Shown: piece by piece, positions 1 through 64,000 of the stretch
How the letters are laid out: every line of letters begins with the position of its first letter
How positions within the stretch are numbered: the first letter of the stretch is position 1
Assembly (NCBI GenBank): GCA_030589895.1
Contig: JAUUZQ010000005.1
Location: 1 to 64,000 of the forward strand
DNA: 64,000 nucleotides
Reading direction: 5' to 3'
From: Bacteroidales bacterium
GTDB lineage: Bacteria; Bacteroidota; Bacteroidia; Bacteroidales; GCA-2748055
Notes under the pieces: generated by a model
Seen by the model: only the letters and a program-made list of their open reading frames with translations
Databases searched by the model: none
Told to the model about the DNA's origin: nothing
Made by a program: the position numbers and the translations under genes

Positions 1-439
1 ATTTATTTCGAAGTACAGGAATAGAAATTCCATTTCGGTACCACTGCCAGGCACTATTTAGTCCTTGTACTTGAGGAAAGGATAACAAGAAATTACTAGT
101 TTCTGGATAAAGTTTTTCCAACCAGCCGATCGAAGGAGACTTCTTTACTGCCAATTTATGATCTACAATTTCTATTAAAATAAGATTTGACAGCTTACGA
201 TATTCTGACCGATGCATGCGTTGTTCCTGAAAAGACGTATTCGGAAATTTTCTGTTTAGATGCGTATGTAACTCTTGAAGAAGTGACAATCCATTATTAT
301 AAAACTCTGTGATTAATATGGGTTTACCAGCCTCCAATACTTCAATCACATACTGAACATCCGTTCCACGTTTAAACGACTCTGTTTTTTTCCCAGACGC
401 AATAGGTTCTGGTTTGTTTAACACTATATCCGTAATCAT
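1..439 (-). CDS. Hypothetical protein, truncated by the left window edge
   Basis: Hand-read reverse strand: ATG at 439..437, then an open frame to base 1 (MITDIVLNKPEPIASGKKTESFKRGTDVQYVIEVLEAGKPILITEFYNNGLSLLQ...ISIPVLRNK). Not in the ORF track because it has no stop in the window. Family not recognised. Confidence 0.55.
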   Translation of the reverse strand, partial: MITDIVLNKPEPIASGKKTESFKRGTDVQYVIEVLEAGKPILITEFYNNGLSLLQELHTHLNRKFPNTSFQEQRMHRSEYRKLSNLILIEIVDHKLAVKKSPSIGWLEKLYPETSNFLLSFPQVQGLNSAWQWYRNGISIPVLRNK

Positions 440-569
440 TGATTGGTTTTCTTTTCGACAAAGATAAGGAATCCTTTCTGGCGATACCTGGAACTTATGT
501 GGTTGATAAAAATTATGAAATTTGCTTAAGATGCATATTTGGTGTATTTTTTGCATCAAAAGAGGTCTT

Positions 570-740
570 ATGGCAAGACAAAGTATTTCATTCACGCAAC
601 CAAATGATGAGTGGTTAAAAACTCAAGTTGACAATAAAGAATATTCTAGTAAGAGTGAACTTGTTAACGATTTAATAAGAAATCATGAGAAAAATTTTAC
701 TGATCGGTTTACTGACACTTTTCATCTCAAATGCCAATAG
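570..740 (+). pseudogene. ParD-like ribbon-helix-helix antitoxin remnant, C-terminus lost
   Basis: MARQSISFTQPNDEWLKTQVDNKEYSSKSELVNDLIRN resembles the N-terminal half of ParD-family antitoxins. Similarity stops after NDLIRN, and the frame runs into the overlapping start of the next CDS (685). No ParE toxin follows. Confidence 0.6.
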
Positions 741-2142
741 TCAATTTACTTTTCACTCATTTCTTGATTCCATCAATAAGATTTCACTTGCTGCTGATAA
801 AATTATATTGATAGATAGTTTTTTTAATCAGATGAATGCTGTCGGGATCCCTTTCATAGAAGGTGATACAGCGAATTTTATTTATTATGGAGATGTTGTC
901 TCAGTTAATGTTGCCGGTGATTTTAACGGATGGGGCAGCGGAGGATTATGGCTATGTAATAAAATCCCTGAAACCAATTTCTTTTACTATTCTCGAGTAT
1001 TTGAGCAGACTGCAAGACTGGACTATAAGTTCATACTGAATGCAGGAAACTGGATCCTGGATCCCCATAATCCAAATCAGGTTAGCGGAGGTTTTGGACC
1101 CAATTCAGAATTAGCCATGCCCGGATATGTTCAACCCTGGGAGATAGAAATATATGATGGAGTAGAGCAGGGAACAATTGAGAGTTTCTCTTTAGCGAGT
1201 CCGGAAGTTGGAAAGAGTTTCAATATTCAGATCTATATGCCACCAGGATATGAAGATGCCAATGATTTTGCCTATTCAACTGTATATGTGCATGATGGAC
1301 ATGAATACATAAGCCTGGGAAGTATGACCAATGTCTTGAATAATCTATTGGACAGCAACAAGATTGATCCATTAATCGCTGTATTTATCAAACCCAATGA
1401 TCGAACTGATGAGTATGCAGGAGCAAATCGCTTTAACTATGCGCAGTATGTTTCAGAGACCGTTGTTCCTTATATCGATGCAAACTACAAAACATACCCG
1501 CATAAGGAATCCAGACTTACTATGGGTGCATCCTTTGGGGGCAATACAAGTGGTTTAATAGCACACACATACCCTAAAGTTTTTGCCAATTCAGGATGGC
1601 ACTCCCCCGCCCTGTGGCCAAACGATGGTGAAGTAGCCCTTTTATATATTACTGATAAAAAGGATGTCAAAATATATTTTAATGTCGGAACATATGAAAA
1701 TCTGGGTATTGACTGGCCATCTTTTACAGATGAATTAACAAGTCTGGGATATGAATTCGAATGGAAACAATTTTACGAAGGCCATAGCTGGGGACAATGG
1801 AGGGCAACAATTGATGATATATTGCAATATTTCTTTCCTCCGGGCTTCACACCGGTAAATGTTGAAAAGTCAAATGCTGAGAAGTTTTCCATAGGAAAAA
1901 TATATCCGAATCCCAGTAGTTCAATAGCTTTTTTACCATTTACAATTTCTACGCCCGGCGAATACAATCTTAATGTATATAATCAGCTGGGACAGCTAAT
2001 TATTAATGATAGTTATAGCTACAATACAGCTGGAGAACGCAGTATTGAGATTGAAACCAGTCAGTTATATGAGGGAATCTATTATTATGTATTGAGAAAC
2101 AGCAAGGAGAGTTTATCAGGGAAAATAGTGGTAAAGTGGTGA
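685..2142 (+). CDS. Secreted esterase (alpha/beta hydrolase, enterochelin-esterase-like) with N-terminal early-set/CBM48-like segment and T9SS C-terminal sorting domain
   Basis: Signal peptide MRKILLIGLLTLFISNANSQ; 'VNVAGDFNGWGSGG' early-set-like motif; esterase motifs 'VYVHDGHEYI' and 'LTMGASFGGNTSG'; C-terminal 'IYPNPSSS...YNQLGQLI...GIYYYVLRNSKESLSGKIVVKW' typical of a type A T9SS CTD. Confidence 0.8.
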   Translation: MRKILLIGLLTLFISNANSQFTFHSFLDSINKISLAADKIILIDSFFNQMNAVGIPFIEGDTANFIYYGDVVSVNVAGDFNGWGSGGLWLCNKIPETNFFYYSRVFEQTARLDYKFILNAGNWILDPHNPNQVSGGFGPNSELAMPGYVQPWEIEIYDGVEQGTIESFSLASPEVGKSFNIQIYMPPGYEDANDFAYSTVYVHDGHEYISLGSMTNVLNNLLDSNKIDPLIAVFIKPNDRTDEYAGANRFNYAQYVSETVVPYIDANYKTYPHKESRLTMGASFGGNTSGLIAHTYPKVFANSGWHSPALWPNDGEVALLYITDKKDVKIYFNVGTYENLGIDWPSFTDELTSLGYEFEWKQFYEGHSWGQWRATIDDILQYFFPPGFTPVNVEKSNAEKFSIGKIYPNPSSSIAFLPFTISTPGEYNLNVYNQLGQLIINDSYSYNTAGERSIEIETSQLYEGIYYYVLRNSKESLSGKIVVKW

Positions 2143-2180
2143 CAATCTGATCATCCTGTTATGGATTTAATTTTTTCGTG

Positions 2181-2199
2181 ATATTCCAAAATGGAATAT
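2181..2199. terminator. Hairpin between convergent genes, possible bidirectional terminator
   Basis: Perfect 8-bp stem ATATTCCA-AAA-TGGAATAT in the gap between the esterase and the M13 peptidase stop codons. Confidence 0.4.
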
Positions 2200-2227
2200 G
2201 AAAAATTTCCATCTCCTGCTAAGGCAA

Positions 2228-4183
2228 TCACCAAATATCAGCCCTCTCCTTCACCGGTATATAAACACGATCCGATTCTGTTATTCCAAAAGCCTTATAA
2301 AACTCTTCAACATTAGGCAATGGTCCATTAACACGGTGTTCGCCTAATGAGTGTACATCCTCCTTGAGGAGTCTCAATTTCTCTTTGTCACGGATATTAT
2401 TTGCCCAGATATGAGCATAGGCAAGAAAGAAACGCTGTTCCGGGGTAAATCCATCAATCTCAGCATCAGGTTTTTCCTTTGACCAGGCTCTTTTTACAGC
2501 TTCAAAGGCAATGTTTAAGCCTCCCAGGTCTGCTATATTCTCTCCAAGTGTTAGTTTTCCATCAGCGAATACTTCATCCTTGATATTTATTTTATTAAAC
2601 TGATCAACAAGTACCTGAGACCTTTCAGAGAACAGCTTTGCATCCTCTTCTGTCCACCAGTCATTAAGATTACCGTTCTTATCATACTTTCGTCCCTGGT
2701 CATCGAATCCATGTGTCATTTCATGTCCGATTACAACAGCAATCGCTCCATAATTCACTGCATCATCTGCCTTCATATCAAAAAACGGTGCTTGCAATAT
2801 ACCAGCCGGAAATACAATTTCGTTTAAAAGCGGATGGTAATAGGCATTCACCGTTTGTGGTGTCATGCCCCACTCCTCTCTGTCTGCAGGCTTACCAATC
2901 TTGGCAAACTCATATTTCATATTGAAGATGGAAGCTGTGCGGTAATTCTCGTAGTATGAGTTATTCTTGAATTCTAATGCAGAAAAATCTCTCCACTTAT
3001 CAGGAAATCCAATTTTCACACGCATCAAAGCCAGCTTTTTCAGCGCTTCCTCTTTCGTGGTTTCAGACATCCACTCAAGGGTTTCAATTTTTTGTTGTAG
3101 AACAATCCTCAGGTTTTCAACCAATACCAGCATTCTCTTTTTTGCAGCCTCAGGAAAGTGTTTTGCAATAAATAGCTTACCAATTGCCTCACCAAGTGCA
3201 TCTTCCGTTGCGCTCGTCACTCTTTTCCAACGAGGCTGAATCTCCTTTTTTCCTGATAAAAATGCGCCGTAAAATTCGAATTTTCTGTTCTCAAAATTGG
3301 AAGAAAGAAGTGATGCTGTGCCATTCAGCAGACGCCAGCTGAAATATACTTTCCAATCTTCGATGGATATCTCATCCACCATCTTTGATATTTCCACGAA
3401 GAAATCAGGCTGATTGATATTGAAACTATCCTCCCCTGACAATGCAACAGATTTAAGGATTAATTTCCAATCGATTGATGGCGCCAGATTAATGAGACCA
3501 TTGAGATCCATTTTATTGAAAGTATTGTGAGGATCCCGTTGCTCCAGGCGTGTCATAGCAGCAAAAGCAATCCTTGTCTCCAGTCTGAGTATAGTATTAG
3601 CAGATGATGTAGCTTCAGATTCATTTGTACCTGTAAGTTGAAGCATATCAGCAATGTACTTTATGTATTCTGCACGTATCTCCTTGCTTCTGTCATCATC
3701 ATTCCTGTAATAATCCACATCTGAAAGTCCCATTCCACCCTGATAGAGGTTTGTAATTATCATCTCAGAGTTTTCCCTGTCGGGGGAAGGAAAAATGTGA
3801 AACAGTGATGGATGACTGTTTTGAAATAGCTCAGCAATCAATCTGCTGATGTCGCTTTTTGAGGATATAGAACTGATATTCTCCATCTCAGGAAGGATCG
3901 GAGTGATTCCCTGCTTTTCAATGGCGTCTGTATCCAAACCGATTCTGTAGAAGCTACCAACCAGTTTAGCCACGTGCTCACCAGAGTCTTTGGCAGAGGC
4001 AGCAACTTCCTCTATAATTGACCTGACAAGCTTTTTATTGTCTTCTCTAAGGATATCAAATGATCCGTACCTGCTGAATTCATCAGGAATAGGGTGTAAG
4101 GCCAACCAGCCACCGTTTGCATATTGATAAAAGTTTTCTCCGGGGGATACTGTTATATCGAGGTTTGATTTTTTAATTGTCAT
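2228..4183 (-). CDS. pepO: M13 family metallopeptidase (neprilysin/PepO-like)
   Basis: Zinc motif 'VIGHEMTHGFDDQGR', downstream 'LGENIADLGGLNIAFEA', and 'VNAYYHPLLNEIVFPAGILQAPFF', all typical of M13. Confidence 0.93.
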   Translation of the reverse strand: MTIKKSNLDITVSPGENFYQYANGGWLALHPIPDEFSRYGSFDILREDNKKLVRSIIEEVAASAKDSGEHVAKLVGSFYRIGLDTDAIEKQGITPILPEMENISSISSKSDISRLIAELFQNSHPSLFHIFPSPDRENSEMIITNLYQGGMGLSDVDYYRNDDDRSKEIRAEYIKYIADMLQLTGTNESEATSSANTILRLETRIAFAAMTRLEQRDPHNTFNKMDLNGLINLAPSIDWKLILKSVALSGEDSFNINQPDFFVEISKMVDEISIEDWKVYFSWRLLNGTASLLSSNFENRKFEFYGAFLSGKKEIQPRWKRVTSATEDALGEAIGKLFIAKHFPEAAKKRMLVLVENLRIVLQQKIETLEWMSETTKEEALKKLALMRVKIGFPDKWRDFSALEFKNNSYYENYRTASIFNMKYEFAKIGKPADREEWGMTPQTVNAYYHPLLNEIVFPAGILQAPFFDMKADDAVNYGAIAVVIGHEMTHGFDDQGRKYDKNGNLNDWWTEEDAKLFSERSQVLVDQFNKINIKDEVFADGKLTLGENIADLGGLNIAFEAVKRAWSKEKPDAEIDGFTPEQRFFLAYAHIWANNIRDKEKLRLLKEDVHSLGEHRVNGPLPNVEEFYKAFGITESDRVYIPVKERADIW

Positions 4184-4219
4184 ATATAGATATTGCGCTC
4201 CTCCAGAGCTAAGTGAGGA

Positions 4220-5428
4220 CTAAAACTCCCGAATTGTTTTGCTGATGATTGCGATGCTCTCCATGATCTGTTCTTCAGTAATCACGAGAGGTGGCGCAAA
4301 TCTGATGATATGTTCGTGGGTTGGTTTTGCAAGCAGACCGTTTTCCTTCAGGGCTACACAAACATCCCATGCTGTCTTGCCATCTTTGGGTTCGATTATG
4401 ATTGCATTAAGCAAACCTTTGCCTCTAACCAGGGTAATCATCGGATGGTTGATCTTCTCCAACTCACTTCTGAACAGTATTCCCAGCTTCTCGGCATGAT
4501 CCGCCAATCCCTCTTCCTCAATAACTTCCAGCGCTGCAATGGCCACTTTTGCTGCCAAAGGATTTCCACCATATGTTGAACCATGTTCGCCCGGCTTGAT
4601 GGTTAACATGATGTCATCATCAGCCAGAACAGCAGAAACTGGATAAACACCTCCTGATAAAGCTTTTCCAAGTATCAAAATATCAGGTCTTACTCCTTCA
4701 TGATCACAAGCCAGTAGTTTTCCTGTTCTGGCAATCCCTGTTTGTACTTCATCAGCAATGAAAAGCACATTTTTTGCTTTACACATTTCAAATGCTTTAC
4801 TCAGGTAGCCATCATCAGGTACGTAAACTCCTGCTTCACCCTGGATAGGCTCAACCAGAAATCCTGCTACATTGGGATCTTCCAATGCCTTTGCAAGGGC
4901 TTCAGTATCGTTATAGGGAACCGTAATAAAACCGGGGGTATAAGGACCAAATCCCTTGTATGAATCAGGATCTGTCGACATGGAAATAATGGTAATGGTT
5001 CTGCCGTGGAAGTTTCCTTCGCAAACAATAATTTTTGCTTCATTATCGGCTATCCCCTTTTTCTCATAAGCCCACTTGCGGCAAAGCTTGATAGCTGTCT
5101 CGTCACCCTCTGCACCTGAATTCATTGGCAATACCTTATCGTAGCCGAAATATTTGGTGACATACTCTTCAAATTCACCCAATACATCATTGTAAAATGC
5201 TCTTGATGTGAGTGTAAGCTTACCGGCCTGATCAGTCAATGCTTTAATAATCTTAGGATTGCAATGTCCCTGGTTAACAGCTGAATAGGCTGATAAAAAA
5301 TCGAAATACTTCTCTCCTTCAACGTCCCATACAAAAACGCCTTCACCCCTGTCCAGTACTACAGGCAGTGGATGGTAATTATGTGCGCCGAACTTGTCTT
5401 CTCGCTGGATATAGTCTTGTGTCTTCAT
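4220..5428 (-). CDS. rocD: Ornithine--oxo-acid transaminase (class III PLP aminotransferase)
   Basis: '[44 protein letters not shown]', '[19 protein letters not shown]', '[46 protein letters not shown]'. Confidence 0.95.
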
Positions 5429-5557
5429 AGAATGATATATAGAAGTTAATATTCAAATTTACAGTTCGTAAAGTTAATGGATACGACTGTTTTTATTTCA
5501 TTTCTCGTGTAAAAGTTTAAGATATTTCATGTTTTCTAAAGCATATTTTTTCAATGG

Positions 5558-6148
5558 CTATTTTCCATGCCTCTTTTCAAGAATCTTTACCACACTTTCA
5601 AGGTCCTGTCCTTTTGCAGTCAGTAATACCAGGAGGTGATATGTCAGATCTGCTGCTTCGTTGAGGAAGAGTTCATCGTTCTGGTCTTTCGCCTCGATAA
5701 TCAATTCAACAGCCTCTTCTCCAACCTTTTGTGCAATTTTATTTATCCCCTCGCTAAATAGTTGAGTGGTATAACTACCCTCAGGCATATCTTGTTTTCT
5801 TTGCTGAATAACAGACTGTAGTTGTCCGAGAAAATTGATACCGGCACTGTTCTTCTCATTAAAACAGGTGTCAGATCCCGTATGACAAACAGGTCCCACA
5901 GGATTGACTTTTACCAACACGGTATCATTGTCGCAATCTTCAATGAGCTCTACTACGTCAAGAAAATTACCACTCTCCTCCCCTTTTGTCCATAGCCGCT
6001 GCTTTGTCCTGCTGTAAAAAGTAACTCTCCCTTCTTTACGTGTCTTCTCATAAGCTTCACTGTTCATGAAACCAAGCATCAGCACCTTGCTTGTGCTATT
6101 ATCCTGTATAATTGCTGGGATCAGACCTCCCATTTTTTCAAAATCCAT
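5558..6148 (-). CDS. hisI: Bifunctional phosphoribosyl-AMP cyclohydrolase / phosphoribosyl-ATP pyrophosphatase
   Basis: 'MLGFMNSEAYEKTRKEGRVTFYSRTKQRLWTKGEESGN' plus C-terminal HisE motif 'KIAQKVGEEAVELIIEAK'; within the his gene order. Confidence 0.95.
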   Translation of the reverse strand: MDFEKMGGLIPAIIQDNSTSKVLMLGFMNSEAYEKTRKEGRVTFYSRTKQRLWTKGEESGNFLDVVELIEDCDNDTVLVKVNPVGPVCHTGSDTCFNEKNSAGINFLGQLQSVIQQRKQDMPEGSYTTQLFSEGINKIAQKVGEEAVELIIEAKDQNDELFLNEAADLTYHLLVLLTAKGQDLESVVKILEKRHGK

Positions 6149-6153
6149 ATGCT

Positions 6154-6906
6154 TTATCTTACGTTGATATTGTTCTCTATTAAGTATTTTTTTAGTCGTG
6201 GGATAGGTATTTCATTGTAATGAAAAATACTGGCAGCCAATGCAGCATCAGCCTTTCCATTGTTGAATACATCCACAAAATGCTCTTCTTTTCCTGCTCC
6301 ACCTGATGCTATCACAGGGATAGAAAGGATTTCTGATAATTTTCGCAGTGCTTCAACAGCAAAGCCATTCTTTGTTCCATCATGATTCATGGATGTAAAG
6401 AGTATTTCACCGGCACCACGATTCTCAGCCTCTTTTGCCCAGGAAAACAGCTCCTTCTCCACAGGAATCCTACCTCCATTAATGTATACACGCCAGCCAT
6501 CTTTCTCCAATTTGGCATCAATGGCAACAATTACAAACTGATTGCCAAAACTACCTGATATATTGTCGATCAGATTCGGATTTCTAACAGCTGATGAATT
6601 AATCGAAACTTTATCGGCACCTGCCGAAAGCAGTATATCCGCATCTTTCAATTCATTGATTCCACCTCCCACGCTAAAGGGAATATTCAGATTCGCTGCT
6701 ATCCGCGTCACAAGATCTGAAAAGAGTTTCCTTTTTTCGTGTGTTGCTGTAATATCCAGATAAACCAGTTCATCTGCACCATCGCTGGCATATTTGGCCC
6801 CCAGCTCAACCGGATCTCCAACTTCCTGTATATCCAGGAAATTGATTCCCTTAACAGTTTTTCCATTGCGGATATCGAGACATGGTATGATTCGTTTTGC
6901 TAACAT
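6154..6906 (-). CDS. hisF: Imidazole glycerol phosphate synthase subunit HisF
   Basis: '[23 protein letters not shown]', '[26 protein letters not shown]', '[13 protein letters not shown]'. Confidence 0.97.
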
Positions 6907-6915
6907 TGTTCTAGT

Positions 6916-6943
6916 AAAAGGTAAAAGTAAAAAGGTAAAAAGT
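6916..6943. repeat. A/G-rich direct repeat in hisA-hisF gap
   Basis: aaaaggtaaaagtaaaaaggtaaaaagt; a related 21-bp unit recurs at 47611-47664. Confidence 0.6.
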
Positions 6944-6972
6944 GGTGAGGCGAAAAATCACATCTCAATATG

Positions 6973-7692
6973 TTATAAAAATCTTTCGAGCTCTTTCAGG
7001 TCAATTTTCCCTTCGTATATAGCCTTGCCAATAATTACAGCAGGAATATCCATCTCTGCCAGTTTTTCTATATCAGCTATTCCTGATATTCCTCCGCTGG
7101 CAATCAGGTATAGATCCGGAAATGCCTTAATAATCTCATTATAAGTCTCTAATGACACACCCTGAAGTAAGCCATCTTTACTAACATCTGTACAAATGGT
7201 CTGCGTAACACCTCTTTTCACCCACGATTCCAGAAAGGGCATCAGTTCCTGGTCAGACTGCTCTGTCCAGCCTGAAACAACGATCATTTTGTCTTTAAAA
7301 TCACTACCCAGGATGATGCGCTCCGATCCATATTGAGATAGCCAGCTCTCCATCATTTCAGGATTTTTCACTGCTATACTCCCTCCTGTAGCCATTTCAG
7401 CCCCTGACTCAAACACGATTTTCAGATCCTCAATTGTTTTTAATCCACCTCCAACATCCAATCTCAGTGAAGTTCGAGCTGCAATTTTTTCAATCATCCT
7501 GTAATTGATCACTTTCCCCATTCTTGCACCATCCAGATCAACGACATGCAAGCGCTTCAAGCCATGATCCTCAAATCTGATGGCCATCTCAAGTGGATCG
7601 GCGCCATATTCTGTACGCTGATTGTAGTCACCACGTGTAAGTCTCACACACTTTCCGTCTATTATATCTATGGCCGGTATAATCTCTATCAT
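6973..7692 (-). CDS. hisA: Phosphoribosylformimino-5-aminoimidazole carboxamide ribotide isomerase
   Basis: 'MIEIIPAIDIIDGKCVRLTRGDYNQRTEY', 'LDVGGGLKTIEDLKIVFESGA', 'LIASGGISGIADI'. Confidence 0.97.
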   Translation of the reverse strand: MIEIIPAIDIIDGKCVRLTRGDYNQRTEYGADPLEMAIRFEDHGLKRLHVVDLDGARMGKVINYRMIEKIAARTSLRLDVGGGLKTIEDLKIVFESGAEMATGGSIAVKNPEMMESWLSQYGSERIILGSDFKDKMIVVSGWTEQSDQELMPFLESWVKRGVTQTICTDVSKDGLLQGVSLETYNEIIKAFPDLYLIASGGISGIADIEKLAEMDIPAVIIGKAIYEGKIDLKELERFL

Positions 7693-8270
7693 AGTGCGAT
7701 GAAGTTTTTAAGAATTCGTAATCCTGTGTCTCCGCTTTTCTCAGGGTGAAACTGCGTTGCAAAGAAGTTATCCTTTTGCATGGAGGCACTAAAATTCAGT
7801 ATGTAGTTACTCTCAGCAGCTGTATCCTTTCCAACAGGAACATAGTAGGAGTGAACAAAATATACATACTCACCACTATCGATACCTTTGAAAAGATCAC
7901 CTGTCAGATTTTCCAACTGATTCCAGCCCATATGCGGCACATTATCAAGAGGAGGAAATTTCTTCACCGTTTGATTAAAAATCCCAATACAATTTGTATC
8001 ACGTTCTTCAGACCAATCGCACATAAGTTGTTGTCCGAGACAAATACCCAATACAGGCTGGCTCAAACCTTTCAATAACTGATCCATCGAACGCTCTTGC
8101 AGATACTTCATCGTGCTGGCCGCCTCTCCCACCCCGGGAAAGATCACCTTATCTGATGCTCTGATCACAGTCGGATCATCCGTAATTTCTGCTATCACCC
8201 CCATTCTTCGGAGAGCGAAGTCGACAGAGCGGATGTTACCGGCATTGTATTTTATGATGCTTACTGTCAT
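7689..8270 (-). CDS. hisH: Imidazole glycerol phosphate synthase glutamine amidotransferase subunit HisH
   Basis: 'YNAGNIRSVDFALRRMG', nucleophile motif 'PVLGICLGQQLM', 'FFATQFHPEKSGDTGLRILKNF'. Confidence 0.97.
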   Translation of the reverse strand: MTVSIIKYNAGNIRSVDFALRRMGVIAEITDDPTVIRASDKVIFPGVGEAASTMKYLQERSMDQLLKGLSQPVLGICLGQQLMCDWSEERDTNCIGIFNQTVKKFPPLDNVPHMGWNQLENLTGDLFKGIDSGEYVYFVHSYYVPVGKDTAAESNYILNFSASMQKDNFFATQFHPEKSGDTGLRILKNFIAL

Positions 8271-8299
8271 TTATATTTTTTATTAATGCAATAATGATT

Positions 8300-8355
8300 T
8301 GTTGCATTGTTGCATTGTCGCATTGTTGCATTGTCGCATTGTTGCATTATTACAT
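8300..8355. repeat. 8-bp tandem array (TGTTGCAT/TGTCGCAT), about 7 units, in the hisB-hisH gap
   Basis: tgttgcat tgttgcat tgtcgcat tgttgcat tgtcgcat tgttgcat tattacat read directly. Confidence 0.9.
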
Positions 8356-8357
8356 TA

Positions 8358-9476
8358 TCATAGAATACCTTTCGTACTGGGCAGTTTATCACTATTCTTC
8401 TCCAGTTCCACTGCACCTTTCAGCGACCGGCTAAATGCCTTAAAAATTGCCTCAATTTTATGGTGTTCGTTGTTTCCTTCTGCTTTTATATTCAAATTTG
8501 ATTTAGAAGCATCTGAGAATGATTTAAAGAAGTGGTAGAACATCTCTGTGGGAAGATCACCAACTTTCTCCCGATTAAATTCTGCCTCCCAGATAAGCCA
8601 TGACCTTCCTCCAAAATCCACCGCAACATTTGCCAGTGAATCATCCATTGGAAGGGTAAATCCATATCGACTGATTCCTCTCTTATCTCCTAATGCCATT
8701 AAAAATGCCTCACCCAGTGCAATTCCTGTATCCTCAATTGTATGATGCTCATCTACATGCAGATCACCCTTTGTTTTTACAGTGAGATCAAAGTTTCCAT
8801 GCTTTGCAATTTGCTCCAGCATGTGGTCAAAAAATCCCAATCCGGTTTCAATATCAGCCTTGCCGGAACCATCCAGAGATAATTCGATATTTATGGAAGT
8901 TTCATTTGTCTTTCTGCTCACAACTCCCCTTCTCAAACCAGATCGAATGAAACTATAAATCTCATCCCAGCTATTGGTCTTAAGCATACAGACATTCTCA
9001 AGTTCATTTGAACCGATCTCCTTTTCTTTATCGCCATAGAAAATAGCCTTTGTTCCAAGATTTCTTGCCAGCTCAATATCTGTTTTCCGATCTCCTATCA
9101 CATATGAATTTTCCAGGTCGTAATCTCCATTTATATATGCAGACATCATTCCTGTTGCAGGCTTTCTATTTGGAGAGTTCTCCTCTGGAAGTGATGGGTC
9201 AATTAAAATATTATCGAATATAACTCCTTCATTTTCAAATGCCTTAATAAATTTATCGTGAGGTGCTTTAAAAGCTTCTTCAGGAAACTGCTCAGTGCCC
9301 ATTCCATCCTGATTTGAGACAATGACCAATTCATAATCAGTGAATTTACTGATTAGGTACAGATTCCTGAAAACGCCTGGAATAAACTCCAGTTTTTCCA
9401 ATGAATCTATCTGGTAATCGATGGGCGGTTCTACAAGCAATGTACCGTCTCTGTCTATGAATATTACGCGTTTCAT
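8358..9476 (-). CDS. hisB: Bifunctional histidinol-phosphatase / imidazoleglycerol-phosphate dehydratase
   Basis: N-terminal HAD '[14 protein letters not shown]' and C-terminal IGPD '[20 protein letters not shown]', '[16 protein letters not shown]'. Confidence 0.97.
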
Positions 9477-9580
9477 ATTTATATTTTTTATCGAATTACT
9501 ATCGTACGTAATAAATTGTATTTTAAGGTGTTAAATATAATAAACCAGCGTATTTGATGCAATAAATTAAGCCTCTGCTA

Positions 9581-10642
9581 CTACTCACATGATTCTACAA
9601 AATCCCGCTGGTATTGCATTAATGCATTAGTCAATGCACTGTTTTCCTCTTTTGTTCCTATTGTTATGCGCAGAGATCCTTCACAAAGTGGTACATCAGA
9701 GCGGTCACGCACTATGATTTTCCGGCTCACCAGGTAATCATAAACCTCTTTAGGTTTTTTGACCTTCACCAGTAAAAAATTGGCGTCTGATGGATAAACC
9801 TTCTGCACAAACCTGTACATTTTCAATTTCTTCTCCATCTTATTTCTCTCTTTCAGAATTGAATCTACCCACTCCTCTTTAATCGTCTGATTATCCAATG
9901 CATTTATAGCATAATCCATTGTTAGCCTATTGACATTATATGGATATTTCACACTGCTCATGAGCTTAATGATTTCCGTAGAAGCCAAAGCCATTCCAAG
10001 CCGGATACCTGCTATTCCCCATGCCTTCGATAAGGTTTGTAAAACCACCAGGTTCGGATATTTCTGAAGCTCTTCAATCAGGCTGCTTCTCTCGCTAAAA
10101 TCTATGTAAGCCTCATCTACAACAATTAATAGATTAAGATTTTCAGCAAGTTCCAAAATCTGCTTTTTTGGAAATGAATTGGAAGTGGGATTATTTGGGG
10201 AGCAGATGAACAGGAGCTTCGTATGTTTATTGCAAGCCTGTTTAAGTGAGGCAGTATCCAGCGAAAAATCAGGATTAAGCAATACTTTCCTGACTTCAAT
10301 ATCATTAATATCTGCACATACCTGGTACATTCCATAGCTTGGTGAGATGGATACTACATTATCGGTCCCCGGTTCACAGAATATTCGATAAAGAAGGTCA
10401 ATTGCTTCGTCAGATCCATTTCCAAGGAATATCTGGTCTGCCGGGATCTCTTTCATCGCACCGATTTTCTTCTTTAAGTCGCACTGAAGCGGATCAGGAT
10501 ACCTGTTTTGTGGTGCATTGAAGGGATTTTCATTTGCATCCAGGTAAATAGCTTCTCCACCGGTATATTCGTCTCTGGCAGAAGAATAAGGTGTCAGATT
10601 CCTGATGTTTGGTCTTATGAGTATATTCAGGTCAAAATTCAT
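9581..10642 (-). CDS. hisC: Histidinol-phosphate aminotransferase
   Basis: 'YLDANENPFNAPQNRYPDPLQ', 'FLGNGSDEAIDLLYRIFCEPG', 'VVDEAYIDFS', 'TLSKAWGIAGIRLGMA'. Start placed at MNFDLNILIRPNIRNL (10642), not the ORF-track start at 10684. Confidence 0.95.
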   Translation of the reverse strand: MNFDLNILIRPNIRNLTPYSSARDEYTGGEAIYLDANENPFNAPQNRYPDPLQCDLKKKIGAMKEIPADQIFLGNGSDEAIDLLYRIFCEPGTDNVVSISPSYGMYQVCADINDIEVRKVLLNPDFSLDTASLKQACNKHTKLLFICSPNNPTSNSFPKKQILELAENLNLLIVVDEAYIDFSERSSLIEELQKYPNLVVLQTLSKAWGIAGIRLGMALASTEIIKLMSSVKYPYNVNRLTMDYAINALDNQTIKEEWVDSILKERNKMEKKLKMYRFVQKVYPSDANFLLVKVKKPKEVYDYLVSRKIIVRDRSDVPLCEGSLRITIGTKEENSALTNALMQYQRDFVESCE

Positions 10643-10708
10643 AGTTCTGATTGCATTGTTAATAGTGCATTGCGCATAGATCATGGTTCGAAATTTGAGA
10701 TTCGATTT

Positions 10709-11992
10709 TCATAGTTCGGAGTTCAATCTAATTTTAACTGCCTTACTGTGGGCCTGCAGCTTTTCTGCTTCAGCCATACTCATAACAGTATTCCCAATGT
10801 TTGAAAGTCCTTCCTTCGTTATCTCCTGAAATGTAACTTTCTTAACAAAGCTGTCCATATTTAGTCCACTATAAGAATGCGCCCAGCCGTTGGTTGGCAA
10901 GGTATGATTTGTTCCTGAAGCATAATCTCCTACACTTTCCGGAGAATAATTACCCAGAAATACAGACCCTGCATTTATAATATCCTCTGCAATTTCAGTA
11001 TAATTTTCACAAGCAATGATCAAATGCTCAGGAGCATACTCATTCATCATCCTTAGTGCATCTTCCAGCTTGTCAATTAGTATCAATTTACTATTTTCCA
11101 GGGCCTTTTCAGCAATTTCCTTTCGTGGAAGGGATTCCAGTTGCTTATCGAGTTCAATTTGCACCTCTTCCAATAAATCTATCGAATCGCTAATCAGAAT
11201 GACCTGGCTATCTTCACCATGCTCGGCCTGAGACAACAGATCTGAAGCTACGAATGAGGGAATAGCAGTTTTATCGGCCAGAATCGCTAATTCTGAAGGT
11301 CCTGCCGGAATATCAATGGCTACTGTATCAAGTCCCACCAATTGCTTAGCAGCTGTTACCCATTGATTTCCAGGTCCGAATATTTTATTTACTGCAGGAA
11401 TTGTTTCTGTGCCGTATGCCATAGCTGCGATAGCCTGTACTCCACCAATTTTATGCACTTTTTTTATGCCCAATATCTCAGCTATATACAGGATTGCCGG
11501 ACTAATCAAACCTTCTGCATCAGGAGGTGTGCATAGGACAATCTCTCTGCATCCGGCCAATTTAGCGGGAACACCCAGCATTAAAGCAGTTGAAAGCAAA
11601 GGCGCTGTACCTCCTGGTATATAAAGTCCGACCTTTTCAATAGCAAGGGCTTTTTGCCAGCATGTAACACCGGAAGCAGTTTCAGTTTTTATGGTTTTTG
11701 TTATCTGACTCTCATGAAATTTTTCAATGTTCTTTTTAGCATCCAGTATTGCTTTGCGCAATGCCTCATCAACTTCATTTTCTGCATTGGCTAATTCTTC
11801 AGTACTGACTTCAAACTTTTCTAAATCAATTTTATCGAATTGACGGGTGTATTTTCTTACTGCCACATCTCCATTTTCCTTGACATCCTTAAGTATTTCT
11901 CTTACTGATTCATATAGATTTTCACTCTCATATACAGGACGTTGCAGTATTTGAGACCATGAATTTTCCGGTGGATTCAGATATGTATTCAT
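10709..11992 (-). CDS. hisD: Histidinol dehydrogenase
   Basis: 'GLYIPGGTAPLLSTALMLGVPAKLAG', 'GPGNQWVTAAKQLV', 'DIPAGPSELAILAD', 'LLSQAEHGEDSQVIL'. Start taken as MNTYLNPPENSW. Confidence 0.96.
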   Translation of the reverse strand: MNTYLNPPENSWSQILQRPVYESENLYESVREILKDVKENGDVAVRKYTRQFDKIDLEKFEVSTEELANAENEVDEALRKAILDAKKNIEKFHESQITKTIKTETASGVTCWQKALAIEKVGLYIPGGTAPLLSTALMLGVPAKLAGCREIVLCTPPDAEGLISPAILYIAEILGIKKVHKIGGVQAIAAMAYGTETIPAVNKIFGPGNQWVTAAKQLVGLDTVAIDIPAGPSELAILADKTAIPSFVASDLLSQAEHGEDSQVILISDSIDLLEEVQIELDKQLESLPRKEIAEKALENSKLILIDKLEDALRMMNEYAPEHLIIACENYTEIAEDIINAGSVFLGNYSPESVGDYASGTNHTLPTNGWAHSYSGLNMDSFVKKVTFQEITKEGLSNIGNTVMSMAEAEKLQAHSKAVKIRLNSEL

Positions 11993-12042
11993 TGCATTTA
12001 GAGTATATTTCAAATAATCATCACCTCAGTCTAAAGTATGTT

Positions 12043-12900
12043 TCAAATAATCATTTTCTCAATGGGAATAACCAATATACCCTGGGCTCCAAATTCTTTC
12101 AGTTTGCCAATAACCTGCCAAAACTGACTTTCGGAGAGGACCGAATGCACAGAACTCCAACCAGAATCAGCCAATGGCATCACTGTAGGGCTTTTCATTC
12201 CCGGGATTACAGAAATAATGTCGTCCAGTTTGTCATTGGGAGCATTCAGAAGAATATATTTATTATTAGTGGATGCCAGTACACTTCTGATCCGAAACAA
12301 GAGATCATTCAGGATTTCCCTTTTCTCCTGATCCATATCCCGATTTCCTATCACTACAGCTTCTGACTTCATGACAACATCAACTTCTGTCAAGCCATTA
12401 CTGATCAAAGTACTTCCAGAGCTTACTATGTCAAAAATACCATCTGCCAAACCAATTCCCGGCGCTATTTCCACGGATCCTGAGATCTCATGTATCTCGG
12501 CATTTACACCTTTTTCATTCAGAAATTTCTCCAGGATAACAGGATATGAGGTTGCGATCTTCTTACCTTCAAAAAATTCAACTCCCTCATAGTTCAGCTG
12601 CTTTGGTATCGCCAGAGAAAGCCTGCATCTTGAAAAGCCCAGTCTTTCGACAATATCTGCCTCTTTTCCCTTTTCAGCAAAAACATTTTCACCTACAATA
12701 CCAATATCTGCCACACCATCTTCTACATATTGAGGAATATCATCATCTCTGAGATATAATACTTCAATGGGAAAAGATCCCGATTGTGCCAACAACTTCC
12801 TCTCCCCGTTGGTTAGGGAGACTCCTGCTTCCTTCAGAAGATTAATAGATTTCTCACTTAATCTTCCCGACTTCTGTATCGCTATTCGTAATTTCTTCAT
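12043..12900 (-). CDS. hisG: ATP phosphoribosyltransferase (long form)
   Basis: 'KLRIAIQKSGRLSEKSINLLKEAG', 'DIGIVGENVFAEKG', 'IATSYPVILEKFL'; C-terminal regulatory extension. Confidence 0.95.
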   Translation of the reverse strand: MKKLRIAIQKSGRLSEKSINLLKEAGVSLTNGERKLLAQSGSFPIEVLYLRDDDIPQYVEDGVADIGIVGENVFAEKGKEADIVERLGFSRCRLSLAIPKQLNYEGVEFFEGKKIATSYPVILEKFLNEKGVNAEIHEISGSVEIAPGIGLADGIFDIVSSGSTLISNGLTEVDVVMKSEAVVIGNRDMDQEKREILNDLLFRIRSVLASTNNKYILLNAPNDKLDDIISVIPGMKSPTVMPLADSGWSSVHSVLSESQFWQVIGKLKEFGAQGILVIPIEKMII

Positions 12901-12911
12901 TTTTATAAATT

Positions 12912-12941
12912 AAAAAAGGTTTGCAGAATCTGCAAACCTTT
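12912..12941 (-). terminator. Attenuator terminator of the his operon
   Basis: On the minus strand AAAGGTTTGCAG-ATT-CTGCAAACCTTT followed by TTT: 12-bp perfect stem, 3-nt loop, then U-tract, immediately upstream of hisG. Confidence 0.85.
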
Positions 12942-12969
12942 AATGTTACTATAATATGTTTACAATCTT

Positions 12970-13041
12970 CTATCCACGACAAGTCCAAACGCTATGATGA
13001 TGCGCCTGATGATGCCTGATATGGGTATAAAGATTTTTCAT
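12970..13041 (-). CDS. Histidine operon leader peptide (candidate)
   Basis: ATG AAA AAT CTT TAT ACC CAT ATC AGG CAT CAT CAG GCG CAT CAT CAT AGC GTT TGG ACT TGT CGT GGA TAG = MKNLYTHIRHHQAHHHSVWTCRG*, with 6 His codons among 10 (residues 7-16), upstream of the terminator and hisG. Below the ORF-track length cutoff. Confidence 0.85.
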   Translation of the reverse strand: MKNLYTHIRHHQAHHHSVWTCRG

Positions 13042-13248
13042 AATTTCTAACTACGGTGCAATATTAACTATTAATTTTTAAAGTACAAGTCAATTTCAAT
13101 GATAAATTAAAATAAATATTTGCGTTTTACTTATACTTTTAAGATAAGGGAACTGAGATGTGAGATGCAAAGGGCAGGGTTCCGGATATGTATAGCAAGG
13201 TACAGGATGTGAGGTGCAGGTACGAAGTATGCTCCGGGAGCGACATAT

Positions 13249-14556
13249 CTATATATCTTTTAAGAGCACATTTGAAGGTGATTCTGTCATGGCATGCAAC
13301 ATATGTTCATGGATCTTCAAGATCTTATCCAGGGTTTCAGATTCAGTAACAATCAAATGGTCTCCTCCCTGTTTCTCCAGCTTTGTATAAAGGGTATCAA
13401 CATCGAGTAAATTTATATCCATGGCAGGTTGATAAGAGCCGCTTTTAGAATCATCTGATGCAAGTTCTGCCAAAATATTACACTCAACCATATCATATAC
13501 CAGTTGATTCATCAGTCTGAGGGGCATACCCAAATCATGGCTCAAATCATCAGTTGTCTTGGCCTTTCCTCCATCTTCAAAATTCTTAACAATATACTGA
13601 GCGATCAACATAGTCAGGATCCTCTTATTGTCATGACTTAGATTAAGTGCCTCTTTTTCAAATTCATAGTTTTCAATATTTTGATAGGCAAAAGAGATTT
13701 CTGCACCCAAAAGCACAATAAGCCAGGTTATTTGCAACAACATCAATAACAAAGGAATGATGGCAATACTACCATAGAGTAAATTAAATCTCGTCACACC
13801 AATCTGAAATTCAATAAAGGCCCATTGCACCAACAAGGAGAGTGTCCCTGCAAAAACTCCGGCAATAAGCGCATATTTAAACTTCACTTTCGTATTTGGC
13901 ATGACAATATATATGAGCGTAAACATCAGCCAAATAGATAGATAAGGCACCAGTTTCATAAAAAACTGTATGCCCCATCTAAGCAATTCAATGTCTGCAG
14001 CAGTGGCTTGTAATTTTACGGTGAAGCTACCTGAAATCGCAATTGCAAAGGGCGCTATGATCATCATGGCCAGGTAATCTGTAAATTTCCTCATTGGTGT
14101 CCTTGCTTTCTTGACCTGCCAGATATCGTTAAAAGAAAACTCAATATTATTCAATACCTGTATGATCGACCAGAATACGATTACAAATCCAATACCAGCC
14201 ATCAATCCCCCTTTGGTGTTGTCTAAAATTTGCGAAACCAAATCATTGATCACCTTAATAATCTGGTCCTGCCCCTCAAAACTATGCTCAATAAATTCTC
14301 TCATTTTATCCTCAAAACCAAAGCCCTGGGCAATACCAAAGCCCATAGCGAAGACTGGGATAATAGAAAGCATTGTAAAATATGTCAGAGAACTCGCTCT
14401 CATGGCAACCCTGTCTTCAAAGAATCCTTTAAAAGCATAAACGAATATTCTGATCTGGCGAATCAGAAAGCCTTTCCGGCTAGACCTGTCATCAAGACTC
14501 AGGGACCAGAGTTCAGTTTGGAAGAAATGTCTCAGTTTTTTCAGCATTGCATTCAA
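13249..14556 (-). CDS. YihY/virulence factor BrkB family inner-membrane protein
   Basis: 'RASSLTYFTMLSIIPVFAMGFGIAQGFG', 'GLMAGIGFVIVFWSIIQVLNNIEFSFNDIWQVKKART', multiple TM segments. Confidence 0.9.
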   Translation of the reverse strand: MNAMLKKLRHFFQTELWSLSLDDRSSRKGFLIRQIRIFVYAFKGFFEDRVAMRASSLTYFTMLSIIPVFAMGFGIAQGFGFEDKMREFIEHSFEGQDQIIKVINDLVSQILDNTKGGLMAGIGFVIVFWSIIQVLNNIEFSFNDIWQVKKARTPMRKFTDYLAMMIIAPFAIAISGSFTVKLQATAADIELLRWGIQFFMKLVPYLSIWLMFTLIYIVMPNTKVKFKYALIAGVFAGTLSLLVQWAFIEFQIGVTRFNLLYGSIAIIPLLLMLLQITWLIVLLGAEISFAYQNIENYEFEKEALNLSHDNKRILTMLIAQYIVKNFEDGGKAKTTDDLSHDLGMPLRLMNQLVYDMVECNILAELASDDSKSGSYQPAMDINLLDVDTLYTKLEKQGGDHLIVTESETLDKILKIHEHMLHAMTESPSNVLLKDI

Positions 14557-14679
14557 ATTGTATCACAAATATAGCAATATTGAAGGAAAGCTTCAGAATA
14601 TTTTAAGTAGAAATGAAGGTCACTACACTCTATGATGTTCACTTTAGGGTTAAGAAGTAACTTGAACTAATATTTATTA

Positions 14680-16005
14680 CTACACTTCCAGGTTGGAGAT
14701 ATCAAGAATAAATCCTTCCATTCCAACAACCTTATTCCCTTCATAAACGGGATTTGCAGAGAGTATGTGTCGACCGGTAGAACCATCCCTGCATAACCTG
14801 GTGGCATGAGAACTTAATAAAGGTTCTCCTTTCATTACTCTATTGAAGGTATTTTCCAGCTTCAGCAATTCATCCGGATTCCTGGAAATTGAATAATGAC
14901 GGCCGATAACTTCATCTTTGTTATCATATTTATAGAGTCTAAGCCATGCTTCATTCACATCGAGCATCATGCCTTTGTCATCAATTCTATAGTAGCCGGC
15001 ACTGCTGTCTCTGATTGCATGGTCAACATGCTCAGAAAATGGAGCTGACTCATCTATATCAATTATAAACCCCTCGATACCAGTGATTTCATCATCCTCT
15101 TTCACAGGGTTCATTGATAAAAGGTGATGAGCTTTTGATCCATCCATGCATTTTCTGGTTACCGGAACCCCTGAAAAATACGCACCCTTCAGTGCTTTCT
15201 GAATCATATCCTCCAGTATCTTTTGATCATCCGAATCACGTGTCAATGCGTAGTGTTTACCAAGGATAGCATCACGATCCTTACATTTATAAAGCTTTAA
15301 CCAAGTATTATTTACATCTACTATTTTCCCATCCGTACTAATCCTGTAATATCCGGCAGCACTATCATTTACAGCATCTTCCAGGTGTTTCATGCGCTCC
15401 TCATGAGAATCTACATCGATAACTTCCCATCCGGTAATCATCGCTTTTATACTTGTCAGCGGTTTATCACCGGTTGTGGTGAGATATACATGAGCAACCA
15501 CAAAGGCGAGAAGTGAAAATGCACCAAAAGTATGCAGATAGGCAAGATTTGTCAGTCCATTTAATTGAATAGGATTATTAGGATACAAATAATACATATA
15601 GATGAATCCGGTTATGACCATCAATGGAATAATAAGCAGTTTTAATCCCAGGTAGACAAACCTCTGTAAAGGGTTGAATTTGTTATAGATAGTCTTGTGC
15701 GTAGGATGTGGTGCACCTTTGAATATCCCGGATATATAGTATGTAAATTGTGCCTTAAGAAACTTTGTAGTTGGAATATACTGTTTCCATTCCCCTGTAA
15801 CAAAATGCCAGAAAATAGTAAATACAATAAGCACCAGGAGGGCCCAGGCGGCGGTGTTATGCCAGACAATCACATTTTCAAAACCAAATATTGTATAGCT
15901 GCCATGGATTTCCAATCCGGTTAATGCAAGAAAGAATATGAGGAGCGCCTGGCTCCAATGCCAAAATCGTTCAAATCCCCGGTATATATATGTTCTCTTT
16001 TTCAT
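14680..16005 (-). CDS. Cytochrome b561/HupC-like membrane cytochrome b fused to two C-terminal PAS domains
   Basis: TM region with 'RFWHWSQALLIFFLALTGLEIHGSY', 'FWHFVTGEW', 'AFVVAHVYLTTTGDKP', then two homologous PAS repeats ('SAAGYYRISTDGKIVDVNNTWLKLYKCKDRDAILGKHY' and 'SSAGYYRIDDKGMMLDVNEAWLRLYKYDNKDEVIGRHY'). Confidence 0.85.
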   Translation of the reverse strand: MKKRTYIYRGFERFWHWSQALLIFFLALTGLEIHGSYTIFGFENVIVWHNTAAWALLVLIVFTIFWHFVTGEWKQYIPTTKFLKAQFTYYISGIFKGAPHPTHKTIYNKFNPLQRFVYLGLKLLIIPLMVITGFIYMYYLYPNNPIQLNGLTNLAYLHTFGAFSLLAFVVAHVYLTTTGDKPLTSIKAMITGWEVIDVDSHEERMKHLEDAVNDSAAGYYRISTDGKIVDVNNTWLKLYKCKDRDAILGKHYALTRDSDDQKILEDMIQKALKGAYFSGVPVTRKCMDGSKAHHLLSMNPVKEDDEITGIEGFIIDIDESAPFSEHVDHAIRDSSAGYYRIDDKGMMLDVNEAWLRLYKYDNKDEVIGRHYSISRNPDELLKLENTFNRVMKGEPLLSSHATRLCRDGSTGRHILSANPVYEGNKVVGMEGFILDISNLEV

Positions 16006-16029
16006 AGTAATGCTAATTATGAGCGCTTA

Positions 16030-17634
16030 TTATTTTTTTATTATTCTTATTGCTGCGTGAATTCCTACTCCGGCTATTGCGAATATTATGAGTAAGAATC
16101 CAACTTTATCAAGCAATGGACTTCTATCTCTTCCAGCAAGGTAGAATCCGGACACATTGTATAGTCTGCCATCCCGTGAATGACAATCATTACACTTAAG
16201 GGACTGATCTGCAGGTGCCACCATATGGTTAATGGGCCAATACATTTCAGTAGAAATGAATGAATACTCTCCACTATATGGCAAGTTTACTCTTTCCATG
16301 CCAATTTCAGCAGCAATATCCCAATTGAAGCCTTTCCAAAAAGCAGTACTGTCTTTTCCAAAAAGTAGTGCCTGGATCATTGTGTTGTTAACGGGATCAT
16401 AAATTTGTTTTCCCCTGTGAACTTTTACCGGAACCAGAATAGATTCTTTCTCGTGATAGTCACCGTGTAATGTATTAATCTGAACCGGTCCTGTTGTGTC
16501 AAGCTGCTCACCAAGAACATAATGACTTGCTTTTCCATTAAACCAAACATATTCCGGCTCTACGTTGTTAGCCCACTGAAAAGTTCCTTTCTGCGTATGG
16601 TAAGAGATATTACCCATGCTATCATATTCTACAATATGAGAACCATCTTCATTCGTTCTTCCGGCTGTTGACCAGTCCCAATACATTTTAGTCGAACTCT
16701 CCCGTGCAAAACCAGGAATATGACATGTCTGGCAAGCTATCCTGCTAACATGTTTGTTCAGGTTCCTGCTCTTATGAGGCTGATCGGTATGACACTGATT
16801 ACAGGTAACTCTATTATCGTCCACAGAAGCAATTGAATAGAGGTTTCCTGAGATATTGTGATTAGTTGTCTTGTGGCAATCAATACAATTCAAATTTGCT
16901 CCGTCTTCTGCCATATGTACATCCACATCTCTTGTTATGGCAACTAATTCACTGGCAATATCTCCATGCTTTACGTTGTTTCCGCCCCCACCTACGAAAT
17001 GACATGCACCACAATTTTCCTTTCCGGGAATACCAACATTTTGAGCAATGAGATTGTAGTCAGGCGGATAAAATGTTTTTTCCTTGAATTTCTTTTCAAC
17101 CGTAGCCGGATAACCCGCTGCAGTAGGATACTTCTCGTACGTACCGGTCTTGTCGTGACAAACGATGCAATCAATGTTGCTACTGTTAGTGAAGTCAAAC
17201 GAATCATCTTCCCAACCATAACCTATATGACAACTTGTGCATCTTGTTTCATTTGTCGCTATTCCAATACAAAAGTTATTTATGATGTTCTTTTTACCAA
17301 GTTGTATGGTAGTTCCATCTTCCATTTTATAATCCCGGGACCAGGTCCAGTGAGAAGATTTCATCACATCCTGTGCGGTCATATTGTGACAAGTAAGACA
17401 TGCATCTGTAACTTCATGTGGCGTATTGAACTCCTGTTGGAGGGATAAGAACTTGCTATGATCAACTTTCGCTGTACTGTCAACACTGTAATTTACAGCG
17501 GGAACATCCATTTCCAGTTTCATTTCATTCACTTCTCCAATTATGATCACGGCTATAATCCATGGTATCGTAATAGATAAGAAGAGTATAAGAAGTTTAA
17601 TTAAGTTTCTGTTTGGTTTCTGTTTTATATGCAT
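16030..17634 (-). CDS. Tetrathionate reductase family octaheme c-type cytochrome
   Basis: Eight CXXCH motifs (CLTCH, CTSCH, CIVCH, CGACH, CIDCH, CNQCH, CQTCH, CNDCH), N-terminal TM anchor and C-terminal TM. Start taken as MHIKQKPNRNL. Confidence 0.88.
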   Translation of the reverse strand: MHIKQKPNRNLIKLLILFLSITIPWIIAVIIIGEVNEMKLEMDVPAVNYSVDSTAKVDHSKFLSLQQEFNTPHEVTDACLTCHNMTAQDVMKSSHWTWSRDYKMEDGTTIQLGKKNIINNFCIGIATNETRCTSCHIGYGWEDDSFDFTNSSNIDCIVCHDKTGTYEKYPTAAGYPATVEKKFKEKTFYPPDYNLIAQNVGIPGKENCGACHFVGGGGNNVKHGDIASELVAITRDVDVHMAEDGANLNCIDCHKTTNHNISGNLYSIASVDDNRVTCNQCHTDQPHKSRNLNKHVSRIACQTCHIPGFARESSTKMYWDWSTAGRTNEDGSHIVEYDSMGNISYHTQKGTFQWANNVEPEYVWFNGKASHYVLGEQLDTTGPVQINTLHGDYHEKESILVPVKVHRGKQIYDPVNNTMIQALLFGKDSTAFWKGFNWDIAAEIGMERVNLPYSGEYSFISTEMYWPINHMVAPADQSLKCNDCHSRDGRLYNVSGFYLAGRDRSPLLDKVGFLLIIFAIAGVGIHAAIRIIKK

Positions 17635-17701
17635 ATCATCGATTTTTTGGCCTCGAAGCACTTAATAATTGATAAATCAAAAAAATGAAGCAGCAAATAT
17701 A

Positions 17702-17717
17702 ATGAGAATATTCTCAT
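17702..17717. promoter_or_regulatory. 16-bp perfect palindrome upstream of the octaheme cytochrome, candidate operator
   Basis: ATGAGAATATTCTCAT, about 70 bp upstream of the inferred ATG. Confidence 0.45.
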
Positions 17718-17750
17718 AATAGCTAAAATTATGAAAAAGTTTTTGTTGGG

Positions 17751-18325
17751 ATGCAGAGAGCAGTAGCTAAGTTGCAAACTTGGCCTGAGCTATTTTTTAA
17801 TTTTATGATTTTACCCCCCACTGAAAATCCGGTTCCGTTTTTTTTCGGACTTAATTTCTTCGGAAACCATACCATTGATTCTTTAGAGGAAATCACCATA
17901 CATTCTGCCTGGAAAAGAACAACGATCGATATAAATCATAGAAAACCGTGTGGATAAAAACAGTCGTGAAGTAAGAGAGAGCAGATGGCCATTATCAACC
18001 TTAATTAACAGGGGCTATAGCTTGGTAACAGTGTATTATGGAGAATTTGACCCCGATTACGATGATGGGTTCAAAAATGATTTACACCCCCTATTCGCAG
18101 AGGACAAAAACGAAAGCAATTCACACAGTCCTGCTTCAATTTCTATCTGGACAAAGTGGTATATGATTTTTTGGTTTCGAACAAGATTTTCCAGAGTCTC
18201 AACCCCCACCCGATCAATCTTACCTGGGAATTACCGGCTATCATTTACGAAGCGGTCCGCATGATATTACAAAGGCCGACTGGGAGATGTATATGGATTG
18301 GTGTGATAAGTGGGTGGTAAAATAG
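17751..18325 (+). pseudogene. Decayed CE15-like glucuronoyl/acetylxylan esterase
   Basis: Fragments 'NPVPFFFGLNFFGNHTI', 'SRWPLSTLINRGYSLVTVYYGEFDPDYDDGFKNDLHPLF' and, in another frame, 'GITGYHLRSGPHDITKADWEMYMDWCDKWVVK*' fit the start, middle and end of CE15-like esterases; stops/frameshifts between them, and the central catalytic part is missing. Confidence 0.75.
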
Positions 18326-18432
18326 TCTGACACAAAGTTTTTTGGAGGGTCCAGGCATGCCTTAACCTTACACAAACAATTCTTTTATATCAAACTTATT
18401 TTATATAATCAGCATCAATCTCATTTTTGAGA

Positions 18433-19752
18433 TTATTTCATTTCCAGGATAATAATATAATCAATATCCTCTTCATTTTCAGGAATTAGCAGATATATAC
18501 CATCCCTTGTTTTTTTGAATTTCAGTTTCTTACCTGAAGAAAACTCTGTTGCTTTCTTTACCATTTTGGAATCGACCGGTACTAAAATATCCGTCTCCTC
18601 CTGATTCAGTATATGAAGGTAAATCTTATTCTCCTTTTGGGTGCTTACGCCCCATGATTGCTCCTCTACGGGCCCTCCCCTGGTTCCATAAATTGACTCA
18701 CCATAGGTCCTCATCCATTCCCCCATCTCCTTCATTGTCTGTACATTTGCCGGCTGGATTTTCCCATTGGGCATAGGACCTGTATTCATTAGGAAATTTG
18801 TATTCATACCTGCTGCCTTAATGAGTGTATGGAGGAGTCTTTTTGTAGATTTAAATTCCCGGTCCTTGATATTGTATCCCCATGATCCATTCATTGTCTC
18901 ACACATTTCCAGGGGTAGTGCGCCAATACCAGCCTCATTAAATCCCATGGTATTTGCTCCGGGCAGATCTCTTTCAAACATTTGAAAATCCTCCCCCTCA
19001 AAAGGCATTTTATGATGGTTACTTCCTACCAGTGCCTGATCTTGTAATTCATGAATAAGGGCATATGTTTCTTCAAGTCTCCATGGCGCATCCGGCCTAT
19101 CCCACATTCCGTCGAACCATATACCTCCAATATCTCCGTATTTAGTCAATAGCTCCGATAGTTGAGTATTCATATAATCTATATATGCATCCCAATCGCC
19201 ACTTTCCACACGACCAGTTGCATTACCAGTCCTTCCCCTTGGATAATAATCCGTATGGTGCCAGTCAAGCTGAGAATAATAGAAGAATAGCTTAATACCT
19301 TGCTTGTCACATTCCTCCTTCAGTGCCCCCAATATATCCTTGCCATAAGGTGTTGCATCTACAACGTTATAATCTGATATATCCGAATCATACATGGCAA
19401 AACCATCATGGTGCTTCGAGGTTATGGTTATATACTTCATCCCTGCGTCTTTTACCATGGAAACCCACTCAGCAGGATCAAATTGCGTGGGATTGAAAAA
19501 AGAGGGCAGCATTTCATACTGACTTACAGGGATCTCTTTGCGATGCATTATCCATTCAGCGATACCTAAATCTCCCCCACCGGCCATTACAGAATATACC
19601 CCCCAGTGAACGAAAAGACCAAATTTTGCATCCTGAAACCACTCCCTTGCTTCAAGGTTATTGTCTGTTGGAACATAGGTATCTTGTCCGTATACAGAAG
19701 TTTGCACTAGAAAATAGATTGAGAATGATAAAAGGATGATTGTACGTTTCAT
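18433..19752 (-). CDS. Alpha-L-fucosidase (GH29)
   Basis: 'WFQDAKFGLFVHWGVYSV', 'YITITSKHHDGFAMYDSDISDYNVVD', 'GGIWFDGMWD', with signal peptide. Confidence 0.92.
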   Translation of the reverse strand: MKRTIILLSFSIYFLVQTSVYGQDTYVPTDNNLEAREWFQDAKFGLFVHWGVYSVMAGGGDLGIAEWIMHRKEIPVSQYEMLPSFFNPTQFDPAEWVSMVKDAGMKYITITSKHHDGFAMYDSDISDYNVVDATPYGKDILGALKEECDKQGIKLFFYYSQLDWHHTDYYPRGRTGNATGRVESGDWDAYIDYMNTQLSELLTKYGDIGGIWFDGMWDRPDAPWRLEETYALIHELQDQALVGSNHHKMPFEGEDFQMFERDLPGANTMGFNEAGIGALPLEMCETMNGSWGYNIKDREFKSTKRLLHTLIKAAGMNTNFLMNTGPMPNGKIQPANVQTMKEMGEWMRTYGESIYGTRGGPVEEQSWGVSTQKENKIYLHILNQEETDILVPVDSKMVKKATEFSSGKKLKFKKTRDGIYLLIPENEEDIDYIIILEMK

Positions 19753-19877
19753 AATTGTTAGATTAGTTTGTTCGAAAATAGAGATTTTTTTTGAATATTT
19801 AGGATATACTACAGCCGCCTAGAATTCTCTCAATTATCTCGTACAATTAACTATCTTGTGGCCTCAAAAAAAATGGC

Positions 19878-20567
19878 ATGCAAATACAAATCCTGAATCT
19901 GGTTGAGGGTGCGAAGGAAGCAACAGGACTTACGGTTATTATTGACGTGTTCAGGGCATTTTCACTGGATTGTTACCTTTTTAATAATGGAGCAGAGGTC
20001 ATTATTCCTGTGGGTGATATTGAGGAGGCATATCGACTGAAGAAAGAAAATCCTGATTATGTTCTCATCGGTGAGCGCAATGAGCAGATGCCGGAAGGTT
20101 TTGATTTCGGAAACTCTCCTTCTCATATTCTAGACCATGATTTCAGTGGAAAAACCATTGTACACACGACCAGTGCCGGAACACAGGGAATGGTAAACGC
20201 AATAAACGCAGATGAGGTTATTAGCGGCAGCTTCGTAAATGCCGGTGCCATTGTGGAATATATCAAGCATAAAAATCCTCAGACTGTATCCCTGGTTGCA
20301 ATGGGATATGGTGCTGAATATCCGGTTGAGGAAGATACTGCCTGTGCTGAATATATTAAAAGTGAACTGGAGGGGAACTCCTTTAACTTCCTTTCGGCAG
20401 TTGAGAATATACGAATTAGCAGTGGCGTCCGGTTTTTTCTTCCAGAGAAGCAAGATTATGCTCCCAAAGAAGATTTTGATCTCTGTCTGAACCTAAACAG
20501 GTTTAACTTTGTTTTGAAGAGGTACCACAATGGTGAAGGATTATTACTTAAAAAAATTGAAATCTGA
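19878..20567 (+). CDS. comB: 2-phosphosulfolactate phosphatase family protein (ComB-like)
   Basis: 'VIIDVFRAFSLDCYLFNNGAEVIIPVGDIEEAY', 'GFDFGNSPSHIL', 'TIVHTTSAGTQGM', 'EEDTACAEYIK'. Confidence 0.8.
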   Translation: MQIQILNLVEGAKEATGLTVIIDVFRAFSLDCYLFNNGAEVIIPVGDIEEAYRLKKENPDYVLIGERNEQMPEGFDFGNSPSHILDHDFSGKTIVHTTSAGTQGMVNAINADEVISGSFVNAGAIVEYIKHKNPQTVSLVAMGYGAEYPVEEDTACAEYIKSELEGNSFNFLSAVENIRISSGVRFFLPEKQDYAPKEDFDLCLNLNRFNFVLKRYHNGEGLLLKKIEI

Positions 20568-20568
20568 T

Positions 20569-21177
20569 ATGGCAAATTTAAAGGCAAGTTTTGAGAAGTG
20601 GAAAACACGAAAACTGAGACAGAAAATAGGTGATGTATTCTTCTGGGTATTCCTTGTGTTACTGATTATTCCCGGTCCCCGTAAGGTTATCACTACCGGT
20701 ATGAACAAGGTCTTTCTAAACCTTAAACATCCATCCATGGTAAATGAAGATTCCAGAATTCATTTGGATGATTCTGATTACCAATGGAATATACAAGATG
20801 AGGATGGGGATATCATTGATCCTGAAAGCTTTCAAAATGAGGTTGTCTTTCTGAATTTCTGGGCAACATGGTGTCCACCGTGTATCGCAGAGCTTCCTGA
20901 AGTACAGAAAATATACGATGCTTATGGCGACAAGGTTAAATTTGTCCTCATCACAAATCAACAACCCGCCGAAGTGAATCAATTTCTTTCAGACCGCGGA
21001 TATTCACTCCCAATATATTATGGTGGAAATAATCTACCTGAAAAAGTTGCTGTAAGGTCAATCCCTACTACTTATATTATTGCAAAAGACGGATCTATTG
21101 TAACAAAGAAGGTTGGAGCCGTGGATTGGGACAGTAAGGCAACACGAAAAATTTTCGACCAACTGCTCGATCAGTAA
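20569..21177 (+). CDS. TlpA-like thioredoxin-fold protein
   Basis: 'VVFLNFWATWCPPCIAELPEVQKIYDAYGDKVKFVLI' with N-terminal TM; ATG at 20569 immediately after the comB stop. Confidence 0.9.
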   Translation: MANLKASFEKWKTRKLRQKIGDVFFWVFLVLLIIPGPRKVITTGMNKVFLNLKHPSMVNEDSRIHLDDSDYQWNIQDEDGDIIDPESFQNEVVFLNFWATWCPPCIAELPEVQKIYDAYGDKVKFVLITNQQPAEVNQFLSDRGYSLPIYYGGNNLPEKVAVRSIPTTYIIAKDGSIVTKKVGAVDWDSKATRKIFDQLLDQ

Positions 21178-21244
21178 GTTCTGATCATTTTCAATAAGTA
21201 TTTTGATCAAGTTGTACTCCGGTAATCTTCAATCAGTTATTCTA

Positions 21245-22363
21245 TCAGGTCGTTTTACGGTAATTTCCAATAGCCAGAGAAAGTATCAACACTGAATATA
21301 TCAGCAAACCATAAAAATCCCTGGCAATATCCTGAAATCCTGATCCCTTCAAAAGAATCATACGTATGACACGCATGAAATAGGACAAGGGATTAATGAA
21401 GTTGATTTTTTGCGCCCAGACAGGCATGCTCTCAGTGGGCGTAAATATTCCACTCATCAGTATAAATGTTACCCAGATGAAAAATGCAACAAGCATCATC
21501 TGCTGTTGTGTAGATGAAATAGTAGAGAGGAAAAGTCCCAATCCCAGTGTCACCAAAAGATAGACGAAAGCCACTGAAAACAGCAGAAGCAGACTCCCTC
21601 TAATCGGAAGATCAACCAAAAATACGCCAATAAGCAGACCGAAAGCCAATTCGAACAAGCCTATCATCAGGAAAGGCAATAGTTTTGCAAGCAAAAACTG
21701 ATATTTCTTCACAGGAGTAACATTGATCTGCTCGGCAGTACCCAGTTCTTTTTCGCTAACAAGATTCAAGGCTGAGAGGAACATCCCTATCATTGTAACC
21801 AATATAACCAGGATTCCGGCAAACATATATATTTTGTAATCCAGCAATGGATTGTACCAATACGATGGTATTATTTCTATATTCAGGGCCATCCCCTGCC
21901 CTGCAAATCCTGATAATTCAGTTCTGAGATTATTGGAATAATCCCTGATGATCATGTTGCTATAGACATTGATCAGGCTACCCTCAGTGGCATTTATTGC
22001 ATTAATGATCAGCTGTACATCTGCTTCCTTTTCATTGATAAGATTCTGTTCGAAACCACTGTATATCTGAACAATAGCATCCACGTCATCACTCAGCAAA
22101 AGTGCCTCTGCCTGCTCATAACTTGCAACAGATCCTTTTACAACAAAGAATGGTGATCCATCAAGCTTTGAAACCAATCCCCTGGAATATTGAGACAGAT
22201 CCTGGTCAACCACCACAACTTCAATATTGCTCATCTCCAGATTGGCAGTATATACGAGTACGGTCAACTGAACAATTGGCATAACAAAAATCATCGGCAA
22301 CATCATCCGGTTACGGAAAATCTGCTTAATCTCTTTTCTCAACAGTGTAAGTAATACTCTCAT
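21245..22363 (-). CDS. ABC-2 type transporter permease (YbhR/YbhS-like)
   Basis: 'LLTLLRKEIKQIFRNRMMLPMIFVMPIVQLTVL', C-terminal 'GIFTPTESMPVWAQKINFINPLSYFMRVIRMILLKG'. Confidence 0.92.
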   Translation of the reverse strand: MRVLLTLLRKEIKQIFRNRMMLPMIFVMPIVQLTVLVYTANLEMSNIEVVVVDQDLSQYSRGLVSKLDGSPFFVVKGSVASYEQAEALLLSDDVDAIVQIYSGFEQNLINEKEADVQLIINAINATEGSLINVYSNMIIRDYSNNLRTELSGFAGQGMALNIEIIPSYWYNPLLDYKIYMFAGILVILVTMIGMFLSALNLVSEKELGTAEQINVTPVKKYQFLLAKLLPFLMIGLFELAFGLLIGVFLVDLPIRGSLLLLFSVAFVYLLVTLGLGLFLSTISSTQQQMMLVAFFIWVTFILMSGIFTPTESMPVWAQKINFINPLSYFMRVIRMILLKGSGFQDIARDFYGLLIYSVLILSLAIGNYRKTT

Positions 22364-22368
22364 TTTCC

Positions 22369-23475
22369 TTACTCTAATCTTGTTTTAAATCGTCGTACAG
22401 CCATCAATATGAAGAAAAGCGTCATCCCTAAAAGTATCAATGTCTCTTTCCAAACAAAAGCAAGCCCCGTCCCTTTTAGCATGATTCCCTTTATAATTAT
22501 AATAAACCAACGGACAGGCATAAGTGCTGAGAACCATTGTAATATAGTTGGCATATTCTCTATCGGGAAGATAAATCCGGATATAAGAATAGTAGGCAAC
22601 ATCAAGCCAAACATAGATATCATCATTGCACTCTGCTGCGTATTGGATACTGCCGAGATGAATACGCCAATTGAAAGTGACAGTGTAATATATAGCATGC
22701 TTTCAGCCAAAAGCAGGGCTATGCTTCCCACAAGAGGCACATGAAAAACAAACACTCCCAATAGAATGATCGTCACTGCATTTACAAAAGAAAGCAATAC
22801 ATACGGTGTCACTTTTCCTAAAATTATTTCAATAGCTTTCAAGGGTGAAGCCAGCAGTGGCTCCATGGTTCCAAATTCTTTTTCCCTGGCGATAGTGACT
22901 GAAGTCATCAAGGCTGAGATCAATATCAGGATCAAGGCCATCAAACCGGGAACAACCATATACACTCCTGAAAGTTCCTCATTATACATCATTCTCGACT
23001 TAACATTTATCTGCCATGGCAAGGAAATCTCCTCACTTTTTGATAAAAAATAGCTTGATATTATGGCCTGTGCATAGTTAACGGCCAGTTGAGCTGAGTT
23101 TGCATCTGAAGCATCTGCAACCAAACGAATGGATGCTGTTGATTCCGTTTTTATCCTGGTTTCAAAATCCTGACCAAACATCAATACAATTTTAGCCTCA
23201 CCACTTTCAAATACCTCGGCTATTTCTTTTTCACTCTGCAGATCACCAGCGTAGATAAAATACCCGGAAGAGGTAATCTTTCTGACAATTTCCCGGGAAG
23301 TGGGGTCCTTGGAATGATCAAGTATAGCGATACGAATATCCTTCACATCACTGCTCACAACATATCCAAACAATACGATCATTACCACAGGAAGACCAAA
23401 CAAGATGCCCAGTGTCCGTGGATCTCTGAAAATATGTCTAAACTCCTTGCGTACAAATCCGAGGAATCGCTTCAT
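22369..23475 (-). CDS. ABC-2 type transporter permease (YbhR/YbhS-like)
   Basis: 'GFVRKEFRHIFRDPRTLGILFGLPVVMIVLFGYV', 'AREKEFGTMEPLLASPLK', 'GFIFPIENMPTILQWFSALMPVRWF'. Confidence 0.92.
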   Translation of the reverse strand: MKRFLGFVRKEFRHIFRDPRTLGILFGLPVVMIVLFGYVVSSDVKDIRIAILDHSKDPTSREIVRKITSSGYFIYAGDLQSEKEIAEVFESGEAKIVLMFGQDFETRIKTESTASIRLVADASDANSAQLAVNYAQAIISSYFLSKSEEISLPWQINVKSRMMYNEELSGVYMVVPGLMALILILISALMTSVTIAREKEFGTMEPLLASPLKAIEIILGKVTPYVLLSFVNAVTIILLGVFVFHVPLVGSIALLLAESMLYITLSLSIGVFISAVSNTQQSAMMISMFGLMLPTILISGFIFPIENMPTILQWFSALMPVRWFIIIIKGIMLKGTGLAFVWKETLILLGMTLFFILMAVRRFKTRLE

Positions 23476-23547
23476 AGTTATCCTAAGTTGTTATTATTAA
23501 AATCTCACTCATTTTTCATTCTCTTTATTCATCCTTATTTATCATCC

Positions 23548-24288
23548 TTATTTATCATCTCCATTTTTCGCCTTTCTGGCCAGCTTCAGAAATACCTCAT
23601 TCATATTTTTCGCATTATACTTTTCCTTTAATTTTCGCGGTGTATCGAGATCTGCAATCCTCCCGTCGACCATAATAGTCACCCTGTCACAATACTCAGC
23701 CTCATCCATATAATGTGTAGTTACAAATACTGTGATTCCCTCTTTGGTGGCTTCGTGTATCATCTCCCAGAACTGACGGCGTGTTATCGGGTCCACACCT
23801 CCCGTAGGCTCATCCAGAAAGACTATCCTCGGCTGGTGAAAAATAGCCACTGAAAAAGCCAGTTTCTGTCTCCATCCCAGTGGTATATCCCGGATGAACT
23901 TATTCTTAATCTCCTCCATTTTCAGTCGCTCCAGGAGTTCATCCTCCCGATTCAATATCTCCTTTTTCCTCATTCCGTATATCCCTGCATACAACCTGAT
24001 ATTCTCTGAAACTGTGAGGTCTTCATACAATGAAAATTTTTGGGACATATACCCAATGTTCTGCTTTATCTTTTCGCGCTCTTTATAAACATTATATCCG
24101 GCTACCATTATCTCTCCAGAGGTGGGCGCTGATAATCCGCATAAAATCCTCATCACAGTTGTCTTCCCGGCTCCATTGGCTCCCAGGAAGCCAAAGATCT
24201 CACCCTCTTCAACATGAAAAGTAAGGTGATCATTGGCTACAAATGATCCAAATTTCTTTACCAGATCTTTCACACGTATGATATCCAT
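23548..24288 (-). CDS. ABC transporter ATP-binding protein
   Basis: Walker A 'GANGAGKTT', Walker B 'RIVFLDEPTGGVDP'. Confidence 0.94.
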   Translation of the reverse strand: MDIIRVKDLVKKFGSFVANDHLTFHVEEGEIFGFLGANGAGKTTVMRILCGLSAPTSGEIMVAGYNVYKEREKIKQNIGYMSQKFSLYEDLTVSENIRLYAGIYGMRKKEILNREDELLERLKMEEIKNKFIRDIPLGWRQKLAFSVAIFHQPRIVFLDEPTGGVDPITRRQFWEMIHEATKEGITVFVTTHYMDEAEYCDRVTIMVDGRIADLDTPRKLKEKYNAKNMNEVFLKLARKAKNGDDK

Positions 24289-24293
24289 ATTTC

Positions 24294-25232
24294 TTAGTGT
24301 TCTTCAGACATTAAATCATCATGCTTTTCAGATTTCATCAACGCCATAAAATAGTCTTCAATTCCCGGAGTAATCTGCTTTAAACTTAGAGCCGGTACAT
24401 TCCATCCCTTTATCGCTCTTTCCAGCTCTTCAGCCTCCTTTTTTCCATTTACCAGGAGATGGATCTCATCGCCAAACAAAAAAGCAGAGCTGCAGCCCTG
24501 AAGACCCCTGATTTTACTTAAGTACTCGTATATTCCTGATTTACAACGAAAAGAGTATAGAATCATGGCCTCATCAAAGCGTAAATCACCTGGTTTGCTC
24601 ACACTCAGCAGTTTACCGTGCTGAATCAGTCCCACCCTGTCGCAGAGTGCTGCTTCATCCATATAAGGAGTCGAAACGAGTATGGTGATGCCCTCTTTTT
24701 GTATACGCTTCAGCATATCCCAAAACTCTTTTCTTGAAACAGCATCAACACCTGTTGTAGGCTCATCAAGTATCAGGACATCCGGTCTGTGTATCAATGC
24801 ACAGGAGAGTGCCAGTTTTTGCTTCATCCCTCCCGAGAGTTTACCTGCAAGCCTATTTTCAAAAGGCTCAATGTGCGCGTAAATATCTTTTATGAGATCA
24901 TAATTTTCAGCAATGGTGGTTCCAAATACTGTTGCATAGAATTCAAGATTCTCTTTCACAGACAGATCGTGGTACAATGAAAACCGTCCCGGCATATACC
25001 CCAGAATTTTTCTTATTTCCCGAAAGTCTTTTCTAATGTCAAAGCCCTTCACAGATGCATCTCCCTCATCGGGAAAAATCAGCGTAGCCAGAATCCTGAA
25101 AAGAGAAGTTTTTCCTGCACCATCAGGACCGATAAGTCCGAACAGCTCACCCTCATTGGTTTCAAACGAAACGTCCCTCAGTGCTCTTGTCTCCTCGTAA
25201 GATTTTGATATGTTATTAATTACAAAAGACAT
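24294..25232 (-). CDS. ABC transporter ATP-binding protein
   Basis: Walker A 'GPDGAGKTSLFR', signature 'LSGGMKQKLALSCAL', Walker B 'VLILDEPTTGVD'. Start taken as MSFVINNISKSYEE. Confidence 0.94.
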   Translation of the reverse strand: MSFVINNISKSYEETRALRDVSFETNEGELFGLIGPDGAGKTSLFRILATLIFPDEGDASVKGFDIRKDFREIRKILGYMPGRFSLYHDLSVKENLEFYATVFGTTIAENYDLIKDIYAHIEPFENRLAGKLSGGMKQKLALSCALIHRPDVLILDEPTTGVDAVSRKEFWDMLKRIQKEGITILVSTPYMDEAALCDRVGLIQHGKLLSVSKPGDLRFDEAMILYSFRCKSGIYEYLSKIRGLQGCSSAFLFGDEIHLLVNGKKEAEELERAIKGWNVPALSLKQITPGIEDYFMALMKSEKHDDLMSEEH

Positions 25233-25236
25233 ACAC

Positions 25237-26115
25237 TTAGAAATTAAGTTCTGCCGGCATACCAATTTTTAATCGTCCATCATTCTTCACGCTCACTTTA
25301 ATGGCATAAACAAGGTTTACCCGTTCTTCACGGGTCTGAATGATTTTAGGCGTGAATTCTGCCTGTGAAGAAACCCATGTGACATATCCGGGAAGTTCTT
25401 CGATACCTTCTGCACCATCAATTTTGATTGTCACCTGTTTTCCTATTTCTACCTGAGAAAGTTGATCTCCACTCACATATGCTCTTAATATCAATTCATC
25501 CAGGTTTGCAATTTTATACAGTGTTACGCCTGGTGCAACAATCTCACCCTGTTCCTTATACTTCTGCAATACGAGGCCATCAATGGGATTCGATATGCTG
25601 GATTTTGCTATCAGGTCGTTCAACTGGATAATTTGTATTCTCAATGAGCCCTGCTCTGCACTAATGGTGGCTCTTTGAGTTTCCAGCGCAGCAATTTGAG
25701 ATTCCAGCAAATCAATATTACCTTCAATATCGTCTTTCTGTTTTGTAGTGGCAGCATCATCTTCAAGAAGTTTGTCCACTCTCGCCATCTCTCTTTCAAG
25801 GTTTTTCAATTGTATCTTACTTGAAGCAAGCTGGGCATTCAGTGTTCTTGTTTTCGTTTGAACGATTTTTATCCCAGCGAACAATTGCATTTTTTTCAAG
25901 TGCAGCTGCATTGTATCGATAACGCCAACAACAGTGCCTGACTCAATTTCAACTCCCTCTTCGACATTAAAATCTATAAGTTTCCCCTGCCCCTCAGCTG
26001 AAACCAGAACATCAATTACTTCGAAATTTCCGTAAGCGTCAGACTGATCCTTGTCATTTCCACAAGCATATAAAAACAGCGTGACGAGAAACAGAGGTAT
26101 TGTAAATTTTTTCAT
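25237..26115 (-). CDS. HlyD-family periplasmic adaptor (lipoprotein)
   Basis: Lipobox-like 'LVTLFLYACGND'; 'VLVSAEGQGKLIDFNVEEGVEIESGTVVGVID', 'SSISNPIDGLVLQKYKEQGEIVAPG'. Confidence 0.9.
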   Translation of the reverse strand: MKKFTIPLFLVTLFLYACGNDKDQSDAYGNFEVIDVLVSAEGQGKLIDFNVEEGVEIESGTVVGVIDTMQLHLKKMQLFAGIKIVQTKTRTLNAQLASSKIQLKNLEREMARVDKLLEDDAATTKQKDDIEGNIDLLESQIAALETQRATISAEQGSLRIQIIQLNDLIAKSSISNPIDGLVLQKYKEQGEIVAPGVTLYKIANLDELILRAYVSGDQLSQVEIGKQVTIKIDGAEGIEELPGYVTWVSSQAEFTPKIIQTREERVNLVYAIKVSVKNDGRLKIGMPAELNF

Positions 26116-26126
26116 CTCATTTGGTA

Positions 26127-27389
26127 TTATAATGTTCCTTTTAATAAATTATAGTTCGCTATTGACTTCATTAGTTGAAGTTTATGAGAAGATCTCTTTA
26201 TCCGCGTGAGACTCTCCTCATTTAATTCCAGGACATAATCTGTGGCAGAAATCACTCCATTGTCAAGTTTTGATGCTGCATTCCGGGTAATATCGATTCT
26301 CATTTGAAGCATCTTATCATCCATGCTCAATATATTGCTAAAGTGCTCCATACTTTCAATTTCGCGGTCTAATCCAGCCTGAATGTTCATTGAAAACAAC
26401 TCCTTTGAGTTTTCAATTTGCAGTTTTTGTTTCTCAATAATTTGCTTCTCCCTCCTGGTATTGTTCCAATCCCATATATGCCATTTTAATCCGGCACCCA
26501 CGAGAAAATATGTATCCACCTGATCATTCAACATATTATATCCCGGTTTGCCAACTCCTGCCTGTCCAAAAGCATAAACCTGGGGAAGTCTCTTTGAAGA
26601 TGCAAGATTTTTCCCGGCATCAAGTGTTGCAGACTGAAGATCAAAGAGGTCAAGTTCAGGACGTTCAGACAAGCCATCCGTATCTAACTCCAGGTAAGGA
26701 GATTCAATGATGATATCTTGTTCCAGCTCCCTTCCCAAATATACAGACAACACTTTTATTGCTCCCCTTCTGGCCGCATCCAGCTCGGATGTAGATTGCA
26801 GCACCTTAAGTACTTCAACGCTGATTATCTTCATATCCGTGTCCATTGCAACTCCATTTTCGACGGCAGATAAAAGTACTTTTTCACGCGTTTTTAAATT
26901 CTCCAATGCTACTTCCATGTTGCTGCGATTCTCCTGCAACATTAAGATGGAAAAGTAGATATCTGAAACCTGAGTTTTCAGGGCATAGAGATCCACATCC
27001 ACTCTCTGTATTTCAGAAGCAATTCTGGCTTTTTCATACTCCTTTTTCTGTTTTGAGAATCCACCATCATAAATGGTCTGATGCATATCCAGGTTCAAAC
27101 CATATTGTTCATGCGGTATAGCAGGAAAAGTGAATGGAGATGCCGGATCACTTTCAATTGAAACAACATCTGACTGGTAACTCACTTTTCCGTTCAACAT
27201 GAGTTGCGGATACCAGTTTGTCTGAATATTGTCCAGGGTAAGCTGTCCTTGCTCATCGATCAGATTCTTATCCCTTAAACGTGGAGAATTCTCCACCACT
27301 TCTTCAAGACATGCTGAAAGACTCAGTGTATCCTGGGCATTTAAGAGAAACGGAAAAAAGAGAATTAATATGGTATATCTTGCTTTCAT
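26127..27389 (-). CDS. TolC-family outer membrane efflux protein
   Basis: Signal peptide; 'LSLSACLEEVVENSPRLRDKNL', 'LDMHQTIYDGGFSKQKKEYEKARI', 'ATDYVLELNEESL'. Confidence 0.88.
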   Translation of the reverse strand: MKARYTILILFFPFLLNAQDTLSLSACLEEVVENSPRLRDKNLIDEQGQLTLDNIQTNWYPQLMLNGKVSYQSDVVSIESDPASPFTFPAIPHEQYGLNLDMHQTIYDGGFSKQKKEYEKARIASEIQRVDVDLYALKTQVSDIYFSILMLQENRSNMEVALENLKTREKVLLSAVENGVAMDTDMKIISVEVLKVLQSTSELDAARRGAIKVLSVYLGRELEQDIIIESPYLELDTDGLSERPELDLFDLQSATLDAGKNLASSKRLPQVYAFGQAGVGKPGYNMLNDQVDTYFLVGAGLKWHIWDWNNTRREKQIIEKQKLQIENSKELFSMNIQAGLDREIESMEHFSNILSMDDKMLQMRIDITRNAASKLDNGVISATDYVLELNEESLTRIKRSSHKLQLMKSIANYNLLKGTL

Positions 27390-27723
27390 CTGTATATAGT
27401 TTATTTTTATTGGTTAGATGGAGCATCCATTATAGTCATTGCCTTGTGTTTTGAAGTATTTCGACATGGATGGTTCATGATTAAGAAATGTTTAATAGTT
27501 TTTCCATCATAAATGGAATGATTGCTTTTCTCTGCTGCATTGCATTAAGAACTTTCTCACAGCTACTATGGCAACAAAAGTAATTGTTCATTTAACCGTT
27601 GAGCAATTTAAAGAAAAGAGAGACTAAATATATTTATATTTCAAATAAGTTGGGTTTTTTAAGAGGTTTTTTATACTTATTATTGTACTCTTTCAAAAGA
27701 ATCAAATAAATTTCATATTAATT

Positions 27724-29481
27724 ATGCTAAAAAATATATTTTCATTACTGTTAATTATTATCCTGATCAGCACAAGCTGTAAGCCAAAAGTTGAAACTGA
27801 GATTTCAATACCTGAATTACAATCGATCCTGGACTATATTGCAAGTGATAGTCTTAAAGGTCGTTACCCCGGAACTGCTGAAGATAAAGTACTCGCTGCG
27901 TATATCTCTACTGAAATGAAAAATGCGGGTATGGACCTGCAAGCAGAACAAGGAGTTCAGTATTTTGATATTAATACCGGCATTGAATTCTCGTCAAGTA
28001 ACACTATTAGTTTCAACGATAACACATATTCTTACGACGAAAATGCAGAATTCCAGCCATTGGGATTCAGTTCCAATGATACATTATTTTCAGAAATTGT
28101 ATTTGCCGGCAAGCTTGGTGACTTTGATACCTATGGAGAGGATATAGAAGAACAGTCAGCTGGAAAATGGTTGATGGTAATGATCAACAATGATGCATTA
28201 TCTGCACCCATAAACAGTCGGGAATCTTATATTGAGCTCAGAACAAACGGTTTGAAGGCATCCGACCATAAAGCTGCCGGTATTGTATATGTAAGTGGAA
28301 GTGAAGAGGGACTCGAATTCCCTGAACTTTCTGACAGAAGCAGGCATGGACTACCCATTCCCGCTATCATGATTACCAGGGATTTGGCAAGTAAAATACT
28401 TCAATTGAAAGAAGATCAAGATATAGAAGCTCTCTCTCAAGAAATAACTCCTCAGAAGATGATACAAACGGGAGTTGAACTTGAGGCTCTTACTCAAATT
28501 GACATCACAACTTCGCCAAGTTTTAATTCAACTGCCCTGTTAACCGGAAGTGACAAAAATTTATCTGCTCAATATGTGCTTATTGGTGCCCACCATGACC
28601 ATTTGGGCTGGGGTGGCAGAGGAACTTCATCCAGAACTCCGGATACCATTGCAATCCATTATGGAGCTGATGATAACGCCTCCGGTGTAGCAGGGGTAAT
28701 GGAACTAGCTGAACTTATTAGCTCTCTGTCGCCTGCCAGAAGCTTTGCTTTCCTGACATTCGGAGGTGAGGAGATGGGGCTGCTCGGATCGAAGTTCTAT
28801 GCTGAAAATCCAACTGTAGAGCTGGAAAATGTACAGACAATGATCAACCTGGACATGATCGGACGATTAAATGAGGACCGTCAGATTCAAATAGGTGGAA
28901 TTGGAACATCACCCATTTTCAAAGCGCTGATCGACACCATTAATCTTAAGTATAACTTTAGTTTGAAATACTCTGAAGCAGGTTTTGGCCCTTCAGATCA
29001 CTCTTCATTCTATGCAAAGGACATTCCTGTACTGTTTATTTCTACAGGTGCACATACCGACTACCACACGCCTGCAGACAATATTGAGAGAATTAATTTC
29101 GAAGGTATGCAGGAGCTATTGTATTTTGTTTCAGACATAGCCATGGAACTCGCCAATGATTCAGTAAAAATTGAGTTTACTGAGGCAGGTCCAAAGACTG
29201 CTTCAAATTCGAGGGGGCGCATGGGCAAAGTAACTTTCGGTCTGATGCCTGACATGACCTATGATGGTGATGAAGGCATGCCTGTTACTTTTGTTACTGA
29301 AGGAAAGCCCGCTGCAAGTTGTGGTATGCAAGACGGAGACATTATTAAAGCCATCGATGGTAAGAGCGTCGGCAACGTTTATGATTACATGGAACGGCTT
29401 GGTCAGTTAAAAGTTGGACAGTCTGTAATTGTGAAAGTTGAGAGAGATGAAGAGGAGCTGGAGCTACTTATTCAATTGTAA
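27724..29481 (+). CDS. M28 family aminopeptidase with C-terminal PDZ domain (lipoprotein)
   Basis: 'YVLIGAHHDHLGWGG', 'HYGADDNASGVAGVMELAEL', 'TFGGEEMGLLGSKFYAENP', C-terminal 'PAASCGMQDGDIIKAIDGKSVGNVYDYMERL'. Confidence 0.92.
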   Translation: MLKNIFSLLLIIILISTSCKPKVETEISIPELQSILDYIASDSLKGRYPGTAEDKVLAAYISTEMKNAGMDLQAEQGVQYFDINTGIEFSSSNTISFNDNTYSYDENAEFQPLGFSSNDTLFSEIVFAGKLGDFDTYGEDIEEQSAGKWLMVMINNDALSAPINSRESYIELRTNGLKASDHKAAGIVYVSGSEEGLEFPELSDRSRHGLPIPAIMITRDLASKILQLKEDQDIEALSQEITPQKMIQTGVELEALTQIDITTSPSFNSTALLTGSDKNLSAQYVLIGAHHDHLGWGGRGTSSRTPDTIAIHYGADDNASGVAGVMELAELISSLSPARSFAFLTFGGEEMGLLGSKFYAENPTVELENVQTMINLDMIGRLNEDRQIQIGGIGTSPIFKALIDTINLKYNFSLKYSEAGFGPSDHSSFYAKDIPVLFISTGAHTDYHTPADNIERINFEGMQELLYFVSDIAMELANDSVKIEFTEAGPKTASNSRGRMGKVTFGLMPDMTYDGDEGMPVTFVTEGKPAASCGMQDGDIIKAIDGKSVGNVYDYMERLGQLKVGQSVIVKVERDEEELELLIQL

Positions 29482-29494
29482 ATATTAAAAAACC

Positions 29495-30370
29495 ATGAAA
29501 GTAAAAAAGACTCTTATATGGGTTATTGCTGTATTCATCACAATCGGTGCTGCATATTACCAACGTATTTCAGGTCCCACTCAACCAGTAAAGTATGAGT
29601 TTACAATTAATGACAGCATCATTAAATTTAAATTACCCAGGTCAAATCAAGGGGTTTCAAACTTCAATCTCAAATTAGAAGTGCCTGAAGAAGTATCCGG
29701 GAGAGTAATATACAGAAGATACCCAACCAATGAAGCATGGGATACACTTCAACTTCAGAGAAGCAGTGATACCTTGATGGTAAGACTACCTCAACAACCT
29801 AATGCTGGTAAACTTGAGTACTCCGTTGAGCTGTTTCAAGGTACTGAGGCTATCAATTTTCAGCAGACTGAGAATACCATCATTCGATTCCGGGGAAGTG
29901 TACCGGCCTGGGTGATAATTCCACATGTTCTGTTAATGTTCCTGGCAATGTTATGGTCAAATGCAACAGGAATCCTTTCCGTATGGAACATACCTTCCTA
30001 TAAGAAACATGCAATTATTACATCGACATTGTTTGTCGTTGGTGGCTTAATATTCGGCCCAATCATGCAAAAATATGCCTTTGGTGAGTACTGGACCGGA
30101 TGGCCGTTTGGCGGGGACTTGACCGATACCAAAGTGATGGTTTCTGTAATATTCTGGATTTTGGCGGTTGTCTTGAATCGCAAAAAAGACAGACCATGGA
30201 TAATGATCATTGCCGCCCTTATCTTGTTCATAATCTTTATGATTCCACACAGTGCCGCCGGATCTGAGTTTAATTATGAGAGTGGACAAGTTATTACAGG
30301 AATGATGGTATTGGTAACTATTGGAACTTCAGGTGTAAAATTTCCACTTCGGAAGAAGATAGGTTTGTAA
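29495..30370 (+). CDS. Conserved-looking integral membrane protein of unknown function
   Basis: N-terminal signal/TM, about 120-aa extracytoplasmic beta-rich segment, then several TM helices. Family not recognised. Confidence 0.6.
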   Translation: MKVKKTLIWVIAVFITIGAAYYQRISGPTQPVKYEFTINDSIIKFKLPRSNQGVSNFNLKLEVPEEVSGRVIYRRYPTNEAWDTLQLQRSSDTLMVRLPQQPNAGKLEYSVELFQGTEAINFQQTENTIIRFRGSVPAWVIIPHVLLMFLAMLWSNATGILSVWNIPSYKKHAIITSTLFVVGGLIFGPIMQKYAFGEYWTGWPFGGDLTDTKVMVSVIFWILAVVLNRKKDRPWIMIIAALILFIIFMIPHSAAGSEFNYESGQVITGMMVLVTIGTSGVKFPLRKKIGL

Positions 30371-30436
30371 GTTATTTAGGGGACATTAATAACTGATTTT
30401 TTTTACTTTTTAGCTTAAACTTCAAACTTAGAAACC

Positions 30437-30598
30437 ATGAAAAGATACCAATGTACAATTTGCGGCTATTTCTATGACCCTGTTGAAGGAGATCCTGATT
30501 CAGGCATAGCACCTGGAACAGCATTTGAAGATATTCCCGATGACTGGAAATGTCCGGTGTGCGGAGTAACAAAAGCTGATTTCGAGGAGGTTGAATAA
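30437..30598 (+). CDS. Rubredoxin
   Basis: [53 protein letters not shown]: two CXXCG knuckles and canonical spacing. Omitted from the ORF track (53 aa). Confidence 0.96.
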
Positions 30599-30600
30599 GG

Positions 30601-32100
30601 CTATTTAAGCACAGGAGCATTCTCCAGCAATTTCAAAAGAAACTCCCAGAATTTAGTAACTGTGTCTATCTCTATTCTCTCTTCCGGAGTATGGGCCCCT
30701 TTTATAGTCGGACCAAATGAGATCATATCAAGGTTTGGATATTTCTCAACGAACAAGCCACATTCCAGTCCGGCGTGTATTGCTTTAATATCAGGTTGAG
30801 TTTTAAACAGGTCTTTATATACTTTCTCCGAAATCTTAAGGATTTCTGAATTCTTATTCGGTTTCCAACCCGGATAACCATCTGAGTGAATTACCTCCGC
30901 CCCTGCCAGTGTAAACAGGGCATTAATATGATCTGCAATATCTCTTTTTGCTGAATCAACAGAACTTCTCTGACTAGTTACCACTTCAATCTGATGGTTC
31001 TCTATGGTCCTCACCACTGCCAGATTTGTAGATGTTTCAACCATATCAGGCATATCAGGGCTCCATGAGAGTGCACCATGAGGACATGCGTATATAGCAT
31101 TCATAAAATCACGTTGAAAACTACGGGTAAATCTGGCATCAGGCAGCTCGACAGTCTCCATATACATTTTGAAATCAGGTTCAAAAGCTTCAATCTCCTT
31201 TTTAATATGCTTTTCAAAGGAATCAAAATATATATGCAATAAATCAGCTGTGGTTTCAGTCATCACAATCACTGCATTTGCAGCCCTCGGAATTGCATTT
31301 CTCAATTTCCCACCTGCATATGATGCAATATGTATAGGAAATTTCCTGTCGGCATTCCATAGAAACCTGTTTAGAAGTTTTATGGCATTTGTATGCTTCT
31401 TATGTATCTCATCTCCTGAATGACCACCCTTTAGTCCATCGACAAATATTTTCCTGGCTACTTTACTCCGAATTGTTCTTTTTGTTTTTGCCTTGAACCT
31501 TCCAACTGTATCAATACCCCCGGCACAACCAATAAAAATCTCACCCTCATCTTCAGAATCCAGATTCAGCAGTATTTTTCCCTCCAGGAAACTACTTTGC
31601 AATCCAAAAGCACCAGTCATACCAGTCTCTTCATCAGCAGTAAAAAGACATTCCAGTGGTCCATGCTTTAGTGTGGTTGAAGCCAATATAGCCATAGAAG
31701 CAGCAATACCAATGCCATCATCTGCCCCAAGCGTCGTTCCACTTGCCTTTACCCAACCATCAACAATTCTTGCTTTAATGGCATCCTTATGAAAATCGTG
31801 ATCAACCTCAGAGAGTTTCTCTCCAACCATGTCGAGATGACTTTGAAGAATAAGGGTCTCCCGGTTCTCAAATCCACTTGTAGCTGGTTTTTTAATCAGC
31901 ATATTACCAGCCTTATCTGTTGTATGCATCAGTCCATGTCTGTCAGCAAACTCAGCAAGGTAACGCAGAATTTTTTCCTCATTTTTGGATATACGAGGAA
32001 TCTTTAGAATATCATCAAAATAACTCCACAATTCTCTCGGCTCTAAATCTCTCATATACAATATATTAACTGCATAATCATCTGTAAAGATGTTATGCAA
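30601..32100 (-). CDS. pepD: Aminoacyl-histidine dipeptidase (PepD, M20 family)
   Basis: 'LEPRELWSYFDDILKIPRISKNEEKI', 'LILQSHLDMVGEK', 'TLGADDGIGIAASMAIL', 'ECLFTADEETGMTGAFGL'. Start likely at internal MRDLEPREL. Confidence 0.93.
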   Translation of the reverse strand: MHNIFTDDYAVNILYMRDLEPRELWSYFDDILKIPRISKNEEKILRYLAEFADRHGLMHTTDKAGNMLIKKPATSGFENRETLILQSHLDMVGEKLSEVDHDFHKDAIKARIVDGWVKASGTTLGADDGIGIAASMAILASTTLKHGPLECLFTADEETGMTGAFGLQSSFLEGKILLNLDSEDEGEIFIGCAGGIDTVGRFKAKTKRTIRSKVARKIFVDGLKGGHSGDEIHKKHTNAIKLLNRFLWNADRKFPIHIASYAGGKLRNAIPRAANAVIVMTETTADLLHIYFDSFEKHIKKEIEAFEPDFKMYMETVELPDARFTRSFQRDFMNAIYACPHGALSWSPDMPDMVETSTNLAVVRTIENHQIEVVTSQRSSVDSAKRDIADHINALFTLAGAEVIHSDGYPGWKPNKNSEILKISEKVYKDLFKTQPDIKAIHAGLECGLFVEKYPNLDMISFGPTIKGAHTPEERIEIDTVTKFWEFLLKLLENAPVLK

Positions 32101-32193
32101 TACATTTTATAAAAAAACTATTGTATAGCAAATAACGGGTTGATTATTTGTTCTACTTTTAGCAAAGATAATAAACAATAACAAATCTTTAAA

Positions 32194-33393
32194 GTGTTGT
32201 GCAATATGAAACGAAACATTATTACTTTACCCGGAGATGGAATCGGAAGGACTGTTTTAGATGAAACTATAAGGGTCCTGGATAAGGCTGGATTTGAGGC
32301 TGAATATATTGAAGGTGATATTGGTTGGGAATTTTGGAAAAGCGAAGGAAATCCCCTTCCAGACAGAACGATTGAACTTCTCGAAAAGCACAAAATTGGT
32401 CTGTTTGGTGCCATCACCTCGAAACCAAAAGATGAGGCTACGGCAGAGCTGGATCCTTCATTAAAAGATAAAGGATATATTTACTCCAGTCCAATTGTGG
32501 GATTAAGACAACATTTCAATCTTGATGTGTGTATCAGGCCTTGCCATACTTACAAGGGAAATCCATTGAATTTTATTCGAAGAGGGAAAGGAGAAGCGAT
32601 TGAGGAGCCCCTGGTTGATGTTGTAATTTTCCGTCAGAATACTGAAGGGCTGTATGGAGGAGTTGAGTGGACCAATCCGCCAGATCAGGTTTACGAAGCA
32701 CTTGCCACACATCCCAGATTTATCAAGAACTTCAAGCATGTTCCAAAGGAAGAACTTAGTGTATCCACGCGGATTTTCACAAAGAAAGCTACTGAGAGAA
32801 TTTTGAGGGCGGCTTTCGGATATGCAGAGAAATATGGATACAAGAATGTAACTGTATGTGAAAAACCAAATGTTATAAGGGAAACATCGGGAATGATGTA
32901 TAAGCTTGCACAGGAGATTCAGCGAACAGATTATCCGGGGATTGAACTTTGGAATACTAATATTGATGCCCAGATGATGTGGCTTACCAAGAATCCTGAA
33001 ATTTATGGAGTAATTGTTGCCGGAAACATGTTTGGTGATATAGTATCAGATGGATTTGCAGGTCTGATTGGTGGTTTGGGCTTTGCCTGCAGTGCTAATT
33101 TAGGTGAGGATGTTGCTGTATTTGAACCCACGCATGGATCAGCACCAAAATATGCTGATTTCGAAACGTCAATTGTGAATCCAATTGCCATGATTGAATC
33201 TGCGTGCATGATGCTGGATCATATAGGTGAGTATGATATTGCAAAAAAGATCCGGAAATCTGTCTCCACTGTAATTGAGGAGGGAAAAGTCAAGACATAC
33301 GACATGATGAAGATGGCAGGCAAACCTGATGTAACAGATAACGGAGCTGCATCTACTTCACAAATGGCAGATGCCATCATAGCAAACCTTTAA
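32194..33393 (+). CDS. NAD-dependent isocitrate/isopropylmalate dehydrogenase family protein (likely isocitrate dehydrogenase)
   Basis: 'NIITLPGDGIGRTVLDETIRVL', 'DVVIFRQNTEGLYGGVEW', 'VFEPTHGSAPKYAD'. Confidence 0.88.
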   Translation: MLCNMKRNIITLPGDGIGRTVLDETIRVLDKAGFEAEYIEGDIGWEFWKSEGNPLPDRTIELLEKHKIGLFGAITSKPKDEATAELDPSLKDKGYIYSSPIVGLRQHFNLDVCIRPCHTYKGNPLNFIRRGKGEAIEEPLVDVVIFRQNTEGLYGGVEWTNPPDQVYEALATHPRFIKNFKHVPKEELSVSTRIFTKKATERILRAAFGYAEKYGYKNVTVCEKPNVIRETSGMMYKLAQEIQRTDYPGIELWNTNIDAQMMWLTKNPEIYGVIVAGNMFGDIVSDGFAGLIGGLGFACSANLGEDVAVFEPTHGSAPKYADFETSIVNPIAMIESACMMLDHIGEYDIAKKIRKSVSTVIEEGKVKTYDMMKMAGKPDVTDNGAASTSQMADAIIANL

Positions 33394-33403
33394 TATCCAA
33401 GGC

Positions 33404-33961
33404 ATGAGTATTAGCAAAGAACTTTTAGAATTCTGGCCTGAGCTTGAGTGGATTAAGAATCCAGATCTAAGGCAGCAGACTGCAGACACATGGGCTTTGG
33501 CACTTTCAAAGAGTGTACTGACGCCGGAGGATCTGAAAAGAATACCATTTACATTACTTTGCGGTCCTGATCTGAAAGTAAGTTTTATGGATCACAAGCG
33601 AGCTGTGGTTCACATAGCGCTGGAAAGCGGAAAGAAAATGAATGAGTTTTTCAAGGAGGAATTACCTGTAAACATGGATGTACTCATCGCCGGCGCCATA
33701 TTGGCTGATGTGGGAAAATTGCTTGAATATGTACTTGATGAGGATGGTAAAGCTGCACAAGGCATGTATGGAAAGTACCTGAGGCATCCGTTTTCAGGTG
33801 TCTCCCTTGCTGAAGCCTGCGGTGTTCCTCCGGAGGTTTGTCACATTATTGCAACACACGCAGGAGAAGGAAATATGGTCAAGAGGTCTACTGAGGCATA
33901 CGTAGTGCACCATGCAGATTTCATGACCTTTTTACCGTTTAAGGAGAGATTGAAAGAATAG
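33404..33961 (+). CDS. HD-domain protein (putative phosphohydrolase)
   Basis: 'DHKRAVVHIALESGK', 'LIAGAILADVGKLLEY', 'CHIIATHAGEGNMVKRSTEAYVVHHAD'. Confidence 0.75.
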   Translation: MSISKELLEFWPELEWIKNPDLRQQTADTWALALSKSVLTPEDLKRIPFTLLCGPDLKVSFMDHKRAVVHIALESGKKMNEFFKEELPVNMDVLIAGAILADVGKLLEYVLDEDGKAAQGMYGKYLRHPFSGVSLAEACGVPPEVCHIIATHAGEGNMVKRSTEAYVVHHADFMTFLPFKERLKE

Positions 33962-34029
33962 AATAGTGAGTGGAGCAGATGCCTGAAACATTATTATATG
34001 AGATGAGGCACGCCTCCTATAAAATAATT

Positions 34030-34069
34030 AAGATATTTCAGTAAGGAAGCTTCCTTACCGAAATATCTT
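34030..34069. terminator. 40-bp near-perfect palindrome at a convergent gene end
   Basis: AAGATATTTCAGTAAGGAAG/CTTCCTTACCGAAATATCTT; 19 of 20 arm positions complementary; overlaps the last codons of the asparaginase gene. Confidence 0.6.
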
Positions 34070-35050
34070 TATAATCTCTTCCCCATCTGAATTTCCGTAT
34101 GCCCGGAACATGGCTGATGTATTGAATTCCATGGCAGCTTTACCATTGCTATCGAGGCAGATAATACCACCTTTGGCATCGAATGGTTTGAGTTGTTCAA
34201 AGATCACCTCTTTTGCAGCCTCCTGAACTGACAGATCCTTGTAATCCATAAGGGAAATAATTTCATGTGCGGCTGCGATTCTGATATAAAATTCACCTTG
34301 TCCGGTACAAGATATCCCCGCAACACCATTCTTTGCATAGGTTCCGGCCCCGATTATTGGTGAATCCCCTACTCTACCATGTTTCTTATTTGTGATGCCA
34401 CCGGTCGAAGTTCCGGCACAGAGATTCCCATTCTTATCCAGGGCCACACAACCAACAGTACCAAACTTATCAGCTTTCAATGCTTTTTCGAGAGACTTGC
34501 GACTTTTTTCTGTAAAGAAATAATCCTGATCGACAATTTCCAGATCCTGTGTAAGCGCAAATTTTGTAGCTCCATTTCCTGAGAACATCACATGTACCGA
34601 ATTCTCCATCACAGCCCTGGCAGCCCGAATAGGATTTTTAACATTCTGTATCCCGGTAATTGCCCCGGCGTTTAAATCCAAGCCACTCATGATTGAGGCA
34701 TCCAGTTCAACTTTTCCCTCACTTGTTAACACAGCACCTATGCCTGCATTAAACAGTGGATTGTTCTCCAGTAATACAATAACATTTTCAACAGCATCGA
34801 TGCCACTGCCTCCTGCCTTCAGAATATCCAATCCAATATGCAAGGCTGAATCCATTGCCTGCTCGTATTGTTCAATTCCTTCAGATCCTAATTTCTCCGG
34901 AGTAGCATAGCCGGCACCACCATGAATCACCAAAGCGTATTCATATTGCTTAGGGTCTGATATCTGGGTCTCAGTTGTTGTATTGCAAGATGATATTACA
35001 ATGAATGCGAGCAGTAATAAAATGGAAGAAAATCTGAATGATTTATACAT
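34055..35050 (-). CDS. Isoaspartyl peptidase/L-asparaginase (Ntn hydrolase)
   Basis: 'ALVIHGGAGYATPE', nucleophile region 'DKFGTVGCVALDKNGNLCAGTSTGGITNKKHGRVGDSPIIGAGTYA'. Confidence 0.94.
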   Translation of the reverse strand: MYKSFRFSSILLLLAFIVISSCNTTTETQISDPKQYEYALVIHGGAGYATPEKLGSEGIEQYEQAMDSALHIGLDILKAGGSGIDAVENVIVLLENNPLFNAGIGAVLTSEGKVELDASIMSGLDLNAGAITGIQNVKNPIRAARAVMENSVHVMFSGNGATKFALTQDLEIVDQDYFFTEKSRKSLEKALKADKFGTVGCVALDKNGNLCAGTSTGGITNKKHGRVGDSPIIGAGTYAKNGVAGISCTGQGEFYIRIAAAHEIISLMDYKDLSVQEAAKEVIFEQLKPFDAKGGIICLDSNGKAAMEFNTSAMFRAYGNSDGEEIIKIFR

Positions 35051-35068
35051 GGTACAGGCTTAAATGAA

Positions 35069-35102
35069 ACACTCCCTAAATTTAATAAAATTCAGGGAGT
35101 GT
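35069..35102 (-). terminator. Hairpin terminator downstream of the DUF4097-like gene
   Basis: ACACTCCCTAAATTT...AAATTCAGGGAGTGT, 14/15-bp stem between the 35127 gene end and the 35050 gene start. Confidence 0.6.
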
Positions 35103-35126
35103 GAAAATATATGGATTATTGAACTG

Positions 35127-36098
35127 TTACTCTACTTTAACATCTCCATATTTGGCTACGACAGTAACTTTTCCACCAGAAGAATTACCAACTGATCCTT
35201 TAACTAAATTGGAAAAACTTACAACGTCATCCTTAATTTTATTCACTTGAACCGCGCCTTCAGGAGCATCCAGAGATCCAAATTTCGTATCCAGCAAATA
35301 GCTATAAGAAGCCTTGGCATCCATCAGTAATGTCACATCTCCAAATGCGATTTCTACATCAACGGTTTCAAATCCGACTGCCACATTTGCGATGTCAATT
35401 TCTGAGTAAGCTGCTGATGATACAAATTTACCAGTAAGATCTTGTATGCTTAATTCAGAATAGGCCAACTTTCCTTCATAACTTAATACTGTGCCAAAAT
35501 CAAGTTCGGAATAAGTAAGCTTAGCATTTATCTTAGCACATGATTTTATAACTCCTTCGCTATAAGCCATCGTCAGATCATTCGTATTGCCTTTTGCATT
35601 TACCAATGATTGAGCCTTCAGGCTACCATATTTAACAGTAATATTTGCATCTCCAGTTATTTCCTCAAGGTAGATACTTCCATATTTTTGCAATAAGTTT
35701 ACATTAATGAAAGATGGTGCATTCACTATGTAATTCACCTCAACTGAAGTATTTTTTCCAAAATTCATCATCTCAATATTCGTCACAAAATCAACACCTT
35801 TTGCCCCCTTATTGATCTCAATTTCAATATTATTCAGAATTTTTTGTGCTTTCGCGTCACTTGTTGCTTCAACAACAATTTCCACCTTTACATCAAGCTC
35901 ATTCTTATCCCAGTTAACGATGTTAATATTTCCATACTTACTGTCGATACCCAGTGCAAAGTCTTTGCTCACTTTAAAGTTTTCAGATATCTCTTTTCTT
36001 ACCTCCTGAGCTGAGATAGATAAGCTTAGTCCCATAACCAGGACCATAGAAAGCAATAAAGCTTTTGATTTAAATATTTGAATTTTCATTGTTATCAT
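35127..36098 (-). CDS. Secreted DUF4097-like beta-helical repeat protein
   Basis: Signal peptide; repeated 'KYGSIYL.../KYGSLKA.../AYSELSI.../AYSEIDI...KYGDVKVE'. Confidence 0.65.
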   Translation of the reverse strand: MITMKIQIFKSKALLLSMVLVMGLSLSISAQEVRKEISENFKVSKDFALGIDSKYGNINIVNWDKNELDVKVEIVVEATSDAKAQKILNNIEIEINKGAKGVDFVTNIEMMNFGKNTSVEVNYIVNAPSFINVNLLQKYGSIYLEEITGDANITVKYGSLKAQSLVNAKGNTNDLTMAYSEGVIKSCAKINAKLTYSELDFGTVLSYEGKLAYSELSIQDLTGKFVSSAAYSEIDIANVAVGFETVDVEIAFGDVTLLMDAKASYSYLLDTKFGSLDAPEGAVQVNKIKDDVVSFSNLVKGSVGNSSGGKVTVVAKYGDVKVE

Positions 36099-36612
36099 TT
36101 TTTGCTTGATTAAACTGTTTTAATTGTTCTATAATTTGATCCATCACCAGAATTTTCATCTGGTAATGTTTTATTAGTGCTGAGATTACCCGCTCATCAC
36201 CAGGAAAGGCGTTCAGATCCACAAGTAGTTCCTGGTAATAGCTATCCATTGCCTGGAGCTCCTTCAATAATAACTCTTTCTCCTCCTCGTCTGAAAAATT
36301 AAGTGATTCGATTTCATCGTAACGAGTACTTACCTGATGGATATAGTAGTTATTAGTCTCCTGGTATTGTTCAGGAACGGTTACTACCGCCATTTTAGCT
36401 TTGCCCTTACTCGATTTGATAATAACCACACCGGAGGCCAGCAAAATGGCAAAGGTTGCTGCGATCTGCATCACACGAAAAAATCTTATTCGTCGTACAG
36501 GCTTGTTTTCCATTTGCAGTTTAGATTTGAATCTATCAAAATGCCCTGTATCAGGCTCATCAGAGATAAAATCGTCCCTATTTTCAATAATATATTTTTC
36601 TAAATCACTCAT
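36070..36612 (-). CDS. Putative membrane anti-sigma factor
   Basis: Single TM protein directly downstream of, and overlapping, an ECF sigma gene; cytoplasmic N-terminus 'DLEKYIIENRDDFISDEPDTGHFDRFKSKL'. Confidence 0.6.
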   Translation of the reverse strand: MSDLEKYIIENRDDFISDEPDTGHFDRFKSKLQMENKPVRRIRFFRVMQIAATFAILLASGVVIIKSSKGKAKMAVVTVPEQYQETNNYYIHQVSTRYDEIESLNFSDEEEKELLLKELQAMDSYYQELLVDLNAFPGDERVISALIKHYQMKILVMDQIIEQLKQFNQAKNDNNENSNI

Positions 36613-37172
36613 GACACTGCTTTTAATTCATTTAACTGTTCTGCAAGTTTCTTCTTTGCCCTGTGAAACTGGGTCCTTGAAGTAGCGTTTGTTATATTCA
36701 GGATTTCAGATATTTCATCATGATCATAACCTTCCAGGAGATAAAGCGACAGTACTATTCTATAACCTTCAGGGAGTAAGTATATGGCCTCTTTAATCAT
36801 ATTAATATTTACATCATCAGGCTTCTCAATGTATCCGGAGTCAGACTCATCGGGCAAATCAACTTTCGTAGTCTCAATTGAGATCACTGCCTTGCGTGAT
36901 TTAATTATATCCAATGATCTGTTCACAATAATCTTTTTTAACCAGGCACCGAAACTAACCTCTCCTTTATACGTATCTATCTTTTGAAAGGCACTTAAAA
37001 ACCCTTCCTGCATCACATCCTCAGCCTCTGCTGTATTTCCCAAAATCCTTAATGAAGAATTATACATTGATTTATAATAGAGCCTGTAGATTTCAAACTG
37101 TGCCTTGCTATCACCTTTGCGACAAGCATTTATAAGTTTTATATTGATATCCTGGTATTTCAATTTTTTCAT
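36609..37172 (-). CDS. RNA polymerase sigma-70 factor, ECF type
   Basis: 'ILGNTAEAEDVMQEGFLSAFQKIDTYKGEVSFGAWLKKIIVNRSLD', 'LPEGYRIVLSLYLLEGYDHDEISEILNITNATSRTQFHRAKKKL'. Confidence 0.95.
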   Translation of the reverse strand: MKKLKYQDINIKLINACRKGDSKAQFEIYRLYYKSMYNSSLRILGNTAEAEDVMQEGFLSAFQKIDTYKGEVSFGAWLKKIIVNRSLDIIKSRKAVISIETTKVDLPDESDSGYIEKPDDVNINMIKEAIYLLPEGYRIVLSLYLLEGYDHDEISEILNITNATSRTQFHRAKKKLAEQLNELKAVS

Positions 37173-37407
37173 ACTAACGATCTAATGACGACTTCAATTT
37201 GTGAATGTTGCATGGATAGCAAATTTAGAGACAGTAATTAGCTGACTATTGTACAAATAAACATACAAAAAGCCCAGAAACCCTACCCTTATATGTAATT
37301 GGATTATAATGAAAGTAATACAAGAAATGACGAATTCTGTTTTAAGATATCTTTCTTGAATATAAAACCCTATTTCTTAATTCAAGAATAAATTCTAATA
37401 CGAGGAT

Positions 37408-38958
37408 CTATTTCTTCACCTTCTTCACAGCATCAATAACGGTTCCATCCACCCATTTGATAACTGCAATAATATCGTCATCATACTCCTGGGGTTCAGG
37501 AATTCCGCAAATACGCTCGGCTTCATCCTTTAGTTCCCGGATTGTTTTTAATGGAAGTCCGCTATTCTTAACAGCTTTTATCAGATCTTTTCGCAGCGGA
37601 TTTATAGCAATACCACGCTCGGTTACAATAACATCAATAAGTTCTCCCGGACCACATAATGTCGTTACCTCGTCCCTGATAACAGGAATCCTGTCCCTGA
37701 ACAGAGGTACAGGAAGTATAACAGTTTTGGAGAAGAGACAATTTTGCCAACCCCCGATACCATGCAAGAGGTAACCATCGGAATGAGTAACTACATTTGC
37801 ATTGAAGTCTACATCGACTTCTGTGGCTCCAAGAATTACAACATCAACAAATTGAGCGAAGTTGCCTTTTCCGTGGTAATTATAGCTTGTAAACGGACTG
37901 GTCCATACATGGTTGGGATTATCAGCCATTGACTGAACACCGTCCAGATCAAATGTTTGTCCGTCGAGAATATAATCAACCAGCCCCTCTTCGAGCATTG
38001 ACACCAGATACTTGTTGCTCCCTCCCCGTGCAAAACGTGCCCGAATATTCTTCTCTTTCATTATACTTTTAAAATACTCACCTACAGCCAAAGAAGTACC
38101 TCCTGCCCCACTCTGAAAGGAGAAACCATCCTTAATGATCCCTGCTGCATCGCAAAACTTTGCAGTAAGCTCAGCAAGCAATAACCTGTCAGGAGACTTT
38201 GTAATCTGTGTTGTTCCCGAGACAATCTTTTCCGGATCACCGAGCTTATCGATCTTTACTGTATAATCAACATAATTGCCCTGAATTTGCCATGGAATAC
38301 AAGGGAAATCAACCATATTATCAGTTACAACAATCACCTTATCAGCATATTGGGAATCAGCCAGAGCAAATCCCAGCAGTCCGCAGGCAGAATCACCCTG
38401 TAGCCCATTCGCATTGCCAAAGGGATCTGCAGTGGGTGCTCCAATTACAGCAATGTCAATCTCCACTTCACCATCCTGAACCGCCTGGTATCGTCCACCG
38501 TGTGAACGCAATACACCCACCCCTTTCATGCCACCTTCTGAGGCAAATTTTCCAAGAGGACCGTTCATACTTCCTTCGATACGGTTTATTGTTCCATCTT
38601 CCAGGTATTTAATTAAGTGATGATGACATGGAAATGAAGCAGAAGGAAACCATCTCAGGTCCTTTATGCCAAGTTCATGTGCAATGTCAAATACCATGTT
38701 AGCAAGGAAATCACCGTTTCGAAAGTGATGATGTGTTGAGATCGTCATCCCATCTTTCAATCCGGCCTTAAGCAGGGCTTCTTTGAGAGATTTCACCTGC
38801 TTATTACCGTCTGAAGGAAAGTTTGCTACACTACTAATGCGAGGAGCATATTTTCTTCCTTCAGGTATATATTTTCCAACACCTTTAAAGGGAATGCAGT
38901 TTTCGCCATTAATGCTGTCTGGGATGAGGCGGTTGGCGGCGTTTTTGGTAAAGTTCAT
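37408..38958 (-). CDS. citF: Citrate lyase alpha subunit (CitF; citrate CoA-transferase)
   Basis: 'GLKDGMTISTHHHFRNGDFL', 'GGRYQAVQDGEVEIDIAVIGAPTADPFGNANG', 'VDVVILGATEVDVDFNANVVTHSDGYLLHGIGGWQN'. Confidence 0.93.
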   Translation of the reverse strand: MNFTKNAANRLIPDSINGENCIPFKGVGKYIPEGRKYAPRISSVANFPSDGNKQVKSLKEALLKAGLKDGMTISTHHHFRNGDFLANMVFDIAHELGIKDLRWFPSASFPCHHHLIKYLEDGTINRIEGSMNGPLGKFASEGGMKGVGVLRSHGGRYQAVQDGEVEIDIAVIGAPTADPFGNANGLQGDSACGLLGFALADSQYADKVIVVTDNMVDFPCIPWQIQGNYVDYTVKIDKLGDPEKIVSGTTQITKSPDRLLLAELTAKFCDAAGIIKDGFSFQSGAGGTSLAVGEYFKSIMKEKNIRARFARGGSNKYLVSMLEEGLVDYILDGQTFDLDGVQSMADNPNHVWTSPFTSYNYHGKGNFAQFVDVVILGATEVDVDFNANVVTHSDGYLLHGIGGWQNCLFSKTVILPVPLFRDRIPVIRDEVTTLCGPGELIDVIVTERGIAINPLRKDLIKAVKNSGLPLKTIRELKDEAERICGIPEPQEYDDDIIAVIKWVDGTVIDAVKKVKK

Positions 38959-38969
38959 GGTAGTGTTTT

Positions 38970-38997
38970 AATGCAACAATGCGACAATGCGACAATT
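38970..38997. repeat. 8-bp tandem array (AATGCAAC/AATGCGAC), about 3 units, in the citDE-citF gap
   Basis: aatgcaac aatgcgac aatgcgac aatt; reverse complement of the octamers at 8300-8355. Confidence 0.85.
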
Positions 38998-39014
38998 GAT
39001 AAATATTAGCTTAT

Positions 39015-40196
39015 TTACTTATTAATTTGATCGATGATGCGTTGTGCTCTTTTTACGACCGGGGCATCGATCATTTTTGATCCGAGGGCAACCACTCCCA
39101 ATCCTTTTTTCTGTGCTTCTTCAAAAGCATTTACGATAAGCTTAGCCTTTTCTATCTCCTCCTTACCTGGTTGAAATTCCTGGTGAATCACTTCAATCTG
39201 TCTTGGATGAATACAGCCCATACCCTCGAAACCAATTGATTTTGAAATAGATACATTCATTCGAAGTGCATCCATATCCGCAACATCAGAAAACACTGAA
39301 TCGATGGCCTGAATACCTGCTGCCTTGCAAGCGTTCACCATTCGTGTTCTCGCATAAAGGGACTCCTCTCCTGTTGGGGTTCTTGCTACTCCAAGATCTG
39401 CTGTATAATCTTCCAGTCCGATTGCCATAGCCACCACATTTTTTGATGCGCCGGCAATCAGAAATGCATTCTCCACTCCCAATGCACTTTCTATAATGGG
39501 CATAAAATAGATTTCACGTTTGATATTATGTTTCTTCAGTGTTGATTGAACAATCTTTTCAAGTTCAATAATCTCCTTAGGATTCTCACATTTAGGAACA
39601 AGAAACAGCTGTACAGCGTGAGGTGATAATAGCTCTGCATCTTTTAATCCCAATGGAAGCTGGTTAATCCGCACCATTCTTTCCGCACCATAGAAATTTA
39701 CCTGGCAAAGGGCGTTTCTCACCAGGAATCTTGCCTCATCCTTTTTTGATGGAGCCACACTATCCTCCAGGTCAAGAATGATTCCATTTGGCTCATGTAT
39801 TCCGGCATTGATCATCATCGAAGGGGTATTCCCGGGAAGGTAAAGTCTTGACTGCCTCAAGCGCTCTCTGGATGAGATGGATAGATTTTCAGGAATAATA
39901 TCCGGTAAAAATTCTTTTTCAGACTGTATCAGTTGTTGTATGGCACACTCGAGACGTGCATAAATTACAAAAGGGAGCGCACCTGAATCTTCCATATATA
40001 CAGAGGCATGTTTCACACCATAGAATTCAGTCAGTTCCTCAATCTGAGCTCGAATAGCCTTGCCAAAAATTTTAGCAACTTTACTCTTCAGGTCAATTGA
40101 TAATCCTCCTGAACTTTTTAATTCTATTTCAATAAAACAGTCTGAGCGAACTCTATTTCCTCTGTTTCCTGCGGATGCAATTTTTTTCATAAGCAT
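39015..40196 (-). CDS. citE: Fused citrate lyase acyl-carrier (CitD) and beta (CitE, HpcH/HpaI aldolase-like) subunits
   Basis: N-terminal CitD-like 'ASAGNRGNRVRSDCFIEIELKSSGG...FGKAIRAQIEELTEFYGVKHASVYMEDSGALPFVIYARLECAI'; then CitE-like 'RLRQSRLYLPGNTPSMMINAGIHEPNGIILDLEDSVAPSKKDEAR...RTPTGEESLYARTRMVNACKAAGIQAIDSVFSDV'. Confidence 0.88.
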   Translation of the reverse strand: MLMKKIASAGNRGNRVRSDCFIEIELKSSGGLSIDLKSKVAKIFGKAIRAQIEELTEFYGVKHASVYMEDSGALPFVIYARLECAIQQLIQSEKEFLPDIIPENLSISSRERLRQSRLYLPGNTPSMMINAGIHEPNGIILDLEDSVAPSKKDEARFLVRNALCQVNFYGAERMVRINQLPLGLKDAELLSPHAVQLFLVPKCENPKEIIELEKIVQSTLKKHNIKREIYFMPIIESALGVENAFLIAGASKNVVAMAIGLEDYTADLGVARTPTGEESLYARTRMVNACKAAGIQAIDSVFSDVADMDALRMNVSISKSIGFEGMGCIHPRQIEVIHQEFQPGKEEIEKAKLIVNAFEEAQKKGLGVVALGSKMIDAPVVKRAQRIIDQINK

Positions 40197-40272
40197 AACT
40201 ATGAATAATCAAGACAAAATTAGAAACTTGACTGTAGTGAGGAAGAAAGATAGGGATGTTTAATAACAATAC

Positions 40273-41580
40273 CTACCACAAAAAACTCAGCAATATCCCT
40301 GCAGCCACAGCAGATCCAATCACACCTGCTACGTTAGGTGCCATTGCGTGCATCAGCAGATGGTTGCTTGGATCTTCTTTGAGTCCCATATTCTGGACAA
40401 CTCTTGCACTGTCAGGAACTGCACTTACGCCTGCCGCCCCAATCAATGGATTCAGTTGATCATCCTTGGAGAGAAAGAGGTTCATCACCTTAGCAAACAT
40501 AATACCTCCTGCAGTGGCCACCATAAATGAGACTGCTCCCAAGCCAAATATGAGCATCGATTCAGTCGTCAGGAAGCGATCAGCCTGGGTGGAAGCTCCT
40601 ACGGTGAGTCCTAAAAGAATAGTGACAATATCAATCATAGAATTCCGGGCTGTATCAGCCAGTCTTTTCGTCCTGGTGGATTCCTTCAACAGATTCCCAA
40701 AGAAAAGCATTCCCAAAAGAGGCAATGAACTTGGCGAAATAAATGTCGTAACGATAAGACCTACAATAGGAAATATAATTTTCTCTGTCTGCGAAACTGC
40801 CCTGGGAGGCTTCATCCTGATCAGTCGCTCCCTTTTTGAAGTAAGCAGTCGCATAATTGGTGGCTGAATAACCGGGACCAGTGCCATATATGAGTATGCT
40901 GCAATAGCAATTGGTCCTATCAAATGCTCAGCCAGACGAGAGGAGAGGAAAATTGCCGTTGGACCGTCTGCTCCCCCGATAATTCCAATGGCCCCTGCCT
41001 CCTGCGTTGAAAAACCAAGAGCCAGCGCCCCAAGAAAAGTCAGAAAGATCCCTACTTGTGCCGCTGCACCCAATAGCATTAGTCTTGGTTTAGAGATCAA
41101 TGATGAGAAGTCGGTCATGGCGCCGATCCCCAGAAAGATCAGCGGAGGATAGACTCCTTTCATCACACCGAAGTAGAGATAATTCATCACACTGCCCTCT
41201 TCATAGATTCCCAACTGCAGATTTACCCCATCAGCCTGAAAAAACGGAATATTTCCCATGATAATTCCAGCTCCGATTGGAATAAGTAATAGAGGTTCAT
41301 AATCGAAACGTATGGCCAGAAAAATAAAAAGGAGACCAACTGCCATCATGATCAGGTGACCTGCTGTTGCATTTCTTACACCGGTATACTTATAAAATTG
41401 TCTGAGTCCGTCCTTTACAATATCCCATCCATTATCACTCTCCTCAACAGACTGCTCAATCTGTACTTCTGAAGTTGATGTTTCAGCCAGCACCCTGGAA
41501 ATTGAATTTTCAGGGAGGACAATAGCTCTTAATATCACCAATACGAGAATAATCAGACCAACTGTAGCTATGCGTCTCAT
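40273..41580 (-). CDS. Na+-translocating decarboxylase beta subunit (OadB/MmdB family)
   Basis: 'PLLLIPIGAGIIMGNIPF', 'PPLIFLGIGAMTDFSSLISKPRLMLLGAAAQVGIF', 'AIGIIGGADGPTAIFLSSRLA', 'NPLIGAAGVSAVPDSARV'. Confidence 0.95.
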   Translation of the reverse strand: MRRIATVGLIILVLVILRAIVLPENSISRVLAETSTSEVQIEQSVEESDNGWDIVKDGLRQFYKYTGVRNATAGHLIMMAVGLLFIFLAIRFDYEPLLLIPIGAGIIMGNIPFFQADGVNLQLGIYEEGSVMNYLYFGVMKGVYPPLIFLGIGAMTDFSSLISKPRLMLLGAAAQVGIFLTFLGALALGFSTQEAGAIGIIGGADGPTAIFLSSRLAEHLIGPIAIAAYSYMALVPVIQPPIMRLLTSKRERLIRMKPPRAVSQTEKIIFPIVGLIVTTFISPSSLPLLGMLFFGNLLKESTRTKRLADTARNSMIDIVTILLGLTVGASTQADRFLTTESMLIFGLGAVSFMVATAGGIMFAKVMNLFLSKDDQLNPLIGAAGVSAVPDSARVVQNMGLKEDPSNHLLMHAMAPNVAGVIGSAVAAGILLSFLW

Positions 41581-41585
41581 ACCCC

Positions 41586-42008
41586 TTAGATTATTTCTAT
41601 TAATTTATCTCCCTGTAACACAGTATCTCCTGCAGTGACATGAATCTTCTCAACCACCCCTTTTCTGTCTGCCAACAATTTATTCTCCATCTTCATTGCC
41701 TCCATCATCATCAATAGCTGGCCCTTTTCGATAATATCTCCCGGCTTGACCTTCACCTCCATAATATTTCCTGGAAGCGGTGCCAGCATTGTATATGCAG
41801 AGCCTACCTCTTTCTTATCAATATCGGGGTTTGCAGGTTCCGTTTGAGGTGCCCTTACTATGGTTGGCGTTTTTGTTTGTGCTACTTTCCGCTCAATCTC
41901 AATTTCATAGGGTGTTCCATTCACCTCCATGTGTGCAATGTTATCTTCGATTGACATCACATCGACTGCGTAACTATTGCCATGTATTTTGAACTTAAAC
42001 TGCTTCAT
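41586..42008 (-). CDS. Biotin carboxyl carrier protein of the decarboxylase (gamma/MmdC-like)
   Basis: 'MLAPLPGNIMEVKVKPGDIIEKGQLLMMMEAMKMENKLLADRKG': biotinylation motif AMKM. Confidence 0.95.
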   Translation of the reverse strand: MKQFKFKIHGNSYAVDVMSIEDNIAHMEVNGTPYEIEIERKVAQTKTPTIVRAPQTEPANPDIDKKEVGSAYTMLAPLPGNIMEVKVKPGDIIEKGQLLMMMEAMKMENKLLADRKGVVEKIHVTAGDTVLQGDKLIEII

Positions 42009-42023
42009 GATCTATCATAATTA

Positions 42024-42380
42024 TTATAGCCTGTTAAATTGGTTTCTCACTGCATATATTTTCGAGCTCCAAGGCGAATAGGCTCTGGAGACCTTCTTAA
42101 TAGTTAGTACTCCACTTTCCTCATCATGGAGCTTCGAGAAATGAAGGTGAAGTGCCATGGAGATAGCTGCAATTTCCTCCCCGGAAACATCATCATGATC
42201 CAAAATTTCAGTACCCTTTGCAGCGCTCTTTTTTCGAATACCGGCATTAAGAATTTTAGGAAGCATATTGAAGAGCCAGAAGAGCAGAAGCAGTGCCATG
42301 AATACAATGACATAGCCAACAATTGCTATAATGAGTGTCTCCAGATTTATATTACTTTTTAATAGTATCCACATGATCAC
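42024..42380 (-). CDS. OadG-family membrane subunit
   Basis: Single N-terminal TM and '[14 protein letters not shown]', '[16 protein letters not shown]', within the decarboxylase operon. Confidence 0.8.
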
Positions 42381-43936
42381 AGGGGTATATTTGTATGTTT
42401 CCTTGGGTGGTTAATCTCCTTTTTAGTAGCCAGCGTTTGTAATGCCCTTATGATTCTAAACCTTGTGTTTCGGGGTTCAATCACATCATCGATATATCCA
42501 TATTTAGCTGCTTCATAAGGGTTTGAAAACATTTTTCGATACTCTTCCTCCTTCTTTGCCGCAAACTTTTTCGCCTCTGCAAGATCCTCTATCTCACTAA
42601 TTTTCTTTCCTTCCAGAATCTCCACCGCACCCCTCGGTCCCATTACCGCGATTTCCGCTGTTGGCCATGCATAATTTATATCTCCCCTTAACTGTTTTGA
42701 GCTCATTACATCGTGGGCACCTCCATATGATTTCCGGAGTGTAATGGTAATTTTTGGCACTGTAGCTTCTCCATAGGCAAACATCAGCTTGGCACCGTGA
42801 ATAATTATACCTCCAAATTCCTGTGCACTTCCCGGTAGGAAACCAGGTACATCAACAAGCGTTACGAGGGGAATATTGAAACAATCGCAGAACCTCACAA
42901 ACCTTGCTGCTTTTCGTGAGGCATCAATATCGAGAACACCTGCCATTTGATTTGGCTGATTTGCTACTATACCCACCGGCATTCCATTGAACTTTGCAAA
43001 GCCTACAACAATATTTTTGGCATAATCGCGGTGAATCTCCAGGAATTCCCCTTTATCGATAATAGAGAATATTACATCCTTCACATCATAAGGCTCATTT
43101 GTATTATCCGGAATCACTTCATTCAGCTCATCATCCATACGATCGATGGGATCCTGACATTCAGTAGCCGGAGGATCTTCCAGATTATTCTGAGGCATAT
43201 AGCTCAGCATCTTCCTGATAAACAACAGTCCCTCCTCTTCGTTTTGCGATACATAATGCGCAATACCTGAACGTGTAGCATGCATCTGCGCACCACCTAA
43301 AGCTTCAGTTGAGATCACCTCCCCTGTTACCGTTTTTGTGACCTTTGGACCAGTTACAAACATATAAGAGGTCTTGTCGTTCATGATGATAAAGTCGGTA
43401 AGCGCGGGAGAGTAGACAGCGCCGCCTGCACAAGGTCCAAATATGGCTGATAACTGAGGAATAACACCCGAGGCCAGTATATTGCGTTCAAATATCTCTG
43501 CATATCCCGCCAGGCTCTTAACCCCTTCCTGAATCCTGGCGCCGCCACTATCGTTGATACCAATCACCGGTGCCCCCACCTTCATTGCCTGATCAAGAAT
43601 CTTACAAATCTTTTGTGCATGCGTTTCTGAAAGGGAACCTCCGAATACTGTAAAATCCTGCGAGTAAACATATACAACCCTGCCATCAATAGTACCATGA
43701 CCGGTAACCACACCATCAGAGAGGTAAGTCTGATTCTCCAGTCCAAATTCATGGCTTCTATGGGTAACAAACATATCATACTCCTCAAAGCTGCCTTCAT
43801 CCAGAAGCATTGAAATTCTCTCTCGGGCAGTATGTTTTCCTTTTCGATGTTGTGCTTCAACCCTCTTCTCTCCACCTCCCAGTTTTGCCTTTACCCTGAG
43901 ATCAATTAAATGTTTAATTTTATCGTCGCTGTTCAT
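42377..43936 (-). CDS. Methylmalonyl-CoA decarboxylase / propionyl-CoA carboxylase carboxyltransferase subunit
   Basis: '[27 protein letters not shown]', '[19 protein letters not shown]', '[19 protein letters not shown]', '[19 protein letters not shown]'. Confidence 0.95.
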
Positions 43937-43957
43937 AGCTTATGCTGTTAGAAATAT

Positions 43958-44377
43958 TTATTTATCACCACAAAATTCAGTCAGGACTCCCAATGTTGAT
44001 TTGGGGTGAAGAAAGCCGATCTTTAAACCCTCTGCACCATCTTTGGGCACCTTATCTATGAGACGAACACCATTTTCCTCTACATCTTTGAGTGCTGCAG
44101 ATACATTCTCAACGGCAAAAGCCATGTGGTGTATGCCCGGTCCTTTCTTTTCAATGAATCTCCCGATCGGTCCATCGGGATCGGTTGATTCAAGCAATTC
44201 TATTTTTGTATCTCCTACTTTAAAAAAGGCAGTTTTCACTTTCTGATCCGTAACATCCTCAATTGCATAGCATTCCAATCCAAGAACCTTTTCATAATAT
44301 GTAATGGCTTCTTCTAAATTTTCGACTGCAATCCCGATGTGTTCTATATGTGTTGGTTTCATAATTGTACAATTCAA
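43958..44377 (-). CDS. mce: Methylmalonyl-CoA epimerase
   Basis: 'THIEHIGIAVENLEEAITYYEKVLGL', 'KIELLESTDPDGPIGRFIEKKGPGIHHMAFAVENV'. Confidence 0.95.
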   Translation of the reverse strand: MNCTIMKPTHIEHIGIAVENLEEAITYYEKVLGLECYAIEDVTDQKVKTAFFKVGDTKIELLESTDPDGPIGRFIEKKGPGIHHMAFAVENVSAALKDVEENGVRLIDKVPKDGAEGLKIGFLHPKSTLGVLTEFCGDK

Positions 44378-44513
44378 TTTTTATTTAAAATTAGCTAATA
44401 TTTCCTATAGGTATAACTCACAATTATCAACATTTTCATTGTGAATGCCTGTTTTTCAACAGCTATATAAAGAAAAGAGAATGGCTAAAGAATATGTGTA
44501 AGCGGATTTGATT

Positions 44514-47500
44514 TTAATCCTCCAGTGCCTTGTACAGAAGTTCCTGAATATCAGTCCTGACATTCATGGTGATCAGCTTAAGGTTCTCCTGATCGGGATG
44601 AATCCGATTGGATAAGAAAATATACAGAAGATCCTGTTCCGGATCCATCCATGCAATGGTGCCGGTAAAACCTGAATGACCGTAACTCAATGCTGAGGCA
44701 GAATCACAGGCAGGTCCTGCATTTTCTTCATCAACAATCGGACGGTCAAAACCAAGTCCTCTTCGGTTTCCATCTTCACAATACTGACAAGAAGTATATT
44801 GAGCAATAGTAGCTGAATCGATATAGACCTCACCTCCATATTCTCCATTATTCAGGTACATCTGCATCAATTTTGCCAGGTCATTGGCATTAGAGAATAA
44901 GCCCGCATGTCCACAGATACCACCCAGCATTGCAGCACCAGGATCATGTACATATCCCCTAAGCAGTTGTTTTCTGAAGATAATGTCATTTTCAGTAGGT
45001 ACAATTCGTTCTGAATCGAACCTTTTTAATGGTACAAAGCCCAGGGTTTCAGCACCCAGAGGACCGTAAAAATTGAACCATGTAAAAGGATAGAGCAGTG
45101 TATCTGACAAGTTCTCAATGGCTTGATATAAAAGGTAGTAACCGAGGTCACTGTATTTATATGTTTTGTCACCAAGTGGTGAATTCAGAATAGCCCTGTA
45201 AATAGAATCCCTGTAATCGTTTCGCATAAACATATCCCCGGCTACTTGCAGGGAAAAATCCTCTGAATACACTTTGGTATAGATGCTGTCTTTATATATA
45301 ATATTTCTGTTTGCAAAGGAACCACCACCCAATTTCAATGGATATTTATACGAAAAATTATTACTGAAGAGAGTCTCAGATGTATCCAGTGTCTCCAATG
45401 TCGATTGATAGAATGGAATCCATGCTGCCAGACCTGACTGATGTGTAAGTATTTCGCGGATAAGAAGATCACCCTTATCCGATGTGTCAATTGAAGGCAG
45501 ATAGGCTTTAAGTGAGCTGTCGACACTAAACTTCTGTTGATCCTGCAAGAGCATCAATGAAGGAATCGCAGCACTAATTTTGGTTAGAGAGGCAAGATCA
45601 TAGATGTCTCCATTTTTAACTTTTACTCGATTCCTGTAAGTATGATATCCATAAGATTTATTCCAGATCACTTCACCTCTGCGTGCCACAAGTACCTGAC
45701 AACCAGGTATCGCTTTTTCCCGAATGGCATTCTGAACAATCTCGTCTATCAATTGCAAAGTATCGCTACTCATTCCAACATTTTCAGGAATAGAATATTT
45801 CAACCTGCTTCCTCCATTTGATCTTACACCAGATCCAGCCGGAAACCAGGAGCCTGCTGCAACAGGAATTGTACCTGTAAATGATATACCACCAAATAGT
45901 CCCTGAGCAGAATATTGCTGATTTAACAAATCTTCCGAATAGGAAACTACTATGGCGTCAAAAAGATCCAGGCTATCCAGTTCACCCAATGCATATGGAT
46001 ATCCAAATAGATTTAAAACAATATTGCCATTGAATTGAATAGACTTCAGAAATTGCCGGGTGTCCTCCGTTATTCCAAATCCGGCAGTCCGCACTTTTGT
46101 TTTATGAATATTTACAATCAGGGTATTATAGCTGACCAATTCCCCTGCAAAATCTTCCCACTGGGGGAAATTATCCAGGTCATTAAAAAAGTAATGTTTT
46201 CCAGTCAGGTAGAGGTCCAGTGTCTGTGTAAAGGGAGTTTCATTCTCCGCTCCAATATTCAATGTTGCCAGTTGCAGTGTGCTCAGATCAGAGAAAGGTA
46301 TAAGCTCATTCTCGTTTCTAAGCAGGGTAATGGCATTTTCAATTAGCTGATGTTGCAATGGAAGGTAAAGCTTCGCATTTAACTTTTGATGAAGACCATC
46401 TGTATCTACAGGCTTTTGTTTTTCCAGACCAAGCCAGGATTTTGCCATCAGAATCTTTCGGCAATGGATATCAATCTCTTCTTCTGTTATTACTCCCCGT
46501 TTCACTGCTCTGTGGATAGTATTGATTACTTTCCTCACATCCGAGGGCATCAAAAGGATATCATTTCCCGCTTTTACAGCTTCCAGTTCCAGCGCACCAG
46601 GTTTAAAATAATTGACTACTCCATTCATACTCAATGCATCAGTCACACACAAACCTTTAAAACCCATTTCTTGCTGTAAGAGGTCTTTGACAACTTTCTC
46701 AGATAGTGAAGTTGCTCTGTCAGGGGTAGAATCCAGTGCCGGGACCTGCAGATGTGCAAGCATGATACCTGATACTCCATTTTTAATTGACTTTTTAAAT
46801 GGATACAACTCAATAGAATCAAGTCTGGAAATCGGATGATTAATCAGCGGCAATGTTTTATGTGAATCATGTTCTGTATCTCCATGTCCGGGAAAATGTT
46901 TAGCCGTAACAAGCAATCCATTGTCTTGCATCCCTTTGAAATAGGAGATTACTTTTTCTGAAACATTATCCCTTTGCTCTCCAAATGAGCGGGTATTAAT
47001 GACAGGATTTTTTGGATTATTATTGATATCGGCAACGGGCGCAAAATTCATATGCACACCCAGGTCCTTCAACTGTTCTGCAATCTCATTTCCCATTTGA
47101 TAGATAAGAGAATTATCTGAAATGGCTCCCAGCATCATTTGTTGTGGATAGCTGATTACGCTATCAAGCCGCATTGCAAGCCCCCATTCAGCATCCATTG
47201 CGATCATAAGTGGTATCTCAGAAACTTCCTGCAATCTGTTGGTCAGATGGGCCTGACGAAGCGGATGTCCTTTTAAGAACATGATGCCACCTACTTTGTA
47301 ATTCCTGATTTGCTTTTCCAACTCGCGTGTTTGGGAAACATCAAGATTGGAATAGGCATGAATCATCAGCATCTGTGCAATTTTCTCCTCCAGGGTCATC
47401 TGAAGCATCAAGGAATCTACCCAGGCAGAATCAGCTTGTAAGAATGGAGGATCTATAGAAACAGGCAACTCAACACTCTCTTCCTGAGTATTGAGGGAAA

Positions 47501-47573
47501 TTACGGCACTATTAAAAAGCAGCAGGCTCAATAGAACCAGCGAAATCTGGAAAAGGCTCCTCATCATCTTCAC
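44514..47573 (-). CDS. GH3 beta-N-acetylhexosaminidase-like domain fused to a class C beta-lactamase-like serine hydrolase
   Basis: GH3: 'TAKHFPGHGDTEHDSHKTLPLI', 'GVSGIMLAHLQVPALD', 'GLCVTDALSMNGV'. Beta-lactamase fold: 'DLASLTKISAAIPSLMLL', 'YSDLGYYLLYQAIE'. Confidence 0.92.
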   Translation of the reverse strand: MKMMRSLFQISLVLLSLLLFNSAVISLNTQEESVELPVSIDPPFLQADSAWVDSLMLQMTLEEKIAQMLMIHAYSNLDVSQTRELEKQIRNYKVGGIMFLKGHPLRQAHLTNRLQEVSEIPLMIAMDAEWGLAMRLDSVISYPQQMMLGAISDNSLIYQMGNEIAEQLKDLGVHMNFAPVADINNNPKNPVINTRSFGEQRDNVSEKVISYFKGMQDNGLLVTAKHFPGHGDTEHDSHKTLPLINHPISRLDSIELYPFKKSIKNGVSGIMLAHLQVPALDSTPDRATSLSEKVVKDLLQQEMGFKGLCVTDALSMNGVVNYFKPGALELEAVKAGNDILLMPSDVRKVINTIHRAVKRGVITEEEIDIHCRKILMAKSWLGLEKQKPVDTDGLHQKLNAKLYLPLQHQLIENAITLLRNENELIPFSDLSTLQLATLNIGAENETPFTQTLDLYLTGKHYFFNDLDNFPQWEDFAGELVSYNTLIVNIHKTKVRTAGFGITEDTRQFLKSIQFNGNIVLNLFGYPYALGELDSLDLFDAIVVSYSEDLLNQQYSAQGLFGGISFTGTIPVAAGSWFPAGSGVRSNGGSRLKYSIPENVGMSSDTLQLIDEIVQNAIREKAIPGCQVLVARRGEVIWNKSYGYHTYRNRVKVKNGDIYDLASLTKISAAIPSLMLLQDQQKFSVDSSLKAYLPSIDTSDKGDLLIREILTHQSGLAAWIPFYQSTLETLDTSETLFSNNFSYKYPLKLGGGSFANRNIIYKDSIYTKVYSEDFSLQVAGDMFMRNDYRDSIYRAILNSPLGDKTYKYSDLGYYLLYQAIENLSDTLLYPFTWFNFYGPLGAETLGFVPLKRFDSERIVPTENDIIFRKQLLRGYVHDPGAAMLGGICGHAGLFSNANDLAKLMQMYLNNGEYGGEVYIDSATIAQYTSCQYCEDGNRRGLGFDRPIVDEENAGPACDSASALSYGHSGFTGTIAWMDPEQDLLYIFLSNRIHPDQENLKLITMNVRTDIQELLYKALED

Positions 47574-47610
47574 ATTATCTGAGTATTCGATTACAAAGAT
47601 AGAATTAACA

Positions 47611-47664
47611 AGGTAAAAGTGAAAAGTAAAAAGGTAAAAGTGAAAAGTAAAAAGGTAAAAGTGG
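47611..47664. repeat. 21-bp tandem repeat AGGTAAAAGTGAAAAGTAAAA, about 2.5 copies
   Basis: Copies starting at 47611, 47632 and 47653. Confidence 0.9.
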
Positions 47665-47665
47665 T

Positions 47666-48856
47666 TTACAAGTCAAGCTTCTTTGTTATGCTTTTTGACA
47701 ATGCATCTTTATGAACCATGAAGAAAATGGTATTAGCTTTCATAAACGCCTCTGAAGCATAAAAGTAACCTTCGTATATGTGTGATTCTACACCCCATGA
47801 GTTTTTGACTTTGTAAAAGGTCTTTCCATCCTGGTCAGTCGCCATCCCGGTGATGTGCATCAGATGGTCGTCTGTGGTAAGGTAATTATCAAAGGCCTCC
47901 TGGCGCATCTCCTGTGTAATATCCTTTTCAACTTTCGGAGAAGAGAAATTGTACATCAAGGCCTTTTTCTCCCTGGCTGAAAGTTCATCCCATTTTGCTC
48001 TCTCCAGGTTGTCAATATTTTCAACTGTTTGCTCCGGAATCAATGCTTCACCTCTTTTCCAGTCGAATCCTTTATCGCTGACATCAGCATCCCAGCATAC
48101 TGTATACCCATTTGCCAAAGCATTGTCCAATATATCTATCAATTCATCAAGGGGAACATTGTTTATTTCATTCCAGCCCCAGTTATCAGGAATTTCAAGA
48201 ATAAAAGGTTCATAAAATGGATGGTGCGTAAATGAACCAACTGTTACAAAATCTTCAGGATTTAAACCAAGGCTATTCCCAAATGTCACAGGAGTATAAT
48301 CCTGACCTTTAGAGGAAAATGATTCGGGTATTTCTCCCAGGTAGGCATCTAAAATTCCATTAAAGGCTTTCAACCATCCTGAAGAGAGTTTCTGATTTCT
48401 GTTTTTAAGTACAGCGTCGATATAGCCTTTCAGTACTTCATCCATTTCTCCATGCACGTGGCCTTTTTCTCCTATGACCTCTCCCTCATAAGCCTCCTCA
48501 GTTAGCAATCCATATTTCTTCCACACAAGGATCATATCTTGTGCCAGTCCGCCCTGTCCGAAATTAGTTTTACCATGCATCCTGACATATTTCTCAGCTT
48601 TTTCAGCATAAGACGCTCTTACCAAAAACATTTCAGACAGATCATACTCACCCTTTCCAACTCTGATCAGTTCAGCCTCAAGAAATGAAATAACAGCGAA
48701 ACTCCAGCATGTTCCTGACCTGTGCTGATCTTTTACTGAAGTAACAGGAATATCAATCTTATCATCAAATTTATACCCACCCTCTTGTCCGTTAATTACC
48801 TGCAAATTAAAAGCAAGAAGTAAAAATACGGAGATCAAGGTAACTCTCTTATTCAT
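47666..48856 (-). CDS. C1-family (bleomycin hydrolase/PepC-like) cysteine aminopeptidase, secreted
   Basis: Signal peptide; 'QHRSGTCWSFAVISFLEAELIRVG' catalytic Cys, 'DHLMHITGMATDQDGKTFYKVKNSWG' His/Asn motifs. Confidence 0.9.
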   Translation of the reverse strand: MNKRVTLISVFLLLAFNLQVINGQEGGYKFDDKIDIPVTSVKDQHRSGTCWSFAVISFLEAELIRVGKGEYDLSEMFLVRASYAEKAEKYVRMHGKTNFGQGGLAQDMILVWKKYGLLTEEAYEGEVIGEKGHVHGEMDEVLKGYIDAVLKNRNQKLSSGWLKAFNGILDAYLGEIPESFSSKGQDYTPVTFGNSLGLNPEDFVTVGSFTHHPFYEPFILEIPDNWGWNEINNVPLDELIDILDNALANGYTVCWDADVSDKGFDWKRGEALIPEQTVENIDNLERAKWDELSAREKKALMYNFSSPKVEKDITQEMRQEAFDNYLTTDDHLMHITGMATDQDGKTFYKVKNSWGVESHIYEGYFYASEAFMKANTIFFMVHKDALSKSITKKLDL

Positions 48857-48914
48857 AGCTGATTATTGATTTAAATAATATTTATTTGTCAAGTTAATGC
48901 TTGCTTAAATTTTT

Positions 48915-48993
48915 TAGTGCCTGCAAGAAAACTCTGCAAAATTATAAATGTTTGACTTCGTCGTGCTCGTAAACTCGGTTCTTACAGGCACTA
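48915..48993. repeat. Inverted-repeat element, candidate MITE/REP-like sequence
   Basis: 15-bp arms TAGTGCCTGCAAGAA / TTCTTACAGGCACTA (14/15 complementary) flanking a 49-bp core in the intergenic region. Confidence 0.55.
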
Positions 48994-49050
48994 TTTAGTC
49001 AAGTTCAGAAAAAAGCAAGACTGCAAAAGTGTAAAGATTTTCTGATATCA

Positions 49051-49908
49051 TCAAATTGATAATGTATTAATAAACTCATGAACCTTCTCTGCATAGGTTC
49101 TGGAAACCGGAATTTTCAGTTCTTCAAATGTGTCAATGTAAATGAAGAGACTTGTACCTGTTAAGCGAACCATTTTCACATTTTCAAAATTCACCATATA
49201 GGAGCGATGACATCTTCTGATCAGTGTTTTTTCAAGTTCCTTTTCAAGTCGCTTCATTGTATTTCTAAGCATATATTTCTTGATCCTATCCTGGTATTCA
49301 AAAAATATAGTTACATAATTATCGGTTGATTCTATGTAGAGCACATCTGCTGAGTTAACAGAAAATCTCATTTTGTTGGTTTCATCATAAAAATTGATCA
49401 ATTTTTTGCTACTGTATTCATGTGAAGTTGCCTGTGAAAGTACCTGCAACTGTCGCTTTTGATCTTTCCATAAGTACCACAACCAACTTAAGGAATAAGG
49501 AATAGCAAGAACAAACAGTGTGGCAAATAGCAGTTTGATATATTGTGATGAGATATGATCGGAATTTTCGAGCAGATAGATATCCATCAGGGTGTAAACC
49601 AATGCCAGAAGGAGAATCTCCTGTGTAATCCATAAAATATAAATAATGAAATTAATTCTTCGCTTTTTGCCAATGGCCACGAAAATAAGTCTGCTAAAAA
49701 CGATAAACAGCATCCCTGCAAGGATATAGAGACTTGAATAGAAGAAAAACTCAACTTCACCCGCATCAAACCACGATGCTGCATTGAAAGGCGAATAAAT
49801 ATTAATAAATACCAAAGCAAATATTGCAGTAAAGAGGATTTGTTGAAGAACGTTGGTTCTATCCTTCAGGTAAGCCGGTATTTCTTTTAGCAGAAAGTTC
49901 ATTATCAA
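49051..49908 (-). CDS. Membrane-bound LytTR-domain transcriptional regulator
   Basis: N-terminal TM helices; C-terminal LytTR 'DVLYIESTDNYVTIFFEYQDRIKKYMLRNTMKRLEKEL...RCHRSYMVNFENVKMVRLTG'. Confidence 0.9.
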   Translation of the reverse strand: MIMNFLLKEIPAYLKDRTNVLQQILFTAIFALVFINIYSPFNAASWFDAGEVEFFFYSSLYILAGMLFIVFSRLIFVAIGKKRRINFIIYILWITQEILLLALVYTLMDIYLLENSDHISSQYIKLLFATLFVLAIPYSLSWLWYLWKDQKRQLQVLSQATSHEYSSKKLINFYDETNKMRFSVNSADVLYIESTDNYVTIFFEYQDRIKKYMLRNTMKRLEKELEKTLIRRCHRSYMVNFENVKMVRLTGTSLFIYIDTFEELKIPVSRTYAEKVHEFINTLSI

Positions 49909-50076
49909 TTGCTGAACAATTTCATGTTTTTTGTCCTGTTATCCTGAAACCAGTTCAAGATTACAGTACAGGGATGAGCTTTGATTGACAAAAATAACAG
50001 ATTTCATTTAGCATTTTCGTAAATCCGGACTTTTATTTTCGCTTGGTGAATTCAATCATCCCACTATTCAGGATTT

Positions 50077-50123
50077 CACCCCAATAGCAAGTCAGATCGT
50101 ACCAGCATTGGGGTGTATACCCC
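50077..50123 (+). promoter_or_regulatory. Overlapping, mutually exclusive inverted repeats in a divergent intergenic region
   Basis: CACCCCAAT (50077-50085) pairs with ATTGGGGTG (50107-50115); GGGGT (50110-50114) also pairs with ACCCC (50119-50123). Confidence 0.4.
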
Positions 50124-50251
50124 TGGTATTTCTTTCTGAAATTAAGTTTGCAGAGCTTTGTATAAAGTAAAAACTAAATAGCTCTTGACTACTAAGGGTA
50201 GTTTCACTGACCGGGCTTAGATTGGGATTAATAATTAATAAGAAACGACAC

Positions 50252-51427
50252 ATGAAACTGAGTACATCATATAACGAACTATTTACGGAATTCAGATCTG
50301 CAAAGCCATTTCATCAACTGGAAGATTACCCTGTAGATATTGTCACCTTGCCATTTATCTCTGATACAAATGGGATATTACCAAAGCGAGAGAAGAAGAG
50401 TCACAAGGAATCACGAAAGTTTTTCCCTGAAAAAGATGCCTATATAAAGGAGAACCAGGAATTTACATACCACATATTCCTGCCACGAGGATACGATAAA
50501 GGAAACAGAGCCATCATGCTGATGCATGGACTCAATGAGAAGAGCTGGAAAAAATATTTGCCATGGGCCCTTTCCCTTACTTTAAAAACAGGTTCTCCGG
50601 TTATCCTTTTTCCCATGGCTTTTCATATGAACAGGGCCCCATCGCTGTGGAGTCAGCCAAGGGTGATGCAAAACCTTATGCTGCGAAGGTCTTCAGTAAT
50701 CAATCAACTGTCTAAATCAACATTCATGAATGCCGCTCTCAGTCACAGGCTGGATAGTTTCCCTCATCGCTTTTATCTCTCAGGATACCAGTCAGCCAAT
50801 GACATGTTCAAGTTGATACAATCGATGAAGCATGGTCTTCACCCCTATTTTCAGGCAGATACCAGGGTTGATCTCTTTGCGTATTCAATTGGAGCCTTTC
50901 TTGCGCAGAATATGTTAATTGCCGATGAAAATGGAGTGCTTAGTGATAGTAAAATCATGCTTTTCTGTGGCGGAGCGGTTTTTAAGGACATGGATGGAGA
51001 ATCGAAATTAATAATGGACAGCAGTGCATTCAAGAAATTGGTGCATTACTTTGTGAATAATCTCGAAAATGACATAGAAGACAATAAGGCATATACACAT
51101 CTTCTAAAAAGATCTTCGTTAGGAAAAGCATTTCGTTCGATGATCGGTCCGGATCTAAATCGTGATTTGAGAGAAGATACTTTCAAGGCCAATGCTGACA
51201 GGATCAAGGTAATCGGACTAAAAAACGACGCTGTAATTCCATCTGATAAGATTGTGGAAACCATGCGTGGCAAAGATCTGAATATTCCCACAGATATAGA
51301 GATTATGGATTTTCCATTTCAGTACTCACATGAGATTCCATTCCCAATTGGGAGAAACAACGAGGATGAATTGGTGGACAAAGGGTTTGAGGAAGTGTTT
51401 AGTAAAACTGCTGAGTTTTTTTGTTAA
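50252..51427 (+). CDS. Putative alpha/beta hydrolase-fold protein
   Basis: 'YHIFLPRGYDKGNRAIMLMHGLNEKSWKKYLPWALSL', 'DLFAYSIGAFLAQNML' (GXSXG-like AYSIGAF). ATG at 50252 preferred over the TTG at 50222. Confidence 0.65.
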   Translation: MKLSTSYNELFTEFRSAKPFHQLEDYPVDIVTLPFISDTNGILPKREKKSHKESRKFFPEKDAYIKENQEFTYHIFLPRGYDKGNRAIMLMHGLNEKSWKKYLPWALSLTLKTGSPVILFPMAFHMNRAPSLWSQPRVMQNLMLRRSSVINQLSKSTFMNAALSHRLDSFPHRFYLSGYQSANDMFKLIQSMKHGLHPYFQADTRVDLFAYSIGAFLAQNMLIADENGVLSDSKIMLFCGGAVFKDMDGESKLIMDSSAFKKLVHYFVNNLENDIEDNKAYTHLLKRSSLGKAFRSMIGPDLNRDLREDTFKANADRIKVIGLKNDAVIPSDKIVETMRGKDLNIPTDIEIMDFPFQYSHEIPFPIGRNNEDELVDKGFEEVFSKTAEFFC

Positions 51428-51451
51428 GGTTGCGGGGTGCCTGCTACCGCC

Positions 51452-53380
51452 TTACTCTACACCAATAATCTTCAGCTCTGTCCTTCTGTTCTTTGCTTTC
51501 CCTTCCTCTGTTTCATTGGAGTCAATGGCTCTGGAATCACCATATCCCCTGGATTCCAGTCTATCCGTTGAAATTCCTTTACTGAGAAGATATTTCACCA
51601 CCCCGGCTGCCCTCATTTCAGACAATTCCATATTGTGCTTTGCGCTACCTGTATTGTCTGTATGTCCTGAAATTTCAATCCTTATATTGGTATTAAGTTC
51701 CAAAAAGTCATAAATCTTATTGAGTTCAATGGTCGATTGATTCTTCAGCATATAAGAGTCAGTATCGAAAAACAGATTATTCAGCACAATCATTTTTCCT
51801 TTTTTGATTGGTTCCAGCGGAATATTCTTCACAAAAGGATGCAGGTTTGAATATTCCTGCTCCATAGCAAAATGGTCTGAATAAAAAAGGAATCCCGGTT
51901 GAGAAACATTAAATGCATAGCTAGCCTGAGAAGGTAAACTGATGAGGTAATCTCCCTCACCTTCATTCGAATTTGATTCCATTACAAGATCCCCTGATTC
52001 CAGATCAATCAACTGAAATGTCGCCTTTATGCCTTTCATATTCCTTGAATCATATACTCTTCCTGTCATGTATGAAACAGGTATCGGCCTAACACTCTTT
52101 GGCAGTTCAAAGGTAAAGATATCGATATCTGTTCCTTCCCTTCTGTTTGATGAGAAATATGCACGATCACCCATGGCATTTACGATCATACCAATTTCCT
52201 CATTATGCGTATTAATCGGATAACCCAGATTCTCAGGTGCCGACCATGTATAATCAGACTTTAAGCGAGAAATAAACAGATCGCCCTGTCCCATTCCAAT
52301 CCAACCATCCGATGAAAAATAAAGTGATTGCTGGTCGGGGTGTATAAAAGGGGATTGTTCTATTCCCGGACTATTTATACTATCACCCATATTTACGGGA
52401 GCTCCCCACCTATCTCCTTGAAGTTCAGACATCCATATATCATAATCTCCTAATCCACCCGGCCTGTTACTGGTAAAGAACAATCTCCTTCCATCCGCTG
52501 AAATTGCAGGATGCTTTTCGCTGTAAGCAGTATTGATAAGATCACCCATGTTAACCGGCTTGCTCCATTTTCCATTCTCAATTTTGGAGTAGTACAAGTC
52601 GCACATTCTCCCATGTCCATCTGCACGATTACAAGCTGTGAAATAGATATATTTTCCATCAGCAGTAATTGTCTGGGCACCTTCATTTTTGTTAGAATTC
52701 ACCGGAGGTCCGAGGTCCACTCTTTTCCTCCAGATTCCGTCCTCTTTTTTGGCATAATAGAAATCTTCCTGAAGCGATGTCCTCTCAGGAGGATATGCAG
52801 GATTCATTGGTCCTTTTACAGTAAAAAAGAGTGTAAGTTCATCTATGGAGAGTGATGGCCAGTACTCCGACAATAAAGAGTTAATGGAATCACCCAGGTT
52901 CTCAGGCTCAAAGTGCACCGGATTTTCAACAGCCCAAATTGCAAAATCTGTATTCAGCCTTAAAACTCCTACCCTGGCAAGTGAGATTTTATCCATAATT
53001 CCAAAGCTCTCCCATCGCTGTATATGTTCCCGCGTTTTATAGTATTCACCAACTGAAAATTCCACCTCAGCCACTTTAAGAAATCCATCCGGATTGGCAC
53101 CGGGATCAACTTCAAGTCCTTTTAAAAAATAACTTGCCGCCTCAGAACCCATGTTTTTATCCAGGTAAATCTGAGCCAGCATATACCAGGCCTCAATGAA
53201 CTGATCATCCGCCTTAAGCGCTTTACATACCAAAGCCTCTGCTTCCAAGTCATTTCTTGAACGAAATTGCAATTGGGCCTTTTCATAAATCTTAATGGCC
53301 TTTTTTGAATTGGTGGAGTATTGTCCGAATACAGGCATACTCATCAGGAAGAGTAAAACTAAAAGCTGTCGAACTTTCAT
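51452..53380 (-). CDS. OmpA-family protein with TPR and PD40/WD40-like repeats
   Basis: TPR-like N-terminus, repeats 'HPAISADGRRLFFTSNRPGGLGDYDIW', C-terminal 'IRIEISGHTDNTGSAKHNMELSEMRAAGVVKYLLSKGI'. Confidence 0.93.
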   Translation of the reverse strand: MKVRQLLVLLFLMSMPVFGQYSTNSKKAIKIYEKAQLQFRSRNDLEAEALVCKALKADDQFIEAWYMLAQIYLDKNMGSEAASYFLKGLEVDPGANPDGFLKVAEVEFSVGEYYKTREHIQRWESFGIMDKISLARVGVLRLNTDFAIWAVENPVHFEPENLGDSINSLLSEYWPSLSIDELTLFFTVKGPMNPAYPPERTSLQEDFYYAKKEDGIWRKRVDLGPPVNSNKNEGAQTITADGKYIYFTACNRADGHGRMCDLYYSKIENGKWSKPVNMGDLINTAYSEKHPAISADGRRLFFTSNRPGGLGDYDIWMSELQGDRWGAPVNMGDSINSPGIEQSPFIHPDQQSLYFSSDGWIGMGQGDLFISRLKSDYTWSAPENLGYPINTHNEEIGMIVNAMGDRAYFSSNRREGTDIDIFTFELPKSVRPIPVSYMTGRVYDSRNMKGIKATFQLIDLESGDLVMESNSNEGEGDYLISLPSQASYAFNVSQPGFLFYSDHFAMEQEYSNLHPFVKNIPLEPIKKGKMIVLNNLFFDTDSYMLKNQSTIELNKIYDFLELNTNIRIEISGHTDNTGSAKHNMELSEMRAAGVVKYLLSKGISTDRLESRGYGDSRAIDSNETEEGKAKNRRTELKIIGVE

Positions 53381-53398
53381 TGCAGTAGTATTTGTGGA

Positions 53399-54028
53399 TT
53401 ACGGTATATGCATATACTTATGCGCTTGAATTGAGATCTGCCAATTTGGGTTTTCTTTTACAAATTCTATAATTATGGGAAGAACTTCTTCTCTGACGCT
53501 CCATTCCGGTTGCAGATAAAGTTTACAATTTTCATTAACCAAACCTGAATGCTCAATGGCCCAATCCAGATCTTCCTCCCCTGTTACAATTACTTTTAGC
53601 TCGTGTGCTACCTTGTGTATATCACCAACAGGAGGCATATTTCGTTTTGGCGAAAGACAAATCCAGTCCCAGTCACCAGTTAATTCATATGCACCACTAG
53701 TCTCTAAAAAAGTTTTGATTCCCTTCTCTTTCAACATTTCTGTTAAGGGATTCATATTAGCCATCAATGGCTCCCCTCCTGTAACGACAACTGCGGCAGC
53801 CGGATTCGCTGAAGCATGATCCACGATCTGCCGGATATCCACAGGTGGATGAAGATCGGGGTTCCATGAAAACTTAGTATCACACCAGCTACAACCAACG
53901 TCGCAACCACCAATACGTATAAAATAAGCAGCAGAACCAGTATGGTAGCCCTCTCCCTGCAGGGTATAAAATTCCTCAACCAGAGGTAATTTCATTCCGT
54001 CATCAAATAAGTCTTCGCTCTTCTTCAC
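53399..54028 (-). CDS. queE: 7-carboxy-7-deazaguanine synthase (radical SAM QueE)
   Basis: 'YTLQGEGYHTGSAAYFIRIGGCDVGCSWCDTKFSW', 'VVVTGGEPLM'. Confidence 0.95.
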   Translation of the reverse strand: MKKSEDLFDDGMKLPLVEEFYTLQGEGYHTGSAAYFIRIGGCDVGCSWCDTKFSWNPDLHPPVDIRQIVDHASANPAAAVVVTGGEPLMANMNPLTEMLKEKGIKTFLETSGAYELTGDWDWICLSPKRNMPPVGDIHKVAHELKVIVTGEEDLDWAIEHSGLVNENCKLYLQPEWSVREEVLPIIIEFVKENPNWQISIQAHKYMHIP

Positions 54029-54043
54029 ACTTCAAATCTTCAA

Positions 54044-55138
54044 TTATTCAGTAATGATACCCCAGGCCTTTTCAAAACGTTCCTTGAATCCTGTATTCTC
54101 AAATATCCCGGTAAACAACTCAGCAAATGGTCCATATGAATAAACCGGAATTAGCTGACCTGTATGACCTCCTGTGGTAAATACAGTTTCAACTGAACCA
54201 GAATCGAAATCACCATTCAGTACGATCATTCCACCAGTTTCATGGTCAGCAGTGATCACTACCAGGGTCTCGCCATCCGCCTTTGCAAAATCCAGTGCAA
54301 CTTTAACGGCTTTATCGAAATCCAGTGTTTCAGTAACAACATAATCCTGATCGTTGTCATGTCCACCCCAATCTATTTGTGAACCTTCGATCATGATGAA
54401 AAAACCTTTCTCATTTTGACTCAATAGTTCCAGAGCTTTCTTTGTGGCAATGGCCAGCATATCACCTCTACCTTCAGTTGCACGCGGATTTGAGCCTTCA
54501 GCAGTAAAAGCAGCTAGTTTTCCATCTGTTACACCAGCCAATTCGCCCATGCTTCTGGTAACTGTATATCCTTTCTCCTCCAACTCTTTTGTTAGGTCTC
54601 GACCATCTTCTCTCTTGGTAAAATTATCAAGTCCACCTCCAATAAAAACATCAATATCCGTAAGGAGAAAATCTAATGCAATGGCTTCATAATTACCGCG
54701 ACTTGTATCATTGGCAATAAAAGTAGCCGGTGTAGCATGGGTTATAGTGGATGTAGCGACGAGACCTGTTGCGTATCCGTTTTTCTCCCCCACCTTTAAA
54801 ATAGATTCCAGTTCGTTCTTCTCAATATCAACGCCAATCGCTCCGTTGTACGTTTTTTTACCACAAGCCATTGCAGTACCACTTGCCCCGCTATCTGTGA
54901 TATATCTACTTGCTGAATATGTCTTTTGAAGACCTACATGCGTAATTTCCTCAAGTGCAAGTGTTCCTCCATTCGCTGTCATCGCAGCATACATATGGTT
55001 CAATCCCATTCCATCGCCTATCATAAAAATGATATTCTTCACATTTTGTTGCTCAACATTATTCTGAGTTAATGAATTACAAGAGATTACAAATAACAAA
55101 GTAAAAGTGATCAATACAGTTAAAGCCTTAGTTTTCAT
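54044..55138 (-). CDS. Alkaline phosphatase (PhoA family)
   Basis: 'KNIIFMIGDGMGLNHMYAA', catalytic 'TDSGASGTAMACGKKTYNGAIGVD', 'VVITADHETGG'. Confidence 0.94.
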   Translation of the reverse strand: MKTKALTVLITFTLLFVISCNSLTQNNVEQQNVKNIIFMIGDGMGLNHMYAAMTANGGTLALEEITHVGLQKTYSASRYITDSGASGTAMACGKKTYNGAIGVDIEKNELESILKVGEKNGYATGLVATSTITHATPATFIANDTSRGNYEAIALDFLLTDIDVFIGGGLDNFTKREDGRDLTKELEEKGYTVTRSMGELAGVTDGKLAAFTAEGSNPRATEGRGDMLAIATKKALELLSQNEKGFFIMIEGSQIDWGGHDNDQDYVVTETLDFDKAVKVALDFAKADGETLVVITADHETGGMIVLNGDFDSGSVETVFTTGGHTGQLIPVYSYGPFAELFTGIFENTGFKERFEKAWGIITE

Positions 55139-55405
55139 CGATTTAATAAATATTTTTTAATAATTTCTTCAATAAACAGACAATCAATTCAAAGTGCAAG
55201 ATAGCAATTGTAGTAAAATAATTAGTGTTAAATAAATCACCTGTTTCTACAAAAATGAATAACAGTTTTTTGTTGCATAACTTATACTATTATATCAAGA
55301 ATTCAGATTTAATTCCTATTTCCGTGGGGATGTTTGAAAGAATCTTCATTTTAATCTTTGTGATTCGGGCTTTTTTGTATTTTCGCTTAACACTAAAAGA
55401 AAAAT

Positions 55406-56446
55406 ATGAAACCAATTATAAGCGCAATAGCATCTTATGGAATGTCGGGAATCGTTTTTCATGGTCCAATTCTGGAAGCACATCCCCATTTTGAAATAAG
55501 AAAGATTTTGGAAAGGAACAAAAGCAATTCCAAAGGGAAGCATGGCAAAGCAACATTGGTGCGAAACTACAAGGATATATTAAATGATCGGGAAATTGAA
55601 CTCGTTATTGTAAATACTCCGGACCTTTATCACTATGACATGGCTATAGAAGCTCTGAAGGCGGGAAAACACATTGTTGTTGAGAAGCCATTCACATTAA
55701 AAAGTTCTCAGGCTGATGAGATTATAGCATTGGCAAATAAGAGAGGATTATTGGTAAGTGTCTATCAGAATCGTCGATGGGATGGGGATTATTTGACTGT
55801 TAAAGAGCTGATAGAAAAAGAGGCCTGTGGCCGACTTGTCTCCTTTGAATTGCATTTTGACAGATTCAGAAATTTTCTTCAGGATTCATGGAAAGAGCGG
55901 GTGGAAAGTGAAACCGGGACGCTATATAACCTTGGGTCTCACGTGATAGACCAAGCTTTGCAACTCTTTGGAATGCCATTGTACCTATACGCTGATGTGC
56001 GTGCCCAACGAACCGGTAGTCTGGTGGATGACAGCTTTGATCTGTTATTGTATTATCCGAATGTAAAATGTTTTGTAAGAGGCAGTTACCTGGTAAAACA
56101 AGAAGCGCCAAGGTTCTCATTACATGGTACCCAGGGTAGCTTTATTAAAAATGGATTGGACCCCCAGGAAGCGCAGCTAAAATCCGGAATGACACAAAAC
56201 TCTGAAGGCTGGGGTGAAGATCCTGAAGAGACGTGGGGATTGCTGGTTACTGATAAAGATGGTAATGATATTAAGGAGCGCATTCCCACCATGAAAGGAG
56301 ATTACTCCGGTTACTATGACTCAATTTACGAGAGTATCAGAAATAGTGCTCCGCCTGCAGTCAGTGCCGAATCAGCAAGAGATGTGATCCGGGTGATTGA
56401 AGCAGCTTACGAGAGCGCTGAGAATCAGAAAGTTGTTAAGTTTTAG
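55406..56446 (+). CDS. Gfo/Idh/MocA family oxidoreductase
   Basis: 'LVIVNTPDLYHYDMAIEALKAGKHIVVEKPFTLKSSQADEII', 'YQNRRWDGDYLTVKELI'. Confidence 0.94.
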   Translation: MKPIISAIASYGMSGIVFHGPILEAHPHFEIRKILERNKSNSKGKHGKATLVRNYKDILNDREIELVIVNTPDLYHYDMAIEALKAGKHIVVEKPFTLKSSQADEIIALANKRGLLVSVYQNRRWDGDYLTVKELIEKEACGRLVSFELHFDRFRNFLQDSWKERVESETGTLYNLGSHVIDQALQLFGMPLYLYADVRAQRTGSLVDDSFDLLLYYPNVKCFVRGSYLVKQEAPRFSLHGTQGSFIKNGLDPQEAQLKSGMTQNSEGWGEDPEETWGLLVTDKDGNDIKERIPTMKGDYSGYYDSIYESIRNSAPPAVSAESARDVIRVIEAAYESAENQKVVKF

Positions 56447-56450
56447 CTTC

Positions 56451-57812
56451 CTACAATTCTTTTATCTTAATACTTCTAAAGGATACTTCATTGCCATGAT
56501 CCTGGAGGAGGATGTGTCCTGCTTCAGCTTCACCAAAGTTATCCCAGTCCTTATATTTACTTTCTGAGACAAGTGTTCTGAAGGCTTCACTTCCTCTGTC
56601 AAATTCAACTACTTTGATTCCGTTTAAATAATGTTCAACATGTGCATTTTCGGAAACAATGCGGGCAGAATTCCATACTCCAACACCATAAAATCTCTTT
56701 TTTTCAGAAGGTTTGATAAGGTCATACAATGAGGACAGGGTTCGGCTTCCTTCATGGCTTCCCAATACTGCATCAGGATGACTATTATCGTCAAGGATTT
56801 GGTACTCCGGTCCAATGGCAGATCCCCCGTTATTTTCTGCTTCAGTAACATAATATTTTATACCACTATTGGCACCTTCTGTAATTTTAAACTCAAGCTG
56901 AAGATCGAAATTTTCATATTCATTTATCGTTACAATGTCACCCCCATTTTGTGATTCTGCACCATCTGAAGGAAGAACGGTAAGTGTCCCTTCTTCGACA
57001 ATCCATCCTTTTTCCGGAAATTCTTCAGCATATGCTTTTCTCCAAGCATCTGTTGATACACCATCAAAAAGAAGTTTCCATCCATCTGCAATCTCACTTT
57101 CAGTCAGGCTATTTACCAATCTGCTAAATTCCGGAGCCTCTGATTCCGTTGCATACTGCTCCACATCTTCAGTAATAATCCGGATATTCTTCCATTTTAC
57201 TGTTATCCCTTCTCTTTCAGGATTATCTCCAACAGAATGAACCTGTAATGCAATAAAACCCTCTGCGGTCATCTCATCATACAGATTTGCAATAGCCACA
57301 CCATTGATCCATGTTTTGATACTGGTTCCGATACACTCTACTCTGAAACTATTCCATTCATCTTGCTTTAAGGCACCAACACCCTCTTCATTCAGATCGA
57401 GAGCATACAGCCAACCTCGTCTGGCTTCATCATAGATACCTCCTGACCAAGCTCTGTCGGATGGGTCGATTTCCACCTGATATCCATGTACTCTTGAATC
57501 TCTATATTCAGCATAGCTCTCACTTCTTATCTGTACACCGGAATTCAAGCTATTGTCAACAATCACATCAAATTCCAGGATAAAATCCCCATAAGTTTTG
57601 TCTGTACAAAGAAAACTATTAGGCGTATTCAATACCGTTTTACCAATTATAACATTGTCTTCCACTTCATATAGCGCTTCGCCATTTTTTTGCGTCCACC
57701 CGCTAAGATCTTCTCCATTAAAAAGATCCTGCCATGGCTCTTTTGGAGTATTATTACAAGCTGTCAGAAAAAATGCCAGAAGAATGATTGATAGTACTGA
57801 TAGAGATTTCAT
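56451..57812 (-). CDS. Lipoprotein with two DUF1080 (3-keto-disaccharide hydrolase-like) domains
   Basis: Domain 1 'WQDLFNGEDLSGWTQKNG...GDFILEFDVIVDNSLNSGVQIRS'; domain 2 'WKLLFDGVSTDAWRKAY...FDLQLEFKITEGANSGIKYYV'. Confidence 0.9.
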   Translation of the reverse strand: MKSLSVLSIILLAFFLTACNNTPKEPWQDLFNGEDLSGWTQKNGEALYEVEDNVIIGKTVLNTPNSFLCTDKTYGDFILEFDVIVDNSLNSGVQIRSESYAEYRDSRVHGYQVEIDPSDRAWSGGIYDEARRGWLYALDLNEEGVGALKQDEWNSFRVECIGTSIKTWINGVAIANLYDEMTAEGFIALQVHSVGDNPEREGITVKWKNIRIITEDVEQYATESEAPEFSRLVNSLTESEIADGWKLLFDGVSTDAWRKAYAEEFPEKGWIVEEGTLTVLPSDGAESQNGGDIVTINEYENFDLQLEFKITEGANSGIKYYVTEAENNGGSAIGPEYQILDDNSHPDAVLGSHEGSRTLSSLYDLIKPSEKKRFYGVGVWNSARIVSENAHVEHYLNGIKVVEFDRGSEAFRTLVSESKYKDWDNFGEAEAGHILLQDHGNEVSFRSIKIKEL

Positions 57813-57900
57813 TGATTGGTTTTTAAATGGATAAATATGGATTAGTTGTCAAAGATAATGATAAAATGGTTTTATTACCAGAAATTGAAAGTGAAGGTTG

Positions 57901-59574
57901 TCACTCAATTCCTTCATCAGGAATCACCTTTGGCAAAATGGAAAAAGCATATCCATTTTTTTCATACAAAAATTCCAGTTTTGGATATTTCGCCAGGTAC
58001 TTCTGTTTGTCATCAACTTTCATTAAAATGTATATGTCAGTTTGATGTGAGCTATTCAGAAGTTCATCTATATCATCGTTTTCCGGCACCATATCCGGTG
58101 CTATTCCTCCATAAAAATGTGTTGCATAAGATCTGTATCCCAAGGTTGTAATATATGCATTCTTTTCGGCATGTTCCTTGATAAATTCAATAGCCGAATT
58201 TTGCGTAACAGACTCTATTTTAGGTGTGTAGATATAAACCATGGAGGTAACAAACAGCAGTGTTACAATATGCAATATCAGCATGCCCTTTGCCTCCCGT
58301 TTCCTGATCATCCTAATTGAATATATTACTCCTGCGATGAGAAAAACCCCAATAAGAAATTCAAATCCGGTCCATGTAATGTCTGCATTCAATGCATTGT
58401 TCAGGAAATTCGGAAATTTGCTAAACCCCAATGAAGGAATCCATTTTGGCTTGACTCCGTAGATTGGCAAAGCAATAGCAAGTACTGAATAGAGTAAGGC
58501 AATAAAAGAGATGAGAATAAGCTGCCAGGTCTTTATTTCAATTTTTCTATTGTTCCATTTGTCCCAAACCCAAGCAGCAAGATAGGTGACAGGAAAATAT
58601 GCCAGTGAGCTATAATGCATTAACTTGGTTTTAACCACAGAGAATAAGATCAGTACAAGGAAGAATAGAATGTACATCCATTTTCTAAACATCTGCTGCA
58701 GATCATTATCTTCTACTTTCTTAGTAAAACTGGTTAAAAACAGAATTGATCCCGGAAATACTCCAAAAAATAGTATTATAAAATGGTATCCCATAAATCC
58801 ACCATGTCCGGCATAATCCTGTGAAAATAACGTTGCCTGATAGCGAATGAACTCCTTGAGAACCTCAATATTTCCATTCAGGATTTGCAAGAGATACCAG
58901 GAGCCTCCTGTCACCAGCAAAACGATAAGAAAGGTGAGAACATGCCAGAAAGAGATTGAAATTTTCATTCGCTTTATCGTCAGGAAAATGAAAAAGCTCA
59001 TTCCAAAAATCAGCACTGAAACAGGGCCTTTTGTAAGGATAGCCATGCCAAAGAAAAATGCTGATAAAACCAATTTTATATATCTTCTTTTATGGTTTCC
59101 AGGATCAAGGTAATATATGAAATATGCGAATCCCAAGAGAATAAACAGATTATGCCAGGGATCAATAATTCCTGATTTAAAGTAAAAAAACGGCAATATT
59201 GCGGTGGCAAATGATACTACCCAGATAATTCCGAATCTCTTGCTCACCACCTTGTTTCCAATTCTGAAAATAGCCATCAGTGTTAAGATGCCACATATCA
59301 TGTTGGGGAAACGCGCAGCAAACTCATTGATCCCAAAAATCTTCATAGACAGTGCCTGCAACCAGAAAAAAAGCGGTGGTTTTTCCCAGAAAGGTGTGTA
59401 ATTGATGTTAACAGTCATGAAATCTCCTGTCTGCAACATCTCTCTTGCTGATTCAGCAAAAATTATTTCATCCCAATCAAATAGATGTACAGAACCGATG
59501 AAAGGCAAAAGAAATATCAATCCGTATATGAGGATTGCCACATAGACCCATATGACATGCTTAAATGAATTCAT
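57901..59574 (-). CDS. ArnT-like/GT39-family membrane glycosyltransferase
   Basis: 'LPFIGSVHLFDWDEIIFAESAREMLQTGDFMTVNINYTPFWEKPPLFFWLQALSMKIFG', multiple TM helices. Confidence 0.9.
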   Translation of the reverse strand: MNSFKHVIWVYVAILIYGLIFLLPFIGSVHLFDWDEIIFAESAREMLQTGDFMTVNINYTPFWEKPPLFFWLQALSMKIFGINEFAARFPNMICGILTLMAIFRIGNKVVSKRFGIIWVVSFATAILPFFYFKSGIIDPWHNLFILLGFAYFIYYLDPGNHKRRYIKLVLSAFFFGMAILTKGPVSVLIFGMSFFIFLTIKRMKISISFWHVLTFLIVLLVTGGSWYLLQILNGNIEVLKEFIRYQATLFSQDYAGHGGFMGYHFIILFFGVFPGSILFLTSFTKKVEDNDLQQMFRKWMYILFFLVLILFSVVKTKLMHYSSLAYFPVTYLAAWVWDKWNNRKIEIKTWQLILISFIALLYSVLAIALPIYGVKPKWIPSLGFSKFPNFLNNALNADITWTGFEFLIGVFLIAGVIYSIRMIRKREAKGMLILHIVTLLFVTSMVYIYTPKIESVTQNSAIEFIKEHAEKNAYITTLGYRSYATHFYGGIAPDMVPENDDIDELLNSSHQTDIYILMKVDDKQKYLAKYPKLEFLYEKNGYAFSILPKVIPDEGIE

Positions 59575-60260
59575 CTTTGCAATAGTGTTAGCAATGGTTT
59601 GTCAAGCCATGAAGCCTGGTATCGATTTAACCACACGTATGCCACCCAAGCTGATAACACTCCTAACACAGAACCAGCAACTACATCCATTAAAAAATGC
59701 TGGGAGAGATATATACGTGAAAATGCTACTCCAAAAGCGAGTATAAAACAGAGTAGTTGTATCCATTTTGAGTGCATCATTAAAGCCAATCCAAAAAAGA
59801 CAGCAAAAGCAGCCGCGGTGTGTCCTGAAGGAAAACTATGCCATCCATGCTGGTGGACATCAGGAAGCAAATAAAGCTGATAATCAATGTCATGAATTTT
59901 GAAATACTTGACAGGCCTGGCCATATCGGGGAAAAACAGTCGCTTCAACAATTGCACATCTATGCCGGAGATCAGGAATGCTGCTAATAATATGAAAAAG
60001 TGTCTGAATGAAATGAAAATAATCAAGACTATAAAAATAATCAAGACCATTCCATCTCCAAAATAGGTCCATATTTTCATCAGATCATCAAGAAAATGAG
60101 TGTGGTAGCCATTTATAAAAATATGAATCTCTTCCCTTGTGAATAGTATAGTAAGAATAAATAACAGGGGGAAGAAGATCAGGTACCCTGTTAGAAAGGG
60201 ACCGCCTCGTAATAATTTAGATTTCAGTATATTCATACTTTTAATAAAGGAATTCATCAA
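59571..60260 (-). CDS. PAP2-family membrane phosphatase
   Basis: 'KRLFFPDMARPVKYF', 'GWHSFPSGHTAAAFAVFFGLAL', 'FSRIYLSQHFLMDVVAGSVLG'. Confidence 0.94.
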   Translation of the reverse strand: MMNSFIKSMNILKSKLLRGGPFLTGYLIFFPLLFILTILFTREEIHIFINGYHTHFLDDLMKIWTYFGDGMVLIIFIVLIIFISFRHFFILLAAFLISGIDVQLLKRLFFPDMARPVKYFKIHDIDYQLYLLPDVHQHGWHSFPSGHTAAAFAVFFGLALMMHSKWIQLLCFILAFGVAFSRIYLSQHFLMDVVAGSVLGVLSAWVAYVWLNRYQASWLDKPLLTLLQR

Positions 60261-60433
60261 CTGACAATAAACAAAGGTAATAAAATGCCCGATTTTTAGA
60301 TGTTCATATAGTTTTGGTCAGTGGGGAAAAATTTCTATTTTTCGTGTTCATTCCAAAGAATCCAAAATGGAGCAAGTTCATAGATAAGATCGGGATGAGC
60401 TATATCTGACTAACAAAATTAACAATAACGAAA

Positions 60434-60873
60434 ATGAATATTGAAGAATTAAAAAGCAGTTTTATTGACCTGTATTAGTGAGAGTGAGGAAGCAATTCAT
60501 ACCTTTTTTGCACCAGGAAGGGTAAATTTAATAGGTGAGCATACAGATTATAATGGAGGATATGTATTCCCTTGTGCCCTCTCATTTGGCACATATCTTA
60601 TGGCTAGAAAAAACAGGAAAATCATGGATCAACTATCCTGTTGGAGTGATCAATGAACTGCGCAATATTTCTCATGAAATAGAGGGATTGGATCTGTTAT
60701 ATTCAGGTGATATTCCTAATGGAGCCGGATTTGGCGGTTGTACTGTAAGTCTTGTCGAGGAGGATTCTGTTGAAGAGTTTATCAGGGAAGTAGGGAAGAA
60801 TTACGAAGCAAGAACAGGCTTGAATCCTGATTTTTATATCGCAGAAGTGGGAAGCGGAGCAAGAAGGGTTTAG
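60434..60873 (+). pseudogene. galK: Galactokinase pseudogene with internal deletions and frameshifts
   Basis: Fragments in three frames: [14 protein letters not shown], '[36 protein letters not shown]', and '[15 protein letters not shown]...GLDLLYSGDIPNGAGFGGCTVSLVEEDSVEEF...GLNPDFYIAEVGSGARRV'. NGAG of the ATP site is joined directly to the C-terminal GAGFGGC motif. Confidence 0.93.
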
Positions 60874-60898
60874 CCTGCTTTATTACCTTCGGTGAGGG

Positions 60899-62818
60899 CT
60901 AGTTAAGCGTAGCTTTAATGATCTTTTCCTGAAATACCTGTCCTTGAATGTTGACAATCATCAAGTAGGAACCATCGGTGAGTTCACTCAGATTGAATTC
61001 ATAGGGATTTGTTTCTATAGATTCACGCAGCAATCGCTTTCCATCGATAGAAATAATTTCAACCCACTCCTGCCCTGTCACTTGATTAAGCCTTATCAAT
61101 ACAGAAGATGTAAAAGGGTTAGGACCAGCAATATATAGCTTTCCCTTGGGGATGGTTATCTGAACACTACTCTTTGCAAGAAGTTTACTTCCGGGATCAA
61201 ATTGTAAGTTATTTACCCGGGAATTCATTGGAATTGTAAATACTTCTTCATTTTTCTGTTGAAAAAACCTATAAACTAAGGATGATTCACCAGTTTCAAC
61301 ACTAATTTCGAAATGTGTCTTGAAAAAAGGTGTTTTTGATGAGGAACCTTCCTGCAGACTGTGAATGTACAATGTGTCATTTTCCCGATACCAGGCAAGA
61401 TTAAATTGAGGAAAGCCGCTGCCATAATACCATTGATCGAAGAACCAGGAATAATCCTCTCCACTAATACTATCTACAACACTTCTGAACTCAACAGCGG
61501 TGGCCACATCATCCTTGTATCTCTCTTGAAAACTTCTCAGGACGGAGAAGAACATATCATCATCATTCAGCTCATTTCGAAGCATATGAAGTATGCTTGC
61601 ACCTTTTTTATATGAAAGTTCATAATTGAATACCCTATATACATTTTCAGCCTCCTCCTCCGGAACATATACCGATCCATCCGGTTCATTCAGTGCCAGA
61701 CCCATAGCCTGATACATCCACTGATCTGCAGCTTCTTGTGAACGCAAATTCTGTAATGCAATATATTCCATGTATGAAGCAAAACCCTCATTGATCCATA
61801 TATCCTGCCAGCTACCACATGTCACATTATCGCCAAACCATTGATGAGCAAGCTCATGCGCAACCAGGGTGAAGCCAAAATGTACTAATGTAGTCATGGT
61901 TTGATGCTCCATTCCTCCACCCATTGGGGCTGTTGTATGTCCATACTTCTCTTTGGCAAAGGGGTAATCGAGAACGAGATTTGAAAATAGATTTATCAAA
62001 TCTCCCGTTTCATCAATAGCATTTTTCCAAAGATCCAGATATGTATCGCTATTGTAAATATAATTCTGTACCAGCACTGAATCACCAGGCTGGGAAAGCG
62101 GAGCCATAAATGAATAATCCTGATAGTCGCCTACAGCAAATGAAATAAGATAATAGGCAATAGGATAGTTTGATCGCCATTTAAACATATGTTCACTGGA
62201 AGAAATCTCCACCACCTCCTCAAGCAGACCATTTGAACCCGACATTAAATTCTTATCACAAGTAATATCAACCCAAAGAGAATCGGCCTTGTCGGCGAGT
62301 ACCTGCTTAACGGGAAACCAATCCTGCGCATTGAGAGGTTCAGACAGGGTATAGGTAACCCACATATCCGTGGTGTTATCTTTTGCCCTGGATATGCCAG
62401 CAAAGAAACCTCTGTCCTGACCTGCATCGCCATTGTAATCTATCTTCACCGAAATGATATCACCCTGATTGGCGCTAACAGGAATATAAAGAACATCATT
62501 TGCATGAAGAAAATCGGGGTGTAATGTGCTATCAACTTCAATATCAGTAACGCTTAGCTCATCAATTAGTTGCAGCACCAGCGTATCCATAGACTCCAGA
62601 GCCCTCACAACAATCGTCGCAAAACCATCAATCTCTGTATTCTCATTAGACACTTCCAGACTGATGTGGTAAAAACTCACATCGTATGCAGACAACCACC
62701 TATCGAAAAGTGGATTCTCATAAGACTTCAAGGGATAATTTGCATGCGAACATACCGGTATATGTTGTGCATTCAGTACATGTGGAAAGAGAAGCAATAT
62801 GAGAAATAATTTTTTCAA
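60899..62818 (-). CDS. M1-family aminopeptidase with T9SS C-terminal sorting domain
   Basis: 'GGGMEHQTMTTLVHFGFTLVAHELAHQWFGDNVTCGSWQDIWINEGFASYMEY'; C-terminal 'YIAGPNPFTSSVLIRLNQ...SIDGKRLLRESI...LTDGSYLMIVNIQGQVFQEKIIKATLN'. Confidence 0.94.
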   Translation of the reverse strand: MKKLFLILLLFPHVLNAQHIPVCSHANYPLKSYENPLFDRWLSAYDVSFYHISLEVSNENTEIDGFATIVVRALESMDTLVLQLIDELSVTDIEVDSTLHPDFLHANDVLYIPVSANQGDIISVKIDYNGDAGQDRGFFAGISRAKDNTTDMWVTYTLSEPLNAQDWFPVKQVLADKADSLWVDITCDKNLMSGSNGLLEEVVEISSSEHMFKWRSNYPIAYYLISFAVGDYQDYSFMAPLSQPGDSVLVQNYIYNSDTYLDLWKNAIDETGDLINLFSNLVLDYPFAKEKYGHTTAPMGGGMEHQTMTTLVHFGFTLVAHELAHQWFGDNVTCGSWQDIWINEGFASYMEYIALQNLRSQEAADQWMYQAMGLALNEPDGSVYVPEEEAENVYRVFNYELSYKKGASILHMLRNELNDDDMFFSVLRSFQERYKDDVATAVEFRSVVDSISGEDYSWFFDQWYYGSGFPQFNLAWYRENDTLYIHSLQEGSSSKTPFFKTHFEISVETGESSLVYRFFQQKNEEVFTIPMNSRVNNLQFDPGSKLLAKSSVQITIPKGKLYIAGPNPFTSSVLIRLNQVTGQEWVEIISIDGKRLLRESIETNPYEFNLSELTDGSYLMIVNIQGQVFQEKIIKATLN

Positions 62819-62822
62819 ATTT

Positions 62823-63641
62823 CTACCACTTAAAACGATAAATAGTTAGTGAAGTATACTCTTCACCAGGATGTAAAACAGTTGAAGGGAAAGAAGGTTT
62901 GTTTGGCGTATCAGGATAGTGCTGGGTTTCCAAACAAATTGCACTGTGTTTCTTGTATTCAAGACCCTCCTTACCAATCATACTATCGATGTAATTTGCT
63001 GTATACAACTGCACACCCGGTTCAGTTGTCAGGACTTCCATAGAGCGACCGGAACCTTCATGATAAACAGCAGCTACCTTCAATAATTCACCTGAGTAAT
63101 CATTCACAACAAAGTTGATATCATAGCCAGGAGCAACATTCTGAATATCCTCTCCTACCAGTTTCGAAGTACGAAAATCAAATGCAGTATCTTTTACAGA
63201 TACAATTGATCCATCAGGAATTTGGCTGTCATCCAGGCGGGTAACATAATCAGCATCAATCATCAATTCATGATCCAGTACAGTCCCTTTACAATTATTA
63301 AGATTGAAATAGGAATGATTGGTCATATTGACATGAGTTGTTTTATCTGTTGTAGCACGATATGAGATAAGCAGTTCATTCTGATCATTCAATGAATACT
63401 CCACCTCAACCAGCAGATTCCCCGGATATCCCTCCTCCATATCTGCACTCTCATAGCCTAAGTTCAGAGATACAGTATCGAGACTCTTCCCGGTGACGGC
63501 AGTCCATAACACCTTATCAAACCCTACAATTCCACCATAATTAGTAATATCGACCTCCATACCCCTGTCATTCTTAAGTGTATAAAGAAAAGCCTCTTTT
63601 CCTCCGGGTAAAACTCCAAATTTTCTTTTATCAATTTCCAT
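62823..63641 (-). CDS. galM: Aldose 1-epimerase (galactose mutarotase)
   Basis: 'DITNYGGIVGFDKVL', 'TTHVNMTNHSYFNLNN', 'VTRLDDSQIPDGSIVSVKDTAFDFR', 'AICLETQHYPDTPNKPSFPSTVLHPGEEY'. Shorter than typical between VGFDKVL and DTVSLNLGY. Confidence 0.93.
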   Translation of the reverse strand: MEIDKRKFGVLPGGKEAFLYTLKNDRGMEVDITNYGGIVGFDKVLWTAVTGKSLDTVSLNLGYESADMEEGYPGNLLVEVEYSLNDQNELLISYRATTDKTTHVNMTNHSYFNLNNCKGTVLDHELMIDADYVTRLDDSQIPDGSIVSVKDTAFDFRTSKLVGEDIQNVAPGYDINFVVNDYSGELLKVAAVYHEGSGRSMEVLTTEPGVQLYTANYIDSMIGKEGLEYKKHSAICLETQHYPDTPNKPSFPSTVLHPGEEYTSLTIYRFKW

Positions 63642-63816
63642 CTATTTGATTTTATTGTAAATATAGCAAGCCGGTTCAAATCAACATAATTTATTCATGA
63701 TTTAATGAACAATCTTGCTAATTTTCTGAAATAAATTATTGCTATATTTAGACGGTTTTTAAGCATTTCATAAGCTATTATTATAACAAATAACTATCCT
63801 GATAAATTGTTTATAA

Positions 63817-64000
63817 ATGAAATTACATGTTATTGACCTTATCCTGATTGGACTCTACCTGAGTTTTACTGTGTTTATTGGATTTTACATGAAGAAGAGA
63901 GCTGAGAAGGACAAATCGGCCTATCTTCTTGGTGGAAATAAGCTTCCCTGGTATATGCTGGGACTGTCAAATGCCTCAGGTATGTTTGACATCAGCGGAA
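63817..64000 (+). CDS. Sodium:solute symporter (SSS family), truncated by the right window edge
   Basis: ATG at 63817; MKLHVIDLILIGLYLSFTVFIGFYMKKRAEKDKSAYLLGGNKLPWYMLGLSNASGMFDISG, open to the window end. Confidence 0.88.
   Translation, partial: MKLHVIDLILIGLYLSFTVFIGFYMKKRAEKDKSAYLLGGNKLPWYMLGLSNASGMFDISG

Follow-up and report, generated by a model that had tools for sequence, protein, structure and literature searches.

The window, a stretch of 64,000 nt from a Bacteroidales bacterium of the GCA-2748055 lineage (assembly GCA_030589895.1, contig JAUUZQ010000005.1, positions 1–64,000), carries a complete histidine operon, hisGDCBHAF(IE), on its minus strand. On this strand, the promoter element TAATATTG is followed by a leader ORF, a gap of 28 nt, a hairpin with a run of T's, hisG, and the rest of the operon, so that all the his genes lie downstream of the terminator (table 1). 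The genes hisG, hisD, hisC, hisB (bifunctional), and hisH scored above the NCBIfam cut-offs; hisA, hisF, and hisIE were named by inspection of their ORFs. The upstream neighbor gene (14556–13249) is transcribed from the same strand. Also near the operon on the minus strand, ORF inspection pointed to a multihaem cytochrome-like protein with many CxxCH motifs (16030–17661) and a cytochrome b561-like protein (14680–16005), the latter with two similar PAS-like segments.

Table 1. Features of the his locus, in window coordinates.
Feature	Position	Strand	Details
Promoter −7 element TAATATTG	13059..13066	−	Bacteroidota TAnnTTTG type, recognized by sequence; ends 17 nt before the leader ATG
Leader peptide ORF MKNLYTHIRHHQAHHHSVWTCRG, putative sensor	12970..13041	−	23 codons; ATG at 13041, TAG at 12972–12970
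Arm A, start of the leader ORF	13015..13036	−	Possible protector/pause hairpin with 12984–12963; predicted −13.1 kcal/mol; in the minimum-energy fold
Arm B, antiterminator 5' strand UUGUAAAC	12958..12965	−	4–12 nt past the leader stop codon
Arm C, terminator 5' arm AAAGGUUUGCAG	12930..12941	−	12937–12930 also used by the antiterminator
Arm D, terminator 3' arm CUGCAAACCUUU	12915..12926	−	Enters a U-tract ending at about 12912
hisG, first gene of the operon	12043..12900	−	NCBIfam TIGR00070 and TIGR03455; start at 12900
hisD, hisC, hisB, hisH, hisA, hisF, hisIE	5558..12013	−	Remainder of the operon

Histidine occupies residues 7, 10, 11, 14, 15, and 16 of the leader peptide and is encoded by CAT at each of them. 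With six His codons in ten residues, this is the 23-residue ORF with H, HH, and HHH runs recorded in a preliminary description of the locus. A short ORF rich in codons for the very amino acid that the operon produces thus precedes the his genes. When the 450-nt upstream region was shuffled with its dinucleotide composition preserved, an ORF with at least five His in eight residues arose in only 1 of 5000 shuffles. At 91 of 120 loci a TAnnWTTG motif stands no more than 40 nt upstream of the leader start codon (9.75 loci expected from shuffles), and its conservation suggests that transcription starts just downstream of this −7 element. In several Chitinophagaceae loci, including L045, L050, and L075, the element ends only about 4–10 nt before the ATG, and the leader mRNA may therefore be leaderless or nearly so.

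Between the leader ORF and the first gene lies an intrinsic terminator, AAAGGTTTGCAG-ATT-CTGCAAACCTTT (12941–12915), whose 12-bp stem, 3-nt loop, and U-tract agree with the hairpin reported earlier; it is the strongest terminator-like match in 10 kb. Searching all 64 kb of the window for codon-run leaders followed by terminators returned only the his locus. The terminator core is unique in the 3.84-Mb assembly, and the idea of a widespread genomic repeat was rejected accordingly.

A strand able to compete with the terminator had also been proposed. The pairing itself, with its G-U wobbles, was recovered, but its position had to be corrected from 12954–12961 to 12965–12958 (TTGTAAAC), which forms 8 bp with 12937–12930 (GTTTGCAG), two of them G-U. 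The energy of this pairing between arm B (UUGUAAAC) and arm C (GUUUGCAG) is −7.4 kcal/mol, a value reached by 3% of shuffles (p 0.03), and an extended antiterminator joining 12972–12957 to 12938–12925 reaches −10.0 kcal/mol. As a whole, the leader RNA folds far better than its shuffles (z = −4.07). The B:C helix is predicted to form when a ribosome is stalled at codons 7, 10, 11, or 16, and to be abolished by a ribosome on the stop codon; for a ribosome at codon 14 or 15, the predicted partner of arm C is leader sequence 12988–12981 and not arm B. The predicted antiterminator and the terminator exclude one another: a stalled ribosome would leave the antiterminator available, and one that completes the peptide would cover it. 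The final minimum-energy fold favors the terminator in every case, which means that antitermination must be kinetic. Less can be said of a ribosome-free transcript: the A:B helix overlaps B:C only slightly at this locus, part of B:C is predicted to form before arm D even with no ribosome, and termination is consequently not clearly predicted in that state. As A:B pairing is significant against shuffles in 24 of 123 loci, a weak enrichment, we make no claim for a protector hairpin in the window.

Comparison with relatives had been suggested as one means of refuting the preliminary reading, which passed: His codons and hairpin are kept, at near-constant spacing, upstream of most related hisG genes. 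Two partly overlapping sets of upstream regions were used (L082 and L002, for instance, are one contig). The first comprises the window and the loci of its 80 nearest HisG relatives among GTDB species genomes; for the second, 149 genomes were sampled evenly from the order, of which 75 have hisG, and 70 regions, the window's included, were examined. Short ORFs that pack four or more His into eight residues were present in 72 of the 81 regions of the first set, and in 51 of the 70 regions of the second, as compared with 2 of 1400 shuffles. A terminator follows the leader in 128 of 135 loci from the two sets. Spacing between the last His codon and the terminator 5' arm is tightly held (quartiles 51, 55, and 59 nt over 112 distinct loci; 55 nt in the window). 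In a phylum-wide sample, clustered-His leaders (at least three in eight) were found at 35 of 40 loci with HisG scoring above 250 bits and at none of 15 loci with diverged HisG (about 105–130 bits), and the element recurs in several Bacteroidota classes. Peptide length ranges from 14 to 26 residues (5–95% range) and the non-His residues vary widely, and from clade to clade nothing is retained but the His codons, the spacing, and the alternative pairings. A few distant relatives (L186–L190) have long His-rich ORFs, such as VNRKNLHTTHLHHGVHHLHQGHHHA, before hisG with no recognized intrinsic terminator, and may use an output other than intrinsic termination.

The proposed antiterminator role was supported by shuffling, swapping, and staged folding across loci. 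At 50 of 123 loci, where about six would be expected, B:C pairing was as strong as the best 5% of shuffles. When terminator arms were swapped between loci, each locus's B region paired better with its own arm than with those of other loci, by a mean of 1.7 kcal/mol (Wilcoxon p = 7e-9, uncorrected for ancestry), and the region further upstream, which contains the His codons and served as negative control, showed no own-arm preference (p = 0.54). This preference points to covariation, shared ancestry being uncorrected. Among the window's nearest relatives (L002–L011, L016, and L083), there is almost no variation in arm C, and its pairing with the B strand, TGTAAnCC, contains one mismatch and does no better than shuffles; the covariation signal therefore rests on more distant clades, and the sequences of the nearest relatives argue for conservation, not covariation. 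Among the 48 B arms with good support, 25 overlap the stop codon of the leader and 8 begin at most 12 nt past it, so that a ribosome finishing the peptide would cover the antiterminator strand. When folding was staged to a point at which arm D did not yet exist, arm C was 66% paired upstream with the ribosome on the last His codon and 33% with the ribosome at the stop codon (p = 6e-11). Among the pairing motifs, GGTAAGCC matches GGCTTACC and CAGGCGAGG matches CCCGTCTG, and the peptide tails LPxR and QAR, which recur within clades, may thus be driven by the RNA through B:C pairing.

Taken together, these data give us high confidence that the element senses histidine and attenuates transcription by the classical ribosome-mediated route, and the earlier likening of its layout to enteric hisL is upheld by the conservation, spacing, and pairing tests. 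That the same arrangement occurs in most sampled Bacteroidota genomes makes a textbook switch responding to histidine shortage very probable. The parts, their conservation, their spacing, and their competing pairings are observed features, from which we infer translation of the leader ORF, its response to histidine, and termination of transcription in vivo. RNA polymerase would start just upstream of the leader ORF with a ribosome following. When charged tRNA-His is plentiful, the ribosome would reach the stop codon at 12972 and cover arm B, leaving arm C free to fold with arm D, and transcription would stop short of hisG, at about 12912. Under a shortage of charged tRNA-His, the ribosome would wait at the His codons (13023–12994) and leave arm B exposed; the pairing of arms B and C would then precede the synthesis of arm D and pre-empt the terminator, and hisGDCBHAF(IE) would be transcribed.

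Other explanations were weighed against the same data. Because runs of histidine bind Ni, Zn, or Cu, the ORF could encode a functional metal-binding peptide, the hairpin merely ending its transcript. Such a peptide would hardly be expected to vary so freely in length and in everything but its His residues while terminator spacing and alternative pairing are both conserved, nor to stand directly before hisG when an equivalent element before trpE carries Trp codons, and we regard this explanation as highly improbable. The leader ORF might instead act on translation or on Rho-dependent termination, as the His leaders of distant relatives such as L186–L190 could suggest; since a strong intrinsic terminator with its U-tract is present in the window and in nearly all closer relatives, this too is very unlikely.

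Control by a T-box or another structured riboswitch, the His ORF being incidental, has a precedent in Firmicutes, where his genes are under T-box control (PMC9413887). Yet no Rfam family, His_leader (RF00514) and T-box included, was matched at the gathering threshold in the window or in 13 relatives, and the leader region spans only about 140 nt, which leaves such a riboswitch barely plausible. At a permissive threshold nothing credible appeared, the weak matches to sRNA and miRNA models being hairpin matches. Finally, a terminator might be expected between the his operon and its same-strand upstream neighbor, and a His-rich ORF could have arisen beside it at random; the rarity of such ORFs among shuffles and the phylum-wide recurrence of the arrangement exclude this for practical purposes.

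The attenuator thus favored shares with enterobacterial hisL (RF00514) a leader with His codons, an antiterminator competing with an intrinsic terminator, a position directly before hisG, and the same logic. It differs from it in having no Rfam match, a smaller leader region, fewer and split His runs, and an unrelated peptide, as had been noticed for the window and holds more widely since the peptide also changes from clade to clade. In addition, arm B lies at or just past the stop codon in many Bacteroidota loci, and a separate pause hairpin is not clearly seen at the window locus.

Vitreschak et al. 2004 (FEMS Microbiol Lett) reportedly predicted attenuators of amino acid operons in Bacteroidetes/Chlorobi, and these predictions may already include cases of the Bacteroidota his family. 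The coverage of that work aside, our literature search found no his leader attenuator described in Bacteroidota. A recent survey of histidine regulation records attenuators in Proteobacteria and in a few Firmicutes (PMC9413887), another based on Rfam proposed that amino acid attenuators may have arisen in gammaproteobacteria with little spread (PMC3766115), and leader-like sORFs, not further specified, have been noted in Bacteroides (PMC7366714). The Firmicutes attenuators also combine a short ORF bearing a His run with a terminator and an antiterminator before his genes, but are few and lineage specific (Bacillus cereus group, Peptostreptococcaceae, and Erysipelotrichales), whereas the Bacteroidota element is spread over most of its phylum, a comparison drawn from published descriptions (PMC9413887; PMC2965389). 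The mechanism itself is textbook ribosome-mediated attenuation; it is the phylum-wide Bacteroidota form that appears new, the his element belonging to an apparently uncatalogued phylum-wide family.

Because the element stands before hisG in most of the Bacteroidota sampled that share the window's HisG type, the phylum probably regulates histidine synthesis by attenuation. Bacteroidota are a major phylum that includes gut and environmental bacteria, and Rfam holds no such family for them. Their mRNAs mostly lack Shine-Dalgarno sequences, and his attenuation would imply that transcription and translation are closely coordinated in them.

Further leaders were sought in the same genome at chorismate-binding, ilvD, and homoserine dehydrogenase loci. 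A Trp leader, MKQIFINTNWWWFSDNT, with a WWW run and an intrinsic terminator, was found on another contig (C57 of genome G000; L208:390–531), directly before trpE and a trpG-like gene and with 55 nt between its last Trp codon and the terminator arm. A search for a plasmid relative gave no match. Elsewhere, two His leader–terminator modules stand in series before hisG (L020, L028, L033/L092, L054, L087, L088, L090, L110, and L139), apparently forming double attenuators for one amino acid in several lineages. Such tandem modules would multiply two readthrough probabilities and so could give a steeper response. We put at about even the chances of a broader scenario, in which compact attenuators with the antiterminator strand at the stop codon are ancestral to the phylum, are not homologous to those of proteobacteria, and serve both his and trp operons, sometimes in tandem for a steeper response. 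Salmonella mgtCBR also has two successive leader ORFs (PMC3641672), which answer different signals (ATP and proline), whereas both modules of the relatives with tandem elements carry His codons and the window has a single module.
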